Source: Rhodovibrionaceae bacterium
GTDB lineage: Bacteria; Pseudomonadota; Alphaproteobacteria; Kiloniellales; DSM-21159
Assembly (NCBI GenBank): GCA_028279885.1
Contig: JANQMX010000069.1
Span: forward strand, 1 to 64,000
DNA length: 64,000 nt
Direction of reading: 5' to 3'
The position numbers were made by a program, and so were the translations under genes. Positions within the stretch are counted from its first letter, which is position 1; the number at the start of each line of letters is the position of its first letter. Shown here piece after piece: positions 1-64,000 of the stretch. The notes beneath the pieces were generated by a model that was not told where the DNA came from, did no database searches, and saw only the letters and a list, made by a program, of their open reading frames with translations.

Positions 1-70
1 GTTTGAATGGGTTAGGACAGTGCCAAATTAGGGGATGCTGCGGCCCCTGCCCAGGGCCGGGCAGCGCAGG

Positions 71-1672
71 TCAGGCCTGTGCGATGCGGGAGGCCGGGAA
101 GCGCACGGTCACGCAGGTGCCGTTGTTCGGCTCGCTGTCGATCTCCAGCTTGCCGCCGTGCAGCTCGATCAGGCCCTTGGACAGCGACAGGCCCAGTCCC
201 GTGCCCTCGTAGCGTCGCGACAGGCTGCTCTCGACCTGGCCGAAGGGCGTCAGGGCGATGGCCACTTCATCGGGCGACATGCCGATGCCGGTGTCCTTGA
301 CGCGGATGAGGAAGTCGCCGCTCTCGTCGACCGCCGTGTTGACCACCACCGAGCCGCCGGCCGGAGTGAACTTGACGGCATTGCTCAGAAGGTTGAGCAG
401 CACCTGCTTTACGGCGCGGGTGTCCGCCGCGAGATTCGGCGTGCGCTCGCTCAGCGCCAAGGTCAGCTTGACGTCGTTCTCGGCCGCGCGCTCCCGCACC
501 AGGCGGAAGGCGGACTGAACCACGTTGACGACGTCGACCTCCTCCTCGTTGAGCTCCATCCGACCGGCCTCGATCTTGGAGACGTCGAGGATGTCGTTGA
601 TCAGCTCCAACAGATGGATGGCGCACTGATAGATGTCGCGGACATAGTCCTTGTAGTTGGCGTTGCCGAGCGACCCGAAGGCCTCGCGCTGCATCAGCTC
701 GGAAAAGCCGATGATCGCATTCAGCGGCGTGCGCAGCTCGTGGCTCATGGTGGCGAGGAACTCGCTTTTCGCGCGGTTGGCGCTTTCCGCCACCTTGCGC
801 GAGCTTTCCAAGGCGGTTTCCCGCGCGCGCAGGTCGGTGATGTCCTGGGCGGTGCCGCGGAAGCCGCGGTGCGCTCCGCTTTCGGGCTCGAAGACCGGAA
901 CCCCACTGAAGCGGAACAGGCGGGCGCCGCCATCGGCATGGCGGAAACGCAGCTCGACATCGCGGAAGGGGCGGCGGGCATGGGGGTTGCTCAGCTCGTT
1001 CGGCAGGGCGGCACCCTCGCCGATCAAGTCGTTCAGATGGCGGCCGATCATCGCTCGCGGGTGGAAGCCGAGCGCCTCGGTCACCCGATTGGAGACGAAG
1101 ATCAGGCGCAGCTCGCCATCGACCTCCCAGATCCAGTCGGAGACCAGACGGGCGACGTCGTCGAAGCGTTCCTGCGTCCGGCGAATCTCTTCGGCGATGG
1201 TCGAGTCCGGCGCGCTGGGTGACAGCAGCCCGGCGACGACGCCGACCTGACCGCTCTCATCGAGCAGCAGGAAGCACTTGGCGGTGTAGAGGTCCTGCTT
1301 GTCCTCCGGACCCATCGCCAGCAACAGCGGTGCTGCCTCCTGCCAGCGGCCCTCGGAGTCGCTACGACGTTGGCTTGCCTGTTGAACGACCTCGCTGACG
1401 AAGTGGAGGCGGGGGCTCTCGTCGCGGACGACGAGCCCGGCGTCGGTCATTGCCGGCAGCAAGGCTGCGAAGGCTTTGTTGGTGTGCAGAAGCCGGCCTG
1501 CGGCATCGGCCACGAAGGCGGGGCCTGCCTGTTCCAGCAAGTGGCCGCAAGCAGCCACGATCGTGTTGTAGCTTTCAAGCGACTTGACGGCAGAATTGGG
1601 CACCCTCAGCCCTTGCTCGGCAGCGCCGAGCGCGCCGACGTTTCTGTCGTGAACCTGAGGATATATTGGCAC
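71..1672 (-). CDS. PAS-domain sensor histidine kinase
   Basis: 533-aa ORF with PAS-like region (VSDWIWEVDGELRLIFVSNRVTEALGF), H-box (SEFLATMSHELRTPLNAIIGFSELM) and HATPase motifs (LLNLLSNAVKFTPAGG, DTGIGM, GTGLGLSLSKGLIELHGG). Confidence 0.95.
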   Translation of the reverse strand: MPIYPQVHDRNVGALGAAEQGLRVPNSAVKSLESYNTIVAACGHLLEQAGPAFVADAAGRLLHTNKAFAALLPAMTDAGLVVRDESPRLHFVSEVVQQASQRRSDSEGRWQEAAPLLLAMGPEDKQDLYTAKCFLLLDESGQVGVVAGLLSPSAPDSTIAEEIRRTQERFDDVARLVSDWIWEVDGELRLIFVSNRVTEALGFHPRAMIGRHLNDLIGEGAALPNELSNPHARRPFRDVELRFRHADGGARLFRFSGVPVFEPESGAHRGFRGTAQDITDLRARETALESSRKVAESANRAKSEFLATMSHELRTPLNAIIGFSELMQREAFGSLGNANYKDYVRDIYQCAIHLLELINDILDVSKIEAGRMELNEEEVDVVNVVQSAFRLVRERAAENDVKLTLALSERTPNLAADTRAVKQVLLNLLSNAVKFTPAGGSVVVNTAVDESGDFLIRVKDTGIGMSPDEVAIALTPFGQVESSLSRRYEGTGLGLSLSKGLIELHGGKLEIDSEPNNGTCVTVRFPASRIAQA

Positions 1673-1746
1673 CTGGTCCCCCAGTACAAAGCCGGGCCTC
1701 TGTTATAGAAAAGTATAATAACGCAGTCTGTGTATAAATTGAAGCA

Positions 1747-2916
1747 TTACGAGGCAACAGCAAGAGATTTTGTTTCCTCTATACGGTCCACCGCAGCGAT
1801 GTAGTCTGGATCACTGCGCCAACGGGCGACCAGACTTTGCGCCGTGTCGCTCGCTGCCTCGTCGAACAGCTTCAAGACTCCGGCCAGTTCGCCGGGGTCG
1901 ACGATCTGCTCGTCGCGCCGGCCGACGCGGCTCAAGAGGAAGACCGACGTGAAGGTCGGCTTGTCGATGCCGAGCGCTTTGCAGAGGATGGCCAAGGGCT
2001 GTCCGCCAGACTGATAGACTAATCTTTTCAAGGCACTTGCCGGAACGCCGCTCCATTCGCTGAGCATCGCTTCGAAGAGCTGGATCTCGCCTTGCCGCAA
2101 GACCTTCAGCAGCACCTCGGCGTTGAGGTGGCCCTTTTCGCGCATTTCGCGGGCCAGCTTCTGGGCGGCGTTCGAGCCTTTCTCGGCGTGGCGAACCTTC
2201 GCCATGTCCTTGGCGCCCTCCAGGGCGCACTCTTCGACCATCGGATCGAGCGCGCTCGGGTCGAGCCCGTAACCGTCGACCAGATGCTGACGCAAAGCGG
2301 CGCCGACCCAGAGGTACAGGCGCTTGGCCAGGGCATTCGGCAGATCGTGGCGCAGCACCAGGGGTTCCTGAAAGCTGTCGACTCGCTTCGACTGCTCGAC
2401 CAGGTACTCCATGGTAACTTGGGAGATCTCGGCGCCGGCGTTCTCCAGCAAAGTGCGGACCACGTCGTCGCTGCCGCTCTCGACCAGCGCGTCGGAGACG
2501 GCCGCACTGATCTTGCGGCGACGGGCAATAGCCAGCTGGTGCTCGGTCGTGCGCTGATGGACGATCTCGATCAGGTCGCTGTCGCGCAGCAGATCGCTGC
2601 GCATAAGGACGGGCTTGGCGACGAGAATGTCGTCGCAGGCCAGTTCCTTCATGATATGGGGCGGAACGTTCTGGCTCTCGGCCAGCTGCTCGGCGAGGCG
2701 GGCGCGTACGTCGAGTTCGACCTCGCGCACCAGCTTCGTGAGGATGTCGCACATCAGCGCCCGTTCGCGCTCCGAAAGGACGCTGGCGCCATTGTTGAAG
2801 AGGTCGGCGATGATCTGGGCCAATTTCGAGCGGCTTTCGAGCGAGCGTTGGCGGGCCAGGGCAAGGAGGTAATCCAGCTCCGCCGGTCTGATGTCTGCAG
2901 CCTGTCGCATTCTCAT
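1747..2916 (-). CDS. DUF2336 domain-containing protein
   Basis: 389-aa ORF immediately upstream of the kinase on the same strand; helical repeat protein typical of alphaproteobacterial DUF2336 (SDALVESGSDDVVRTLLENAGAEIS). Confidence 0.85.
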   Translation of the reverse strand: MRMRQAADIRPAELDYLLALARQRSLESRSKLAQIIADLFNNGASVLSERERALMCDILTKLVREVELDVRARLAEQLAESQNVPPHIMKELACDDILVAKPVLMRSDLLRDSDLIEIVHQRTTEHQLAIARRRKISAAVSDALVESGSDDVVRTLLENAGAEISQVTMEYLVEQSKRVDSFQEPLVLRHDLPNALAKRLYLWVGAALRQHLVDGYGLDPSALDPMVEECALEGAKDMAKVRHAEKGSNAAQKLAREMREKGHLNAEVLLKVLRQGEIQLFEAMLSEWSGVPASALKRLVYQSGGQPLAILCKALGIDKPTFTSVFLLSRVGRRDEQIVDPGELAGVLKLFDEAASDTAQSLVARWRSDPDYIAAVDRIEETKSLAVAS

Positions 2917-3181
2917 TGCCCAGCTAAAACCTGGAATACCTTTCCAATGCTTTGGTTGAGGCTAAAGCCGCTGGCTTGAATTTTTTGTTAACTTTGCCGG
3001 TCATTTTCCCTTTACTTTTCAAGGGGGCTCCCGGACTTCAGGCACCGTCTTCGTTGCCCGCTTCCAACTTGGTCACGGCAGTGCGCCCCCTGCCCGGGCG
3101 ATTGGACACGCTGCTTCTGAGCCGGTGGTGAGAAATGTCAGTGTGGCCAAGGGCAACAAGAACTGCCCGTCGCTCAAGGCT

Positions 3182-4186
3182 CTAGTCGGCTTCAAGGCCC
3201 TCGCGGCGGAGTTCGCTCGGCGTGCAGCCGAAGCGCGCCTTGAAGCTGCGGCAGAACTGGGCCTGGTCGCTGAACCCGCGATTATAGCAGATCTCCGCGA
3301 TGGTCATCTTCTTGCTGGCTGTGCGCAGATCTTCGCGCGCGGCTTCCAGCCGCATGTCGCGAATCCACTGGCCCAAGGTCTGGTTGGTGTCGCGGAAAAG
3401 CTGATGCAGATAGCGCACCGAGATGCCGCACTCGTTGGCGATCATCTCGGTGTCGAGGTCGTTGCGGTGCAGGTTCTGCATCACGAAGCGCTCGGCCCGC
3501 GAAAGATGCGCGCTGCGCACCGACGAGGCGCCGGATGTCAGGGTGCGTTCGTCGGTATGGAGGGCGAGGGCCAGCAGGTCGGCGAGTTGTTGCCCGACCA
3601 CCTCGCGCACCTCGTCGGTCATGGTGTCGTAGCGCTTCGGCAAGTGCTGCAGCATGTCGACGAACAGGCCGCCCGCGCCGTTGGTGGCGTTGAACTGCAT
3701 GCCGCAATAGCGGTCGGGCGCGCGTAGCCGGCCTTCGAGCGCTGCGGTGCCGATCTTCATGACCCAAAGCTCCGCCGTTTGACTGTGGCTGAAGTCGTAG
3801 GGCTCGTAGCTGCGCTCCAGGATGAAGCTGCCCGGGCCCGCGCGCACCTCTCGGCCGCATTGCGCGAACTCCACGTCCGACACGGTCGGGATGGTGATCA
3901 GCAGCTCCTCGCTGTTTTCGCAGGTCAGGTGCTTCGGCAGGCGGCGATAGAGCAGAGCTTCCGAACGCAGCCGGGACAGCGAAACGCTGCCTAAGCGCCA
4001 GCCGGTGATCTCTCCGTTGAAGCTGTCGGGGTTCCTGAACTTGAGATCGAGCGGGAAGTAGGTTGCCGCGATGGTCTGATGCCAGTGCGTGCTGCGGCTC
4101 TCCGGCCTGATGCCCTTCGTTGTGATCACAGTTCTCAAGACCAGTCCTCCCGCGGGATAGCTTAGACCAGCCAGTGTGCAATGCAA
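3182..4186 (-). CDS. AraC family transcriptional regulator
   Basis: C-terminal HTH_18 (IANECGISVRYLHQLFRDTNQTLGQWIRDMRLEAAREDL...IAEICYNRGFSDQAQFCRSFKARFGCTPSELR). Confidence 0.92.
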   Translation of the reverse strand: MHCTLAGLSYPAGGLVLRTVITTKGIRPESRSTHWHQTIAATYFPLDLKFRNPDSFNGEITGWRLGSVSLSRLRSEALLYRRLPKHLTCENSEELLITIPTVSDVEFAQCGREVRAGPGSFILERSYEPYDFSHSQTAELWVMKIGTAALEGRLRAPDRYCGMQFNATNGAGGLFVDMLQHLPKRYDTMTDEVREVVGQQLADLLALALHTDERTLTSGASSVRSAHLSRAERFVMQNLHRNDLDTEMIANECGISVRYLHQLFRDTNQTLGQWIRDMRLEAAREDLRTASKKMTIAEICYNRGFSDQAQFCRSFKARFGCTPSELRREGLEAD

Positions 4187-4368
4187 ACGAGGCGGCCCGA
4201 TTGTGCACGCCTGATCAAAATAATGAGCGCTCAGCGCAAAGACCTGGGGCAGAGGTCCTGCAAGCCTGACAGCGTAGACGGCGAACTAGGCCGCGCAGGG
4301 AGGCATTACCGGCGAAACCACTGGGTTCGCGGACCGCTCTTCTTGCGCCTGGCAAGAGGAGCGGGACC

Positions 4369-6153
4369 ATGTTGGACGAAGCACCGGCGCAAGCGACAAG
4401 AACAACCCCAGAGGTCGACCCGATTACTCTGTCGGTGGTGCGGGGTATTCTGGAGACCACCCAGCGCGAGATGACGCTGTCGCTCGAGAAGACCGCTCGC
4501 TCCAGCGTCTTCAATCTGGCCCACGACTATTCCACGGCCCTGTTCAACGCCAAGCCCGAGATGATCCTTCAGGGCCAGGATATTCCGATCCATCTCGGCT
4601 CGCTGATCCCGGCGATGAAAGCGGTGCAGGCCTACTTCGGCGACGACATTCATGAAGGCGACCTGATCCTGCACAACGACCCGGCCTACATGGGCAGTCA
4701 TGGCATCGACGTCTGCATGTACAAGCCGGTCTTCTATCGCGGCGAGCTGGTCTACTGGACGGTCTGCAAGGGCCACCTGACCGATATCGGGGGCCCGGTG
4801 CCCGCCGGCTACAATCCGGACGCCAAGGAGATCTATGCCGAGTGCCTGCGGATTCCGCCGGTCAAGATCTGGGACCGCGGCCAGCCGCGTAACGACGTTC
4901 TCAACCTGATCCTCACCAACATGCGCGCCCGCAAGGATCAGGAGGGCGATTTCAACGCGCTGATCGGCGCCTGCCAGGTGGGCGAGCGCAACCTGATTCG
5001 CACGCTCGACAAGTATGGCCAGGAGCAGGTTGCGGCCTGCATCGAAGAGCTGCAATCCATGGCCGACCGGCAGATGCGATCGCTGATCCGCAGCGTGCCG
5101 GACGGCACCTACCACGGGACGGCCATCTGCGAGGACGCAGGCCACGGCTTCGGCGACCTGGAGATCAAGGCTACCGTCACCATCGACGACGACGCCTGCC
5201 ACATCCGCATCGATAGCCCGCCGCAGATCCCCTACTTCATCAATTCCTACGAGGGCAATTCCTACTCCGGCGTCTACCTCGGCCTGATGATGTTCGCCCA
5301 GCTCCCTCCGCCCTACAACGAGGGGCTCTACCGCTGCGTCTCGGTCGACATGGGCCCCAAGGGCACCCTGTGCAACGCGCAGGAACCGGCGCCGCACATG
5401 AACTGCACCACCACGCCGATGGAGACTTTGACCGATGCGGTGCGCCTGGCCTTCGAGGAGGCCATGCCCTCGAAGGTCGCGGCCTCCTGGGGCCACGCCA
5501 ACGGCCTGAACATCGCCGGTTGGGACAAGCGTCACGACGAGGAGTACGTGACCATGGTGCTGGCAACGATTATCTCCGGCGCCGGCGCCACGCCGTACCA
5601 GGACGGCTGGCACGCCTGCGGCCCGGAGTGCTGCTTCGGCGCTCTAACGTCGGGCGATGTCGAACTGCTGGAGTACTCCTATCCGATCATCATCCATCGC
5701 TATTCCCTGATGACGGACAGCGGCGGCGCGGGTCTCTACCGCGGCGGCTCCGGTACCGCCTGGGAGGTCGAGCCGCTGGACGACGAGATGACCTTCATCA
5801 TGTTCGGCGAGGGTCGGCGCATTCCGGCGCTCGGCGCGTCCGGCGCCACCTCGAAGATGATCGACACCAAGGTCGGCCGCCTGGAACGCAAGATCGACGG
5901 CAAGTCCGAGATCGTCCGCGACAACATCATCGGCACCATCAAGCCGGGGCAGTCGGTCACCAACATGAACCCGGGTGGAGGCGGTTATGGCGATGCCATG
6001 AAACGTCCGATCGAGAAGGTGATCGAGGACGTCCGCAACGGCCTGGTCTCCGTCCAGGGAGCCAAGGAGGACTACGGCGTGGTGATCGCCGACGAGGCCT
6101 CCCTCAAGGTCGACCTCGCCTCGACCGAGGCCCTGCGCGCCAGCGCCGCCTGA
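4369..6153 (+). CDS. Hydantoinase B/oxoprolinase family protein
   Basis: 594-aa ORF with typical HyuB features (DPITLSVVRGILETTQREM, HNDPAYMGSHGIDVCMYKPVF, NPGGGGYGD C-terminus). Confidence 0.95.
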   Translation: MLDEAPAQATRTTPEVDPITLSVVRGILETTQREMTLSLEKTARSSVFNLAHDYSTALFNAKPEMILQGQDIPIHLGSLIPAMKAVQAYFGDDIHEGDLILHNDPAYMGSHGIDVCMYKPVFYRGELVYWTVCKGHLTDIGGPVPAGYNPDAKEIYAECLRIPPVKIWDRGQPRNDVLNLILTNMRARKDQEGDFNALIGACQVGERNLIRTLDKYGQEQVAACIEELQSMADRQMRSLIRSVPDGTYHGTAICEDAGHGFGDLEIKATVTIDDDACHIRIDSPPQIPYFINSYEGNSYSGVYLGLMMFAQLPPPYNEGLYRCVSVDMGPKGTLCNAQEPAPHMNCTTTPMETLTDAVRLAFEEAMPSKVAASWGHANGLNIAGWDKRHDEEYVTMVLATIISGAGATPYQDGWHACGPECCFGALTSGDVELLEYSYPIIIHRYSLMTDSGGAGLYRGGSGTAWEVEPLDDEMTFIMFGEGRRIPALGASGATSKMIDTKVGRLERKIDGKSEIVRDNIIGTIKPGQSVTNMNPGGGGYGDAMKRPIEKVIEDVRNGLVSVQGAKEDYGVVIADEASLKVDLASTEALRASAA

Positions 6154-6180
6154 CCGCGATTTCCGAAGAAGAGCAGACCC

Positions 6181-8265
6181 ATGCGCACCGACTACAGACT
6201 CGGCATCGATGCCGGCGGCACCTTCACCGACTTCGTCCTGGCCGAGAAAAGCGGCGAGACCCGGCTGTACAAGGCGCTCTCCACGCCGGCCGACCCGACC
6301 CTCGCAATCCGAAACGGACTGACGCTGATTTCCGAAGACCTCGGCGCCTCGATCGGCGAGATCATTTCCAAGTGCGATCTCTGCATCAACGGCACCACGG
6401 TGGGCCTGAACGCCCTGATCCAGCACAAGGGCGCCAAGACCGGACTGATCTGCACCAAGGGTCATGAGGATTCCATCGAGATCCGCAATGGCCACAAGGA
6501 AGACGGCTATCGCTACGACGCCGAGTACCCGCCGGCGGTCATGCTGGCGCCGCGCTACCTGCGCCGCGGGGTCGAGGAGCGTGTGCTCTCGACCGGAGAA
6601 GTCCGCACGCCCCTTAACGAGCAGCAGGTGCGCGAGGCCTGCGAGCATTTCCTGAGCGAGGGCGTCGAGTCGGTGGCGATCTCCTTCGTCTGGTCGGTGC
6701 TGCGGCCGGAGCACGAGCGCCGGGCCGCCGAGATCGTGCGCGAGATGATGCCCGATGCCATCGTCACCCTGGGCTCGTTGCTCTATCCACAAATCCGCGA
6801 ATACACCCGCACATCGACGGCGATCACCAACGCCTATCTGGCGCCGATCCTGAAGAAGTACGTCACCTCCGTGGACTCCTACTTCCGAGAGCAGGGCGCC
6901 CAGTACCCGGTGCGCTATTTCCAGTCCAACGGCGGCCTGGCGATCGGCGAGGCCATGTCCGACCGCTCGGTCTACGCGATCAACTCCGGGCCGGCTTCGG
7001 CGCCGACGGCCGGCCTGCACGTCACCAGGCCCTTCGGCGACGAGAACGTGATCACCGTCGACATGGGCGGCACCTCCTTCGACATCACGCTGACCTATGG
7101 CGGGCAGTCGAACCTCAACAAGAACATCGATTTCCTGCGCTACCGCATCGGCGTACCGATGATCCAGGTCGAGACCCTGGGCGCCGGCGGCGGCTCGATC
7201 GGCTGGATCGACGACATGGGACTGCTGCAGATGGGGCCGCAGAGCGCGGGCTCGGATCCGGGGCCGGCTTGCTACAGCCAGGGCGGCACCGAGCCGACGA
7301 CGACGGACGTCAACCTGGTGCTCGGCTACCTAAGCCCCGACGGTTTGGTCGGCGGGCGCCTGCCGCTCGACCGGCAGAAGGCGGAAGAGGCCATCCGGAC
7401 CAAGATTGCCGAGCCTCTGGGCCTGAGCTTGGAGAAGGCGGCCTACGGCATGTTCACCATCGTCAACGCCAACATGGTCAACGGCATCCGCCGCGTCTCC
7501 ATCGAGCGCGGCTACGACCCGCGCGACTTCGTGCTGGTCTGCGCAGGTGGCGCCACCGGCGCGCACATCACCGCGCTGGCCCGCGAAATGGGCATCAAGA
7601 AGATCCTGGTGAACAAGCTGGCCTCCGGCCTCTGCGCCTTCGGGCAGATCATCTCGGACGTTAAGTACAACTACATGGCCACCTGCCCGGTAAGGCTCGA
7701 CAACGACGAGGCCGTCCAGCGTATCGGCGCGCTGTTCGAGGAAATCGAGGCGCAGGGTGTCGCCCATCTCAAGGCCGATGGCTTCGAGGAGGATCGGATC
7801 GAGATCCGCCGCAGCCTCGAGATGCGCTACGTCGGCCAAGTCCACGAATGCACGGTCGAGGTCGGCAACTTCGCAATCGATGCCGCCGGGATCGAGAAGC
7901 TGAAGGAGGCGTTCCACCGCCGCCACGAGCAGCTCTACACCTACGCGGAGCCGAACAGCATCGTCGAGGTGGTCAACCTGGAGAGCACCCTCTACGGGCT
8001 GGTCGACAAGCCGGCGGTGGCGAGCCTCGCCGCGGGCACGGACGTCGATGCGGCCATCAAGGGCAGCCGCAACGCGATCTTCTCGGCCGACGGCACGAGC
8101 CAGCGGGTTCCGGTCATCGATGGCGACAAGCTGGGCGCGGGCAGCGTGGTCACCGGCCCGGCGATCATCGAGGAGATCACGACCACCGTCGTGATCGAGC
8201 CCGGCTGGCAGGCCGAGCTGCACGAGAGAGGCTCCTACGTGCTGACGCCCGCCGAGACGGCCTAG
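6181..8265 (+). CDS. Hydantoinase/oxoprolinase family protein (HyuA-like)
   Basis: 694-aa ORF; RLGIDAGGTFTDFVL N-terminus, VDMGGTSFDITL, GAGGGSIGWID; directly downstream of hyuB-like gene. Confidence 0.95.
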   Translation: MRTDYRLGIDAGGTFTDFVLAEKSGETRLYKALSTPADPTLAIRNGLTLISEDLGASIGEIISKCDLCINGTTVGLNALIQHKGAKTGLICTKGHEDSIEIRNGHKEDGYRYDAEYPPAVMLAPRYLRRGVEERVLSTGEVRTPLNEQQVREACEHFLSEGVESVAISFVWSVLRPEHERRAAEIVREMMPDAIVTLGSLLYPQIREYTRTSTAITNAYLAPILKKYVTSVDSYFREQGAQYPVRYFQSNGGLAIGEAMSDRSVYAINSGPASAPTAGLHVTRPFGDENVITVDMGGTSFDITLTYGGQSNLNKNIDFLRYRIGVPMIQVETLGAGGGSIGWIDDMGLLQMGPQSAGSDPGPACYSQGGTEPTTTDVNLVLGYLSPDGLVGGRLPLDRQKAEEAIRTKIAEPLGLSLEKAAYGMFTIVNANMVNGIRRVSIERGYDPRDFVLVCAGGATGAHITALAREMGIKKILVNKLASGLCAFGQIISDVKYNYMATCPVRLDNDEAVQRIGALFEEIEAQGVAHLKADGFEEDRIEIRRSLEMRYVGQVHECTVEVGNFAIDAAGIEKLKEAFHRRHEQLYTYAEPNSIVEVVNLESTLYGLVDKPAVASLAAGTDVDAAIKGSRNAIFSADGTSQRVPVIDGDKLGAGSVVTGPAIIEEITTTVVIEPGWQAELHERGSYVLTPAETA

Positions 8266-8479
8266 GGATGAGTCAGCCGCGCCTCACCGCTGACGAGCGC
8301 TCCCACCTGCGCAGGTGGGGATGAACTGGACCCTCAGGGCCTCGTCCCCGAGGGTCGATGGCGCTGCCCAGTAGACGGCTTGCTGGGCCATAAGCATCTG
8401 TTACTGAAAAGATTTCGCATAAAGGTGGGCCGCATTTAGCGAAACGTTTAGCAATTGGCACTATCTTCGTACGGGAAGC

Positions 8480-8767
8480 TTGGGAACAAGGCTTCCAACG
8501 CCAACCATCGCTATTTCGCCCTTGCCCACCAATCCGCCCCAGTTCGACCTCGGCCGAAGCCTGACCAACGCGTTGCGCGCCCTGCAGCAGGGCCCGGCGC
8601 CCGCTGGTGCGGCAACCGGCCAGGCCTCCAGCGACAAGACGGCCGGCGGGAGCCAGCCACGGCCGGCCGAGAACACCGTCTTTCAGAAGCAGCTCAAGGC
8701 TGGCCAGGATGCCGGGCTGGACGGCCAGGTGCGGCCGCGCGGCACTTACGTCAATCTCTCGATCTAG
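8480..8767 (+). CDS. Small hypothetical protein
   Basis: 95-aa ORF with TTG start; Pro/Gln/Ala-rich; no recognisable family. Confidence 0.4.
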   Translation: MGTRLPTPTIAISPLPTNPPQFDLGRSLTNALRALQQGPAPAGAATGQASSDKTAGGSQPRPAENTVFQKQLKAGQDAGLDGQVRPRGTYVNLSI

Positions 8768-8846
8768 AACGCTTTCCGACCCTATCGAACCATTCCGGCG
8801 GCACGCGCTCTCAGCCAATGCGCAGGTTCAGACCGCCGCAAATCGA

Positions 8847-9734
8847 TTATCTGAGAAACCGCTGCTCCAGGTCCTTGATGTCGTCCATCTTCTGCAAGCG
8901 GAAAATCTCGGTGACGGGGGCGATCGTCTCTTCGACGCCGTGAAGGCCGCCGTCGGCCAGAACGCGAGCGAAGACCTCTTGCATGGCAGCGACCGACGCG
9001 CGGATGGCGTGGTTGCCCCAGATGACGATGCCGACTTTGCCGGTCGCAGCGATGCGGTCCACCGTCATCTGCGGGTAGGCTGTCGGCACCAGAACGAGTG
9101 GCACTAATCCATCCCAAGCGGCGATGAAGGCCTCGATCTCATCGGGTGTCTTCTGCTTCGAGTGAATCAGGATCATGTCCGCGCCGGCCTCGCAGTAGGC
9201 CTGCGCGCGCTTCAGCGCCTCCGCCTGCCCCAGGCCGGCGATCAGGGCCTCGACCCGGGCGATCACGCAGAAGTCGTCGCTGGAACGCGCGGCGCAGGCC
9301 GCCTCGATCTTGCCCTGGAACTCTTCGATGCGCAGCAGTTCCTGACGCCCTCCGGCGATGAGGCTCGTCATCTTGGGAAAGGACTTGTCCTCGATCACCA
9401 CTGCCGCTGCGCCGGCGCGCTCGTATTCCGCAACGGCATGGGCGACGTTGACTGCGTTGCCGAAGCCGGTGTCGATGTCGGCGATGATCGGCAGGGCACT
9501 GGCGCGGGCGATGGCCCGCAGCATCTCGATATGCTGCGTCATGGTGATCAGGCTGACATCCGCTAGGCCATAGAGCGCCGAGAGCTCGAAGCCGGAGGCC
9601 CAAAGCGCATCGAAGCCAGCCTCCTCCGCCAGCTTGGCCGACAAGGGCGAATGCGTCGCCATCGCTTGAATGGGCGCGCTGCGCGATAGGGCCCGCGCAA
9701 GAGAGCCGCTAGAGTTCAAAGGGCACCTCCTCAA
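8847..9734 (-). CDS. Isocitrate lyase/PEP mutase family protein, likely phosphonopyruvate hydrolase
   Basis: 295-aa ORF; DIDTGFGNAVNV, EDKSFPKMTSL, GRQELLRIEEFQGKI, VIARVEALIAGLGQ, HSKQKTPDEI, VPTAYPQ; recalled strong resemblance to Variovorax phosphonopyruvate hydrolase. Confidence 0.88.
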   Translation of the reverse strand: MRRCPLNSSGSLARALSRSAPIQAMATHSPLSAKLAEEAGFDALWASGFELSALYGLADVSLITMTQHIEMLRAIARASALPIIADIDTGFGNAVNVAHAVAEYERAGAAAVVIEDKSFPKMTSLIAGGRQELLRIEEFQGKIEAACAARSSDDFCVIARVEALIAGLGQAEALKRAQAYCEAGADMILIHSKQKTPDEIEAFIAAWDGLVPLVLVPTAYPQMTVDRIAATGKVGIVIWGNHAIRASVAAMQEVFARVLADGGLHGVEETIAPVTEIFRLQKMDDIKDLEQRFLR

Positions 9735-9772
9735 AGTCCTGCAGATTGCCGCCGTTTCGCGCGTGCTTTGCT

Positions 9773-10543
9773 CTAGCCGCCCTTTACGGATGTATGGAGG
9801 AGCTTCGTGCCTTTGCTCGAAGCCATGTGCTCTTCAGGCGGCGCTCGGTCCGTCACCAGAACATCGACCTCCTCGAAGTCGAGCACCCGGAAATCGCTGC
9901 GGGCGCGAAACTTGCTGTGGTCTGCCAGCACAGCAAGTCGTCCGGCGCGCCGTCTTAGGGTTCGGACCAGCCAGGCGTGCCACTCGGTTGGTTCCAGATA
10001 ACCGTCCTTCGAGTCGATGGCCGCAACGCCGATGCAGGCCAAGTCGAACACCCGGCGTTCGAGCATCTCGATGGCTTCGGGTCCGATCAGAGTCCTGGCC
10101 CGGCTGCGCAGGTTGCCGCCCAGCAGGTAGACGTCCTGCTGCGCCTGCCGCGCGATGATCTCGGCGATCTCGATCGAGTTGGTGGTGAAGCGCCCAAGCG
10201 GACCGAATGACAGCTGCTCGGCCAGAGCGTTGGTTGTCGAGCCGCCGCCGATGTAGACCGTCATGCCCGGTTCGATCAGGTCGGCCGCCAGTTCGGCGAT
10301 CTTCTGCTTCTCGGCCAGCTGGCGTGTGGCGCGGGCCTGCGTCGATTCGAGCGCCTGTGGCGCGGTCAGCACCGCGCCCCCGTGCACGCGCCGCAGCTTG
10401 CCTTGCTCTTCCAGCATCTGAAGGTCGCGGCGCACTGTCATCTCGGAGACCTGCAGCTGCTTGGCCAGCCGCGCGACACGCACGCTCGCGGTCTCGTCGA
10501 GGATTTCCAGGATCTTCTCGTGCCTCAGCATGTTCGGGCTCAC
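9773..10543 (-). CDS. DeoR/GlpR family transcriptional regulator
   Basis: N-terminal DeoR HTH (RHEKILEILDETASVRVARLAKQLQVSEMTVRRDLQMLEEQGKLRRVHGGAV) and sugar-phosphate-sensor-like C-terminal domain (VYIGGGSTTNALAEQL). Confidence 0.95.
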   Translation of the reverse strand: MSPNMLRHEKILEILDETASVRVARLAKQLQVSEMTVRRDLQMLEEQGKLRRVHGGAVLTAPQALESTQARATRQLAEKQKIAELAADLIEPGMTVYIGGGSTTNALAEQLSFGPLGRFTTNSIEIAEIIARQAQQDVYLLGGNLRSRARTLIGPEAIEMLERRVFDLACIGVAAIDSKDGYLEPTEWHAWLVRTLRRRAGRLAVLADHSKFRARSDFRVLDFEEVDVLVTDRAPPEEHMASSKGTKLLHTSVKGG

Positions 10544-10639
10544 CCCAGCCGTTCGAAGCGCGATCGTGCTGCCGGCCAGTGGCCGACCATCGCTTCGACA
10601 TCACGGGATAACCCAGGATGCAGTCCACGCCAAGATCAA

Positions 10640-10675
10640 ACATAAAAAACAAAACAAACAAAATCGCACATAAAA
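10640..10675. promoter_or_regulatory. Candidate operator/promoter region with direct ACATAAAA repeats
   Basis: ACATAAAA at 10640-10647 and 10668-10675 around an A-rich AAACAAAACAAACAAAAT tract between divergent deoR-like gene and transporter operon. Confidence 0.35.
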
Positions 10676-10761
10676 CTGTCACGTCTCGGTGCTACTCCCC
10701 GCGACGGGCGGAACGGGGCATCCCGCCTCCATTCAGCTCTGACGCAGACAAGGGGAAAATA

Positions 10762-12324
10762 ATGATCCGGACTAATGGCAAGGGCTTGCTCGGCGCCGGC
10801 CTCGCGGCCGTTGCGCTTTTGGCGACGAGCCCGCAGGACGCCGCGGCGGATGGACAGCGAGAGCTGACCGTCGCGGTCACCAATCTCTCGACCCATCTCG
10901 ACCCCATGGGGTTCAACGCCAACGTCAACATGCGGGTTTCGCAGAACGTGCTGGAAACCCTCATCCGCTACGACTTCAAGAAAGGCACCTTCGGCCCCGG
11001 CTTGGCGACTGCTTGGAAGATGACCAGCCCGACGGTGATGGAGCTGACCCTCCGCGAGGGTGTGAAGTGCCATAACGGCGAGGATTTCACGGCCGAGGAT
11101 GTGGCCGTGGCCTTCGGCCCCGAGCGCTTCCAGGGCGAGGGCGCGCCCGGCTATTCCGTCGCCAAGCAGTATCTCAGCATCATCAAGGACGTGCGCGCGG
11201 TGGGCACGCACAAGCTCGAGGTGGAGACGGCCGTTCCCGACCCGCTGCTCGAGACGCGCCTGGCCAACTGGATGAGCGAAGTGCCCTGCGCCGACGCCTA
11301 CCGCGCGGCGGACGGCTGGGAAGCCTGGGGCCAGGCCGTGGTCGGCACCGGTCCCTACCGGGTCGCCGAGGTGCGCCCGGGCGAGTTTCATCGCTTCGAG
11401 CGCTTCGCGGACTACTACGGCGAAGCGGCGCCGCTCGACGCCTTTACGCTGACGGTGGTGCCGGAGATCGGCGCCCGTATCGCCGGCCTTCTGACGGGCG
11501 AGTTCGATATCGTCACCGAGATCTCACCGGACCAGTTCGACGCCATTTCGAACAACCCGAACAGCGAGGTCGTCGGCGGCCCGATCCGCAACATTCGCGT
11601 CGTGCTCTTCGACACGCGCCATCCGGTGCTGTCGGACCCGCGGGTTCGGCAGGCAATGAAGTACGCGATCGACCGCGATCTGATCGTCGAATCGATCTTC
11701 GAAGGCCGGACCAAGGTGCCAAACGGTTTTCAGATGGCTGCCTTCGGCAAGATGTATGTCGAGGACTTCAAGGGTGTGTCGTTCGATCCGGACAAGGCAC
11801 GCCGTCTGCTCGCCGAAGCGGGCTACGACGGTGAGGAGATCTCCTACCGCTACTTGACCGACTACTACACCGGCGAGGTCACCACGGCGCAGATCCTGCA
11901 GCAGATGTGGCGCGACGTCGGTCTCAACGTGACCCTGGAGCTCAAGGAGAACTGGGACCAGATCACAAACGCGAAGACCGATGCTGGCCGCGCGGTCGCG
12001 AATGACTCCGCCAATGCCGTCTACCCGGACCCGATCAGCCAGCTCTACCGCATCTACGGCCCGAACGGCTACGTCCAGAAGCGCGGTTACTGGCAGAACG
12101 CGGCTTTCAACGAAGCCAGCGATATGCTCTACGCCAGCACCGAGCCGAAAGCGCGCCGCGCGGCCTTCGAGACCATGCTGGAACTCTACGAGGCTGACCC
12201 GCCGGGAACCTATCTCTACGTGCTGCCGATGTTCTACGGCAAGCGGACGGGCGTTGACTGGGCACCGACGGACACGCCGTTCATGGACTTCCGCGCCGGC
12301 AACGTAAGCCTGGCCACGAACTAG
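10762..12324 (+). CDS. ABC transporter substrate-binding protein, peptide/Opp (SBP_bac_5) family
   Basis: Signal peptide MIRTNGKGLLGAGLAAVALLATSPQDAAA; family motifs VMELTLREGVKCHNGEDFTAEDV, VRQAMKYAIDRDLIVESIFEGR. ORF-track start 10618 trimmed to ATG at 10762. Confidence 0.93.
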   Translation: MIRTNGKGLLGAGLAAVALLATSPQDAAADGQRELTVAVTNLSTHLDPMGFNANVNMRVSQNVLETLIRYDFKKGTFGPGLATAWKMTSPTVMELTLREGVKCHNGEDFTAEDVAVAFGPERFQGEGAPGYSVAKQYLSIIKDVRAVGTHKLEVETAVPDPLLETRLANWMSEVPCADAYRAADGWEAWGQAVVGTGPYRVAEVRPGEFHRFERFADYYGEAAPLDAFTLTVVPEIGARIAGLLTGEFDIVTEISPDQFDAISNNPNSEVVGGPIRNIRVVLFDTRHPVLSDPRVRQAMKYAIDRDLIVESIFEGRTKVPNGFQMAAFGKMYVEDFKGVSFDPDKARRLLAEAGYDGEEISYRYLTDYYTGEVTTAQILQQMWRDVGLNVTLELKENWDQITNAKTDAGRAVANDSANAVYPDPISQLYRIYGPNGYVQKRGYWQNAAFNEASDMLYASTEPKARRAAFETMLELYEADPPGTYLYVLPMFYGKRTGVDWAPTDTPFMDFRAGNVSLATN

Positions 12325-12344
12325 ACCCACGCGCAGGCAAGGTG

Positions 12345-12381
12345 GCTGCAGGCGGGCCAAGCGCCCGCCTGCAGCAGTTTT
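12345..12381 (+). terminator. Intercistronic hairpin (attenuator/partial terminator)
   Basis: Perfect 13-bp stem GCTGCAGGCGGGC-CAAGC-GCCCGCCTGCAGC followed by AGTTTT, between SBP gene and downstream ATPase gene. Confidence 0.65.
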
Positions 12382-12407
12382 CACAATCGCTTGATAACAC
12401 GGGCGTC

Positions 12408-13394
12408 ATGCCTCTGCTCGACATCCAGGACCTGCGGGTCTCCTTCGATACGGCGGCGGGCCCGGCCCAGGCCGTGCGCGGCGTCGACCTGACCCTGGCG
12501 CGGGGCGAGATCCTCGGCGTGGTGGGAGAGAGCGGCTCCGGCAAGTCGGCGCTCTTTCTCGCGGTCCTCGGCTTGGCCGGCGCTCGCGCCCGCGTATCCG
12601 GCCAGGCCTTCTTCGACGGCGCCGATCTCATCGACCTGTCCGACCGTGCCTTGAGCCGCCTGCGCGGCCGCCGGCTCTCGATGGTGTTTCAGGACCCGGC
12701 CTCCTCCCTTAATCCGGTGCGCAGCATTGGCCATCAGCTCAAGGAAGCCATTCGACTCAACGCCGGCGGTCTGTCGCACGGGGAGCGCCCGACGCCCGAA
12801 GCCCTGTTGGCCGAGGTCGGGCTGTCCGATCCGCAGCGTCAGCTACGCGCTTATCCTCACGAGCTTTCCGGCGGTCAGAACCAGCGGGCGATGATCGCAA
12901 TGATGCTGGCTGGCAACCCCGATCTGCTGATCGCCGACGAGCCGACGACGGCTCTCGACGTCACGGTGCAGGCGCAGATCCTCGACCTCTTGCAGGACAT
13001 AAGCCGGGCGCGGGGTATGAGCGTTGTGCTGATCAGCCACGATCTCGGTGTCGTGGCGCAGATCTGCGACCGTATCGCGGTGATGTACGGCGGCATGATC
13101 GTCGAGTCCGGGCCGGTCGAGCAGGTCTTCGACGCGCCGGCGCATCCCTATATGCGCGGTCTGATGGCGGCGCGGCCCAACGGTGCCGGCCGGCTGCAAC
13201 CCATCGGCGGCACCGTGCCCTCGCCGTTCGACAGCGCGCCTGGCTGTGCCTTTGCGCCGCGCTGTGCCCGTCGCTCCGCGCGCTGCAGCAGGGAGGTTCC
13301 TCCGGCTGTCGGGGGGCAGCGCTGGTGGCGCTGCTTTCATCCCGCCCTCGACGCAGCGGACGCTAAGCCGCTTGAAGAGGCTGCCCGGTTGTGA
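12408..13394 (+). CDS. ABC transporter ATP-binding protein (oligo/dipeptide type, DppD-like)
   Basis: Walker A GESGSGKS, LSGGQNQRAMIAMML signature, Walker B LLIADEPTTALD, C-terminal oligopeptide-transporter Cys motif (GCAFAPRCARRSARC). Confidence 0.94.
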   Translation: MPLLDIQDLRVSFDTAAGPAQAVRGVDLTLARGEILGVVGESGSGKSALFLAVLGLAGARARVSGQAFFDGADLIDLSDRALSRLRGRRLSMVFQDPASSLNPVRSIGHQLKEAIRLNAGGLSHGERPTPEALLAEVGLSDPQRQLRAYPHELSGGQNQRAMIAMMLAGNPDLLIADEPTTALDVTVQAQILDLLQDISRARGMSVVLISHDLGVVAQICDRIAVMYGGMIVESGPVEQVFDAPAHPYMRGLMAARPNGAGRLQPIGGTVPSPFDSAPGCAFAPRCARRSARCSREVPPAVGGQRWWRCFHPALDAADAKPLEEAARL

Positions 13395-14401
13395 CGGAGG
13401 TCGGATTGCTTGAACTGCGCGGACTTCGCTGTCGCTTCGCAAGCCGCGGCATTCCGCTGATCGCGCCCGGGACAACGGTCCATGCCGTCGACGGGGTCGA
13501 TCTGACCCTCGCGCCGGGGGAGATCCTCGGTCTGGTCGGCGAAAGCGGCTGCGGCAAGTCGACCCTCGCCAAGGCGCTGATGGGTCTGGGCGACTATCAG
13601 GCGGAGACAATGCGCTTTGCCGGCCAGGACATCCGGGCGCCGCTCGACCGCCGTCCCCGCGACCTGCTGCGGCGTATCCAGTATGTCTTTCAGGACCCGC
13701 TGGATGCGCTCGATCCGCGCCGTTCGGTGCTCTATCAGGTTGCCGAGCCGCTGCTTATCCATGGCCTGGCGTCCGGCGCCGAAAGAGAGGCGCGGGCACG
13801 GGCTGCCTTGCGCGACGTCAACCTCGGCGCGGATATCGAGGTCAAGTTTCCGCATCAGCTCTCCGGCGGGCAGCGCCAGCGGGTCGTCATTGCGCGGGCG
13901 CTGGTTCTCGCGCCCGAAGTCCTGATCTGCGACGAGCCGGTCTCGGCGCTCGACGTGTCGATCCAAGCCCAAGTGGTCAACCTGCTGCGCGATCTGCGGG
14001 ACCGGCGCGGTCTGACCATCCTTTTCATCAGCCACGACCTGGGACTGGTCCGCCATCTCTGCGATCGGGTGGCTGTGATGTATCTCGGTCGGATCTGCGA
14101 AACCGGGCCCATCGAGCCGCTGTTCGAACGGCCCAGGCACCCCTACACCCAGGCCCTTGTTGCCGCCATCCCGCCGCCCCACCCGCGCCTGCGCAAGCCG
14201 CTCAAGCGGCTGATCGGCGAGCCGCCGCGCCCCGGTAGCCCGCCACCGGGCTGCCGTTTCCATCCGCGCTGCCCGCTTTGCGAAGCGGCGTGCCGCACGG
14301 AACCGCCCGCGCTCCTGCCGATCGTCGGGGCGCAACACGATGGGGCGCAACAGTCCGTGGCCTGCCATGTGGCGCGGCGTGGCGAGGCGCTGCCATGCTA
14401 G
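13391..14401 (+). CDS. ABC transporter ATP-binding protein (oligo/dipeptide type, DppF-like)
   Basis: Walker A GESGCGKST, LSGGQRQRVVIARAL, LICDEPVSALD, C-terminal GCRFHPRCPLCEAAC. Confidence 0.94.
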   Translation: MTEVGLLELRGLRCRFASRGIPLIAPGTTVHAVDGVDLTLAPGEILGLVGESGCGKSTLAKALMGLGDYQAETMRFAGQDIRAPLDRRPRDLLRRIQYVFQDPLDALDPRRSVLYQVAEPLLIHGLASGAEREARARAALRDVNLGADIEVKFPHQLSGGQRQRVVIARALVLAPEVLICDEPVSALDVSIQAQVVNLLRDLRDRRGLTILFISHDLGLVRHLCDRVAVMYLGRICETGPIEPLFERPRHPYTQALVAAIPPPHPRLRKPLKRLIGEPPRPGSPPPGCRFHPRCPLCEAACRTEPPALLPIVGAQHDGAQQSVACHVARRGEALPC

Positions 14402-15324
14402 TGTTCGCTTTGCGCAAGGTCTTCCGCGCCCTGCTCACGGTGATGCTGCTCGTCACCTTCACCTTCTTCATTCTGCGGCTGACCGGCGACCCGGCCACGT
14501 CCATGGTGGGCTTGGATGTGCCGCCGGAAGCGCGCGAGGCATTCCGAGTGAAGTGGGGTCTCGACCGGCCGCTGTGGACGCAATACCTCATTTACCTGGA
14601 GCAGCTGGCCCAGGGGGACTTCGGCCGCTCCTTCGTCGGTGCCAGGCCGGCCTGGGATGTGGTAGCCGAGCGTCTGCCCAAGACTCTGTCGCTGATGGGG
14701 GCCACCACGCTGGTCACGCTGCTCATCGGCATTCCGCTCGGCGTGATCGCGGCCGTGCGCCGCGGCACCTGGGTCGACCGGCTCGCCATCGGCGTCTCGG
14801 TGGCCGGGCTCAGCCTGCCCAACTTCGTCGTGGGGATCCTGCTCATCCTGCTGTTCGGCGTCGGGCTGATGTGGCTCCCCACCACCGGCAGCGACACCGC
14901 TTGGCATTTCATCCTGCCGGTCGTGACGATGGCGACCAGCGAAGCCGCGGTCTTCGCGCGCTTTGCCCGGTCCGCCATGCTCGACGTGCTCAACCAGCCT
15001 TACATGCGCACCGCCGCCGCCAAGGGCCGAGATCGGGCCAGCGCGGTTGTTTGGCATGCGCTGCCCAATGCGGCGATCCCTCTGGTCACCGTTGTTGCGC
15101 TTTATCTCGGGCGTCTCATCGTCGGTGCGGTCGTCACCGAGAACGTCTTCGCCTGGCCGGGGGTCGGCAGCCTGCTGGTGCTGTCGGTCGAGCACCGGGA
15201 TCTGGCGGTGGTTCAGACCATCGTCATCCTGGTCGGGATCACCATGGTTGCCGCCAATCTCACCGTCGACATCGCCTATCGCTGGCTCGACCCGCGCACG
15301 GCGCGGCGTGAAGGGGCCGGCTGA
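14395..15324 (+). CDS. ABC transporter permease (DppB-like)
   Basis: Opp/Dpp permease motifs (FTFFILRLTGDPATSMVG, ARFARSAMLDVLNQPYMRTAAAKG, ENVFAWPGVGSLLV); trimmed to ATG 14395 overlapping the previous stop. Confidence 0.93.
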   Translation: MLVFALRKVFRALLTVMLLVTFTFFILRLTGDPATSMVGLDVPPEAREAFRVKWGLDRPLWTQYLIYLEQLAQGDFGRSFVGARPAWDVVAERLPKTLSLMGATTLVTLLIGIPLGVIAAVRRGTWVDRLAIGVSVAGLSLPNFVVGILLILLFGVGLMWLPTTGSDTAWHFILPVVTMATSEAAVFARFARSAMLDVLNQPYMRTAAAKGRDRASAVVWHALPNAAIPLVTVVALYLGRLIVGAVVTENVFAWPGVGSLLVLSVEHRDLAVVQTIVILVGITMVAANLTVDIAYRWLDPRTARREGAG

Positions 15325-16166
15325 TGGCGCGACTGGCCGGCTTGCCTCTTTCGGTCCGCCTGTCCGGCGTCTGGGTCCTTGCCATGCTTGCCGTGGCCAT
15401 CCTGGCCGATTGGATAGCGCCCTACGACTATGCCGCCATCGACCTGCGCAATCGCCTGACGCCGCCGATCTGGATGACGGGCGGGACCTGGCTGCATCCG
15501 CTGGGCACCGACGACCTGGGCCGCGACGTCCTCTCCCGCATCATCTACTCCGTGCGCACCAGCCTGGCGGTCGCTCTGTTGGGCACTATCATCGGGGCTG
15601 CGCTGGGGACTTCGCTCGGCTTTCTGGCGGCGCGCTTTCGCGGCTGGGTCGACGACCTGGTGACCATGGCCATCGATTTTCAGGCGGCCTTGCCCTTCCT
15701 CATCCTGGCGCTGGCCGCCCTGGCCTTCCTCGGCAACAGCCTCGTTCTCTTCGTCGCCATCATGGGCGTCTACGGCTGGGAGCGTTATGCCCGCATCGTG
15801 CGCGGCATGGCTTTCGCCGCTCAGGCGCAGGGCTATGCCATTGCCCTGAGGACACTCGGCGCTTCGTCGGCGCGGGTCTACTTCGCCCACATCCTGCCGA
15901 ATATCGCCAGCGCCATCATCGTCAACATGACGCTCAACTTCCCGGAAACGGTGCTGCTGGAAACCTCGCTGTCCTTTCTGGGCCTTGGCATTCAGCCGCC
16001 GATGACGAGCCTCGGCAACATGGTCGGCTTCGGGCGGGACTATCTTCTCTCGGCCTGGTGGATCGCCGTCTGCCCGGCTGTCGTCATCTTCGTCACCACG
16101 CTGGCCTTCAGCCTTCTCGGCGACTGGCTGCGCGACTATCTCGACCCGGCCTTGCGAGGGAGCTGA
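15324..16166 (+). CDS. ABC transporter permease (DppC-like)
   Basis: HPLGTDDLGRDVLSRIIYSVRTSL, ETSLSFLGLGIQPPMTSLGNMV. Confidence 0.94.
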   Translation: MARLAGLPLSVRLSGVWVLAMLAVAILADWIAPYDYAAIDLRNRLTPPIWMTGGTWLHPLGTDDLGRDVLSRIIYSVRTSLAVALLGTIIGAALGTSLGFLAARFRGWVDDLVTMAIDFQAALPFLILALAALAFLGNSLVLFVAIMGVYGWERYARIVRGMAFAAQAQGYAIALRTLGASSARVYFAHILPNIASAIIVNMTLNFPETVLLETSLSFLGLGIQPPMTSLGNMVGFGRDYLLSAWWIAVCPAVVIFVTTLAFSLLGDWLRDYLDPALRGS

Positions 16167-17639
16167 GTGGCCATGAACCGTGTTATCCTGATCGGCCTCG
16201 ACGGTTTCCGCCCCGAGATGATGAGCGAGGCGCTGACCCCCAACCTTGTCGCGCTGGCGGCGGAGGGGGTGCGTTGCACGCATCACCGCGCGCACTTTCC
16301 CAGCGAGACCTACGTCAATGTCGCCTCGATCCTGACCGGTGTGTCGCCAGGCGCCCATGGCATCGTCGCCAACAAGTTCTTCGACGCCAATGTCGACCGC
16401 AGCGAGCCCTGGGCCGGCAACCGGATCGCCATGATCGAGGCCGGGATGGCCGCCTACCACGGCGGGCTGATCACGGCGCCGACACTCGGTGACCGCCTGG
16501 CTCGTACCGGCAAGCGCCTTTGGGTTTTCAGCGGCAACTCCCCCGGCAGCGCCAGGTTGAAGCACCCGCGCGTGGCGGACTGTCCTGGCCACTTGGTGAT
16601 CGTGGGGCAGCGCATCGAGGTGTCGCGACCAAAGAAATGGGCGAAGGAGCTGGCCGCGCATCTCGGCCGGCCTCCCAGACCGGTGGTCCATGGCGAGACC
16701 TTCGGTGTCCAGCGTTACCTAACCGACGCCTTTCTGTCTCTCGCATCCCAGGAAGCACTGCCAGAGGCCGTCGTGCTCTGGTATGGCGAGCCGGACCACA
16801 GCTATCACAGCTTCGGTCTCGGCGCCGAGCCGACGCTGGCCGCGATTCGAGCCGTCGACGGAGAGCTTTGCCGCGTGATCGACTGGTGGCGGGCGCATCC
16901 CGAGCAGGATCGGATCCAGCTGATCGTCACCTCAGATCATGGCCACATCACCCAAACCCAGCCAGTCGATACGGCCGGCATTCTCATCCAAGCCGGATTT
17001 CGTGTCGGCAGATACCTGGATGACGATGCGGAGCTTGCGCTGATTCCCGGCTATGCCGGCAACATCCTTTTGCACCAGGACGATCCGGGTTTGCGGCGCG
17101 CGGTTGTGGACGCTCTGATGGCCCACCCCGACACAGGCCTGGTTTTCACGTCCGGTGGCGACGGGGTGGAGGGCGCGGTGCCGGGCACCTTCGATCGCCG
17201 CCTCGTTCTGTCGGACCATGCCCGCAGCCCGGACATCACCTTTACGCTCAGGGCCGACGATGCGCAGGACTGCTATGGCTTTACCGGAACCTGTCGCTAC
17301 GACAACGACCTGCCGGCCGGAGTCGGCTATCACGGCGGACTCCACCCGGCCGAGATGGCGCCGCTGCTGATCATGGCCGGCAGTGCTTTCGCCAACGGGC
17401 GGGCGACGGACGCACCAAGCTCCGTGATGGATGTTCTGCCGACCATTGTCTCGCTCTTGGGAGAAGAGGGAGAGGGCCTCGAAGGGCGCGTGCTGGCGGA
17501 AGCCTTCGCCGAGGGCGCAGCGGATGCGGAAAAGACCGCTCAGACGCTGAGCGCCGGCTCTGGCGGCTACGCGCAGGAGCTTGCCTTCACCCACTGGGGG
17601 TCGCGGCGATACCTCGATCACGGCAAGCGGACCGAATGA
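16167..17639 (+). CDS. Alkaline phosphatase superfamily / type I phosphodiesterase-nucleotide pyrophosphatase family protein
   Basis: 490-aa [68 protein letters not shown] metal-ligand motifs. Confidence 0.9.
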
Positions 17640-17691
17640 CGCTGACAAAGCGCCTTGGCGGGGGCGGACCGGCGCAATAGGCTGTTTGGCG

Positions 17692-18270
17692 ATGACCGAG
17701 CCGAGCAGCCCCCCACCGCCCCAGTTCAATCGTCAGGTGCCCGAGGGCGACGATCGGGAACGGCTGGTCTGCGGCAGCTGTGGCTTCATCAACTACGAGA
17801 ACCCCAAGATCGTCGTCGGCAGCGTCGCTTGCTGGGACGACCGCATTCTGCTTTGCCGCCGGGCGATCGAGCCGCGCAAAGGCTACTGGACCCTGCCGGC
17901 CGGCTATCTGGAGCAGCACGAGGAGACCGAGGCCGGTGCCCTGCGCGAAGCCTGGGAGGAAGCGCGCGCCAAGCTGGAGATTGACCAGCTCCTGGCCGTC
18001 TATGCCATCAAGCGTCTCAGCCAGGTGCAGCTGATCTACCGCGCCCGCCTGGTGACCCCCGAGGTCTCGGCCGGCCCGGAGAGCGCCGAGGTCGGCCTCT
18101 TCCGCTGGGACGAGATCCCCTGGGACGATATCGCCTTTCCCTCGGTCCACTGGTCGCTGGGTCATTACAAAGAGAGCCTCGGCCTGACCGCGTTCGCGCC
18201 CTTCGGCAATCCTGACGGCAAGACCGGTGCCATGGGCGAGGTCAGCGCTGCCCGCAGCGAAGGGCTGTAA
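17692..18270 (+). CDS. NUDIX hydrolase with N-terminal zinc-ribbon-like segment
   Basis: [22 protein letters not shown]; Nudix box-like [26 protein letters not shown]. Confidence 0.93.
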
Positions 18271-18330
18271 GGGTTTTGTCGCCTAGGCGATAGGAACTTC
18301 TCTTCTCGCCCGTCGGTTTTCCCAATTGTT

Positions 18331-18472
18331 GTCACCCCGGACGCGTCAGCGATCCGGGGTCCAGCCACAAGCGCAGACCGTGCCTACCGCTGGATCCTCG
18401 GGCCTTCGCCGCGCCGTAGGGCTTCGGCCCCGCAGGCGGGTCGCCCCGCTGCGCGGCGCGCCCAAGGATGAC
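18331..18472. repeat. MITE-like palindromic intergenic repeat, copy 1 (divergent)
   Basis: Starts GTCACCCCGG, ends CAAGGATGAC; internal GATCCGGGGTCCA. Confidence 0.6.
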
Positions 18473-18511
18473 GTCGTAGAGAAACCCGCAGGCGGCACCA
18501 CACAACATGTC

Positions 18512-18654
18512 GTCACCCCGGCCCTTAGGCGAGCCCGGGACTGCTTGCAGTCCCGGCGTGCGAGACTTGGCAGCCGGGGTCCAGAAACAAGCTCGGACCT
18601 TGCCTACCGATAGATGGCTCCCGGCTCGCGGGCTTCGCCCTTGGCCGGGATGAC
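18512..18654. repeat. MITE-like palindromic intergenic repeat, copy 2
   Basis: GTCACCCCGGCCC...GCCGGGGTCCA...CTCCCGGCTCGCGGGCTTCGCCCTTGGCCGGGATGAC. Confidence 0.75.
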
Positions 18655-18755
18655 GGTTCGTGGAAACGCCTCAGACGTCTCAGGCCTCGCCGCTTCGCGG
18701 CTTGCCCAAGGATGACATTCCGAAAGGGGCCGCGGACGTCACCGCACCACAGGCC

Positions 18756-18931
18756 GTCACCCCGGCCTTGAGCCGGGGTCCATTCAGCGGCCCACGCGGA
18801 CTGTGGTCGTCGAGCACGGTCGTGGCGGCTACCCGGCTTTTCGTTCCATTGGCTGCGCGTGGTCGGACCATGCCTTCGGCAACTCGCTACGCGAGCCCGG
18901 ACACGCGGGCTTCGCCCTTGGCCGGGATGAC
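18756..18931. repeat. MITE-like palindromic intergenic repeat, copy 3
   Basis: GTCACCCCGGCCTTGAGCCGGGGTCCA...GGGCTTCGCCCTTGGCCGGGATGAC. Confidence 0.75.
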
Positions 18932-18947
18932 AGTCGGTGGAGAGGTT

Positions 18948-19865
18948 CTAAACGTCTAGTAAGCTGTCAGCGAAGTCCTGGGCGTTGAAGGGGCGCAGGT
19001 CCTCGACGCCCTCGCCGATGCCGATGGCATAGACCGGTAGGCCGAACTTCTCGGCGAGCGCCACCAGCACGCCGCCGCGGGCCGAGCCGTCGAGCTTGGT
19101 CAGCACCAGGCCGGTGACGTCGACCATCTCCTTGAAGGTGGCCACCTGCTGGATGGCGTTCTGCCCGGTGGTGGCGTCGAGCACCAGCAGCACCTCGTGC
19201 GGGGCGCTGGGGTCGATCTTCTTGATGACGCGGGAGATCTTCTGCAGCTCCGCCATCAAGCCTTCCTTGTTGTGCAGACGGCCGGCGGTGTCGATCAGCA
19301 GCAGCTCCCGCTTCTCCTCCTGCGCCTGCTTCAGCGCATCGAAGGCGAGACCGGCGGCATCGGCGCCGCTGTCTCGGGCGATGACCGGCGCGTCGACCCG
19401 CTCGCCCCAGATCTGCAGCTGCTCGATGGCTGCGGCGCGGAAAGTGTCGCCGGCGGCCAGCATGACCGTGCCGCCCGCATCCGTGTAGGCCTTGGCCAGC
19501 TTGCCGATGGTGGTGGTCTTGCCGCTGCCGTTGACGCCGACCACAAGAATCACGTGCGGGGTGTGGCTGTCGTCGACGTCCAGCGGCTCGGCCACCGGCT
19601 CCAGGATCTTGGCGATCTCCCCGGACAAGGCGCGGCGCACATCCTCGGCGCTCACATCCCGGTCGAAGCTGGTCTTGGCCAGGCTGGCGGAGAGCTTGCC
19701 GGCGGTGCTGACGCCGAGATCGGCCGAAATCAGCAGCTCCTCCAGCTCTTCCAGGGCTTCGTCGTCGAGCCGCCGGCCGGTGAAGATGCCGGCGATGCCG
19801 CCCGTCAGCTTGTCGGACGAGCGGGCGAGGCCGGACCTGAGACGCTTCAGCCAGGAGTCGCTCAC
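18948..19865 (-). CDS. ftsY: Signal recognition particle-docking protein FtsY
   Basis: SRP GTPase motifs [61 protein letters not shown]; start trimmed to GTG overlapping mtaB stop. Confidence 0.95.
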
Positions 19866-21154
19866 AGGGCCTCGGCGATAAGCTGGGTGTTCTCCCGCCC
19901 CGTGATCCGGGCAGCCACGAGGTCGCCAACGCTGGCTGTGCTCTCTTGCAAGCGGACCTCGGCGAAATGGCGGCTGTGGCCGAAGCCGGGCTTCTCGACC
20001 AGCACCTCGGTTTCCCTTCCGCACTGGCGGTCGAGGAAGCGTTGCTGCGCCGCGTCGCCGGCCTCGCGCAGGCGCTGCGCCCGTTGCTTCCGTTCGGCCT
20101 TAGGCACCGGCGGCATGCGGGTCGCCGGCGTGCCGGCCCGCTCCGAATAGGGGAAGACGTGCAGGTAAGTCAGGTCGCAGTCCTCGACCAGGGCCAGGCT
20201 GTTCGCGAACATGCCCTCATCCTCGGTCGGGAAGCCGGCGATCAGGTCGGCGCCGAAAACCACGTCCGGGCGGGCCTGGCGCGCGCGCTCGCAGGTGGCG
20301 ATGGCGTCCGCGCGCAGATGGCGGCGCTTCATGCGCTTCAGGATCATGTCGTCGCCGGCCTGCAGCGAAAGGTGCAGGTGCGGCATCAGCCGCGGCTCCT
20401 CGGCCAGCAGGCGGAAGAGGTCCTCGTCGATCTCGACCGGGTCGAGGGAGGAGAGGCGCAAGCGCGGCAGCTCCGGCACCAGGGCGAGCAGACGCCGCGC
20501 CAGCTGGCCGAGTCGCGGCTGGCCGGGCAGGTCGCTGCCGTAGGAGGTGATGTCGACGCCGCTCAGCACCACCTCGCGGGTGCCCTGGCTGACCAGGTGG
20601 CGGACCTGGCGCACCACCTCGCCGATGGGGACGGAGCGGGAGTTGCCGCGGCCGAAGGGAATGATGCAGAAGGTGCAGCGGTGGTCGCAGCCCTGCTGGA
20701 CCTGCAGGAAGGCGCGGACGCGGCCTTCGAAGCCGTCGATCAGGTGACCGGCCGTTTCCCGTACGCTCATGATGTCGTTGACAGCCACCGCCGGGTGGGC
20801 ACCCGGTGCGAAGGCGGCCGGGGTCAGCTTCTCCTCGTTGCCGACCACCCGGTCGACCTCGGGCATGGCGGCATAGCGCTGTGGGTCGATCTGCGCGGCA
20901 CAGCCGGTGACGATGATCTCGGCCTCCGGCCGCGCGCGCCGGGCCTTGCGGATGGCTTGGCGCAGCTGCCGCTCGGCCTCCGCCGTGACGGCGCAGGAAT
21001 TGAGGATGACGGCGTCCTGCAGGCCTTGGGCCTGGGCATGGCCGCGCATCACCTCCGACTCATAGGCATTGAGCCGGCAGCCGAAGGTGACGATCTCCAC
21101 CGCCTGCCCCTCGGACCTCTGATCGTCCGGATTATGTCGCGCCGTTGCCCTCAT
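19862..21154 (-). CDS. mtaB: tRNA (N6-threonylcarbamoyladenosine(37)-C2)-methylthiotransferase MtaB
   Basis: MiaB/MtaB family: VEIVTFGCRLNAYESEVM, radical SAM QQGCDHRCTFCIIPFGRGNSRS. Start codon uncertain. Confidence 0.92.
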   Translation of the reverse strand: MRATARHNPDDQRSEGQAVEIVTFGCRLNAYESEVMRGHAQAQGLQDAVILNSCAVTAEAERQLRQAIRKARRARPEAEIIVTGCAAQIDPQRYAAMPEVDRVVGNEEKLTPAAFAPGAHPAVAVNDIMSVRETAGHLIDGFEGRVRAFLQVQQGCDHRCTFCIIPFGRGNSRSVPIGEVVRQVRHLVSQGTREVVLSGVDITSYGSDLPGQPRLGQLARRLLALVPELPRLRLSSLDPVEIDEDLFRLLAEEPRLMPHLHLSLQAGDDMILKRMKRRHLRADAIATCERARQARPDVVFGADLIAGFPTEDEGMFANSLALVEDCDLTYLHVFPYSERAGTPATRMPPVPKAERKQRAQRLREAGDAAQQRFLDRQCGRETEVLVEKPGFGHSRHFAEVRLQESTASVGDLVAARITGRENTQLIAEAL

Positions 21155-21316
21155 GGGGCGCGTTATATGGGCGCTGATAGGCCGAAGTCCAGCGAGGGAA
21201 GACGGCACAACCTTTGCCGCTGTCACAGCCAGGTCACGGCGAGTCGCGGATCTGCCATATTCAATCCCCTAATGGACGCTCGGTTATTGGGTGGTTTGAA
21301 CAGAGGAGCCTGCTTT

Positions 21317-21568
21317 ATGACGAGCCTTTCGATTCCCGTACGCGCACTGAAACTGCCGTTCGCCGCCGTGGTCATCCTTGGCCTCGCCGGCTGCTCAGGC
21401 TTGAGCGACACCGAGCAGCGCGTGCTGTCCGGCGGCGCGATCGGCGCGACGGTGGGAACCGTGGGCACGGCCCTGACCGGTGGCTGCGTTGCCTGTGGTG
21501 CGGCCATCGGCGGCGCGGTGGGTGCCGCGACCGGCTTCGTCGTCGACCGCCTGGAGAACGATCGTTAA
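21317..21568 (+). CDS. Small glycine-zipper lipoprotein
   Basis: 83-aa; lipobox LAGC; SGGAIGATVGTVGTALTGGCVACGAAIGGAVGAATGFVVD. Confidence 0.75.
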   Translation: MTSLSIPVRALKLPFAAVVILGLAGCSGLSDTEQRVLSGGAIGATVGTVGTALTGGCVACGAAIGGAVGAATGFVVDRLENDR

Positions 21569-21700
21569 AGCCCCCGAGACGGGCCCAACGGCTCACGTCT
21601 GTGTCATCACGGCATCGTTCCGCGGCGTGGGCCCTGGTCCAACGGCCTCATCGCTATAGTTCCCGTTGCAGACGAAGCTTCAATCACACGGAGTCTTTCG

Positions 21701-21850
21701 ATGAGCGCCAAACTTGCGGCGGTTCTCTTCTCCGCGCTGCTGGCCCTGTCGGCCTGCGCCAGCACCGGCGGCCAGAACAGCGACGCGGATCCCAACGCCG
21801 AAAGCAAGCCCTTCGACCACGAGTTGGACGTGCGCGGCGGGGGCGGTTGA
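21701..21850 (+). CDS. Small lipoprotein (49 aa)
   Basis: ATG at 21701: MSAKLAAVLFSALLALSACASTGGQNSDADPNAESKPFDHELDVRGGGG*; lipobox LSAC. Too short for the ORF track. Confidence 0.6.
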   Translation: MSAKLAAVLFSALLALSACASTGGQNSDADPNAESKPFDHELDVRGGGG

Positions 21851-21888
21851 CCCTGGCTTAATCCCGGTAGGCCGATTAGGTTATCGGC

Positions 21889-24150
<2,262 letters not shown>

Positions 24151-24210
24151 TCCAAACGCTCTAAGAGACGGATAGGGCGAGAGGCGGCAGTGGCCGGAGC
24201 GGCAGGGGTC

Positions 24211-25623
24211 TTACGCCCCAGGCGCGTGCCTATCCGCAAGCGCTTTCCTGTGAGGGGCGGGCTTCGCTTTTCCAAGGATCGTATGCGGTCGCCACAGGGC
24301 GAAGGTCCATGCTGCGACAATGGCGAGCGTAAGGCCGATCCAGCCTATAATCACGGCTCTGACGCCGGGTGCCAGTGTTGGAAGGTGCCTCTCGCCGTCG
24401 ATGAGGGGGCCCATGAACTCGCGCGCACCATGCAGGCCGAAAGGCACGGACGCGGCGAGCACAGCTATCGATACGGTACAGGCAGCCATCGTGCCCGGCC
24501 ACCGCGTTCGTGAGCGCCCGCTCGCTTCGCGGGCCAAGCGATGCGCATGCAGCCAGGTACCGGTGAGAATGAGAGCGCTCAGGATTATGCCGAAAACGAA
24601 CCAGATGAGCTTGCTGGAAAGTCCGCCGAAATCGCCGAAATGCAACGGATCGGCCGTGTCCGACCAGCGCCAATAGAGCGGCAAGTCGGACGCTCGCTGA
24701 TCATAAAGCACCTCGCCGTTGCGCACATCCAGATGGAGCTGATTGGCGCGGTCCCGGACGAGCAGGTGGCCGGCCTGGCCGTCCAGGTAGAGGCTGTCTC
24801 CGCGCGGCCTGACAGTGCGGATTTCAAGGTCCGGCCGCGCGTCCTGCGCCTTGGCAATGAGGGTATCCAGCGGCATTGCAGGTAAGCCGGTATCCGAACG
24901 GGGCTGCGGAAGCGGGCGGACGGCGGCCTCTGTCGTACCGGCGAATGCGATGATTCCGTCGAAGTAATCGTAACGTATCCGTTCGATGCCGTACCAGATG
25001 CCCGTCACCACCATCACGACAACGAACCAGAGGCTCCAGAGCCCGGCGATTTTGTGGAGCTCGCTCCAGAACACCCGGCCGCTGCCCCACTTGAAGCGGA
25101 AGAAGCGCTGCCACCAGCGCCGATAGAACACCAGTGCCGCAATCATGGAGACGGCCATGGTCACCGCGAAGGCGGCCACGAGCAGCGTCCCCCAACTCGT
25201 CGGAAAGAACAGAGACCTGTGATAGTTGCGGAAGAACCGCGCAATGTTCAACTGGCTCCAGGCGCCCTGAACCTGGCCGCTGTAAGGGTCGACATAGACC
25301 CGAACGCCGCGTTGGTGAGGCAGGTTGACCAGAACCTCCGCCGACGAGCGCGTATACAAGGGAGCGCGCAGCGAAACGACTCTCGCATCGGGCAGGGCGG
25401 CCGTTACCGAAGCCAGTATCTCGCCCCAGCTCACCTGTTCGGCCGTCGGGGTGGAGCGCGCTTCCGGCGTGACCAGCCAGTCAAGCTCGTGGGAGAGGGT
25501 TGCGAAGGTGCCGCTCCAACAGACGACAAACAGCAGCAGGCCCGTGATTACGCCCGTGAAACTGTGGACACGAAACCACCTTCTGGTCGTCGTTGCCCCA
25601 CGGCTGCCTTTCGACGGTGCCAT
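24211..25623 (-). CDS. PepSY domain-containing membrane protein (iron-associated)
   Basis: 470 aa; RRWFRVHSFTGVITGLLLFVVCWSGTFATLSHELDWL, multiple TMs; downstream of TonB receptor on same strand. Confidence 0.92.
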   Translation of the reverse strand: MAPSKGSRGATTTRRWFRVHSFTGVITGLLLFVVCWSGTFATLSHELDWLVTPEARSTPTAEQVSWGEILASVTAALPDARVVSLRAPLYTRSSAEVLVNLPHQRGVRVYVDPYSGQVQGAWSQLNIARFFRNYHRSLFFPTSWGTLLVAAFAVTMAVSMIAALVFYRRWWQRFFRFKWGSGRVFWSELHKIAGLWSLWFVVVMVVTGIWYGIERIRYDYFDGIIAFAGTTEAAVRPLPQPRSDTGLPAMPLDTLIAKAQDARPDLEIRTVRPRGDSLYLDGQAGHLLVRDRANQLHLDVRNGEVLYDQRASDLPLYWRWSDTADPLHFGDFGGLSSKLIWFVFGIILSALILTGTWLHAHRLAREASGRSRTRWPGTMAACTVSIAVLAASVPFGLHGAREFMGPLIDGERHLPTLAPGVRAVIIGWIGLTLAIVAAWTFALWRPHTILGKAKPAPHRKALADRHAPGA

Positions 25624-25635
25624 CGAAACCGTGGC

Positions 25636-28110
25636 TTAAAACCTGAGGGACAGGGTTCCGAGGACCGTCAACGGCGCACCGGGGTAAATCTCGTTCCGGC
25701 TGCGCGAGGCCTCGATGTAGTCGACGTCGAAGAGGTTCTGAATATTGAGCGAGGCTTCGATATGCTCGTTGTAGCTGTAGAACACGGTGGCGTCCGTACG
25801 GACATAGCCGTCGACCTTGAAGGTGTTGGCCAGATCGCCATCGCGCTGGCCGACGGCGAAGAGGCCTGCACCGAAGCCAAGCCCCTTGAAATCACCCTGC
25901 TGGATTTCGAAGGTCGACCAGATACTGCCGCTGAAATCCGGAACGTCGTTGATCCGGTTGCCCGGCTCGAACCGGTTGTCCTCCGTGATCTCCGCGTCGA
26001 TGTAGGCGCCGGACGCAATCACCCGCCAGCCGGGCAGAATCTCGCCGGCGATATCGAGTTCGACACCGCGGCTGCGCTGCTCTCCGGTCTGTACCGAGAA
26101 ACCCGGGTTGTCCGGGTCGGCGGTCAACACGTCCTGGCGCGTCAGCTCGAAGGCGGCCAGCGTTGCCGAAAGCCGGTTGTCCATGAACTCGGCTTTGATG
26201 CCCGCTTCGATCTGTTTGCCGGTCTCGGGCTTGAAGGGGCTGCCGTCGAAGGTCGTGCCCACCACCGGTTCGAAGGACTCGCCATAGCCTGCGAAAAGCG
26301 AAACGCTTTGGATCGGCTTGTAGACGAGACCGACCCTCGGGGTGAAATCCTGCTCGGACGGATTGGTTTCCGAACCGCTGAGCTCGCTGCGAAAATCCGC
26401 ATAGTCGAAGCGCCCGCCAACCAGGAGCTGCCAGTGTTCGCCGATGGAGATTTGGTCCTGCACATAGAAACCGGCGACATGAATGCGATAGTCGTTGATG
26501 ATCGCCGGGCCTAGCGGGCCCGGTTGCGCGCCGTAGATCGGATCGAAAATGTCGATTGGCGCCAGGGGGCCCGTAGCGAACTTGACCCTGCGCTCGGCGC
26601 GGGTGGCCTCGGCGCCTATCAGCAGTTTATGATCCAAAAAGCCGGTTGCGAACTCGCCGATGACATCGTTTTGAAACCTGAAGTCGCGAAAATCGTCTCT
26701 CTGACGGAGCGCCCTGCGGTTCAGAGTTCTGTTGTCGGCCTGAACGCCGCGCGGGTCGGCGCTGAAACGAAGGGAGTCGCCGGCAACGAACCGGAAGGAG
26801 CTGCGCAGCTGCCAAGAGCTGTTGAAATCATGTTCGAGGAGGTAGCGCGCTCGCACCTGCTCCGCCTCGACTTGGGAGAAGCGCTCACCGAGATATCTGC
26901 TGTCGGGAATGTCCGCGACACCGTCACCGACGGCGACGAGCCCCCTGTCGAACTGGTTCTCCTGTTCCGCGTACTGCGCGTTCAGCGTCAGCCGCGTGTC
27001 CGGCGAGATGTCCCAGGCACCGACCGCCGCGGCGAATATACGCTCGGAGTCGATGAAGAAGTCACGGAAGCTGTCATTTCGCTGATAGGCGCCGTTGAAG
27101 CGGACTCGCAGCGATCTGTCCTCGTTGAGCGGCGTGGAGACGTCCACCGTCGGGCGCAGGAATTCGAAACTGCCGACCGTCATCTCGGCTGCATAGTACG
27201 GCTCGTCCAAGGGCTGCTTTGTCACGAGGTTCACGAGGCCTCCGACCTCGCTTGGTCCGAAGAGAACCGAGGCCGGTCCTTTCAGGACCTCCACGCGCTC
27301 CACGTTCGCAAGGTCGAGAAAGATCTGATCGCCGAAGAACGGGTTGGAGGGTATGCCGTCGGTGGCAAAGGCGGTCTGCTCGAAACCGCGGATTCTCAGA
27401 GCCTCCTGGCGGTTGCCGAAGGTGCCGCTCGACTGGACGTTGCTTATGTTCCGGGCGACGTCGGACAGGCTGTTCGCCTTCTGGTCCTCGATGACCTCGC
27501 GCGGCACCACTTGGATCGACTGAGGGATATCGAGGATCAGCGTGTCCGTCTTCGTTGCGGTGGCAGAGCGTGACGCCTTGTAACCGTCGACCGGCCCGTA
27601 GGCGGACTCCGCGGCGCCTTCGACGGTGATCGGCCCAAGTCGCAGTGCCGCATCGTCGTCCTGCTCTGCCAACGCCCGTATGACGATCGTTGCGTCCCCT
27701 GCGCGGCTATAGGTCAGCCCCGTTCCGGCCAGGAGGCGCTGCAGCGCTTGATCCGCCGTCATCCTGCCGCGTACGCCCGCGGTCGACAGGGTCCTGACGA
27801 GCGCGCCGTCGACGCTCACCTGGAGCCCTGATTGCCGTCCGAACAGCGTGAGAGCGCTGGTCAGCGGCTGTGCCGGAATGTCGAATTCCGATTGAGGCAT
27901 CGACGTCTGAGCAAGCCGAGAGGCTCCCGCATCCGGGCCGGACCGGTCGAGCGCGGCGTCATGTTCAGGTTGCCGCAACGGCTCCCGCCAATCCTGCGCG
28001 CCGGCCTGGCCTCCGAACCCCAATGCCGCCAGCACTGTTACGCCCAAGGCAACGATGAGAGTCGCCCGTTCTCCACCGGCGGATACTTCCGCCTTCGCCC
28101 ACGTCTTCAC
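25636..28110 (-). CDS. TonB-dependent siderophore receptor with N-terminal STN (signalling) domain
   Basis: FDIPAQPLTSALTLFGRQSGLQVSVDGALV...(STN), plug TDTLILDIPQSIQVVPREVIEDQ, C-terminal LSLRF. Confidence 0.96.
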   Translation of the reverse strand: MKTWAKAEVSAGGERATLIVALGVTVLAALGFGGQAGAQDWREPLRQPEHDAALDRSGPDAGASRLAQTSMPQSEFDIPAQPLTSALTLFGRQSGLQVSVDGALVRTLSTAGVRGRMTADQALQRLLAGTGLTYSRAGDATIVIRALAEQDDDAALRLGPITVEGAAESAYGPVDGYKASRSATATKTDTLILDIPQSIQVVPREVIEDQKANSLSDVARNISNVQSSGTFGNRQEALRIRGFEQTAFATDGIPSNPFFGDQIFLDLANVERVEVLKGPASVLFGPSEVGGLVNLVTKQPLDEPYYAAEMTVGSFEFLRPTVDVSTPLNEDRSLRVRFNGAYQRNDSFRDFFIDSERIFAAAVGAWDISPDTRLTLNAQYAEQENQFDRGLVAVGDGVADIPDSRYLGERFSQVEAEQVRARYLLEHDFNSSWQLRSSFRFVAGDSLRFSADPRGVQADNRTLNRRALRQRDDFRDFRFQNDVIGEFATGFLDHKLLIGAEATRAERRVKFATGPLAPIDIFDPIYGAQPGPLGPAIINDYRIHVAGFYVQDQISIGEHWQLLVGGRFDYADFRSELSGSETNPSEQDFTPRVGLVYKPIQSVSLFAGYGESFEPVVGTTFDGSPFKPETGKQIEAGIKAEFMDNRLSATLAAFELTRQDVLTADPDNPGFSVQTGEQRSRGVELDIAGEILPGWRVIASGAYIDAEITEDNRFEPGNRINDVPDFSGSIWSTFEIQQGDFKGLGFGAGLFAVGQRDGDLANTFKVDGYVRTDATVFYSYNEHIEASLNIQNLFDVDYIEASRSRNEIYPGAPLTVLGTLSLRF

Positions 28111-28178
28111 CGTTCAGCCTCCATCCGTCTGCTGCCAACCCGAGCGACGATCAAGAGGCGGTGCATCGCGGCCAGGGC

Positions 28179-28197
28179 GCGAATGCGTCGCATTATC
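28179..28197 (-). promoter_or_regulatory. Candidate Fur box upstream of TonB receptor
   Basis: Minus-strand GATAATGCGACGCATTCGC matches 13/19 of GATAATGATAATCATTATC by hand count; core AATGCG-N-CGCATT palindrome. Confidence 0.45.
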
Positions 28198-28288
28198 GTT
28201 GCTTTACTACGGCGACGACGAAGGCCCTGGTTTTTCTAAGGAAAAATCGATGAAAGCACTTAAGGCATTGTTATTGAAAGAAGAATTT

Positions 28289-29407
28289 TTACTTGTCGGA
28301 AACGATCAGAATCCATGGGGTGATCTGCCGGACGCTCGCACCGTGCGCCTGCGCGATGGCGTTCAGCGCGCTGACCGGATCGGCCAGATTGTAGATGCCG
28401 GTCACCCGCCGCTTGGCCAGGACATCGTCCGGCAGGATGATCGTTCCGCCGTAATAGCGGCGGAGCTGGTCCACCACCGTTTCCATTGCCTGATCGTGAG
28501 CGATGAGCTGGCCCCTGCGCCAAGCCGCAATCTGGCTCGCTTGTCTGTTACCGCGGAGAGTGCGGCCGGTCCAGCTGACCGTCATGAGTTGTCCGGCTTC
28601 AAGCACTTCCGACAGGGATGGAAACGCGGCCTCGTAATCGACCCGAACCGTCCCGTGTTCGACCGCGACCGTCACGCCGCCTTCTTCTCGGACAACGTTG
28701 AATGCCGTGCCAAGAACGGCCGTATGGACATCCTGCGTCGCAACCTCGAAGGGCCGCCCGGGGTTCGGCGCCACCTCGAAAAAGGCTTCACCGGCAAGCA
28801 GCCTTATCCGGCGCTTGGAGGCGTCGTAAGCGACCGAGACGGCACTTTCGGGCGCCAAGGTCACCAGGCTGCCGTCCTCGAGGCGCAGCGTGCTGACCTC
28901 CGCTGTCCCGGTCCTGTGGTCGGCGCGTAGCTGCAACAGCACGTCCGGGGCGGTCACAAAAGCAAGACAGGCCATGGCGGCAAGGGCCGCGAATTTAAGG
29001 CCGCGCCGTCTCGTGCGTGCCGCCGCATTCGCGCACCCCGCCGCAGCCGTCCGACGCCGGGGCGCGGAGATCGGTTGCAGGCCTTCGTCCTCCTTTCGCG
29101 CGACATATGGCCCCCACTGCTCGCCATAAGCCGCCGCCGTGGCCCCTATGGCGTCGGCTGTGCGCTGCGTTGCCGCCCAAGCTGCCTCGTGGACGGGACT
29201 TTCCTTCAACCATTCTTCGAAGCGCCGCCGCAGGGTCGGATCGTTCGGCTCCTCCTGCAACAGGAGCAGCCAATCCGTCGCCTCTCTGGAAGCCTTTTCC
29301 TGCGTCGACTCGGGATTGTCAGCCATGCCGTCCCAGATTTCCGTGCCGGAGGCCGGGACCGGATGCCCGCCCGTTTTGGTGTTGCCGAAAGGAGGTCCTG
29401 CACTCAT
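28289..29407 (-). CDS. FecR family anti-sigma/sigma regulator
   Basis: DUF4880-like N-terminus (EATDWLLLLQEEPNDPTLRRRFEEWLKESPVHEAAW), FecR core (LEDGSLVTLAPESAVSVAYDASKRRIRLLAGEAFFEVAPNPGRPFEV). Confidence 0.95.
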   Translation of the reverse strand: MSAGPPFGNTKTGGHPVPASGTEIWDGMADNPESTQEKASREATDWLLLLQEEPNDPTLRRRFEEWLKESPVHEAAWAATQRTADAIGATAAAYGEQWGPYVARKEDEGLQPISAPRRRTAAAGCANAAARTRRRGLKFAALAAMACLAFVTAPDVLLQLRADHRTGTAEVSTLRLEDGSLVTLAPESAVSVAYDASKRRIRLLAGEAFFEVAPNPGRPFEVATQDVHTAVLGTAFNVVREEGGVTVAVEHGTVRVDYEAAFPSLSEVLEAGQLMTVSWTGRTLRGNRQASQIAAWRRGQLIAHDQAMETVVDQLRRYYGGTIILPDDVLAKRRVTGIYNLADPVSALNAIAQAHGASVRQITPWILIVSDK

Positions 29408-29459
29408 GAAACGAACGCGCCGGCATCTTTTTCAAAAACGCCACGCGCGCGATTGAGGA

Positions 29460-29972
29460 CTACAACCGACCTAGACGGCGCTTGCAATGCTGCACCCCCT
29501 CCGACACCAGGAGGTGGGCGAGAGGCACAGAGATATCCAGGAATGCCGCGATCTCTCTGAGCTTGCAGCCGCCTATCCGATGCATTTCAAGCGCAATGCG
29601 GGTGCGCTCCGGCAGTTCCGCGATTGCCTCCATGACCAACTCGAGATCGTCTTTATGGAGCGCAACCGTCTCCGGGCTCGGCGCCTCGTCAGCTGCGGAG
29701 GCGACGGCGACATCGCGACAGCCGCCGATCATGATGCGGCCCTCGCGTGCCATCCGCCGGCGGCCGTCCAGCGCGAGGTTGCGCACGATGCGATAGAGAT
29801 AGCCGAGAGGCTGTTCGAGCTGGCGATGGCGCGCCGCTTCGTCGAAGCGCAGCCAAGCCTCTTGGACGAGATCTTCCGCAAGCACACGGCTGCCGACGAT
29901 GCCGGCTGCATAGGCAATAAGGGCGCCTCTATGCGCCATGAAAATGCTAAGTGACGTCGTACCCTCGGGCAC
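29460..29972 (-). CDS. ECF RNA polymerase sigma factor, FecI-like
   Basis: 170 aa; AEDLVQEAWLRFDEA, YLYRIVRNLALDGRRR, ELPERTRIALEMHRIGGCKLREIAAFLDISVPLAHLLVSEGVQHCKRRL. Confidence 0.95.
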   Translation of the reverse strand: MPEGTTSLSIFMAHRGALIAYAAGIVGSRVLAEDLVQEAWLRFDEAARHRQLEQPLGYLYRIVRNLALDGRRRMAREGRIMIGGCRDVAVASAADEAPSPETVALHKDDLELVMEAIAELPERTRIALEMHRIGGCKLREIAAFLDISVPLAHLLVSEGVQHCKRRLGRL

Positions 29973-30324
29973 CCTCGCGCAATCCTCTCTGACCGGCGCC
30001 GGTGGGGTCGCGGGCTGTGGCGGCGTCGAGCATCACGCGAGCGGTCAAGTTGAGATTGAGAGCTATTCGCATCTTATTTTAGCCTCGGGCGCGGGGCCGT
30101 GCAACGCCTGTCCGTCGATCCAACGGGTTGACCTCGGCTAAGCGCGTCGCTTTGCGATGTGTTGGAAACACCCTTGCCGGCGCCTTGGCTTCCGGTCGGC
30201 GCGCGCCTGTTGGACGGTAGGCAGGTGTCGTCACCGCCTAAAACGGCAACGGCCCCACTGCAGGATGCGCCAGGCGCACCCTGCATGTGAGGCCGCTGTA
30301 AAGCGTCAGATCAGATAAGGAGGC

Positions 30325-31557
30325 TTAGGCAGCCCACTTGATCTGGAACTCGACTTCCTGCTTGGTCTTGCCACGCTCGTGCTCGATGTTGAACACGGCA
30401 CCGGCCGGAACCGAAACGCGCTCGCCGGCGATCTGGATCTTGAAGCTCTGACCCTTCTCGACTGCTTGCGCGAAGCGGCGAAGCTTGGCGGCGAAATCCT
30501 TGGCCGAATAGGCCTTCTCGAGATCGCGCTGCAGCTTGCGGGCCGGCGACATGGGACGACGCGCCAGCGGCTTCTTGGCGCCGATGCGGCGCTTGGCCAG
30601 CGTCTTGTTGACGGTCTTCCGGGCGACCGCCTTCTTGGCGACAGTCTTCCGGGCAACCGCCTTCTTAGCGACCGGCTTCCGAGCGGTGGTCTTCCGGGCA
30701 ACCGCCTTTTTGGCGACGGCCTTGCGGGCGACCGGCTTCTTGACCGCGGTCTTGCGGACCGTGGTCTTCCGAGCGACCGGCTTCCGGGCCGTGGTCTTCC
30801 GAGCGGTGGTGGTCTTCTTGGCGACGGCCTTGCGGGCGACCGGCTTCTTAGCCGCGACCTTACGAACCGGCTTCTTGGCCGCGGTCTTGCGGACCGTGGT
30901 CTTCCGAGCGACCGGCTTCCGGGCCGTGGTCTTCCGGGCGGTGGTGGTCTTCTTGGCAACGGCCTTGCGGGCGACCGGCTTCTTGGCCGCGACCTTACGA
31001 ACCGGCTTCTTAGCCGTGGTCTTGCGGACCGTGGTCTTCCGAGCGGTGGTCTTGCGGGCCGTCGTGGTCTTCTTGGCGACCGGCTTCCGGGCCGTGGTCT
31101 TCCGAGCAGTGGTGGTCTTCTTCGCAGCCGGCTTCCGCGCGGTGGTCTTCTTGGCAACAGCCTTGCGGGCGACCGGCTTCTTGGCTGCGACCTTGCGAAC
31201 CGGCTTCTTCGCCGTGGTGGTCTTCCGAGCCGTGGTCTTCTTGGCGGTGGTGGTCTTCTTCGCCGCCGTCTTCTTGGCAACCGGCTTCTTGGCAACCGGC
31301 TTCTTGGCAACCGGCTTCTTGGCAACCGACTTCTTGGCCGCGGTCGAACGGGTGGTGCTCGTCCGCTTGGTCGCCGGGCGCTTCACAGCCGCGCGCTTCG
31401 TCGCCGGGCGCTTGGCGGCCGTGCGCTTCACGGTGCCGGTCTTGGATTTCGTGGTGGTACGCGACTTGCTGGCCGTGCCGGCCTTGCGAGTCGAGGTCTT
31501 CTTGGCAGTCCCAGCCACGGCGGCAGGGGTCGCCTTCTTTGCGGTCGCTTTCGCCAT
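30325..31557 (-). CDS. Histone H1-like Lys/Ala/Thr-rich repeat protein with C-terminal amphi-Trp-like domain
   Basis: 410 aa; ~300 aa of KKTTARKPVARK-type repeats followed by AAKLRRFAQAVEKGQSFKIQIAGERVSVPAGAVFNIEHERGKTKQEVEFQIKWAA. Confidence 0.88.
   Translation of the reverse strand: MAKATAKKATPAAVAGTAKKTSTRKAGTASKSRTTTKSKTGTVKRTAAKRPATKRAAVKRPATKRTSTTRSTAAKKSVAKKPVAKKPVAKKPVAKKTAAKKTTTAKKTTARKTTTAKKPVRKVAAKKPVARKAVAKKTTARKPAAKKTTTARKTTARKPVAKKTTTARKTTARKTTVRKTTAKKPVRKVAAKKPVARKAVAKKTTTARKTTARKPVARKTTVRKTAAKKPVRKVAAKKPVARKAVAKKTTTARKTTARKPVARKTTVRKTAVKKPVARKAVAKKAVARKTTARKPVAKKAVARKTVAKKAVARKTVNKTLAKRRIGAKKPLARRPMSPARKLQRDLEKAYSAKDFAAKLRRFAQAVEKGQSFKIQIAGERVSVPAGAVFNIEHERGKTKQEVEFQIKWAA
30751..31155. 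repeat. ~135-bp tandem coding repeats within the H1-like gene (about three units)
   Basis: CTTGCGGACCGTGGTCTTCCGAGCG recurs at 30751, 30886 and 31021 (spacing 135 bp), corresponding to a 45-aa unit; outer boundaries approximate. Confidence 0.75.
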
Positions 31558-31787
31558 CGCTTTGGTAGCTCCTTAGATAGCTTCTTCGCCGAAGGCGGGC
31601 CGGACCAAGTTGCAGAACGCAGCCGATTGGACCCACCTGGAGTTACCGCCTATAGGCACCGTTTCCCAACAAAAGGTTAACGACCGGTCTGAATTCGGGT
31701 CCGGATATAGATCAGCACAGTCTAGTGGCCGCTGCCGATCGTGTTACAGTGCAACAACGATAGAATTCGAACAGACAGGGTTAGGCT

Positions 31788-32519
31788 ATGGACCACGCGC
31801 ACTATGAGCGCAGACTGTCGGCACTTCAGCGCGAGCTGTCTTTACTGCAGACCTCTTACGTCAAACGCGGCTACCGTGGCGTTGTCGTGCTCGAAGGCTG
31901 GGACGCGGCCGGTAAGGGCGGCCTGGTTCGCCGTATGGGCTGGTGCGTCGACCCGCGTTACTTCCGGGTCTGGTCGATCGGCGCGCCCAAGGACCATGAA
32001 CGCCGCGAGCATTGGATCAAACGCTTCTGGGACAAGATCCCGGAGGATGGGAACATCGCCGTCTTCGACCGCTCCTGGTACGGGCGCGTCCTGGTGGAGC
32101 GCATCGAGGGTTATGCCGAGGAGAACGACTGGCGCCGCGCCTACGCCGAGATCGCGGCCTTCGAGCAGACGCTGACCGACGAAGGCTACCGGCTGGTCAA
32201 GCTCTTCCTGGATATCTCGCCGGAAACCCAGCTCAGACGCTTCCAGGAGCGCTTCTCCAACCCGGAGAAGCGCTGGAAGATCACCGAGGAAGACCTGCGC
32301 AACCGCGCGCGCTGGCATCTCTATCAAGAGGCCTATGCGGAGATGCTGGAGAAGACCTCCGGCGCGAGCGCGCCCTGGCTGAGGCTCGACGGCAACCACA
32401 AACGGAAGCTGCGCCTGCAGGCCTTCCAGGCCATTATCGAGGGCCTCGGAAACGGCGTGGAGGTGCACGAGCCGCAGGTCTCGCCGCTCTTGCAAGCCTT
32501 CTTCCACGAACCGCGCTGA
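31788..32519 (+). CDS. Polyphosphate kinase 2 family protein
   Basis: 243 aa; VVVLEGWDAAGKGGLVRRM, PKDHERREHWIKRFWDKIPEDGNIAVFDRSWYGRVLVERIEG. Confidence 0.95.
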   Translation: MDHAHYERRLSALQRELSLLQTSYVKRGYRGVVVLEGWDAAGKGGLVRRMGWCVDPRYFRVWSIGAPKDHERREHWIKRFWDKIPEDGNIAVFDRSWYGRVLVERIEGYAEENDWRRAYAEIAAFEQTLTDEGYRLVKLFLDISPETQLRRFQERFSNPEKRWKITEEDLRNRARWHLYQEAYAEMLEKTSGASAPWLRLDGNHKRKLRLQAFQAIIEGLGNGVEVHEPQVSPLLQAFFHEPR

Positions 32520-32609
32520 GGGAGACGGCGCCTCGGACCGCTAGAAGCGGTCGATCACCGTGATGCCCGAACCCGCATAGCCGTCCATGGCGGCAAGGGC
32601 AGCGCCGGC
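32478..32609. repeat. Left flanking direct repeat of the helicase cassette (native ppk2 3' end + adh 3'-end relic)
   Basis: 132 bp, 126/132 identical to 37561-37692 by hand alignment, no indels. Confidence 0.92.
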
Positions 32610-32713
32610 CAAGAGACGGTATCCGAACACGGGGTTCTACTCTACTTTAGCTACCCGTAGCGATAGACTAATAACTCATTCAGCTAGAAATGCCCTTTTG
32701 CGAAGGCCGTAGA

Positions 32714-33889
32714 ATGTCGAGTTTTCGTGATTTGTATGAGAAATGTGAGAAGCTGGATTTGGGAGGTGTTGGACCCAAAACGCTGATCGAGCTGTTAGCA
32801 CAACGCCGCTCTTGGCGTGAGGACAAGCTTGAAGCTGCCTATTACAAAGCCACTAGTCCGACCTTTAGGACGGGCCATTCGAATTTCAGAACGTTGATCG
32901 TTCAGTTCTTGGAGCACGGTCTAATCCGCGAAAGGGAAGCAGAAACAGGATATCGCTTTGCCTTGAATAGCAATGTCTGGGAGCAAGACGTTAAGCTATT
33001 CGAAGCCCTGAACGTGCTGGTGTACTTCTTCCACTCTAACTCCGAGCACCGCTTACGGGTGGACTGCAATCTCAACACATTTCTCCGTCGTGTTGTCGGC
33101 AAGTTGGAGAATACTCCCTTTGCCAATCTGCACTACTCGGTCACTTATCCAATTGCGGGCACAATCGTCTCTCGATTGCGAGACTTCAGCGGCGACGAGA
33201 GCATCCAACGATTCCGATTCGCAACGCGGACAGCAGATCAAATTAAGGCTGGGCGTAGGCCTTCATCGCAGCCAACTCTGTTTCAACCGCAGGGGCAACG
33301 TGCGCAGCCGCGAGACAGACACCCGGCAATTCGTGCTCAGTCCGCGACGCCTGACAAACCGACGTCGCCTATCAGTCCGCCCCCTTCTGATCAATCAGCC
33401 GTTCGCGGACCAGAGCCAGAGACAGGCCCATCGAACGATCCGCCGCCCGGATTGCCCTATGGTTGTGTCAAGGTGCTAGAGCCAACCACGGTATGGCAGC
33501 CAGTCATCGATAAGCTGAACCGCGAAATGCTGAGAGCCAGTCCTTTCGCGGACAGAAATGCACTGATCATGGAGATGCACGTTACATCCACTCGGCGCCA
33601 ACGTGTGATGATCGCCGTGATGAAGCGTCGAGCGCGCTGTCACTTGCTTGTGTTCAGCCTATGCGGAGTAGTTGGCGAGGAGGTCGATTTGGTCGGTCTT
33701 CTGGCCGCCGTCGATATTGATCCGAGCGGAGCCCACCCCGCACTTCTGCGAATTGATGGAGAGCGTGTTATTGGCGTTGTCCTGACCATGCCGTTCTCAC
33801 CCGAACAAGATTTCTTTGGTCCTATCAGCACCGTTGGCAAATTGGCAGACCATCTGGAAGCATCCTTTTGGGGCGTGGACGAGTACTGA
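32714..33889 (+). CDS. Hypothetical protein, cassette gene 1 (possible YbjN/chaperone-like C-terminus)
   Basis: ORF 32690-33889; likely start MSSFRDLYEKCEKL at 32714. Two conserved-looking ends joined by a Pro/Ser/Gln-rich linker; stop overlaps start of the next gene (TGATG). Confidence 0.8.
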   Translation: MSSFRDLYEKCEKLDLGGVGPKTLIELLAQRRSWREDKLEAAYYKATSPTFRTGHSNFRTLIVQFLEHGLIREREAETGYRFALNSNVWEQDVKLFEALNVLVYFFHSNSEHRLRVDCNLNTFLRRVVGKLENTPFANLHYSVTYPIAGTIVSRLRDFSGDESIQRFRFATRTADQIKAGRRPSSQPTLFQPQGQRAQPRDRHPAIRAQSATPDKPTSPISPPPSDQSAVRGPEPETGPSNDPPPGLPYGCVKVLEPTTVWQPVIDKLNREMLRASPFADRNALIMEMHVTSTRRQRVMIAVMKRRARCHLLVFSLCGVVGEEVDLVGLLAAVDIDPSGAHPALLRIDGERVIGVVLTMPFSPEQDFFGPISTVGKLADHLEASFWGVDEY

Positions 33890-36800
33890 TGGCTGATAAA
33901 ACCACTCAAGAGGAGAACGCGTTAGAAGCCGATCCAATTCAGCCTTTCGCGCCTCAGCGAGAAGAGGCGTTCCGTAGGGAGAGCTACTCCGGCGGTTCCC
34001 CGCTTGAACAAATGATACTAGCGCTGAGCGACGAGATCGATTTCGCCCAGCACAATGCCCGTAAGCAAACGCTAAAAAATGGCGAGCGAATAGGCGAGTT
34101 GGGAGGACTCCATCTATACTCGTTTCCTTTAGATCGCGCTTTCGATTTTGAGGCAGATGAAGACGTGGCCGTCGCCATCGGGGGACGCGATTACCGAGGA
34201 CGTATAGTCAGAATCGAGTTAGCGTCTGTGGTGATTGGTATCGACGAGCATCGCGGTGAAGCTCTAGCCCGCGTCGATATCACCAGAGCCGAAGACATCA
34301 TCGAGAAGCTTCTTCGCAAACAACTGGCGGCCGTATTTGAAGGGAAGCTGCCAGGATTCAATAAGAGCCAAGCCGACTATGTGATCGGGCAAGGCGAGCC
34401 GGAATCAAACACGACATCCATACCTGAGTTGGTAGACATATTCCTTTCTGTAAAAAGTTTTGCGCTTAACCCCGAGCAGCAAACCTTCATCAGTAAGGCG
34501 CTTGCATCCGAGCTAACGCTTCTCTGGGGACCACCGGGATGCGGGAAAACTCTGTGCATCGGACTGTTGGCCGCTTGTCTGCTGGCTCAGAACAAGCGGG
34601 TGCTGCTCGCTTCCAACACCAACAAAGCCGTAGACGGTGCATTGCACCAAGTGTTGCAAACGCAGCAAGACATCAATGAAGAGACCGACGATGGAACAAT
34701 CATCCGTTTCAGCGGTGCCGGTATCACGGATGAGTTCAAGAGAGATTGGCCAAGCTACCTGCTGGATGAAATTCAGCGAAAGCGTGGTGAGGACCTAGAG
34801 GCTGAAAAGTCCAAGCTCCAAGCTGAACAATCCGCTAGAGCAGCGGACTTGGCTAAATGTGAACAGGGTTTGGAAATCCACGAAGGTTATCGTCAACTCC
34901 AGCAGCGACGCTCCAGCGCTCCTCGGGAGATAAAAGATTGTCAGGCCGCCCTCGAAGGGCTTCGCCGACAAATGAGCGAACTCGAGGAAGTGCGGAGAAA
35001 TCTGGAGGCAGAATGGGCCGACGCGCCTGAAACGCCTACGCTCGTGAGCCGCCTAACTAGGAAGCGGCCACGAGGGGAAATCGAGGCACAACGTCTTCAA
35101 TGCCAAGACCAAATAAAGCGCACCCAGGTCAGGTTAGAAGAGCGAACACAACGTTTGGCAGCCCTGAAACATGAACGGACGCAGCTTGAGAAACTTACTG
35201 TCGAGCTGACTGAACGGCTCAAGAGAATACGACCTGAGAGCGATCTGAAGTCTGAACAGCAAACGCTCCGATCTCGCCTTTCCGAACTCGACACGCGCCT
35301 ACAGGAAATTGATCAAGCACTTGGTGACTTACGCAGGAGTATTCTGAGCGAAGCTCGTCTGATTGGCACGACAGTTCACAAGACTTTCCTAGACCCACTG
35401 CTTTCAAGCCTCGAATTCGATGCCGTGATCGTAGACGAGGCCAGCATGGTTGTGCTCCCGATGATCTACTGGGCAGCGGGCCGCGCTAAGGCTCAAGTGA
35501 TCGTCGTCGGTGACTTTCAACAACTGCCTGCAATCATCAAAAACACCGATAGTGAACTAGTTGGCGAGTGGTTGGCATGTTCTCCATTCGATAAATGGCA
35601 TGTCCCCGACGCCGTCCAGAAGGGAAGCACGAAGGACCTCCCTTTTCTGGTCGCGCTTCAAGAGCAGAACCGAATGCACCCAGAAATCGGGCGCCTGGTC
35701 TCAGACCTGTTCTATTCCGACATTCACACGCCCAAAGGAAATGGGCTCCTGCCGGGCCCCCGTGCAAAGAGCCAAGTGTCGAGCTCCCAGCGGCTGCCCC
35801 AACAAAAGACTGACAAGCGCATCACCACCATTGACACAAGAGACCTCGGAGGCTGGTCCAGCCAGCCTTACGAAGGATCAGGCCGATTCAACCCAACGCA
35901 TGTTGCGCTAGGGTTGGCCTTGATAGACCGCTTTGCGCTGGCCGGTGTGTTGGAGGCAGGGGAAAACAGTCAAGTCGGCTTTGTCACGCCTTACGCTGGC
36001 CAGGCCAGGCTATTCACAAAGGCAGCAGAACAGCGTCACCACGACTTAATCGATCAAACCAGTATCGGCACTGCCCACCGGTTTCAGGGCGGTGAGCGCG
36101 ATATCATTATCTTCGACTATGTTCTTTCGGAGAACCGGCGCTACCCGTCTCGCTTTATCGATTCGAAAGACGGACGTGACCAACCGGCCAATTTGCTCAA
36201 CGTGGCCCTTAGTCGGGCGAAGAAGCACCTAATAGTGATTTACAACTCCGACGATTTCGGTGAGCGAGGCACCCATCCATGGATGCGCAATTTCTTTCAG
36301 ACCTTGGTAGAGCGTTCAGAGGCTCTTGATGCCAAGCAACTTCTGCAAGAATCTGACGTTCTTGGGCAAGTGCGTGAATTGGCGAGTGGCCGTGCATTCA
36401 CGGTCGAGGAAGGCAACACACTTCACGACGAAACCAGCTTTTACGCGGCCGTTCGCAAGGATCTCGTTTCGGCACGACAGGCTGTCTTAATCTTTAGCGC
36501 ATTTGCCACTCCTGAGAATGTCGCTCGTTGGGCCGATTTGTTTCAGTCCATGCTTGAGCGAGGCGTGAGAATCAGGGTTGTCACCAAACCCGCACGAAGT
36601 CAGCCAAATGCACAGCGAAACAGCCAGCAGCTGATGGCCATGTTCGACACGTTGCGACGCGCGGGCATCGTTATCGACACTCGATCGGCAACCCACGAGA
36701 AAGCTGTCGTGATCGACAGCAAAATCGTCTGGCATGGGTCGCTCAACATGCTTTCGCAGAATGTTGCGCGCACGACAGAGCTAATGACCCGCACTGTCTC

Positions 36801-37524
36801 GTCGGAGTATGCCAATGAACTACTCCGCATGCTGGCCCGCCATGATCTGAAGCAACAGGATCTAACCTTACAGCAGTTACCGGTCTGTCCGACCTGTAGC
36901 GGTCCGACGACTCTAGGCGCGAATTGGAAAGGACAGCGGTTTCTCTTCTGCGAACAGGATTGTGGATTCATCGCCGCAGCCTGGGACTTTCACAAGCTTG
37001 CTCACGGACTGCCCATAGGGAAGCACTTGCATCGCTGCCCGGCTTGTCGAAGCGGTAGCGTGGTGGTTGCTCAGACAAAGCGAGGGCGCACCTATGGTCG
37101 CTGTAATAGCAGTGGTCGTAGCGGCGGCCCGAAGTGCAAGCACCAAGAAGAGCTTCGGCTAACCGATCTACCGGCCTATGAACCCTACCCCGAGCCCAAG
37201 GCACCAGAACCTTCCATTTTGGCTGAACTAACAATCGAAGCTGCTGACACGTTCGCGTCACCACCGTCTGCTAGGTCAACAGTAGGCGAGGTGGCCGTGC
37301 CTTCGAAGAAGAAGATGAAGAAGCAAGACGCCACGTCGTCGGGAAGGCGACCGACATCGCATTCCTCTGAAGGGCCAAGTCAATCTCCTGCAAACAAGAC
37401 TAGCTACAAGACCAAACCATCGCCTTCGATCTCACGGTCTCAGCAGGACGAGGCGAAGAAGGGTCGTCGTAGGCGCCCCAAAGATGCTGCCGAACTGGAC
37501 GCCTATCTCTCATCGCTAAGCTGA
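33889..37524 (+). CDS. SF1 (Upf1/COG1112-like) helicase with central coiled coil, PLD-like nuclease domain and Cys-rich C-terminal modules; Mokosh-type helicase-PLD candidate
   Basis: Walker A LLWGPPGCGKTLC; motif II AVIVDEASM; GDFQQLPAI; TAHRFQGGERDIIIFD; LNVALSRAKKHLIVI; PLD half-motif THEKAVVIDSKIVWHGSLNML (HxKxxxxD); CPTC...CEQDC and CPACRSG...C clusters. Start trimmed from 33868 to ATG 33889. Confidence 0.93.
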   Translation: MADKTTQEENALEADPIQPFAPQREEAFRRESYSGGSPLEQMILALSDEIDFAQHNARKQTLKNGERIGELGGLHLYSFPLDRAFDFEADEDVAVAIGGRDYRGRIVRIELASVVIGIDEHRGEALARVDITRAEDIIEKLLRKQLAAVFEGKLPGFNKSQADYVIGQGEPESNTTSIPELVDIFLSVKSFALNPEQQTFISKALASELTLLWGPPGCGKTLCIGLLAACLLAQNKRVLLASNTNKAVDGALHQVLQTQQDINEETDDGTIIRFSGAGITDEFKRDWPSYLLDEIQRKRGEDLEAEKSKLQAEQSARAADLAKCEQGLEIHEGYRQLQQRRSSAPREIKDCQAALEGLRRQMSELEEVRRNLEAEWADAPETPTLVSRLTRKRPRGEIEAQRLQCQDQIKRTQVRLEERTQRLAALKHERTQLEKLTVELTERLKRIRPESDLKSEQQTLRSRLSELDTRLQEIDQALGDLRRSILSEARLIGTTVHKTFLDPLLSSLEFDAVIVDEASMVVLPMIYWAAGRAKAQVIVVGDFQQLPAIIKNTDSELVGEWLACSPFDKWHVPDAVQKGSTKDLPFLVALQEQNRMHPEIGRLVSDLFYSDIHTPKGNGLLPGPRAKSQVSSSQRLPQQKTDKRITTIDTRDLGGWSSQPYEGSGRFNPTHVALGLALIDRFALAGVLEAGENSQVGFVTPYAGQARLFTKAAEQRHHDLIDQTSIGTAHRFQGGERDIIIFDYVLSENRRYPSRFIDSKDGRDQPANLLNVALSRAKKHLIVIYNSDDFGERGTHPWMRNFFQTLVERSEALDAKQLLQESDVLGQVRELASGRAFTVEEGNTLHDETSFYAAVRKDLVSARQAVLIFSAFATPENVARWADLFQSMLERGVRIRVVTKPARSQPNAQRNSQQLMAMFDTLRRAGIVIDTRSATHEKAVVIDSKIVWHGSLNMLSQNVARTTELMTRTVSSEYANELLRMLARHDLKQQDLTLQQLPVCPTCSGPTTLGANWKGQRFLFCEQDCGFIAAAWDFHKLAHGLPIGKHLHRCPACRSGSVVVAQTKRGRTYGRCNSSGRSGGPKCKHQEELRLTDLPAYEPYPEPKAPEPSILAELTIEAADTFASPPSARSTVGEVAVPSKKKMKKQDATSSGRRPTSHSSEGPSQSPANKTSYKTKPSPSISRSQQDEAKKGRRRRPKDAAELDAYLSSLS

Positions 37525-37560
37525 TGCTGGCGGCTCGTCTCAACTACCTGTGCGTTTGAA

Positions 37561-37692
37561 GTCTCGCCGCTCTTGCAAGCCTTCTTCCACGAACCGCGCT
37601 GAGGGAGGCGGTGTCTCGGACCGCTAGAAGCGGTCGATCACCGTGATGCCGGAACCCGTGTAGCCGTCCATGGCGGCAAGGGCAGCGCCGGC
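37561..37692. repeat. Right flanking direct repeat of the helicase cassette (ppk2 3'-end relic + native adh 3' end)
   Basis: 132 bp; begins with GTCTCGCCGCTCTTGCAAGCCTTCTTCCACGAACCGCGCTGA, identical to the ppk2 3' end (VSPLLQAFFHEPR*). Confidence 0.92.
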
Positions 37693-38667
37693 GTCTTCCA
37701 GGGCAATCGTCTTGGTCACCAGCCGCGCCGGATCCAGGCGGCCGCTGGCGATCATGGCGAAGAGCGCCGGGAAGCGCCCGGCGGCGATGCCGCGGGTGCC
37801 CATGATGGCGATCTGCCGGGCATAGACCAGTTCCAGGAGCGGCAGGCTCGGCTCGGCATGGCGGCCCAGCGGCATGCCGATCTGCACATGGCGGCCAAGG
37901 CGGGCAAGGCCGCGGATAGAGTTGTGGAAGGTCTCGGTGATGCCCAGCGCATCGAGAGAGACCTGGGCGCCGCCGCCGGTCAGATCCCGTATCGCCTCAC
38001 CGGCATCCGACAGATCGGCGACATTGAGCGTTTTGCTGGCGCCGAGCTCCGCCGCCAGGGTCAGCGCCTTCTCATTGACGTCGACGGCCAGCACCGGGGT
38101 CCCGAGCGCCGCGCCGATCATCACGGCGGCCAGACCGACGCCGCCGCAGCCGTGCACGGCCAGCCACTCGCCGGGCTTGAGCTCGGCCCGGTCGACCAGC
38201 GCGCGGAAGGCGGTGGTCACGCGGCAACCCATGCCGGCCGCTTCGACGAAGCCGATCTCCTCCGGCAGGGCGACCAGATTGAAGTCGGCGCGGGGCAGGG
38301 GCAGTCGCTCGGCGAAAGCCCCCCAGGCGGTGAAGCCGATCACTTGCTGATCGCCGCAAACCGTGGGGTCGCCGCCCAGGCACTCCGGACAGTGGCCGCA
38401 GGCCAGGATGAAAGGCGCCGTCACGCTGTCGCCAATCCGGAAGCGCTGGCAGTCGGGCCCGACCTCGATCACCACGCCGGCGAACTCGTGGCCCGGTACG
38501 TGGGGCGGCGTGACGTCCGGGTCGGCGCCCTTCCAGGCGTGCCAGTCGGAGCGGCAGACGCCGCAGGCCTCCACCTCCACCAGCACGCCGTCGTGCGGGC
38601 AGCTCGGTTCCGCGACCTCGCGAACCTGAAGCGGCGCATTGGCCGCGTCGAAGACAGCCGCTCTCAT
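37624..38667 (-). CDS. Zinc-dependent alcohol dehydrogenase family protein
   Basis: 347 aa; CGVCRSDWHAWKG, GHEFAGVVIEVG, CGHCPECLGGDPTVC, HGCGGVGLAAVMIG. Confidence 0.95.
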   Translation of the reverse strand: MRAAVFDAANAPLQVREVAEPSCPHDGVLVEVEACGVCRSDWHAWKGADPDVTPPHVPGHEFAGVVIEVGPDCQRFRIGDSVTAPFILACGHCPECLGGDPTVCGDQQVIGFTAWGAFAERLPLPRADFNLVALPEEIGFVEAAGMGCRVTTAFRALVDRAELKPGEWLAVHGCGGVGLAAVMIGAALGTPVLAVDVNEKALTLAAELGASKTLNVADLSDAGEAIRDLTGGGAQVSLDALGITETFHNSIRGLARLGRHVQIGMPLGRHAEPSLPLLELVYARQIAIMGTRGIAAGRFPALFAMIASGRLDPARLVTKTIALEDAGAALAAMDGYTGSGITVIDRF

Positions 38668-38680
38668 GATCTTTCCCCTT

Positions 38681-39160
38681 CTAAAACGTCAGCTTCAAGC
38701 CTTCGTGGCTGGCGACGAAGCCGAGCGAGCCATAGAAGCGGTGGGCATCGGCCCGGCTCTTGTCAGCCGTCAGCTGCACGGTCTTGCAGCCCTTCTCGCG
38801 ACAGCGCGCGATGGCCCATTCGAACATGCGGCGGCCATGGCCGCTGCCGCGCTGCGCTGCGCTGACCCGAACGCTCTCGATCTGTCCGCGCAGGGCGCCC
38901 AGGCGAGACAGGCCGGGAATGAAGGTGAGCTGCAGGCAGCCGACAATCTTCCCATCGACTTCGGCAACCAGCATCTCGTTGTCCGGCGAGTCCGCCATGG
39001 CATCGAAGGCCTCGTAGTAGGCCTGCGACAGCGGCGTGCTCAGATCCTCCCGGGCTGCGCCGAGCTTGTCTTCGGCCAGCAAGGCGACGATCTGCGGCAC
39101 CTCGTCCCGCCGGGCGAAGCGCATGGTCAGAATAGGTTTTTGTTCTTGATCAAGGAACAT
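38681..39160 (-). CDS. GNAT family N-acetyltransferase
   Basis: 159 aa; VSAAQRGSGHGRRMFEWAIARCREKGCKTVQLTADKSRADAHRFYGSLGF. Confidence 0.94.
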   Translation of the reverse strand: MFLDQEQKPILTMRFARRDEVPQIVALLAEDKLGAAREDLSTPLSQAYYEAFDAMADSPDNEMLVAEVDGKIVGCLQLTFIPGLSRLGALRGQIESVRVSAAQRGSGHGRRMFEWAIARCREKGCKTVQLTADKSRADAHRFYGSLGFVASHEGLKLTF

Positions 39161-39356
39161 GATCGGACGAGTCCCGGTATCTTAAGGCTTTCTTAGCCTC
39201 GTTGCGGCATTGGTCTTATCTTTAGGCCAATAATCCCACATTGTTTGTATGGAAACTTGCGACAGCTCAAAGTATTCTGCGGTCAGACAGGTGATAATCC
39301 GTACAAAAAAGAGGTGTCTCACGTCGTTCTACTCCCCACCCCACAGGAGAAGATAA

Positions 39357-39758
39357 ATGGCTCAAGCCAGTACGCGTAAAAAGGCCAATGGAAACGGCCA
39401 GAGCAGCACCCAGGCAGACTTCGCGTCCATGTTTGCAGAGAACGGCAAGACTTTCGAGGCAATGGCCGAGGCCAACAAGGCCATGATGCAGGGTTGGTCC
39501 GACATGAACCAAGAACTGATGCGCTTCTTCGGCGAGCGCTTCAAGCAGGACATGGATTGCACCCAATCGCTGATGGGCTGCAGCCGACCGGAAGAGTTCA
39601 TGGACGTGCAGCGCGGCTTCATGGAGCAGGCGATGCGCGACTATTGGACGGAAGCCGAGAAGCTCATGACCATCGCGAACGGCATGGCACGCAATGGTTG
39701 GGCGCCGGTCGAAGAGCGGGCGACCCATCTTGCGGAAGGCGCGCCAGCGGCGAAATAG
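39357..39758 (+). CDS. Phasin family protein
   Basis: 133 aa; FEAMAEANKAMMQGWSDMNQELMRFFGERFKQDMDCTQSLMGCSRPEEFMDVQRGFMEQAMRDYWTEAEKLM. Confidence 0.88.
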   Translation: MAQASTRKKANGNGQSSTQADFASMFAENGKTFEAMAEANKAMMQGWSDMNQELMRFFGERFKQDMDCTQSLMGCSRPEEFMDVQRGFMEQAMRDYWTEAEKLMTIANGMARNGWAPVEERATHLAEGAPAAK

Positions 39759-39785
39759 CCTGGCCTTCAAGAGTTACTGACTGCC

Positions 39786-39818
39786 GGCGCAGCGGCATTC
39801 CGCTGCGCCTTTTTCTTT
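39786..39818 (+). terminator. Rho-independent terminator
   Basis: GGCGCAGCGG-CATT-CCGCTGCGCC followed by TTTTTCTTT, just after the phasin gene. Confidence 0.88.
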
Positions 39819-39882
39819 GGCCGCGATCTACTCGGGCGCTATCGTCCCTGCAGTCATAGGCAGATAGGCAGGGACGGGGTGC

Positions 39883-40584
39883 ATGGCCCAGGACACGGCT
39901 CTCATCGTTGGCGCAGGTGCGGGGCTCTCCGCTTCGCTCGCCCGACTCTTCGCCGGCGAAGGGATGCAGGTAGCTTTGGCGTCGCGTAGCGTCGAAGACC
40001 TCGGCGCGCTCTGCCAAGAAACCTCCGCCCGCGCCTACCCTTGCGATGCCGGTGAGCCGGAACAGGTCGCCGAGTTGTTTCGTGCTGTCCGTGCCGACGT
40101 CGGAACGCCCGGCGTGGTCGTCTACAATCCCAGCTTTCGGGTGCGCGGACCCCTGGTCGAGCTCGATCCGGCCGATGTCGAAAAGAGCCTCCGCATCTCT
40201 GCCTTCGGCGCCTTTCTGGTGGCGCAGCAGGCGGTCAAAGGCATGCTGGAGCTTGGTGGCGGCACCATCCTCTTGACCGGCGCCTCCGCCGGGGTGAAGG
40301 GCTATCCCCAATCGGCGCCCTTCGCCATGGGCAAGTTCGCCTTGCGCGGACTCGCCCAATCCATGGCGCGGGAGCTGCAGCCCCAAAACATCCACGTGGC
40401 CCACGTGGTCGTGGACGGCGCCATCGCCAATCCGAACCGGGCGGGCTATGAGCCCGACCCGGCCAATCCGGACAGCCGGCTCGATCCTGACGCCATCGCC
40501 CAGACTTATCTCGACCTCCACCGCCAGCAGCGCAGCGCCTGGGCGTGGGAGATCGAGCTGAGGCCCTGGGTGGAGCGCTTCTAG
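39883..40584 (+). CDS. SDR family NAD(P)-dependent oxidoreductase
   Basis: 233 aa; TALIVGAGAGLSASLARLFAGEGMQVALASR Rossmann motif. Confidence 0.9.
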   Translation: MAQDTALIVGAGAGLSASLARLFAGEGMQVALASRSVEDLGALCQETSARAYPCDAGEPEQVAELFRAVRADVGTPGVVVYNPSFRVRGPLVELDPADVEKSLRISAFGAFLVAQQAVKGMLELGGGTILLTGASAGVKGYPQSAPFAMGKFALRGLAQSMARELQPQNIHVAHVVVDGAIANPNRAGYEPDPANPDSRLDPDAIAQTYLDLHRQQRSAWAWEIELRPWVERF

Positions 40585-40611
40585 AGCGCCACCCCACCAA
40601 GTCGTTATGGC

Positions 40612-40809
40612 TTAGCCGGCCAGAGAAGCGTGGCCCGGACCAACCGGCTGCTTGTCGTCAGCGTCGGTGGTCTTGGTGCTGGCCCCGCCGAAGAGCGCCC
40701 GGAAGGCCGCCTTGAAGAGACTGGCGAAGGCCTTGGAGCGTTCGGCCCGGGCCTTGGCCATCACGACATCGATGTCGAGGCCGGCATAGGAGCTGGTTGG
40801 GTTTTGCAT
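40612..40809 (-). CDS. Small conserved protein (65 aa), RSP_7527-like
   Basis: MQNPTSSYAGLDIDVVMAKARAERSKAFASLFKAAFRALFGG, typical of short alphaproteobacterial proteins of this type. Confidence 0.6.
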   Translation of the reverse strand: MQNPTSSYAGLDIDVVMAKARAERSKAFASLFKAAFRALFGGASTKTTDADDKQPVGPGHASLAG

Positions 40810-40937
40810 GGCTTATTCCTTTATGAAAGCTTAACGGTGATCTGCACCGCTGTTCTTGAAACGTAAGATATATCTTGATTTTTCGGCTGACAAACGAGAT
40901 TTTGTGCAGTGCAATGTGAGAAAAACTAAACTGAAAT

Positions 40938-41936
40938 ATGGCCAGCCTGCCACCTTTGAATGCCCTGCGCGCCTTTGAGGCGACGGCCCGCCACTTGAGC
41001 TTCTCCCGCGCTGCCGAGGAGCTGAACGTGACCCCGGCGGCCGTCAGCCATCAGGTCAAGGCGCTCGAAGAGACCCTCGGCGCCAGCCTGTTCCACCGGC
41101 TCAACCGGGCCATCGAGCTGACAGATGCGGGGCGTCTCCTGTTCCCCGACCTGCAGGAGGGTTTTCAGCGTATCGGCGAGGCCGTGGCCAAGCTCGACCG
41201 CCTGTCCGACGACCGGGTCCTGGTGATCAGCACCGGGCCCGCTTTCTCCGCCAAGTGGCTGGCGCCGCGGCTTTACCGCTTCCTGGAACAGCACCCGGAG
41301 ATCGATGCCCGCATCTCAGCCAACCTGGGCCGCGCCAACTTCGGCGCCGACGGCGTCGACGTGGCCATCCGCTTCGGCGGTGGCGAATACAGCGGCTTTC
41401 ACGTCGAGCCTCTGGTCGAAGACAGCCTCTTGCCGCTTTGCAGTCCGGCCCTGCTGGCACGCGGGCCGGCGCTCAAGACACCGCAAGACCTGCGCCGGCA
41501 CGTCCTCATCCACGATGACTCGCTGAGCTTTCGCGAGAACCATCCTGGCTGGACCGACTGGCTGAAAGCGGCCGGCGCGCGCGGTGTCGATGCCTCGCGC
41601 GGCCTGCGCTTCAATCATGCCGACCACGGCATCGACGCGGCCATCGAAGGCGCCGGAGTGGTGCTGGCCCGCAAGGTCATGGCGGCCGGCGACCTCAAGC
41701 TGGGACGCCTGGTGGCGCCTTTCTCGCTGGAGATTCCCATCGGATTGGCCTTCTACCTGGTCACGCCGCGCGGCGCCGAGACCCGGCCCAAGACGGCCAA
41801 GTTCCGCGATTGGATCGAACGGGAGATGGCCGAGTTCCGTTGCTTGCTGGCCGAGCTGCCGATTCCGATGGAGCGTGCCGAGACGCCGGACCGCACATCC
41901 GATCAGGGTGAGTTCAGCCCCGCAGCAGATCGTTGA
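40938..41936 (+). CDS. gcvA: LysR family regulator, GcvA-like
   Basis: 332 aa; LPPLNALRAFEATARHLSFSRAAEELNVTPAAVSHQVKALEETLGASLFHRLNRAIELTDAG. Confidence 0.9.
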   Translation: MASLPPLNALRAFEATARHLSFSRAAEELNVTPAAVSHQVKALEETLGASLFHRLNRAIELTDAGRLLFPDLQEGFQRIGEAVAKLDRLSDDRVLVISTGPAFSAKWLAPRLYRFLEQHPEIDARISANLGRANFGADGVDVAIRFGGGEYSGFHVEPLVEDSLLPLCSPALLARGPALKTPQDLRRHVLIHDDSLSFRENHPGWTDWLKAAGARGVDASRGLRFNHADHGIDAAIEGAGVVLARKVMAAGDLKLGRLVAPFSLEIPIGLAFYLVTPRGAETRPKTAKFRDWIEREMAEFRCLLAELPIPMERAETPDRTSDQGEFSPAADR

Positions 41937-41952
41937 TCGAGGTCTTGGCGCG
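41914..41952 (-). pseudogene. Relic of dapD 3' end (13 codons including stop)
   Basis: Minus strand encodes [12 protein letters not shown]; native dapD ends [12 protein letters not shown]. 35/39 nt identical to 46144-46182. Confidence 0.8.
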
Positions 41953-42020
41953 GCTGTGCCGCGCTAGCTGAACCCCATTGCGGCGACGCAATCGCGCATT
42001 TCGATTGGTCTTCTTGCTTT

Positions 42021-42037
42021 ATGTTATAATATAACAT
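42021..42037. promoter_or_regulatory. Candidate Zur box
   Basis: ATGTTATA-A-TATAACAT, perfect 8-bp inverted half-sites, matches the proteobacterial Zur consensus core; 62 nt upstream of the dsrE-like gene. Confidence 0.85.
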
Positions 42038-42099
42038 TACAAACCAGCGCGCGCTCGGGCGCTGATCTGCCAAGAAAACAGTCAACGGAGAACGGCATC

Positions 42100-42477
42100 G
42101 TGAGAGTCGCGTACATCTTCGCCACCGACATGGCCGCCACCTTCAAGCTTGCGACCATGATTCTGCCGCAGCTCGAAGCTGGCGAACACGGTGCGGAAGT
42201 GGTCGGAATGTTCTTCTTCGACGACAACCTGTTCTGCCTGCGTGAGGGCGACCCAGTCGGTGAGCGCTTGGCCAAGGTCGCCAAGGACCAGAACATCCTG
42301 CTCATGATCTGCGACCAGTGCGCCGTGCGTCGCAACTTGGCCGAGGGCACTCTCGAGCAATGCGGCAAGGGAGACGTTACGGCGAAGGGTACGGTCGCCG
42401 GCGTTCAAGCCGGGTGTTTCCCACAGCTCTATGCGGCCTTGGCGCCGGCTAAACCTGATCAAGTCATCACCTTGTGA
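42100..42477 (+). CDS. DsrE/F-like (SaoD-like) protein
   Basis: 125 aa from GTG 42100; [43 protein letters not shown]...[14 protein letters not shown]. Confidence 0.8.
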
Positions 42478-42497
42478 GTCACTCGGAGAAAGCACCC

Positions 42498-43715
42498 ATG
42501 TCTGCCATCGACCAACGCCTTCCCGTCACCGTGCTCTCCGGTTTCCTCGGCGCCGGCAAGACGACACTGTTGAACCGCGTGCTGAACAACCGCGAGGGCC
42601 GGCGCGTCGCCGTCATCGTCAACGACATGTCCGAGGTGAACATCGACGCCGACCTCGTGCGCGCGGACACCGAGCTCAGCCGCACCGACGAGACGCTGGT
42701 CGAGATGTCGAACGGCTGCATCTGCTGCACGCTGCGCGACGACCTGCTCGCCGAAGTGCGGCGCCTCGCCGGAGAGGGGCGGTTCGACTACCTGCTGATC
42801 GAGTCGACCGGCATTTCCGAGCCCTTGCCCGTCGCGGCCACCTTCGATTTCCGCGACGAGGACGGCGAAAGCCTGTCGGATGTCGCTCAGATCGACACGA
42901 TGGTCACGGTCGTCGATGCCGTGAACCTGCTGCGTGACTACTCCAGCCACGATTTCCTGCGGGACAGGGGCGAAACCTTGGGCGAGGAAGACGACCGCAC
43001 GCTGGTGCATCTTCTGACCGACCAGATCGAATTCGCGGATGTGGTGATCCTGAACAAGGTTGCCGATGCGGAGCCGAGTCAGGTGGATGCGGCACGCAAG
43101 ATCATCCGCAGCCTGAACGCGGACGCGCGGATCATCGAGACCAGCTACGCCGATGTGCCGGCGGACGCCATCCTCGATACCGGGCTGTTCGATTTCGAGA
43201 AGGCGCACGAACACCCGATGTGGGCCAAGGAACTCTACGGCTTCGCCGACCACGTGCCGGAGACCGAAGAGTACGGCGTGACCAATTTCGTCTACCGGGC
43301 GCGCCGACCCTTCGTGCCGGAGAAGATCAAGGCCGTGCTGAACGCTGAGATGCCCGGCGTCATCCGTGCCAAGGGGCATTTCTGGATGGCGACGCGGCCC
43401 GATTGGGTGGTCGAGTTCTCGCTCGCGGGTGCGCTGTCCTCCATCAAACCGCTTGGAACTTGGTGGGCTGCCGTTCCGAAGGAGCGCTGGCCGGACCATC
43501 CCTCCGCGCGCGCCTATATGGACGCACACTGGCAGGAGCCCTGGGGCGACCGGCGCCAGGAACTTGTCTTTATCGGCAGCGGGATCGACTGGCCTCGGCT
43601 GAAGGCGCGGCTCGACGCGGCCCTGTTGCCGGAAGAAGTCGCTGGCGGTCCCGAGGCCTTGCCCGATCTGCCGGACCCCTTTCCGCTGTGGCGGCGTGTC
43701 GAGGCAGGGGAATGA
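42498..43715 (+). CDS. zigA: COG0523 zinc metallochaperone GTPase (ZigA-like)
   Basis: [60 protein letters not shown]; downstream of Zur box. Confidence 0.92.
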
Positions 43716-44359
43716 TGCTTGCTCGAGAGGTCGTGGAGGAGGAGGCCCCCGTCGCTGTCGGCGTGGTGGATACGCCCGAGGGCCTGTCCGCGATCCACAG
43801 CCCCGACTGCGCTGCCGCGATCTGGCGCCGCCCACCAATGCCGAGCTGTCAGTCCTGGATCGACGCGCTGGCGCCAGAGCGGCTGCCGAAAGCGCGCGTG
43901 GTCCTCGAGCCTGGGACCGTGCGTGAAGCGGTCAGTCGGATCTGCGATGCATCCGGAACGCCGGATTGCGCCGAGCGGGAACGGCTGATCAACGACACGG
44001 CAGCGCTCGCGGACATCTTCATGGGGCTGACGCCCGCGCCCTATCTCCGGCTACGCTTCGACGTTGTTACGACGAACGCTTGCCGGAAGTTCCACATCGA
44101 CGCCGTCACCGCCCGTCTCATCTGCACCTACCGTGGAACGGGCACGCAATACGGCATCTCGACCAACGGGGCCGAGCCTTGGCGCGTCTTCACCGTGCCG
44201 ACCGGCTCTCCGATCCTGCTGCGTGGAACGCTTTGGCCGGAACGTCCAAGCTCCGGACTGCGACACCGCTCACCGCCGATCGAGGGCACGGGCGAGACGC
44301 GGCTCGTCCTTGTCCTCGATCCGATCAGCGATATGGATGACGAGTACGAAATGGCGTGA
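43712..44359 (+). CDS. DUF1826 domain-containing protein
   Basis: ATGA overlap with zigA-like stop; 215 aa; [37 protein letters not shown]. Confidence 0.9.
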
Positions 44360-44489
44360 CTCAAGCTCCGCAGGGAGCCATCTGACTGCGCTATGCCTTC
44401 ACAGCGGCACAGGCCTTACGCTTTTCATGAACTGTTGGTAAGAGGCTTGCCGGCGCGCAGGGGCTCATGAGGAAGCGGGATTCCGTCAC

Positions 44490-46106
44490 GTGGGTACATT
44501 CGACATAGTCATCGTTGGCGGCGGTTCCGCCGGATGCGTACTGGCCAATCGCTTGAGCGAAGACGGCAGACGGTCTGTCTTGCTGCTTGAAGCCGGCGGG
44601 CGGGACTGGAGCCCGATGATCCATATGCCGATCGGCTATGGCCATTCGTTCTTCAACCCCCGGATCAACTGGAAGTACGAGAGCGAGCGCGATCCCGGCA
44701 TCGCCGATCGTCAGTCGTACTGGCCCCGGGGGAAAGTGCTCGGCGGCTCAAGTGCCATCAATGCCATGGTCTGGGCGCGTGGCCTGCCCAACGACTTTGA
44801 AGACTGGGTCTCTGCCGGGGCCGAAGGGTGGGACTGGGACACGGTCAAGCGATACTACAAGAAGCTCGAAAGCTGGTCGCGCGGCGGAGACGCGATTCGC
44901 GGTGGCGACGGCCCGCTATCGGTTCAGGATATCACCGATCAGGTCCATCCGCTTTGCAGCGCTTATCTCGAGGCCGCGGGTCAACTGGGCTTGCCCACGA
45001 CCGATGACTACAACGGTGCCGAGACAGAGGGCGCGGCAGTCTATCAGTTGAGCACGCAAAACGGCGTCCGGGCATCGACCGCCAAGTGCTACCTGAAGCC
45101 GGCTCGGGGACGGAAAAACCTGACAATCGTCACCCGCGCCCACGTGACGGGAGTCGATGTCGAGGATGGCCGGGCGACGGGGGTGCGCTATGTCGTCGAC
45201 GGCCAACCACGCGACGCTAAAGCCCGAGCAAGCGTGATCCTGTCGGCCGGCGCGATCAATTCGCCGCAACTGCTGCAACTCTCCGGTGTCGGGCCGGGGG
45301 CCGTCTTGCGCGACAAAGGCATCGGCGTGAAGCACGACATGCCGGCTGTCGGCCGCCATCTGCAAGACCACCTTGGCGTCGATTTCCATTTTCGGTCCCG
45401 CGTCCCAACCCTCAACGAGATGCTGCGCCCCTGGCACATGCGGGTTTGGCACGGACTTCGCTATGTGATGACCCGCAAGGGCCCCTTGTCGCTCAGCGTC
45501 AATCAAGCGGGCGGTTTTTTGAAGACCCGGCCGGACCTCTCAGCGCCCAACGTGCAGATCTACTTCAATCCGGTCAGCTACACCCGAAGGCCCAAGAACA
45601 AGCGGCCCCTGATGAGCCCCGATCCCTTTCCCGGACTCTTGATCGGCTACAGCCCCTGTCGGCCGACCAGCCGGGGTGAGATCGCGATCCGGTCCAGCGA
45701 CCCCTTCGAGCAACCGGCGATCAAACCGAACTACCTGTCAACCAACGAGGATGTTGTGGACCATCTCGAGGCATCCCACTTCCTCCGTCGCCTCAGTGAG
45801 GCTCCGGCCATCGCCGCGATCATCGACAGCGAGATAGCGCCCGGTGCCGATGTTCGGAGCGATGAGGGATACCTGGAACACATCCGCAATAAATCCTGGA
45901 CGGTGTTTCATCCCTGTTCCACCTGCCGGATCGGCCACGACCGACAAGACTCCGTGGTCGATCCGCGCCTTCGTGTCCACGGTGTCGAAGGTCTGCGGGT
46001 GGTTGACGCCTCGGTCTTTCCGAACGTCACATCGGGCAACATCAACGCGCCCGTGATCATGGTTGCCGAACGCGCTTCAGACCTCATTCTGGAGGACTTG
46101 AGATGA
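44490..46106 (+). CDS. GMC family oxidoreductase (choline dehydrogenase-like)
   Basis: 538 aa; FDIVIVGGGSAGCVLANRLSEDG, WPRGKVLGGSSAINAMVWARG, C-terminal VVDASVFPNVTSGNINAPVIMVAERASDLI. Confidence 0.95.
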   Translation: MGTFDIVIVGGGSAGCVLANRLSEDGRRSVLLLEAGGRDWSPMIHMPIGYGHSFFNPRINWKYESERDPGIADRQSYWPRGKVLGGSSAINAMVWARGLPNDFEDWVSAGAEGWDWDTVKRYYKKLESWSRGGDAIRGGDGPLSVQDITDQVHPLCSAYLEAAGQLGLPTTDDYNGAETEGAAVYQLSTQNGVRASTAKCYLKPARGRKNLTIVTRAHVTGVDVEDGRATGVRYVVDGQPRDAKARASVILSAGAINSPQLLQLSGVGPGAVLRDKGIGVKHDMPAVGRHLQDHLGVDFHFRSRVPTLNEMLRPWHMRVWHGLRYVMTRKGPLSLSVNQAGGFLKTRPDLSAPNVQIYFNPVSYTRRPKNKRPLMSPDPFPGLLIGYSPCRPTSRGEIAIRSSDPFEQPAIKPNYLSTNEDVVDHLEASHFLRRLSEAPAIAAIIDSEIAPGADVRSDEGYLEHIRNKSWTVFHPCSTCRIGHDRQDSVVDPRLRVHGVEGLRVVDASVFPNVTSGNINAPVIMVAERASDLILEDLR

Positions 46107-46143
46107 CCTGCAACAGGCAGATCGAGGCCCTATCGTCGGCTGC

Positions 46144-46986
46144 TTAGTCCCGCAACAGATCGTTGATCGAGGTCTTGGAGCGCGTCTTCTCGTCGACCCG
46201 CTTGATGATCACGGCACAGTAAAGGCTCGGCCCCGGGCTGCCGTCGGGCAGCGGCTTGCCAGGCAGGCTGCCGGGCACCACCACCGAATAGGCCGGCACC
46301 TCGCCCATGAAGACCTCGCCGGTGTTCCGGTCGACGATCTTGGTCGAGGCGCCGATGAAGACGCCCATGGAGAGCACCGCGCCCTCGCGCACCACGACAC
46401 CTTCGACGACCTCCGAGCGGGCGCCGATGAAGCAGTCGTCCTCGATAATGACCGGGCCGGCCTGCAGCGGCTCGAGCACGCCGCCGATGCCGGCACCGCC
46501 GGAGAGATGCACGTTCTTACCGATCTGCGCGCAGGAGCCGACGGTGGCCCAGGTGTCGACCATGGTGCCCTTGTCGACATAGGCGCCGAGGTTGACGAAG
46601 CTCGGCATCAGGATGACGCCGGGTGCGATGTAGGCGCTGCGCCGCACCACGCAGTGGGGCACCGCGCGGAAGCCGGCTTCGCGAAAGCGGTTCTCGCCCC
46701 AGCCTTCGAACTTGGAGGGCACCTTGTCCCACCAGGGCGCGCCCCCCGGGCCGCCGGGAATGGCATGCATGTCGTTCAGCCGGAAGGACAGCAGCACCGC
46801 CTTCTTGAGCCACTGGTTGACCCGCCAGTTGCCGTCGGCCTCGCGCTCCGCAACCCGCGCCTCGCCGTCGTCGAGGGCGTTCAACGCCAGCTCGACGGCT
46901 TCGCGAATGGGGCCGCCGGTCGCTGTGTTGACGAGGTCCCGCGCCTCCCAGGCCTCTTCGATGACTTGTTCCAGCTCGCTGCTCAT
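46144..46986 (-). CDS. dapD: 2,3,4,5-tetrahydropyridine-2,6-dicarboxylate N-succinyltransferase
   Basis: Left-handed beta-helix enzyme; [73 protein letters not shown]. Start trimmed to MSSELEQ. Confidence 0.97.
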
Positions 46987-47156
46987 GACTATCCCCTCGT
47001 CCGCCGGCTCGTGATTGGTTTTCTGGCGTTCTGCGGCGGCGACCATGGTTAAGAGGGGATGGTGCGTCAAGCCTGCCGAACGCTTACAGCTTAAGGCGGG
47101 ATTAAAGCCACATCCTTACACTCGAAAGCACATTCGGGCGCAACGCGCGGAGCCTG

Positions 47157-48440
47157 ATGGGCAAGACGAGAGCAAAGACCAAGGACGCGTCGGCCTATGC
47201 CGACGTCAAGCAGGTGCTGAAGGTCGGCGATAGCGCCGAGCGCGCCCGCTTGGCCGCGCGCGACGACGTGGCGCCGGAGGTGCTCTACTACCTCGCGGGA
47301 GACGACTCGGCGGACATCCGCTGCGTGGTGGCCGGCAATCCGGCCTGCCCGGCCCAGGCGGATCTCAATCTCGCCTCCGACCCCAAGGTGATCGTGCGCC
47401 TGCGCTTGGCGGAGAAGGTGGCGCAGCGTCTGCCCCAGATGACGCCAGACGAGATACGCGGGCGCCTGTTCGAGCAGCTTCTCGGCGCCTTGGCGCGAGA
47501 CGAAGCCATGGCCGTCCGGCAGGTGATCGCCGAAGGGGCCAAGGAACTGGCCAGCCTGCCGCAAGGCCTTGTCTACCGATTGGCCGAAGACTCGGTCGAT
47601 GCCATCGCTTGCCCGGTGCTGAGCGACTCCCCCGTCCTGACCGAAGATCAGCTAGAGCAGTTGGCGAGCGCGCGTCCTCAAATCGAGGAGGGGCAGCCCG
47701 ACGAACGGCTGCTCGCCCTGGCCCGCCGTAAGACTCTGTCCACCTCGCTCAGCGAGCGGCTGGTCGAGTCCGGAGACGATCGCGTGATCGGTGCGCTGCT
47801 GCACAACGTCGGCGCCGAGATCGCCGATGCGACCTTGGAAGGCCTTGCCGAGCGGGCCGCCGACAAGCCGGCTTGGCACGAGCCCCTGGTCGCGCGGCCG
47901 CGCCTGACGCCCAAGACCGTCTTCACCTTGGTCCGCTTCGTCGCCAAGAGCCTGCTGCGCCGCCTGCGCAACCGCAGCGACCTCGACGCCCATACGCTCT
48001 CGGTGGTGGAGCAGGAGCTGGAAAGCCGCTTCGGCGGCGGGGGCAGCGGCAATGGAGCGCTGATGGAACGCGGCGTCGACAAAGCGGACGAGGAGGCGGT
48101 CGAGCGCGCCGTGGCGCTGCTCTCGCAGAACCGCCTGGACAGCGAAGAGCTGAGCGAAGCCCTGATGCAGGGCGACGACCGCCTGGTCTCCGCCGGCCTT
48201 GCCTTGCTCTCCGGCTACAACCTCGCTTTCGTCAAGCATGTGCGCAACGCCACCTCTGCCAAGGGGGTCGTGGCGCTGGCCTGGAAGGCGGGGCTGACGC
48301 CGCGCTTTGCCGGGCAGCTACAGGCCACCTGGGCCCACATCCCGCGCCAGCAGGTGCTGCCGACAACCGACGGCACCTTCCCCCTCAGCAAGGAGGAGAT
48401 GCGCTGGCAGCTCGAGTTCCTCGAGGGCCTGCGGGAGTAG
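47157..48440 (+). CDS. DUF2336 domain-containing protein (second copy in window)
   Basis: 427 aa; SLSERLVESGDDRVIGALLHNVGAEIADATLEGLAERAADKPAWHEPLVARPRL parallels the 1747-2916 protein. Confidence 0.85.
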   Translation: MGKTRAKTKDASAYADVKQVLKVGDSAERARLAARDDVAPEVLYYLAGDDSADIRCVVAGNPACPAQADLNLASDPKVIVRLRLAEKVAQRLPQMTPDEIRGRLFEQLLGALARDEAMAVRQVIAEGAKELASLPQGLVYRLAEDSVDAIACPVLSDSPVLTEDQLEQLASARPQIEEGQPDERLLALARRKTLSTSLSERLVESGDDRVIGALLHNVGAEIADATLEGLAERAADKPAWHEPLVARPRLTPKTVFTLVRFVAKSLLRRLRNRSDLDAHTLSVVEQELESRFGGGGSGNGALMERGVDKADEEAVERAVALLSQNRLDSEELSEALMQGDDRLVSAGLALLSGYNLAFVKHVRNATSAKGVVALAWKAGLTPRFAGQLQATWAHIPRQQVLPTTDGTFPLSKEEMRWQLEFLEGLRE

Positions 48441-48480
48441 GGGGCGCCGATTTGGCGCGGACGATCCAACACCGCAGACT

Positions 48481-48623
48481 GTCACACCGGCCCTTAGGCG
48501 AGCCCGGGACTGTTTGCAGTCCCGGCGTGCGAGCCTTGGCAGCCAGGGTCCAGACGCAAGCTCCCACCGTGCCTTCCGCTGGATCCTCGCGTCTCGACAC
48601 TGCGTGTCTCGCGCAAGGATGAC
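48481..48623. repeat. MITE-like palindromic intergenic repeat, copy 4
   Basis: GTCACACCGGCCCTTAGGCGAGCCCGGGACTG...GCAAGGATGAC; shares the long insert with copy 2 (18512). Confidence 0.75.
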
Positions 48624-48662
48624 AGTCCGACAGGGGCGGTGGAGGGCGTAGCACCACTGGCT

Positions 48663-48833
48663 GTCACCCCGGCCAAGGCGTTCGCACAAGCGAAGGCCGC
48701 GAGCCGGGGTCCATGGAGCGGCTTGGTACGGCTTCAGGATGAGCCGATAAGCAGTCGCACCATCGAGCTACGACGTTCACTTTCTGCGCAGGCTGAGGAA
48801 TGGATCCCGGCTCGCTAACGCGGCCGGGATGAC
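48663..48833. repeat. MITE-like palindromic intergenic repeat, copy 5
   Basis: GTCACCCCGGCC...GAGCCGGGGTCCA...TGGATCCCGGCTCG...GGCCGGGATGAC. Confidence 0.75.
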
Positions 48834-48896
48834 AAGAGGAGGGGGCTGCATCGCGGTCTGGTCAGTGCCACGTGTGGGGCGCCCGCATCCGTTTTT

Positions 48897-49874
48897 CTAA
48901 ACCCCCGCGTCGGGCACCGAGCCGCGGCGCTGGATGCGTTGCTCCTGGTCGCCGAGCGCCTCTTTAGCAATCTCGGCGATGCCGCCGACGGCGCCGATCA
49001 CGTTGGCGGCGTCGAGTGGCAGGAAGAGGATCTTCTGGTTCGGCGAGTTGGCGAACTGCCCCAACGCATCGACGTAGCGCTGGCCGAGGAAGTAGTTGAC
49101 CGCCTGCACGTCGCCGCGGGCGATGGCCTGGGAGACCATGGCCGTCGCCTTGGCTTCTGCCTCGGCCTCGCGCTCCCGCGCCTCGGCGTCGCGGAAGGCA
49201 GCTTCGCGCCGGCCCTCGGCTTCCAGGATGGCCGCTTGCTTCTCACCCTCGGCACGCAGGATGGCTGCCTCCCGGTCGCCCGAGGCATCCAGCACCTGGG
49301 CGCGCTTGTCGCGCTCCGCCTTCATCTGCCGGGCCATGGACTCGACCAGGTCCTTGGGCGGGGTGATGTCCTTGATCTCGATGCGCGTCACCTTGATGCC
49401 CCAGGGTGCGGTGGCCTCGTCGACGATGGTCAGCAGTCGAGAGTTTATGGCGTCGCGCTCGCTGAGCAGCATGTCGAGGTCCATGGAGCCCATGACCGTA
49501 CGAATGTTGGTCGTGGTCAGGTTGAGGATGGCGCGCTCCAGGTCGCGCACCTCATAGGCGGCGCGGGCCGCCTCCATGACCTGGAAGAAGACCACGCCGT
49601 CGACCTGCACCAGGGCGTTGTCCTTGGTGATGACCTCCTGAGAGGGCACGTCGAGCACCGTCTCCATCATGTTCATCTCGGCGCCGATGCGGTCGATGAA
49701 GGGGATGATGAGGTGCAGTCCTGGCGTCAGGGTCCGGGTGTAGCGGCCAAAGCGCTCGACGGTGTAGTTCATGCCCTGCGGAATCGAGCGTACGCCCATG
49801 AAGACCAGAACGAGGGTGAGCAGCAGAAAGGCGATTACGAAGATCGAAAAGCCGGTGATCTCTAACTCTGGCAT
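48897..49874 (-). CDS. SPFH/band 7 (stomatin-like, QmcA-like) membrane protein
   Basis: 325 aa; VRSIPQGMNYTVERFGRYTRTLTPGLHLIIPFIDRIGAEMNMMETVLDVPSQEVITKDNALVQVDGVVFFQV. Confidence 0.95.
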   Translation of the reverse strand: MPELEITGFSIFVIAFLLLTLVLVFMGVRSIPQGMNYTVERFGRYTRTLTPGLHLIIPFIDRIGAEMNMMETVLDVPSQEVITKDNALVQVDGVVFFQVMEAARAAYEVRDLERAILNLTTTNIRTVMGSMDLDMLLSERDAINSRLLTIVDEATAPWGIKVTRIEIKDITPPKDLVESMARQMKAERDKRAQVLDASGDREAAILRAEGEKQAAILEAEGRREAAFRDAEAREREAEAEAKATAMVSQAIARGDVQAVNYFLGQRYVDALGQFANSPNQKILFLPLDAANVIGAVGGIAEIAKEALGDQEQRIQRRGSVPDAGV

Positions 49875-49999
49875 CGCGCGATTTTCCTTCCCGTAAGCCG
49901 TCGCCCGAAGAATACCCGGACATAAACCAAGGAAGGCCTAAAGCATGATCGCCGCGCTGAAAAGCGCTGCCGAAGTGATCAGGCTCTAGGACAACAGAC

Positions 50000-51328
50000 T
50001 CAGCGACCGGCGATGCCTTGGCCGCGCGCCAGGAAGCGCAGGACGAAGCTGTTCCAGATGGTGTAGCGCTCGGCCGGCAGCGCGTAGGGGCTGCAGCTCT
50101 GAAAGGCGCTGCGGGCGTTGCGCGCGAAGTCGGCGAAGCTCGCGTTCTCCACCATGCGGCCCACGTCGAGGATGTGCGCATGGGCGACCGCGCCCGAGCG
50201 GCTGAGCTTCACTTCCATCTCGACGACGAAATCCGGGTTGTTCTGACCCGGTCGACCAAGTCGCCAGCATTCCCTGATCTGCTGGCGCAACAGGTGGACC
50301 ACCTCCCAAAGCTCCGGATTGGCCTCGGCCTGGGCCACTTCGTCGCCGACGATCGCCAGGTTTTCCAGCAGCTGATTGCCGGTGACCCGGCCTTCCCAGC
50401 GCTGCTGGTACTGCTGGGTGGGATCGCGCGGCAGTGCTGCGCTTTGTTGCGGCTGGGGCGCCGGCTGGGGCGCCGGCTGGGGCGTGGGTGCCGGGCTAGG
50501 TTCGGCGAGCTGCTCTTCCTGGATGATCGACGGCCGCTCGGCGATGCTTTCGGGCCGGCGCGGCGGCAGCAGGTTGGGCGCGGGCCGGACCGGCTCGGCC
50601 AGCAACAGGGGCTGGCTCGGATCCTCGGTCGGGCTCGGCTCCGGGGCCTCCGCCGTCAGCTCCTCCGCCACCGTCGGTGGCGCCGTGGTGACCAGCGGTG
50701 CATCCGGAGTTTGGTCGAGTGGCTCCAGCGCCCCGGGTGCGGCGTCCGGCGTCGCCGCCGCCTCGTCCGGCAGCGCGGGTTCCGGGGGGTCGGTCGGGGC
50801 CTCGGCCAAGGTCGTCTCGGCCAAGGTCGTTTCGGCCAAGGTCGTTTCGGCCAAGGTCGTTTCGGGCAGCGTCGCCTCCTCGGGCTGCGCCAGGGTCTCC
50901 TCCGGCAGGGGGGCCAGCTCGACCGGCTCCGCAGCCTCGGCCAGCGCCGGCTCCTCCGTCTCGGCAGGCGGCTCTTCCGGCGCTTCGACGATCGTCTCGG
51001 TCTCTTCGATGGCCGGGGCTTCCGGTTCGGGCGCGGCCTCGCTTTCGGCCAGGACGTCAGGCTCGGGTTCCGGTGCCGCCTCCTCTTGCGCTGCCTCTTC
51101 GGCCACAGGCTCCGGCGCGGGCTCCTGGAGTTCTGCGCTCTCCAGCGCGTCCTCGCTGATCACCTCGTCGACCTCGACCTCGATGGCCGTCGTGCTGTCG
51201 AAATAGGTGAACTCGACGAGCGGCTGCGGCGCGTCCGCCCGGTCCTTCGGCTGTATCGCCGGCAGAGTCAGCAACAGGAACAGCACGGCGGCATGGAACA
51301 AGCCGGATAGGGCGAGGCCGATGCGCAT
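50000..51328 (-). CDS. TolA/TonB-like envelope protein with low-complexity linker
   Basis: N-terminal TM (MRIGLALSGLFHAAVLFLLLTLPAI), Glu/Pro/Ala linker incl. LAETT repeats, C-terminal TolA-like domain (LLRQQIRECWRLGRPGQNNPDFVVEMEVKLSRSGAV). Start trimmed from 51394. Confidence 0.85.
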   Translation of the reverse strand: MRIGLALSGLFHAAVLFLLLTLPAIQPKDRADAPQPLVEFTYFDSTTAIEVEVDEVISEDALESAELQEPAPEPVAEEAAQEEAAPEPEPDVLAESEAAPEPEAPAIEETETIVEAPEEPPAETEEPALAEAAEPVELAPLPEETLAQPEEATLPETTLAETTLAETTLAETTLAEAPTDPPEPALPDEAAATPDAAPGALEPLDQTPDAPLVTTAPPTVAEELTAEAPEPSPTEDPSQPLLLAEPVRPAPNLLPPRRPESIAERPSIIQEEQLAEPSPAPTPQPAPQPAPQPQQSAALPRDPTQQYQQRWEGRVTGNQLLENLAIVGDEVAQAEANPELWEVVHLLRQQIRECWRLGRPGQNNPDFVVEMEVKLSRSGAVAHAHILDVGRMVENASFADFARNARSAFQSCSPYALPAERYTIWNSFVLRFLARGQGIAGR

Positions 51329-51374
51329 AGTGCCTGCTCTCTGTCCTCTGCTCGGCCTGCGGCGCCTGCGCGCC

Positions 51375-52631
51375 CTAGGGATAGATCTCGACAACGAAGC
51401 GCTCCGTCGGGACGCCCGCCGCGGCCAGGAACTGCTCTAGGGTCACGCCCTTGGCGCTGGCGAAGAGCTGATCGCCCTTGCGGTCATCGCCTTCGGCGTA
51501 GGACTGGAAGATGCGGGCGTTCTCCGCCGTATCGGCGAGCTGATAGCGCGTGGCGAACTCGCGCCACTGGCGCGTGCTGTCCAGGCAGGGCTTCACCGCA
51601 TAGGGATTATGACTGCAGGGCTCCGCCTCCATGGCTTGCTGGGTGTCGCTCAGCCCGGCCGAGGCGATCTCGTCGCTCAGCGCCGAGGGGCGATAGGCAT
51701 AGGCCGGCACCGGCAAGCCCTTGGAACGGGCATAGATCGCATCCGCCTTCTTGAACTCGCCCTGGGCATAGGACTTGAACATGTTGGCGATGCGCCGGTT
51801 GTTGGGCAGGCCGTGCCGCGCGATGAAGGAGTTGAAGCGCTTGAGCACGTCCGGGCAGGGCCGCGCGCCGTAGGGGTCGAGGTCGCAGCCGACCTCAGTG
51901 CCGACAAGGGCGCCGCCCAGGTTCATGTTGCGCACTTCGTCGTGCAGGGCGAAGGCGCTGGTGCTGGCCGGTGCCGGCAGGCCTCGCGCCTGTGCCATCA
52001 GGCGATCGCCGACGGACTTGTCGTGGTGCTTGTAGGCCTGCAGGATGGCTGCCGTATCGGGGCTGACCTGAAGGCCGTGGACCTTGGCGAATTCGTTGAG
52101 CAGCCGCTTGGCATCGACGCAGGGTTTGGTGGCGTAGATGTTGTAGACGCAGCCGCGGCCCTGGTCGCCGAGGAAGCCGCCGCTGCGCGTGCCGTCGCGC
52201 GGCACCGGGCCGTGGCTGGCGATCTCCAGCCGGCCGCCCTGCTCCTTGAGCTCGAAGAGGCCGCGATAGGACTGCGCGTGCCACCACTCCGTGCTGCTGT
52301 CGAAATAGATGATCAGAAAGAGGCTGTCGCCACGAACCTCGTGAAACTTCCAGGTGAGGTTGGCGACCTTTGTTGGCCCCCCCTTATTGGGTGCGAGCCT
52401 GTAGGTGTCGTTGTAGTTGCCCAGGCGCTGGAGAAAGTCCCTTTCGTTGGCATCGAAGTAGGCCTCGAAGGCGGCCTCGTCCTGGGGCAGCTCGAGGGCG
52501 GCCGCCGGCGCAAACAGGCCGAGCAACAGCAGCCCTGCCAAAGCAAGGCCTCGCAGAGCCTGGCGGTGGCGCGCCATCCTTTGGCCTAGAGCCCTTCCGC
52601 TCTCGTCTTCGATGACGAGCATCGCCGCCAA
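51375..52631 (-). CDS. Secreted hypothetical protein with three Cys-paired ~70-aa repeats
   Basis: 418-aa ORF with internal signal sequence (LRGLALAGLLLLGLFAPAAA); repeats start CVYNIYATKPCVD, CDLDPYGARPCPD, CSHNPYAVKPCLD. Confidence 0.8.
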   Translation of the reverse strand: MAAMLVIEDESGRALGQRMARHRQALRGLALAGLLLLGLFAPAAALELPQDEAAFEAYFDANERDFLQRLGNYNDTYRLAPNKGGPTKVANLTWKFHEVRGDSLFLIIYFDSSTEWWHAQSYRGLFELKEQGGRLEIASHGPVPRDGTRSGGFLGDQGRGCVYNIYATKPCVDAKRLLNEFAKVHGLQVSPDTAAILQAYKHHDKSVGDRLMAQARGLPAPASTSAFALHDEVRNMNLGGALVGTEVGCDLDPYGARPCPDVLKRFNSFIARHGLPNNRRIANMFKSYAQGEFKKADAIYARSKGLPVPAYAYRPSALSDEIASAGLSDTQQAMEAEPCSHNPYAVKPCLDSTRQWREFATRYQLADTAENARIFQSYAEGDDRKGDQLFASAKGVTLEQFLAAAGVPTERFVVEIYP

Positions 52632-52912
52632 TCCCCTCTGGTCCCCAAGGTGGCGACCCCCCGATCGCCCACTTGGCGACTATAGCGCAACTGGCCGCCG
52701 CACGGAACCGGGCATTGGGCACGCTGCGGCGATGCGGGTCGTAAAAGTAATCGATGCGGAAAGGCGGCGGTTGGTTACCTGAAATATTATGTAAAATTGC
52801 CGGGTGTGCGCGAAAAATGTCGCATTTTGTTGTTGAACGAAATTGTAACATACACGAGATTTAAAGGGTCACCTCGGAAATTAAGTATGAGGTGAAGTGA
52901 AGGGCTAGAGAG

Positions 52913-53125
52913 ATGCAGCAGTACTGGGTGGTCGGGGGCGAGTACAAAGACACGCGCTTCGATCGAATCCTCGATGGGCATGAGGAGTGGTTCGGCCCCT
53001 TTCGCAGCTACGAAGAAGCGAAGAAAGAGTGGTCGAAGCATGCATGGCAGACGGTGGATGACTGCCATGTCCGCTACCGCATCGAGGCGATCGACAAGGA
53101 CGTGCCGCCTCCCTGTACAGACTAG
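52913..53125 (+). CDS. DUF4170 domain-containing protein
   Basis: 70 aa; MQQYWVVGGEYKDTRFDRILDGHEEWFGPFRSYEEAKKEWSKHAWQTVDDCHVRYRIE. Confidence 0.88.
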   Translation: MQQYWVVGGEYKDTRFDRILDGHEEWFGPFRSYEEAKKEWSKHAWQTVDDCHVRYRIEAIDKDVPPPCTD

Positions 53126-53143
53126 CTTGGCGCGTTAAGGCCG

Positions 53144-53899
53144 ATGCCTTGGCCGCTACCGGCGGATGACGAAGGCCGCCTGGCGCTTGCGAAGGGCTAC
53201 CCCTTTCCTGCGCCGCGCCGGTCCTACCTCTTCGCCCACGGACGCACGCGGCCGATCGAAGAAGCTCACTACGATGGCCGCACGCCGGTCATCGCCCACG
53301 GTTCCAACCGCTCCCCGCAACAGCTTGCCCGCAAGTTCGCCGGCTACGATGACCGCGACGGCGAGATCCCCGTGACTTACGGCTGGCTCGCAGATTACGA
53401 CGTGGTCTATTCGGCCCATGTGACCAACTACGGGGCCATCGCTTCCAACCTGCACCACAGCCCGGGTTGCCACGTGCGTATCGCCGTCACCTGGCTGACC
53501 GAGCGGCAGCTCGACCGCATGCATGCGACCGAGGGGGTCAACTATCCCTTCGGCCGCTTCGACGAGGTCGCCATCGACAAAGAGGCGGGGCCCGGCCCGA
53601 GCATGACCGAGGCCCGGATCTACATCAGCCGACACGGCTGCCTGCAGCACGACGGTGCGCCGATCGGCCTCGCGGCCCTCGAAAACCGCAGCCGGGCTTA
53701 CGGCACGCTTGCGCAGCTCGACGCCCTGGCCCTGGTGCGCGACCGCTATCACGCGGACGAGGACCTGGACCGCCACATCCTGCGCAACATCGCCGAGCTC
53801 GCGCGGCGGCGTGCGCTGATCGCGCGTATGGCGGCGGAAGCGGCTCCCAGTCACGTGCCCCACTTCTCGGTTCTGGACGAGGAGCTCAGCGACCGCTAG
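53144..53899 (+). CDS. Conserved hypothetical protein, possible GGCT-like fold
   Basis: 251 aa; VIAHGSNRSPQQLARKF, RIAVTWLTERQLDRMHATEGVNY. Confidence 0.78.
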   Translation: MPWPLPADDEGRLALAKGYPFPAPRRSYLFAHGRTRPIEEAHYDGRTPVIAHGSNRSPQQLARKFAGYDDRDGEIPVTYGWLADYDVVYSAHVTNYGAIASNLHHSPGCHVRIAVTWLTERQLDRMHATEGVNYPFGRFDEVAIDKEAGPGPSMTEARIYISRHGCLQHDGAPIGLAALENRSRAYGTLAQLDALALVRDRYHADEDLDRHILRNIAELARRRALIARMAAEAAPSHVPHFSVLDEELSDR

Positions 53900-53935
53900 A
53901 TCCGCCGGATAAGCACGTTTTCACAGGGCTTCGAC

Positions 53936-54634
53936 ATGGATGATCTGACGGGACAGCCGCAGGACGGGCTGCAGCCGCTCGACGGGCCGCGCCACGGGCC
54001 GGCGAGCGGCGGGGCCGCCAAGCAGCTGATCGTGCTGCTGCACGGCCTGGGCGCCGACGGCAACGACCTGATCTCGCTGGCGCCGCTGCTCGGCCAGGTG
54101 CTGCCCGATGCCGCCTTCGTCTCGCCCAATGCGCCCTATCCCTGCGACATGGCGCCCTTCGGCCGGCAGTGGTTCAGCCTGCAGGAGCGTTCGCCCGAGG
54201 CGATGTACGCCGGTGCCGAGCGGGCGCGGCCCCTGCTGGCTGCGTTCCTCGAGCAGGAGCTGGCGCGGCACGGTCTCGGCATGTCGGAGCTGGCGCTGCT
54301 CGGCTTCAGCCAGGGCACCATGATGTCGCTGCATACGGCCTTGCGTATGCCCGAACCCGTGGCCGGGATCCTCGGCTACTCGGGGATACTGATCGCGCCG
54401 GAGCGCTTGGCGGCCGAGATCACCGTGCGCCCGCGGGTGCTGCTGGTGCACGGCAGCGCCGACGAGGTGGTGCCGGCGCTCTCCATGCCCGCAGCCGAGC
54501 TGGCGCTCACGGAAGCCTCCGTACCAGTGCAGACGCTGCTGTGCCCCGGCCTCGGCCATTCGATCGACGAAGAGGGCCTACGCGCCGGGGTCGACTTCCT
54601 GCGCGGGGCCTTCTCGAAAGCCCAAGACGTTTAG
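53936..54634 (+). CDS. Alpha/beta hydrolase (phospholipase/carboxylesterase family)
   Basis: 232 aa; LIVLLHGLGADGNDLISLAPLL, LALLGFSQGTMMSLH, VLLVHGSADEVVP. Confidence 0.94.
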   Translation: MDDLTGQPQDGLQPLDGPRHGPASGGAAKQLIVLLHGLGADGNDLISLAPLLGQVLPDAAFVSPNAPYPCDMAPFGRQWFSLQERSPEAMYAGAERARPLLAAFLEQELARHGLGMSELALLGFSQGTMMSLHTALRMPEPVAGILGYSGILIAPERLAAEITVRPRVLLVHGSADEVVPALSMPAAELALTEASVPVQTLLCPGLGHSIDEEGLRAGVDFLRGAFSKAQDV

Positions 54635-54734
54635 CGCGTTCCTGCGCCGCGGCCGCGGTGTCTTGAGCTTGCCACGTTCTCGAAATATCCTTCCGGTAAT
54701 GTTATTGTTGAGTGAAATCTCAAGCCCTTCGAGC

Positions 54735-54817
54735 CCCAACATCTTGTGTTGGGACTCGGCTCGGACTATAGGAAGCGTCAAGATGCGGTGTCAGACCGCA
54801 GCGCTACCGACGTAGCG
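54735..54817 (+). ncRNA. Structured 5' leader with three consecutive stem-loops
   Basis: CCCAACA-TCTTG-TGTTGGG (54735-54753), TGCGGT-GTCAG-ACCGCA (54784-54800), CGCTAC-CGAC-GTAGCG (54802-54817), just upstream of the HNH gene start. Confidence 0.4.
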
Positions 54818-54834
54818 GAGATGGAGGGGAGCAG

Positions 54835-55392
54835 GTGTCCATAGCCCAAGCCTTCCCGGCTCTGGTCCTAAACGCGGACTTTCGACCGCTCAGCTATTTC
54901 CCGCTGTCGCTCTGGTCGTGGCAGGAGGCCATCAAGGCCGTGTTCCTCGACCGCGTGAACGTCCTCTCCGAATACGAGCGTACGGTGCGCTCACCCTCCT
55001 TCGAGATGCAACTTCCCAGCGTCATCGCGCTGAAGCAATACGTGCACCTGGACCGCCGGCCGGCCTTTACCCGCTTCAACGTCTTTCTGCGTGACCGCTT
55101 CCACTGCCAGTATTGTGGCGACCGCTTCCGCACCGAGGACCTGACCTTCGATCACGTGGTGCCGCGCTCCCGCGGCGGCCGCACCACCTGGACGAACATC
55201 GTGACGGCCTGTCAGTCCTGTAATCTCGAGAAAGGCAACCGGCTCCCGGGGGAGACGGGCATGTTCCCGAGGACGCGACCTGTCCAGCCTAGCACGTTCC
55301 AGCTGCAGGAAAATGGGCGGGCTTTCCCGCCTAATTTTTTGCACGAAAGCTGGAACGACTTCCTCTACTGGGACAGCGAGCTGGAGTCTTAA
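54835..55392 (+). CDS. HNH endonuclease
   Basis: 185 aa, GTG start; RFHCQYCGDRFRTEDLTFDHVVPRSRGGRTTWTNIVTACQSCNLEKGNRLPGE. Confidence 0.95.
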   Translation: MSIAQAFPALVLNADFRPLSYFPLSLWSWQEAIKAVFLDRVNVLSEYERTVRSPSFEMQLPSVIALKQYVHLDRRPAFTRFNVFLRDRFHCQYCGDRFRTEDLTFDHVVPRSRGGRTTWTNIVTACQSCNLEKGNRLPGETGMFPRTRPVQPSTFQLQENGRAFPPNFLHESWNDFLYWDSELES

Positions 55393-55476
55393 GGCGCTTC
55401 GACGCCGGCCACTCCAATCATACAAAACGCGAACGTTTGCGGTGCCCGACTCGGGTCGGGCTGCTAGCGTCACGCC

Positions 55477-56670
55477 ATGACAAGCGACGGACTGGCCGAT
55501 CTCTTCGCGCGGGGCGATGCGCTGATTCTCATCGCGGTCGCCTGCGTGCTGCTCGGCGGCTTTTTGCTCGCCCGCCGCTTGAGCCGGCTGTCGGCGACCG
55601 AGCGCGCCTCCGATCAGGCCTTGCAGGAGGCCGCGCGCCTGGCCGAGGAGCGGGCGGCCGAGACCGAGCTCAGGCTCAAGATGATGGCCGAACAGCAGGC
55701 GGCGCAGCAAAGCCAGCTGATCGAGGCTTTGCGCCGGCAGGAGCGGGCCATCGGCCAGTCGCTCGATCAGCGCATCAATGGCTTTGCCCGCCAGGTCAAC
55801 GACCGCCTGCACCAGACCTCGAGCCAGCAGAGCACGACGCTCAACGAGTTGCGCGAGCGCCTGGCGGTGATCGACCGGGCGCAGCGCAACATCACCGAGC
55901 TCTCCAGCCAGGTGAACGGCCTGCAGGACATCCTCTCCAACAAGCAGGCGCGGGGCGCCTTCGGTGAGGTGCAGCTGCGCGACATCGTCACCAGCGTGCT
56001 GCCGCCCTCCGCCTACGTCTTCCATCCCAAGATGGCCGACGGCAAGGTGCCGGACTGTCTGTTGCAACTGCCCAACCCGCCGGGGCCGATCGTCATCGAC
56101 GCCAAGTTCCCGCTGGAGAGCTACAAGGCGCTGGCGGAGGCAACGGACGATGCCGCACGCCTGCAGGCTTCGCGCAGTTTCTCCCAGGATTTGAAGAAGC
56201 ACATCAAGGACATCGCCGAGAAGTACATCCAGCCGGGCGAGACGGCGGACTCGGCCTTGATGTTCCTGCCCAGCGAAGCGGTGTACGCCGAGCTGCACGC
56301 CAACTTCTCGGGCCTCGTCGAGGAATCCTTCCGGCAGCGGGTCTGGATCGTCTCGCCGACGACCCTGATGGCGACCCTCAACACCGTACGTGCGATCTTG
56401 CGCGACCTGCACATACAGGAGCAGGCGGGCGCCATACGTACGGAGGTGGAGCGGCTGTTGGCCGACGTGACGCGCCTGGGCGACCGCGTCCAGCGGCTGG
56501 AAGGCCACTTCGATCAGGCCGGCCGGGATATCCGAGAGATCCGCATTTCGGCGGACAAGATCTCCAAGCGCGGCTTGCGCCTCACCGACCTCGAGCTTGA
56601 GGAGGTCGCCGCTGAGCTGCCCGAGCCCACCGGCCGTCCGCGTCTGGTCGAGAAGACCCCGGCGGAGTAG
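55477..56670 (+). CDS. rmuC: DNA recombination protein RmuC
   Basis: 397 aa; N-terminal TM, coiled coil, ARGAFGEVQLRDIV, VIDAKFPLESYKAL, FLPSEAVYAEL. Confidence 0.95.
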   Translation: MTSDGLADLFARGDALILIAVACVLLGGFLLARRLSRLSATERASDQALQEAARLAEERAAETELRLKMMAEQQAAQQSQLIEALRRQERAIGQSLDQRINGFARQVNDRLHQTSSQQSTTLNELRERLAVIDRAQRNITELSSQVNGLQDILSNKQARGAFGEVQLRDIVTSVLPPSAYVFHPKMADGKVPDCLLQLPNPPGPIVIDAKFPLESYKALAEATDDAARLQASRSFSQDLKKHIKDIAEKYIQPGETADSALMFLPSEAVYAELHANFSGLVEESFRQRVWIVSPTTLMATLNTVRAILRDLHIQEQAGAIRTEVERLLADVTRLGDRVQRLEGHFDQAGRDIREIRISADKISKRGLRLTDLELEEVAAELPEPTGRPRLVEKTPAE

Positions 56671-56724
56671 CGGGCGGCGGCTGTCCTGGCGGTTATCTGC
56701 GCCGGCGTCGCAGCAACACAAGCT

Positions 56725-56829
56725 GTCACCCCGGCCCACGAGCCGGGGTCTATTTGTGAGCTCGCGCAGGCGTCGCCATGGTTCCCGGCTCGCGGTCCTC
56801 GCTGATGCGAGGCCCTTGGCCGGGATGAC
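56725..56829. repeat. MITE-like palindromic intergenic repeat, copy 6
   Basis: GTCACCCCGGCCCACGAGCCGGGGTC...TGGTTCCCGGCTCGCGG...CTTGGCCGGGATGAC. Confidence 0.78.
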
Positions 56830-56982
56830 AACCGGAAATGCACCGCCACGCTTTCGCCCGAACCGAAGGGCTACGCTTTGCCCTGACAAACCTGACAAAA
56901 GCGTGACCGGCAGAGGGGCTCGGCTTCTGTTATGGTTTGCTCGACCTACTCTTTAGGGACCGCACCGCGAAGAGAGACTGCC

Positions 56983-57498
56983 ATGCGCCGCTGCTTCCTT
57001 GCCCTCCTTGCCGGATTGCTGATCGTTTTCGCCGGGTCGGCGAGCCAAGCCTTGACCGTTGAGGAGATGGGCGATGTGGTGCAGCGTCTCGACCCCGAGG
57101 CGAAAGGCGGCGACAATCACTGGCTCTTCAAGATCGAAGGGGTGGATCTGAGCCTGGTCTACGATGAGGATCGGGACCGCATGCGGGTGGTGGCCGTGAT
57201 CGCACCGGTCAACGAGCTGACGCCGCAGCAGATCGTGCGCTGCCTGCAGGCCAACTTCGACTCCGCCCTCGATGCTCGCTACGCCCTGGCCAACGGGGCG
57301 CTGTGGAGCGCCTTCATCCACCCGCTCGGCAGCCTCGACCGGGAGGAGCTGATCTCCGGCATCGGGCAGACGGTGAACCTGGTGACCTCCTTCGGCACCA
57401 CCTACTCCTCCGGCGGGCTGGTCTACGGCGGCGGCGACAGCCAGCAGCTGCAGCGCGAGCTGATCGACAAGCTGCTGGAGCGCGGACAGGCGATTTAG
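56983..57498 (+). CDS. Exported hypothetical protein (possible YbjN-like fold)
   Basis: Signal peptide MRRCFLALLAGLLIVFAGSASQA; start trimmed to ATG 56983; alpha/beta domain. Confidence 0.75.
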   Translation: MRRCFLALLAGLLIVFAGSASQALTVEEMGDVVQRLDPEAKGGDNHWLFKIEGVDLSLVYDEDRDRMRVVAVIAPVNELTPQQIVRCLQANFDSALDARYALANGALWSAFIHPLGSLDREELISGIGQTVNLVTSFGTTYSSGGLVYGGGDSQQLQRELIDKLLERGQAI

Positions 57499-57553
57499 GT
57501 TCCGGTACCGGTTCCTGAAGATCGACCGCCGTAGGCTGCCTCTTACCTCTTCC

Positions 57554-57669
57554 GTCACCCCGGCCCCCGAGCCGGGGTCCATTCTTCAGCCAGCGCCAGA
57601 TATCCGACTTGCGCACCCAGTCGTCCCATGGTTCCCGGCTCGCGGGCTTTCGCCCTTGGCCGGGATGAC
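57554..57669. repeat. MITE-like palindromic intergenic repeat, copy 7
   Basis: GTCACCCCGGCCCCCGAGCCGGGGTCCA...TGGTTCCCGGCTCGCGGGC...TTGGCCGGGATGAC. Confidence 0.78.
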
Positions 57670-57704
57670 AGCCGAGGACAACTGCGGGCGTCGCGCGTGA
57701 GTGC

Positions 57705-58883
57705 CTAAGAACCAGCTTCCTTCAACTGCGCCTTGAGCTGGAGAGCGGCGCGGGCGTAGCCGCCCTCGGCGCCGTCCAGGAAGTGCATGTGGTCGTGGGT
57801 CAGCGGCGAGGGCACGATGCAGGTCATCAGCGCCGCCGGCTGTTCCCACAGGCCGTAGGCCACGACGCCGCGCTGCCGCGCCTCCTCCAGAATGGCTTTC
57901 ACCTCCGAAAGGGCCTCGGGCCCGCAGTCCACGGTCATGCGCAGCATGTCGTCGAACTTGCGGAAGTCCGTGTTGGCCGCCGTGTTGGTGCGGTAGGCCA
58001 GGGGGTCGAAGCCGGCGACGGTCCATTTGGTCTTGTCGAGCAGCCAGGCGATCAGGGTGATCAGCCAGATCTTGCGTTTCTGCTTGGCGAGCGGCGTGTC
58101 CGCGCTGCGGCTGGCGCGGGCCTCCAGCTCCAGGCCCGCCGGCGGCCAAGTGAAGCCGGGGCCGATGGGCGGCACAGGGTGGCCGCCGCGCTCGTAGCGG
58201 CCGATCAGCGCCACCAGTTGGCGGGTCACCGCGACGAAGCCCGAGTCCTCGGCCGAGCCCAGCGGCGCAACGAGCAAGGAGAGGATGCAGCCGCGCGTCT
58301 CCTCGATCGGCGTCCAGCGGCAGGACAGGCCGGTCAGGTCCGGGCGGGCGCCGGGCGGCGCCATGGGCACGGCGTAAGCATCGCGCTTCATCTCCTCCTC
58401 GGCCCAGGCCAGGCCGTGCCCCGCGAACATGGCATAGCAGACGTTGTCGGAGGCGGCGAAGCGCGCCATCAGCACCTCGTGACCCGCGGCACGCACGTCA
58501 TCGACTGGCACCATGGCGGCCCGCAGTCCAAGCCCCAATTCCTCCTCGACCCAGCGGGCGGTGCGGGTGAGCGCCTCGCGGGCGGCCTCGGCGTCTTCTG
58601 GCGGCACCGCCAGGCTGGCGCCATCGCCGCCGAAGACGAATGGGAAGTTGCGGTGGCCGATGGCGTTCATCACGGCTGAGATCGCCGTGGCCCCCGCCAT
58701 GTTGACCCGCTTGTAGTGCCCCGCCTCGATCGCCTGGGTCGAGCCGACCACGTCGGTCAAGCCAAGCCACCAGCCGGCGGGGAGAGGGCGGTAGACCGAG
58801 GCGTCGACCACCTGGGCGAAGTCTGAAAAGGGCTCTGTCCCGAGATAAAAGCCCTCGGCGTCGCTTTGCGAAGTCTCGCCCAT
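57705..58883 (-). CDS. DUF3095 domain-containing protein (class III cyclase-like)
   Basis: 392 aa; LGLTDVVGSTQAIEAGHYKRVNMAGATAISAVMNAI, FVFGGDGASLAVP. Confidence 0.9.
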   Translation of the reverse strand: MGETSQSDAEGFYLGTEPFSDFAQVVDASVYRPLPAGWWLGLTDVVGSTQAIEAGHYKRVNMAGATAISAVMNAIGHRNFPFVFGGDGASLAVPPEDAEAAREALTRTARWVEEELGLGLRAAMVPVDDVRAAGHEVLMARFAASDNVCYAMFAGHGLAWAEEEMKRDAYAVPMAPPGARPDLTGLSCRWTPIEETRGCILSLLVAPLGSAEDSGFVAVTRQLVALIGRYERGGHPVPPIGPGFTWPPAGLELEARASRSADTPLAKQKRKIWLITLIAWLLDKTKWTVAGFDPLAYRTNTAANTDFRKFDDMLRMTVDCGPEALSEVKAILEEARQRGVVAYGLWEQPAALMTCIVPSPLTHDHMHFLDGAEGGYARAALQLKAQLKEAGS

Positions 58884-58990
58884 GGCCCGCTCCCGTCTTC
58901 CCCAACGCTCAGAGGATTATACGGTACCGCGCTGGGATTTGGATGCCTAGACCACTGACCCTTTGCACTTCGTCGGGCGCAGCCCCCGCA

Positions 58991-59419
58991 CTACTGCCGG
59001 TACTTCTCCGGCATCTGCGGGTTGTTGGCGGGGTTGGTGTCGTGCTTGGCGAGGCGCAGGATCCGCTCGCCGTCGACCAGCGGCGCGAGCTCCGCTTCCA
59101 GCGCCTCCGCCTTGTCCTTGTCGTAGACCTCGTCGCCGCCGACGTAGAGCGTGAAGGCCTTGAGGTACTTCGCCTTCTTCGCCGGATCCTCGATCGTCGC
59201 CTTGGTCCAGGCGTAGAGCGGATAGTTCTCGCGCCCTTCCCGTTCCGCCGCGCTGACGTAGTCGGCAAAGGCGTCGTACTGGCACTTCAGCGCAGCCTGG
59301 TGCTTGCCCAGCACCTCAGAGAGGGGTGCCAAAGCCGGGTCCTCGCCGGCGCCGCGCGCCGCGGCGGACAGGGCGTCATCCAGGTAAAGCCGCAGCTGAT
59401 ACTGCCATTCCTCGGCCAT
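58991..59419 (-). CDS. Conserved hypothetical protein
   Basis: 142-aa ORF, just upstream of a strong start context; no recognisable family. Confidence 0.7.
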   Translation of the reverse strand: MAEEWQYQLRLYLDDALSAAARGAGEDPALAPLSEVLGKHQAALKCQYDAFADYVSAAEREGRENYPLYAWTKATIEDPAKKAKYLKAFTLYVGGDEVYDKDKAEALEAELAPLVDGERILRLAKHDTNPANNPQMPEKYRQ

Positions 59420-59489
59420 GCGCGTTCCCCTTGGGCAATCCTGTTTCGTGCGTGCCTGCTACGCGACCTATTCCTAGCGAACCCTAGTT

Positions 59490-61907
59490 CTAGCCCCGCA
59501 GCGTGCCGCCGCAGTGCTTCTCCACCTGGGCGACGATCTTAGCCGAGACGGCCTCCAAGGCCTCTTCGGTCAGGGTCGCTTCGCGCGGTTGCAGGGTGAC
59601 GGCCAGCGCCAGGGATTTCTTGCCCTCGCCGAGCGCCGCTCCGCGGAAGACGTCGAAGAGATCGACCTGAGCGATCAGCGCCTTGTCGGCGCCCTTGGCG
59701 GCACGCAGCACCTTCTCCGCCGGCACGGTCTCGTCGACCACGAAGGCGAAGTCGCGCTCGACCGGCTGGAAGGGCGCGAGATCGGCGGCGGCTTTCAGCT
59801 TGCCGGCCTTCTTGGGCGGTGGCACCTGCTCCAGGAAGACCTCGCAGGCCACCACGGGCCCCTTGAGGTCGAGGCGGCGCAGGATGCGGGGGTGCACCTC
59901 GCCGAAGGCGGCCAGCACCTTGGGGCCGAGGCGGAGCTGGCCGCTGCGGCCCGGGTGGTACCAGTGGGGCGCGTCGGTCGAGACCTGCAGGTTCTCAACC
60001 GGAGCGCCGACGGCCTCCAGCACCGCGACAGCGTCGGCCTTGGCGTCGAAGGCGTCGCGCGGGCGGGGCGGCGCGTTCCAGTGGCGCGGCCCGCTCTCGC
60101 CGGCGCGCACCACGGCCGCCGTCCAGTCCTGCCCCTCGGGCGCGTCGCCCTGGTAGAGCGGCCCGATCTCGAACAGGCCCACGTCGCCGTAGCCGCGGTC
60201 GGCGTTGCGCTGTGCGGCCTGCAGCAAGGTGGTCAGTACCGAAGGACGCATGACCACGAGATCGGTGGAGATGGGATTGTCGAGCTTGATCGCCGGCTCG
60301 TCCCAGCCGAAGAGTTCGGCCGTGGGCTCATCGATGAAGGAGTAGGTGACGCACTCGTTGAGGCCGGCCCAGCAGAGCGCGTTGCGCGCCGCCGAGGCGC
60401 GGCGCTGCCGGTCGGTCAGGGCCGGGCGCGGCAGCGCGGTTTCCCGCGGCAGCGGCGTCACCGGGATATCCTCATAGCCCTGGATGCGCAGCACCTCTTC
60501 CACCAGGTCTGCTTCGCCGACGATATCGGGGCGCCAGCTCGGCACGCTGCAGGTGAGTGTGCGGCCCTTGCGGCTCGTCACCGGGAAGCCCAGGTGCTCC
60601 AGGATGGCGACCTGGCGCTCGGCCGGGACGGCGACGCCGCCCAGGCTCTCGCAGCGGTTCTCGCGCAGAGTGACGCTGCGGCTGGTGTCGGGGATCTCGC
60701 CGGCGGAGACCACGTGGCTGGCCTCGCCACCGCAAAGCTCCAGCACCCAGCGCGCGGCGACCTCTGGGCCCCAGCGCGCACTGTCTGGGTCGAGCCCGCG
60801 CTCGAAGCGGTAACGGGCATCGGAGACAATGCCGAGCTTGCGGCCGCTGGCGGCGGTGCGGACCGGATCGAAGAGGGCGACCTCGAGGAAGACGTTGGTG
60901 GTCTCTTCGGTGCAGCCGGAGAGCTCGCCGCCCATGATGCCGCCGATGCCCTCGATGCCGTTCTCGTCGGCGATCACCGTCATGCTCGGGTCGAGGCTGT
61001 AGGTGCGGCCGTCCAGCGCCAGCACCTCCTCGCCGTCGCGCGCCATGCGCATGGTGGGATTGCCTTTGACCTTGTCGGCGTCGAAGACGTGCAACGGCCG
61101 GCCGAGGTCGAAGGTCACGTAGTTGGTGATGTCGACCAGGGCAGAGATGGGCCGGAGGCCGATGGCCTTGAGGCGTTTCTGCATCCAAGCCGGGGAGGGG
61201 CCGTTCTTCACGCCGCGGAAGCTGCGTCCCGCGACGTAGGGGCAGGCCTCCTGCAGGTCGGCCGGCAGGTCGCGCACCCACTTGAGTGGGCTCTCGAAGG
61301 TCCCTTCGATCTTGGGCGCGCTGAGCGGCTTTAGTTTGCCGAGGCCGGCGGCGGCCAGGTCGCGGGCAACGCCGCGCACGCCGAGACAGTCGCTACGGTT
61401 CGGCGTGATGGCGATATCGATGACCGGATCGTCCAGGCCGAGGATGGGCGCGATGGGCTGGCCAGGCTTGAGGTCACCGGCCTCGCCGTCGGGAGCCAGG
61501 TCGATGATGCCCTCGTGCTCGTCGGAGAGTCCCAGCTCGCGCTCGCTGAGCAGCATGCCGTTGGAATCGATGCCGCGGATCTGGCCGGACTTGAGCAGCA
61601 GCTCGGTGCCGGGGACGTAGCTGCCCGCGGCGGCGAAGACACCATACATGCCGGTCCGCGCATTGGGGGCGCCGCAGACGACTTGCACCTCGCCGCTGCC
61701 GGTCTCGACCCGGCAGACACGCAGGCGGTCGGCGTTCGGGTGCTGGCTCGCCTCGATGACGTAGCCGACCACGAAGGGCACCAGCTTCTCGGCCGGGTTC
61801 TCCACGCCTTCCAGCTCGAGCCCGAGCATGGAGAGCTTCTCAGCGATCTCCTCCAGCGAGGCCTCGGTCTCGAGATGGTCTTTCAGCCAACTGAATGTGA
61901 ATTTCAT
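59490..61907 (-). CDS. pheT: Phenylalanine--tRNA ligase subunit beta
   Basis: 805 aa; MKFTFSWLKDHLETEASLEEIAEKLSMLGLELEG, tRNA-binding and B5 regions, C-terminal FDX-ACB. Confidence 0.98.
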   Translation of the reverse strand: MKFTFSWLKDHLETEASLEEIAEKLSMLGLELEGVENPAEKLVPFVVGYVIEASQHPNADRLRVCRVETGSGEVQVVCGAPNARTGMYGVFAAAGSYVPGTELLLKSGQIRGIDSNGMLLSERELGLSDEHEGIIDLAPDGEAGDLKPGQPIAPILGLDDPVIDIAITPNRSDCLGVRGVARDLAAAGLGKLKPLSAPKIEGTFESPLKWVRDLPADLQEACPYVAGRSFRGVKNGPSPAWMQKRLKAIGLRPISALVDITNYVTFDLGRPLHVFDADKVKGNPTMRMARDGEEVLALDGRTYSLDPSMTVIADENGIEGIGGIMGGELSGCTEETTNVFLEVALFDPVRTAASGRKLGIVSDARYRFERGLDPDSARWGPEVAARWVLELCGGEASHVVSAGEIPDTSRSVTLRENRCESLGGVAVPAERQVAILEHLGFPVTSRKGRTLTCSVPSWRPDIVGEADLVEEVLRIQGYEDIPVTPLPRETALPRPALTDRQRRASAARNALCWAGLNECVTYSFIDEPTAELFGWDEPAIKLDNPISTDLVVMRPSVLTTLLQAAQRNADRGYGDVGLFEIGPLYQGDAPEGQDWTAAVVRAGESGPRHWNAPPRPRDAFDAKADAVAVLEAVGAPVENLQVSTDAPHWYHPGRSGQLRLGPKVLAAFGEVHPRILRRLDLKGPVVACEVFLEQVPPPKKAGKLKAAADLAPFQPVERDFAFVVDETVPAEKVLRAAKGADKALIAQVDLFDVFRGAALGEGKKSLALAVTLQPREATLTEEALEAVSAKIVAQVEKHCGGTLRG

Positions 61908-61910
61908 GGC

Positions 61911-62981
61911 CTACAGCCCCCGCACCATCGACGGCGTCTCCAACGGCACGAAGCCGTAGTGGCGCAGCCAGCGGATGTCGCTGTCGTAGAAGGGTCGGAG
62001 GTCGGGCATGCCGTACTTCAGCATGGCGATGCGCTCGATGCCCATGCCGAAGGCGAAGCCCTGGTACTTGCTGCTGTCGATGCCGCAGTTCTCCAGCACC
62101 TTCGGATTGACCATGCCGCAGCCCAGGATCTCCAGCCAGTCGTCGCCGGCGCCGATCACCAGCTGTCCGCCCTTCTTGCTGCAGCCGATATCGACCTCCG
62201 CCGAGGGCTCGGTGAAGGGGAAGTAGCTGGGGCGGAAGCGCACAGGGAGATCGTCCACGCCGAAGTAGGCGCGGCAGAACTCGATCAGGGTGCCCTTCAG
62301 GTGGCCCATGTGGGTCGACTCGTCGATCACCAGCCCCTCGACCTGATGGAACATGGGGCTGTGCGTCGCGTCGTGGTCGGCGCGGAAGGTGCGGCCGGGC
62401 GCGATCACCCGGATGGGCGGCTTGGTCGACTGCATGGTCCGCACCTGCACCGGGCTGGTGTGGGTGCGCAGCACCATGCGAGAGCCGTCCGGCTTCTCCG
62501 GGAAATAGAAGGTGTCCATCTCCTGGCGCGCCGGGTGCTCGGGCGGGATATTGAGGGCGTCGAAGTTGTGGAAGTCGTCCTCGATGTGCGGCCCTTCGGC
62601 GACGGTGAAGCCCATCTCGCCGAAAATCGCCACCAGCTCTTCCATGGTCTGGCTGATCGGGTGGACCAGGCCCACCTCGCGCGGCCGGGCCGGTAGGGAG
62701 ACGTCGAGGCTTTCCTCCGCCAGGCGGCGCTCCAGCTCCACCTCTTCCAGCTCCGCCTTGCGCGCCTCGATGGCGCTTTGCAGGGCGTCCTTGACCAGGT
62801 TGAGCGCCTGACCTTGGGCCTTGCGGGCCTCGGGGTCGAGCCCGCCGAGACCCTTCATCAACTGGGTGATGCGCCCTTTCTTGCCCAACCCGGAGACGCG
62901 CAGCGCCTCCAGCGCCGCAAGATCCGGGGCAGCGTGAGCCGCCGTCAGCAGCTCGCTCTTGAGGCTGTCGAGATCTGTCAT
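61911..62981 (-). CDS. pheS: Phenylalanine--tRNA ligase subunit alpha
   Basis: [39 protein letters not shown]...; [19 protein letters not shown]. Start trimmed to ATG 62981. Confidence 0.98.
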
Positions 62982-63096
62982 GTTCTGCCTGAACCCGCCT
63001 CGCATGGCTCCGCGGCGGGAACAGAGCTGAACGAGGAAAAGGTCGCTTTCGGCCCGCCGCCTCTCGCCCCTCGCAAGGAGAGACAAGAGTAAAGCC

Positions 63097-63456
63097 TTAG
63101 CCCTGCCGGGCTGCCGCCGCTTGGTCGACCAGGGCCTTGAAGGCCTCCGGCTCGCGCACGGCGAGGTCGGCCAGCATCTTGCGGTCCACTTCGATGCCGG
63201 CCTTGTGGATCCCGTCCATAAACTGGGAGTAGGTCATGCCGTGCTCGCGGGTCGCCGCGTTGATGCGCTGGATCCAGAGGCCCCGGAAGAAGCGCTTGCG
63301 GGTGCGGCGGTCGCGGTAGGCGTACTGCCAGCCTTTCTCGACCGCCTGGACGGCGACGCGAAAGACGTTCTTCCGCCGGCCGTAGTAGCCGTCGGCCGCC
63401 TTGACGACCTTCTTGTGCTTGGCGTGGGCGGTGGTGCCGCGCTTGACTCGTGCCAT
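63097..63456 (-). CDS. rplT: 50S ribosomal protein L20
   Basis: [35 protein letters not shown]. Confidence 0.98.
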
Positions 63457-63473
63457 CGTCGCGCTCCTCTGCC

Positions 63474-63674
63474 TCAGCCGTTGGGAAGATAGTTTTTCTT
63501 CACGATCTTGGCGTCCGCATCGGCCAGGATCATGGTGCCGCGTGCCTTCCGCTTCATCTTCTGCGGGCGCTTGCGCATGCCGTGGTTCAGGAAGGCGGAG
63601 CCGACCTTGACGCGGCCGCTCGCCGTGAGCTTGAAGCGCTTCTTGGCGCCGCTCTTGGTCTTCATCTTAGGCAT
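63474..63674 (-). CDS. rpmI: 50S ribosomal protein L35
   Basis: [36 protein letters not shown]. Confidence 0.98.
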
Positions 63675-63787
63675 TTCGTTTCCTTCTCTCTCGTCGGCGT
63701 CGCGAACGCCGTATGTAAAGGCGGCTGGGCATGCCTATGGCCGCGCCGCCAGACTTCTCCGAATTTCGGAAAGCAGGTCTTATATAG

Positions 63788-63805
63788 GCGCGGGAATTCC
63801 CGCGC
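63788..63805. promoter_or_regulatory. 18-bp perfect palindrome within a candidate rpmI-operon promoter
   Basis: GCGCGGGAATTCCCGCGC; minus strand reads TTGCGC-17nt-TATAAG, a plausible sigma70 -35/-10. Confidence 0.5.
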
Positions 63806-63810
63806 AAGTA

Positions 63811-64000
63811 TCAGTGGGGGATATCGGGGTTTTCCCGAAGATAGAAGACAAGGTCCAAGGGTGGCGGTTCCGCCCCGGCTTCCTTGAGCAAGGCGTGGGC
63901 CTGACCCCGGTGGTGGGTCTGATGGTTGAAGACGTGGCCCAGGGTCAGGGCGAAAGGGGTGGTGACGTCGGCCGGCGAGACCATGGTGCGGTAGCTCAGG
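63811..64000 (-). CDS. DinB family protein (C-terminal part; runs off window)
   Basis: Minus strand translates LSYRTMVSPADVTTPFALTLGHVFNHQTHHRGQAHALLKEAGAEPPPLDLVFYLRENPDIPH*; His-rich DinB motif. Confidence 0.82.
   Translation of the reverse strand, partial: LSYRTMVSPADVTTPFALTLGHVFNHQTHHRGQAHALLKEAGAEPPPLDLVFYLRENPDIPH

Follow-up and report, generated by a model that had tools for sequence, protein, structure and literature searches.

A two-gene insert in a Rhodovibrionaceae bacterium encodes a UPF1-like helicase-PLD protein with probable zinc ribbons, a candidate defence nuclease distinct from MkoC

In the window, that is, the whole 64,000-nucleotide stretch of Rhodovibrionaceae DNA analysed here, two overlapping genes, A and B, are best read (at a probability of about 0.6) as a defence cassette, gained by horizontal transfer and encoding a helicase-nuclease, that would act in a manner similar to type II Mokosh but does not encode MkoC. 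Gene B (33889..37524, + strand) is an intact open reading frame for a 1211-aa protein that combines a UPF1-like SF1 helicase with a PLD domain and two Cys clusters that align with zinc ribbons. We have high confidence in this architecture and in the assignment of gene B to an apparently unnamed SF1-PLD-zinc-ribbon family. Confidence in a role of gene B in defence, presumably an antiviral one, is moderate, and confidence in any particular role of gene A is low.

Domain organization of gene B

The Pfam domains of the gene B protein follow one another in the order AAA_11 (113.8 bits), AAA_12 (83.3 bits) and PLDc_2. The N-terminal part (33994..34458; residues 36-190; this and all other features of gene B are on the + strand) consists of a helix and a beta-barrel that, according to AlphaFold and Foldseek, are equivalent to the stalk and 1B domain of UPF1. 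In the helicase proper, the Walker A motif WGPPGCGKT (34525..34551; residues 213-221) is conserved in the SF1-PLD-zinc-ribbon family and motif II, DEASM (35434..35448; residues 516-520), is invariant there. The two motifs are separated by 301 residues, as opposed to 155-172 in plain relatives. Between motif Ia and motif II lies a coiled-coil insertion (34789..35352; residues about 301-488), which AlphaFold models as long helices and across which SMC-like coiled-coil matches were obtained. The PLD domain (36460..36834; residues 858-982) is recognised by PLDc_2 above the cut-off (E 1.7e-12) and carries one HKD motif, HEKAVVID (residues 936-943, with H936, K938 and D943), followed by W948 and GSLN (950-953); the pattern from HEK to GSLN has a single match in the window and none in 100 shuffles.

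Further downstream, two Cys clusters (36886..37233; residues about 1000-1115) align with the topoisomerase-type zinc ribbons of the relatives, detected as PF01396 in 14 of the 21 aligned rows, several of which are incomplete. On the gene B protein itself no zinc ribbon was scored by Pfam, although its Cys pairs align with those ribbons. The protein ends in a basic Ser/Pro-rich tail (37234..37521; residues 1116-1211) that has no counterpart in the relatives and is probably disordered and not conserved. An earlier note on this DNA had described a 1211-aa SF1 helicase with its motifs, a coiled-coil region between them, the HEKAVVID motif, two Cys clusters, a basic tail and a companion gene, and all of these features were recovered in our analysis.

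Predicted fold

AlphaFold was given residues 30-1115 of gene B together with 20 relatives. The resulting model (pLDDT 79, pTM 0.67) comprises an N-terminal barrel with strands at fragment residues 30-104, two RecA domains, and a long arm of helices (fragment residues 272-349, 366-416 and 421-459) that separates Walker A from motif II. The PLD region was modelled as an alpha/beta structure (pLDDT mostly 72-92), and the Cys clusters coincide with two small beta elements. The top folds retrieved by Foldseek were SETX, IGHMBP2, DNA2 and UPF1, which places gene B among the UPF1-like SF1 helicases. It shares the helicase-core fold with these four proteins, but they serve in cellular RNA or DNA roles and have no PLD domain, coiled-coil arm or topoisomerase-type ribbons.

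The Foldseek alignments with UPF1 and IGHMBP2 span about 800 columns, mainly in the helicase part. The PLD domain is therefore assigned from Pfam, from conservation of the motif, and from a search with the isolated domain, in which mitochondrial cardiolipin hydrolase was a distant match by sequence (E 4.7e-5). Two hits of the isolated domain that scored higher are designed PPR repeat proteins aligned over about 47 residues and were set aside as uninformative. In the structure prediction, which the earlier note had named as a check on the PLD domain, an alpha/beta region was modelled, and Foldseek gave no match of its own that would confirm the PLD fold. Judged from its sequence match, the domain resembles the single-HKD MitoPLD/Zucchini type. 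PLD enzymes of the cardiolipin-hydrolase class possess one HKD motif per chain and are active as dimers, and for this reason dimerisation is proposed below for gene B.

Comparison with Mokosh

Type II Mokosh is encoded by one gene, in whose product a COG1112-type helicase forms the N-terminal part and a PLD domain the C-terminal part (PMC11672841). The earlier note had named a fusion of this kind, and the domain order of gene B fits it. The type I layout, with the helicase (often carrying a kinase domain) and the PLD domain encoded separately as MkoA and MkoB, does not apply, as the PLD domain is fused within gene B, and gene A has no PLD or kinase match in Pfam or PADLOC. Judged by its sequence, however, gene B is not MkoC, a conclusion in which we have high confidence. 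MkoC is the second-best PADLOC family for gene B (E 1.3e-48), with 163.9 bits in three pieces on the protein and 139 bits in the genome-wide search, and it is outscored by the MkoA profile (195 bits, helicase portion only). In comparison, a genuine MkoC encoded on an Agrobacterium plasmid matches the profile from end to end at 1243.7 bits, and one from Acinetobacter reaches 331.4 bits. A search of 386 genomes of the class with the MkoC profile yielded two long matches, of 1229 and 322 bits, and a broken gene at 250 bits; below these came other SF1 helicases scoring 115-204 bits, a range that includes gene B at 139. The search with MkoC profiles that the earlier note had suggested as a check went against it, with 139-164 bits inside the background as opposed to 322-1244 bits, spread over most of the profile, for true MkoC.

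In a maximum-likelihood tree of the helicase core, MkoC, represented by only two rows on long branches, was split from the 33 other rows with support of 100/99; the tree gives no firm position for gene B among the non-MkoC rows. The spacing between Walker A and motif II is 404-429 aa in MkoC but 301 in gene B, and the family relatives match MkoC (P0004) with only 38-88 bits over partial length. An identification of gene B as MkoC was rejected on the score background, the tree split and the insertion length. Gene B and type II Mokosh both join, in one polypeptide, a UPF1-like/COG1112 SF1 helicase to a PLD domain that lies C-terminally and has a single HKD motif; MkoC belongs to another sequence clade with a longer insertion, whereas the probable zinc ribbons, the beta-barrel N-terminus and the partner gene A are features of gene B or its locus. 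The resemblance to single-gene Mokosh claimed in the earlier note accordingly holds for domain order but fails for profile score, tree and insertion spacing. Its view that the Cys-rich ends and the companion gene make this a Mokosh variant is better replaced by that of a separate helicase-PLD-zinc-ribbon family with a locus-specific companion. Among UPF1-like helicases, fusions with a PLD domain appear to be spread over two distinct clades or more.

The SF1-PLD-zinc-ribbon family

Relatives of gene B are sparse. At 1e-20, no match besides that in its own genome was obtained in about 785 genomes (386 of the class and 399 of the phylum), and single-protein scans of viral and genome collections detected no close relatives. 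Of two alignment-based searches, one (A2) yielded no relatives and the other (A3) one locus only, retrieved via a generic helicase motif. The pattern VDEASM-x3-P-x16-GDFxQL retrieved 63 loci from 85,462 species genomes; at 20 of these loci the pattern is followed downstream by the motif H.K(x4)D...GS.N. The best relatives align with gene B over its residues 39-1093, at up to 401 bits and about 30% identity, and identity to gene B within the family is 24-32%. Family members are found in more than 10 phyla, including Planctomycetota, Chloroflexota, Nitrospirota, Thermodesulfobacteriota, Acidobacteriota, Cyanobacteriota, Bacillota, Pseudomonadota, Omnitrophota, Peregrinibacteriota, Saccharibacteria and Bathyarchaeota, as read from record titles, many of which belong to metagenome bins, so that individual phylum labels may be mistaken. 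L080, the archaeal representative, retains the HKD motif but differs at its C-terminus.

PLDc_2 was recognised in all 21 aligned rows. Retention of the HKD motif in 20 relatives from very divergent phyla is what would be expected of a nuclease under selection. The spacing from Walker A to motif II, about 298 aa in the family, varies only from 292 to 308 aa (301 in gene B), indicating that the coiled-coil insertion is a family trait and not a peculiarity of gene B. Several members (L039, L062, L069, L072, L077, L079 and others) display the same full architecture as gene B, with DEASM, HKD and spacing alike, but lack gene A; the long basic tail and the divergent, probable zinc ribbons are features of gene B. 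Five members (L107, L108, L109, L111 and L112) appear, by eye, to share an extra N-terminal helical segment that ends in a motif like L.FR.T..M.AL and is absent from gene B.

No specific name for the family was found in PADLOC 2.0, NCBIfam 20 or the open-access papers searched. The NCBIfam entry 'PLuB helicase' was considered and dismissed, as it matched weakly (93 bits, the cut-off being 999) and the open-access literature yielded no paper on it. Proteins with a degenerate PLD domain from Aulosira (P0002) and Cytobacillus (P0008) share with gene B the N-terminal barrel region, the SF1 core and a PLD-like C-terminus, and that of Aulosira also the Cys clusters, but they have lost the HKD motif, and their insertion is short (spacing of 167-172 aa). 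At L011:5965-8595 and L036:7992-10217, the UPF1-like helicases encoded end in a PLD-like region from which the HKD motif has been lost. In such proteins the PLD domain persists without catalytic residues, perhaps for binding or dimerisation.

Genomic neighbourhoods of the relatives

Seventeen loci of relatives were opened and selected neighbours scanned by PADLOC; with no matched control set beside them, defence-type genes were recognised at 6 of the 17, and several of the relatives look solitary. At L107, a type IIG enzyme (958 bits) and a DruE-like helicase (339 bits) are co-directional with the helicase-PLD gene. The region L107:2630-17791 as a whole contains the type IIG enzyme, a 219-aa orphan, the helicase-PLD gene and the 2101-aa DruE-like helicase, all in one direction, and looks like one composite defence operon. 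At L103, a UvrD gene overlaps upstream and a type III methylase (415 bits) follows 20 bp downstream. GajA (727 bits) and GajB (753 bits) are encoded about 1 kb away at L113, CARF and CARF-HEPN genes are located beside the helicase-PLD gene at L114, a DrmMI/IIG-like methylase is a neighbour at L104, and an OLD/AriAB-like ATPase directly adjoins at L117. Some of these matches, such as the methylases and UvrD, are generic, and the neighbourhoods are suggestive only in pointing to defence.

The insert and its direct repeats

Genes A and B occupy a 4951-bp insert (32610..37560) that lies exactly between two copies of a 132-bp direct repeat. The left copy (32478..32609) consists of the 3' end of PPK2 and a duplicated 3' end of ADH, and the right copy (37561..37692) of a duplicated PPK2 3' end and the native ADH 3' end. 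The copies are identical at 126 of 132 positions, with the six differences in two clusters, and are the only two in the genome. A GACCGCT/AGCGGTC inverted repeat spans the ADH stop codon within the 132-bp repeat. The GC content of the insert is about 54%, compared with 62-71% in the flanking genes, and GC3 is 0.57 for genes A and B against 0.75-0.88 for the neighbours. In a genome of a sister species of the same genus (G001), PPK2 and ADH are convergent neighbours separated by some 400 bp, and neither A nor B is present, which marks these two genes as accessory, although the site in that genome is not perfectly empty. The gap between PPK2 and ADH there (L031, G001:C499, about 10516-10922) holds a short RidA-like gene, recognised by eye. 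The PPK2-ADH gap may be a variable spot.

The insert was most likely acquired horizontally, and recently. It contains only A and B, and no integrase, transposase, relaxase or replication gene was recognised in it; a direct-repeat trace of this kind would be expected if a circular molecule had integrated by homologous recombination. In the window, no recognised defence gene is found next to the insert, and no Rfam RNA or tRNA was detected. PPK2 is adjoined by a gene (30325-31557, - strand) for a 410-aa Lys/Ala-rich repeat protein of histone-H1-like composition with KKPVARK-type repeats. Farther away (24211-29972, - strand), genes for a TonB-dependent receptor, a FecR-like anti-sigma factor, an ECF sigma factor and a PepSY-type membrane protein were seen by eye and look like an ordinary iron-uptake set.

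Gene A

Gene A (32690..33889, + strand) encodes a 399-aa orphan protein, and its stop codon overlaps the start codon of gene B by one base (TGATG). Searches of plasmids, viral contigs, PDB, PHROGs, PADLOC, NCBIfam and 299 genomes, and of the neighbours of the family relatives, found no relatives apart from two weak genome matches (E 2.6e-4 and 6.0e-4). Both overlap the low-complexity linker, and one runs in a frame interrupted by three stops. Given the lack of a detectable relative, the case for a partnership of A with B rests on the overlap and the shared insert, and gene A belongs to this particular locus rather than to the family as a whole. The best family match in Pfam is WHD_ORC2, below the cut-off (E 0.025), and the single-sequence AlphaFold model (pLDDT 41) is informative for secondary structure only. 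The predictions suggest a helical N-terminal half, a Pro-rich disordered linker (about 190-250) and an alpha/beta C-terminal domain; from the WHD_ORC2 match and that model, the N-terminal half is possibly a winged helix.

Alternative interpretations

Another reading of gene B is that of a stress or RNA-quality-control helicase-nuclease, akin to UPF1 and SETX in housekeeping, that has spread horizontally and does not act against phages. The best folds are those of RNA/ssDNA surveillance helicases and many relatives are solitary in ordinary neighbourhoods, but the very sparse distribution among class and phylum genomes, the foreign composition, the insertion and the defence genes that adjoin several relatives make this reading unlikely. 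That gene B is a true divergent MkoC, with gene A an unrelated passenger, is a poorer prospect still: helicase and PLD occur in the same order in one gene, MkoC ranks second in PADLOC and both proteins have a single-HKD PLD domain, but against the MkoC profile gene B scores no higher than other SF1 helicases of the class do, and lower than against MkoA, and the tree split, the different insertion length and the low scores of the relatives against MkoC all weigh against it.

Slightly less probability still is left to A and B as DNA-processing genes of the mobile insert itself, acting in its mobilisation or stability and not in host defence. Long direct repeats bound the cassette and helicase-nucleases can process the DNA of elements, but the insert holds A and B alone, with no recognised mobility or replication gene, the relatives occupy unrelated contexts, and no further copy of the repeat is present in the genome. 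Lastly, gene B could be the CnuH helicase and gene A a wHTH partner of the CnuE type, the pair being derived from CoCoNuT. In CoCoNuT defence systems, a UPF1-like helicase whose Walker A motif is followed by a coiled-coil insertion is paired with nuclease effectors, some of them directly fused, PLD being among the effectors of its subtypes, and the wHTH partner CnuE has been modelled on the coiled-coil arm of CnuH (PMC11090510). The weak winged-helix hit in gene A agrees with such a derivation, and types II and III, with CnuH/CnuE, share with our locus the UPF1-like helicase, the insertion, a coupled nuclease effector and, possibly, a wHTH partner. McrB/McrC-type genes (CnuB/CnuC), however, are absent from the insert and its immediate flanks (PPK2 and ADH), gene A is located upstream rather than downstream and has no nuclease match, and the nuclease of gene B is a fused single-HKD PLD domain with probable zinc ribbons; with CnuH compared by description only, we hold this derivation to be very improbable.

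Proposed mechanism and implications

The interpretation of A and B as a defence cassette draws on the intact motifs of gene B, the HKD motif kept in 20 relatives, the defence genes near some of them, the low-GC insert and the parallel with CoCoNuT. Gene B would be the effector of the two-gene cassette, with a UPF1-like motor, its own single-HKD PLD domain and two probable zinc ribbons that would bind nucleic acid. Through the 1B barrel, the motor and the ribbons, it would load on single-stranded nucleic acid produced by phage (or plasmid) replication or transcription, and ATP-driven translocation would strip proteins or structure off that nucleic acid. Dimerisation, perhaps via the coiled-coil arm, would then unite two PLD domains in a single active site that cuts the strand. 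Gene A probably serves in recognition or control, as a subunit whose possible winged-helix half would dock on gene B or on the substrate; docking on gene B may take place by analogy with CnuE on the CnuH arm. More tentatively, A and B might represent a distinct, undescribed two-component immune system, a two-gene version of the widespread SF1-PLD-zinc-ribbon family that has spread on a cassette with long direct repeats, in which the winged-helix-like A licenses or targets the fused nuclease.

Annotation from domain lists would mislabel the SF1-PLD-zinc-ribbon family as Mokosh. The family extends to candidate-phylum bacteria and an archaeal relative, with some members near defence genes, and so constitutes a defined, testable candidate. 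It also frames the question of whether a UPF1-like motor joined to a PLD nuclease is a general antiviral design.

Follow-up and report, generated by a model that had tools for sequence, protein, structure and literature searches.

A repeat-bounded pair of genes encoding an orphan protein and a Mokosh-like helicase-nuclease in a Rhodovibrionaceae genome

Introduction

What is the function of a protein of no recognised family whose stop codon overlaps the start codon of a large helicase-nuclease gene, and did the two genes arrive in the genome together? These questions are raised by a window of 64,000 nt, the whole stretch of DNA analysed here (Rhodovibrionaceae bacterium, assembly GCA_028279885.1, contig JANQMX010000069.1, positions 1 to 64,000, forward strand). 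An earlier note on this DNA took the overlap between the upstream gene (gene 1) and the helicase gene (gene 2) as a sign of coupled expression and of a functional pair, and stated that no described helicase-PLD defence system is known to have such a partner. Mokosh is a described defence system combining a helicase with PLD, and is known in types I and II (PMC11672841, PMC11291487). A kinase domain is reported for type I, whereas the description of type II has one gene and no partner (PMC11672841). The gene pair described here is real, unusual and foreign; its effector is Mokosh-like and its partner is present in no catalogue searched.

Results

A foreign insert bounded by direct repeats

The sequence bears out the overlap, coordinates and layout of the two genes as given in the earlier note (Table 1): the TGA of gene 1 (33887-33889) and the ATG of gene 2 (33889-33891) share one base. 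The start of gene 1 is preceded by an SD-like GAAGG (32702-32706) at a distance of 7 nt, and an upstream in-frame ATG at 32690 has no SD-like site.

Table 1. Features of the gene pair and its surroundings (positions in the window)
Feature	Position	Strand	Evidence
Left copy of 132-bp direct repeat: PPK2 3' end, palindrome GACCGCTAGAAGCGGTC, vestigial ADH 3' end	32478..32609		Repeat search and alignment; 6 mismatches against right copy
Insert left end, 104-bp leader, presumed operon promoter region	32610..32713	+	No sigma-70 consensus match
Gene 1, 391-aa orphan protein, stop overlapping gene 2 start	32714..33889	+	Open ORF, no homologue found
Gene 1 residues 1-178, N-terminal and helical, perhaps with a winged helix around residues 20-90	32714..33247	+	AF2 secondary structure, pLDDT about 40
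Gene 1 Pro/Ser/Gln-rich linker, residues 186-253	33269..33472	+	Composition
Gene 1 residues 256-391, C-terminal alpha/beta domain predicted as alpha-beta3-alpha-beta2-alpha	33479..33886	+	AF2, domain alone, pLDDT 44
TGATG stop/start overlap of genes 1 and 2	33887..33891	+	Sequence
Gene 2, 1211-aa SF1B helicase-PLD protein	33889..37524	+	Pfam AAA_11 E 1.5e-32, AAA_12 E 2.2e-23, PLDc_2 E 1.7e-12
Gene 2 N-terminal domain, residues 41-182, common to cyanobacterial helicases	34009..34434	+	Sequence comparison
Gene 2 Walker A GPPGCGKT, residues 214-221	34528..34551	+	Motif scan
Gene 2 PLD nuclease domain, residues 858-982	36460..36834	+	Pfam, motif scan
Gene 2 HKD motif HEKAVVID, residues 936-943	36694-36717	+	Motif scan
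Two probable Cys4 zinc ribbons of gene 2, CPTC/CEQDC and CPAC/C..C, residues about 1000-1085	36886..37143	+	CxxC scan; similar spacing in L005 and L006
Gene 2 polar tail of about 120 aa, residues 1091-1211, probably disordered	37159..37521	+	Sequence comparison
Right copy of 132-bp direct repeat, including intact ADH 3' end	37561..37692		Repeat search, alignment
ADH gene	37624-38667	minus	3' end inside right repeat copy

The pair is placed between the convergent genes for PPK2 and an alcohol dehydrogenase (ADH). A repeat search around it adds to the earlier note a 132-bp direct repeat bounding the pair, with copies 95% identical (6 differing positions) and 5,083 bp apart. The resulting insert of 5,083 bp carries gene 1 and gene 2 alone, and the 4,951 bp between the copies (32610-37560) hold only these two genes. 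Each copy contains a 17-bp palindrome between the last 42 bp of PPK2, stop codon included, and the final bases of ADH. PPK2 is completed by the left copy and ADH by the right one, and therefore neither neighbour is broken. The GC content is 54% in the insert against 65% in the flanks. At third codon positions it amounts to 0.571 in gene 1 and 0.575 in gene 2, compared with 0.85-0.91 in uvrB, PPK2 and ADH, the three neighbours measured.

The repeat listing for the whole window contains no second flanking repeat pair of such kind. The other repeats in the window are a 61-bp direct repeat (18620-18680 and 18897-18957, 79% identical, 277 bp apart) and tandem repeats near 30.6-31.4 kb. On the minus strand, 30325-31557 encodes a 410-aa Lys/Ala-rich repetitive protein, histone H1-like, with AKKxxARKPVAKK repeats and many tandem 15-bp units. 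The left end of the insert (32610-32617) begins with CAAGAGAC and the right repeat (37561-37575) with GTCTCgccgCTCTTG, an approximate inverted match that may be due to chance. There is no recombinase inside the insert, as 32610-37560 is taken up by the two genes and a recombinase is encoded by neither. The insertion site displays no promoter consensus, RNA family or tRNA to explain it, and the neighbours read (PPK2, ADH and housekeeping genes) include no further gene recognisable as a defence gene.

Comparison with a same-genus genome (L123, G001 contig 499) shows collinear PPK2 and ADH neighbourhoods, with the main blocks at 82-85% DNA identity. The gene pair is absent from the PPK2-ADH junction of this genome, where a RidA-type (Ribonuc_L-PSP) gene is found instead (3520-3906); the junction is therefore variable. 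In the host genome, we infer, a direct PPK2-ADH junction must have preceded the duplication of the repeat. The pair thus has what is expected of a mobile cassette: foreign composition, flanking direct repeats and absence from the same junction in a relative. The two genes were probably acquired together, because the pair alone fills a repeat-bounded, low-GC insert missing from the same-genus genome, and this argument is stronger than the overlap alone. The functional pairing proposed from the overlap likewise gains support, since the two genes by themselves form one foreign insert and agree in their codon-position GC. Site-specific recombination in trans and a single crossover of a circle are the candidate routes of entry. 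An assembly artefact is possible, but synteny holds on both sides and six positions distinguish the repeat copies.

Gene 2 is Mokosh-like but lies outside the MkoC clade

The best PDB relatives of gene 2 are Upf1 and SMUBP-2, and DNA2 is also among its solved relatives. The motif scan placed DEAS at residues 516-519 and VALSRA from residue 772; together with Walker A and HKD, all four motifs are intact. In PADLOC the best matches are MkoA (E 5.9e-58) and MkoC (E 1.3e-48). Like gene 2, MkoC of Mokosh type II joins an SF1 helicase (AAA_11/AAA_12) and, behind it, PLD with HKD in one protein, but the N-terminal domain, zinc ribbons and tail of gene 2 do not correspond to MkoC. Two true MkoC proteins score 1355-1538 bits against the MkoC profile over 1-1135, whereas gene 2 reaches 164 bits, with a best stretch of 857-1116 of 1136, and gives no full-length match. 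Mokosh type I (MkoA and MkoB) is likewise a two-gene operon with helicase and PLD. Its PLD is encoded by a separate gene, mkoB, while here PLD is fused to the helicase and the partner, gene 1, has none. The Ser/Thr kinase domain of type I is found in neither gene 1 nor gene 2.

Similarity searches and phylogeny place gene 2 nearer to other helicases. It scores 197 bits with phmmer to a helicase of Aulosira (L005), against 34-41 bits to MkoC. In the maximum-likelihood tree of helicase domains, which is small in sampling, does not include L067 and shows gene 2 as a long branch, it joins helicases of Aulosira, Nostoc and Cytobacillus (L005, L006, L026) with support of 98/98. This clade is grouped beside MkoA and apart from MkoC, which forms its own group (98/97), and gene 2 thus falls outside the MkoC clade and is not an MkoC orthologue. 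Judged on domain content it appears Mokosh-like, yet it is not filed as Mokosh.

The cyanobacterial helicases (L005, L006, L067) and the Cytobacillus one (L026) are 26-28% identical to gene 2. The cyanobacterial proteins have its N-terminal domain in common, and L005 and L006 also both CxxC positions. L005, L006 and L026, read to the end, differ from gene 2 in having no HKD motif, PLDc_2 match, tail or gene 1. The tail of gene 2, about 120 aa, is accordingly missing in relatives that lack gene 1, although such cases are few. The C-terminal region of the L005 protein resembles a degenerate PLD domain lacking HKD, with no Pfam match. In Aulosira (L005, 7965-10592) and Nostoc linckia (L067, 1-1164) the helicase related to gene 2 has a Mokosh type I mkoA-mkoB pair as its head-to-head neighbour. 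No other match to gene 2 was found in 399 phylum genomes at 1e-40, and none was convincing in 385 class genomes. A pattern scan of genomes for its N-terminal motif gave 37 loci, one of them real (Nostoc linckia L067). A match in Nonomuraea was rejected, as no helicase match is found there. In other SF1 helicases (L079, 4217-8260; L084, 3053-6415; L085, 3812-7042) the C-terminal nuclease is Toprim or MTES_1575 in place of PLD, so that one helicase plan is combined with exchangeable nucleases.

Gene 1 is an orphan with a predicted two-domain layout

The searches conducted with gene 1 returned no match in PADLOC and none among PDB sequences; its halves have no meaningful NCBIfam match, and the Pfam and PHROGs matches are all sub-threshold. 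No convincing relative of gene 1 was found in 192 related genomes, in 63 genomes of its order, or in plasmids or phages; the same holds for its C-terminal domain in 389 phylum genomes and for its N-terminal region in 181 class genomes. Scanning 84,980 species and viral contigs by pattern, an approach that reaches no further than close relatives, yielded none. Reading of the matching sequences placed three matches of 24% identity (G416, G464, G488) inside an MgtC-like membrane protein, one (G289) in an FAD-oxidase-like protein and another (G070) in a histidine-kinase-like protein. A match in Curtobacterium is antisense, and most of those from the order search involve the low-complexity linker or reading frames interrupted by stops. 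The N-termini of MkoC bear no resemblance to gene 1. Gene 1 is an orphan in all collections searched, and the weak matches examined are due to chance. The earlier statement on described helicase-PLD defence systems holds in part only: Mokosh is such a system, but a gene 1-like partner occurs in neither of its types as described (PMC11672841, PMC11291487).

The domain layout proposed for gene 1 is largely retained. The linker of about 65 aa is real, with 44% Pro/Ser/Gln over residues 186-253. The N-terminal domain, as had been noted, belongs to no recognised family: its only match, to PF24882 WHD_ORC2 over residues 43-79 (E 0.006, 16.6 bits), is under the cut-off of 27.3. Combined with reading of the sequence, this match makes a winged helix around residues 20-90 possible. 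Structure prediction followed by Foldseek, the check suggested beforehand, gave poor models and nothing significant. AlphaFold run without an alignment reached a pLDDT of 41 for the whole protein and 44 for the C-terminal domain, and the predicted secondary structure agrees, at this low confidence, with two domains.

The resemblance of the C-terminal domain to YbjN or secretion chaperones fared less evenly. Class I type III chaperones and YbjN proteins are built as alpha-beta3-alpha-beta2-alpha, and the predicted strand and helix order of the domain is compatible with this fold. The likeness to the YbjN/TY-chaperone superfamily (class I type III chaperones, AmyR, DR1245, TY-Chap1-3) lies in this predicted order, but there is no sequence match or significant fold match. 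Pfam gives no YbjN match for the domain. Alignment to 25 YbjN proteins with hhalign, of little power with a single-sequence query, gave a probability of 0.2% and a score of 12.1, with shuffled controls scoring up to 20.6. Foldseek with the domain model lists SrcA at rank 2 (E 0.35) and CesT at rank 15 (E 2.4), neither significant, in alignments spanning most of the length of SrcA and CesT. Matches of full-length gene 1 to RNA-phage coat proteins (E 0.1 or worse) are noise from a bad model. TY-chaperones are found in bacterial conflict systems (PMC9503650), and DR1245, of the YbjN fold, binds the SSB-like DdrB (PMC3575483).

Discussion

Taken together, these observations suggest a tiny mobile gene pair, probably directed against viruses. 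The reading that we prefer, tentatively and at somewhat under an even chance, is that of a horizontally acquired two-gene Mokosh-like defence cassette against phages or invading DNA or RNA, with gene 1 as its recognition or control subunit. Defence would be exerted by the action of the helicase-nuclease on foreign nucleic acid, under the control of gene 1. Judging from its motifs, the SF1B helicase of gene 2 would translocate on foreign nucleic acid, and its PLD nuclease, with HKD intact and presumably dimeric, would cut it, as proposed for Mokosh. Gene 1 would serve as a dedicated, co-translated control or recognition subunit of gene 2. Nucleic acid may be contacted by its winged-helix-like N-terminal region, while the chaperone-like domain at its C-terminus, on a flexible linker, may grip gene 2, perhaps at the disordered tail, so that gene 1 would restrain the nuclease until a trigger appears. 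Speaking against this reading are the neighbours read, in which no other defence gene stands out, the orphan status of gene 1 and its poor models. Type III chaperones bind extended segments of their clients. Holding of the tail by gene 1 would be analogous, and the one observation that points to it is the absence of the tail in relatives without gene 1.

Gene 1 might instead be only an autoregulatory DNA-binding transcription factor, leaving gene 2 to work alone like MkoC of Mokosh type II. The possible N-terminal winged helix, the first position of gene 1 in the operon and the existence of solo helicase relatives (L026, L005, L006) fit this explanation, but gene 1, with 391 aa, a long linker and an alpha/beta domain of its own, is bigger than one would expect of a simple repressor. 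The one-base coupling suggests matched amounts of both proteins, and no operator was identified in the leader of only 104 bp; we consider the explanation unlikely. Somewhat less likely still is a chaperone role, in which gene 1 would assist the folding or stability of gene 2 by means of a YbjN- or type III chaperone-like C-terminal domain. The predicted order of the domain, the non-significant SrcA and CesT matches and the binding of DdrB by DR1245 would agree with such a role, but the hhalign score below the best shuffled controls provides no sequence link to YbjN, and the model of the domain is of low confidence.

An unrestrained nuclease can be toxic, and two tightly coupled genes with the smaller partner upstream, alone on an apparently mobile insert, recall an addiction module akin to toxin-antitoxin pairs. 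Gene 2 would then be the toxic nuclease and gene 1 its neutraliser, serving selfish maintenance rather than phage blocking. A helicase-nuclease of 1211 aa far exceeds the usual toxin size, however, and helicase and zinc ribbons imply a specific substrate, which makes this improbable. Repair or RNA-processing cargo unrelated to defence, in a decayed integrative element, is the least probable explanation: Upf1/SMUBP-2/DNA2-type helicases are used in repair and RNA decay and the insert has no integrase, but gene 2 is rare and patchily distributed (399 phylum and 385 class genomes), carries an HKD nuclease and has defence proteins as its nearest curated matches (PADLOC).

For the preferred reading, a defence cassette controlled by gene 1, a more specific form can be put forward, which we regard as doubtful though likelier than any of these alternatives. 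It would be a new two-protein defence system, with a helicase-PLD effector outside the MkoC clade, an orphan adaptor of winged helix, linker and chaperone-like domain, and a minimal cassette, devoid of a recombinase, whose 132-bp duplication of a convergent-gene junction leaves both neighbours intact. No second instance of the gene pair was found in the collections searched. The trigger and control of the Mokosh-like class were not found described in the Mokosh papers cited (PMC11672841, PMC11291487). Should the helicase-nuclease be under the control of gene 1, this class would gain a regulatory or recognition subunit, in a testable two-protein system. The cassette itself, with two genes, 132-bp repeats and no recombinase, is a clean example of a small pair landing without harm to its neighbours. 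If an orphan is found nowhere but next to a helicase effector, homology-based catalogues may be unable to keep pace with the divergence of accessory defence subunits.
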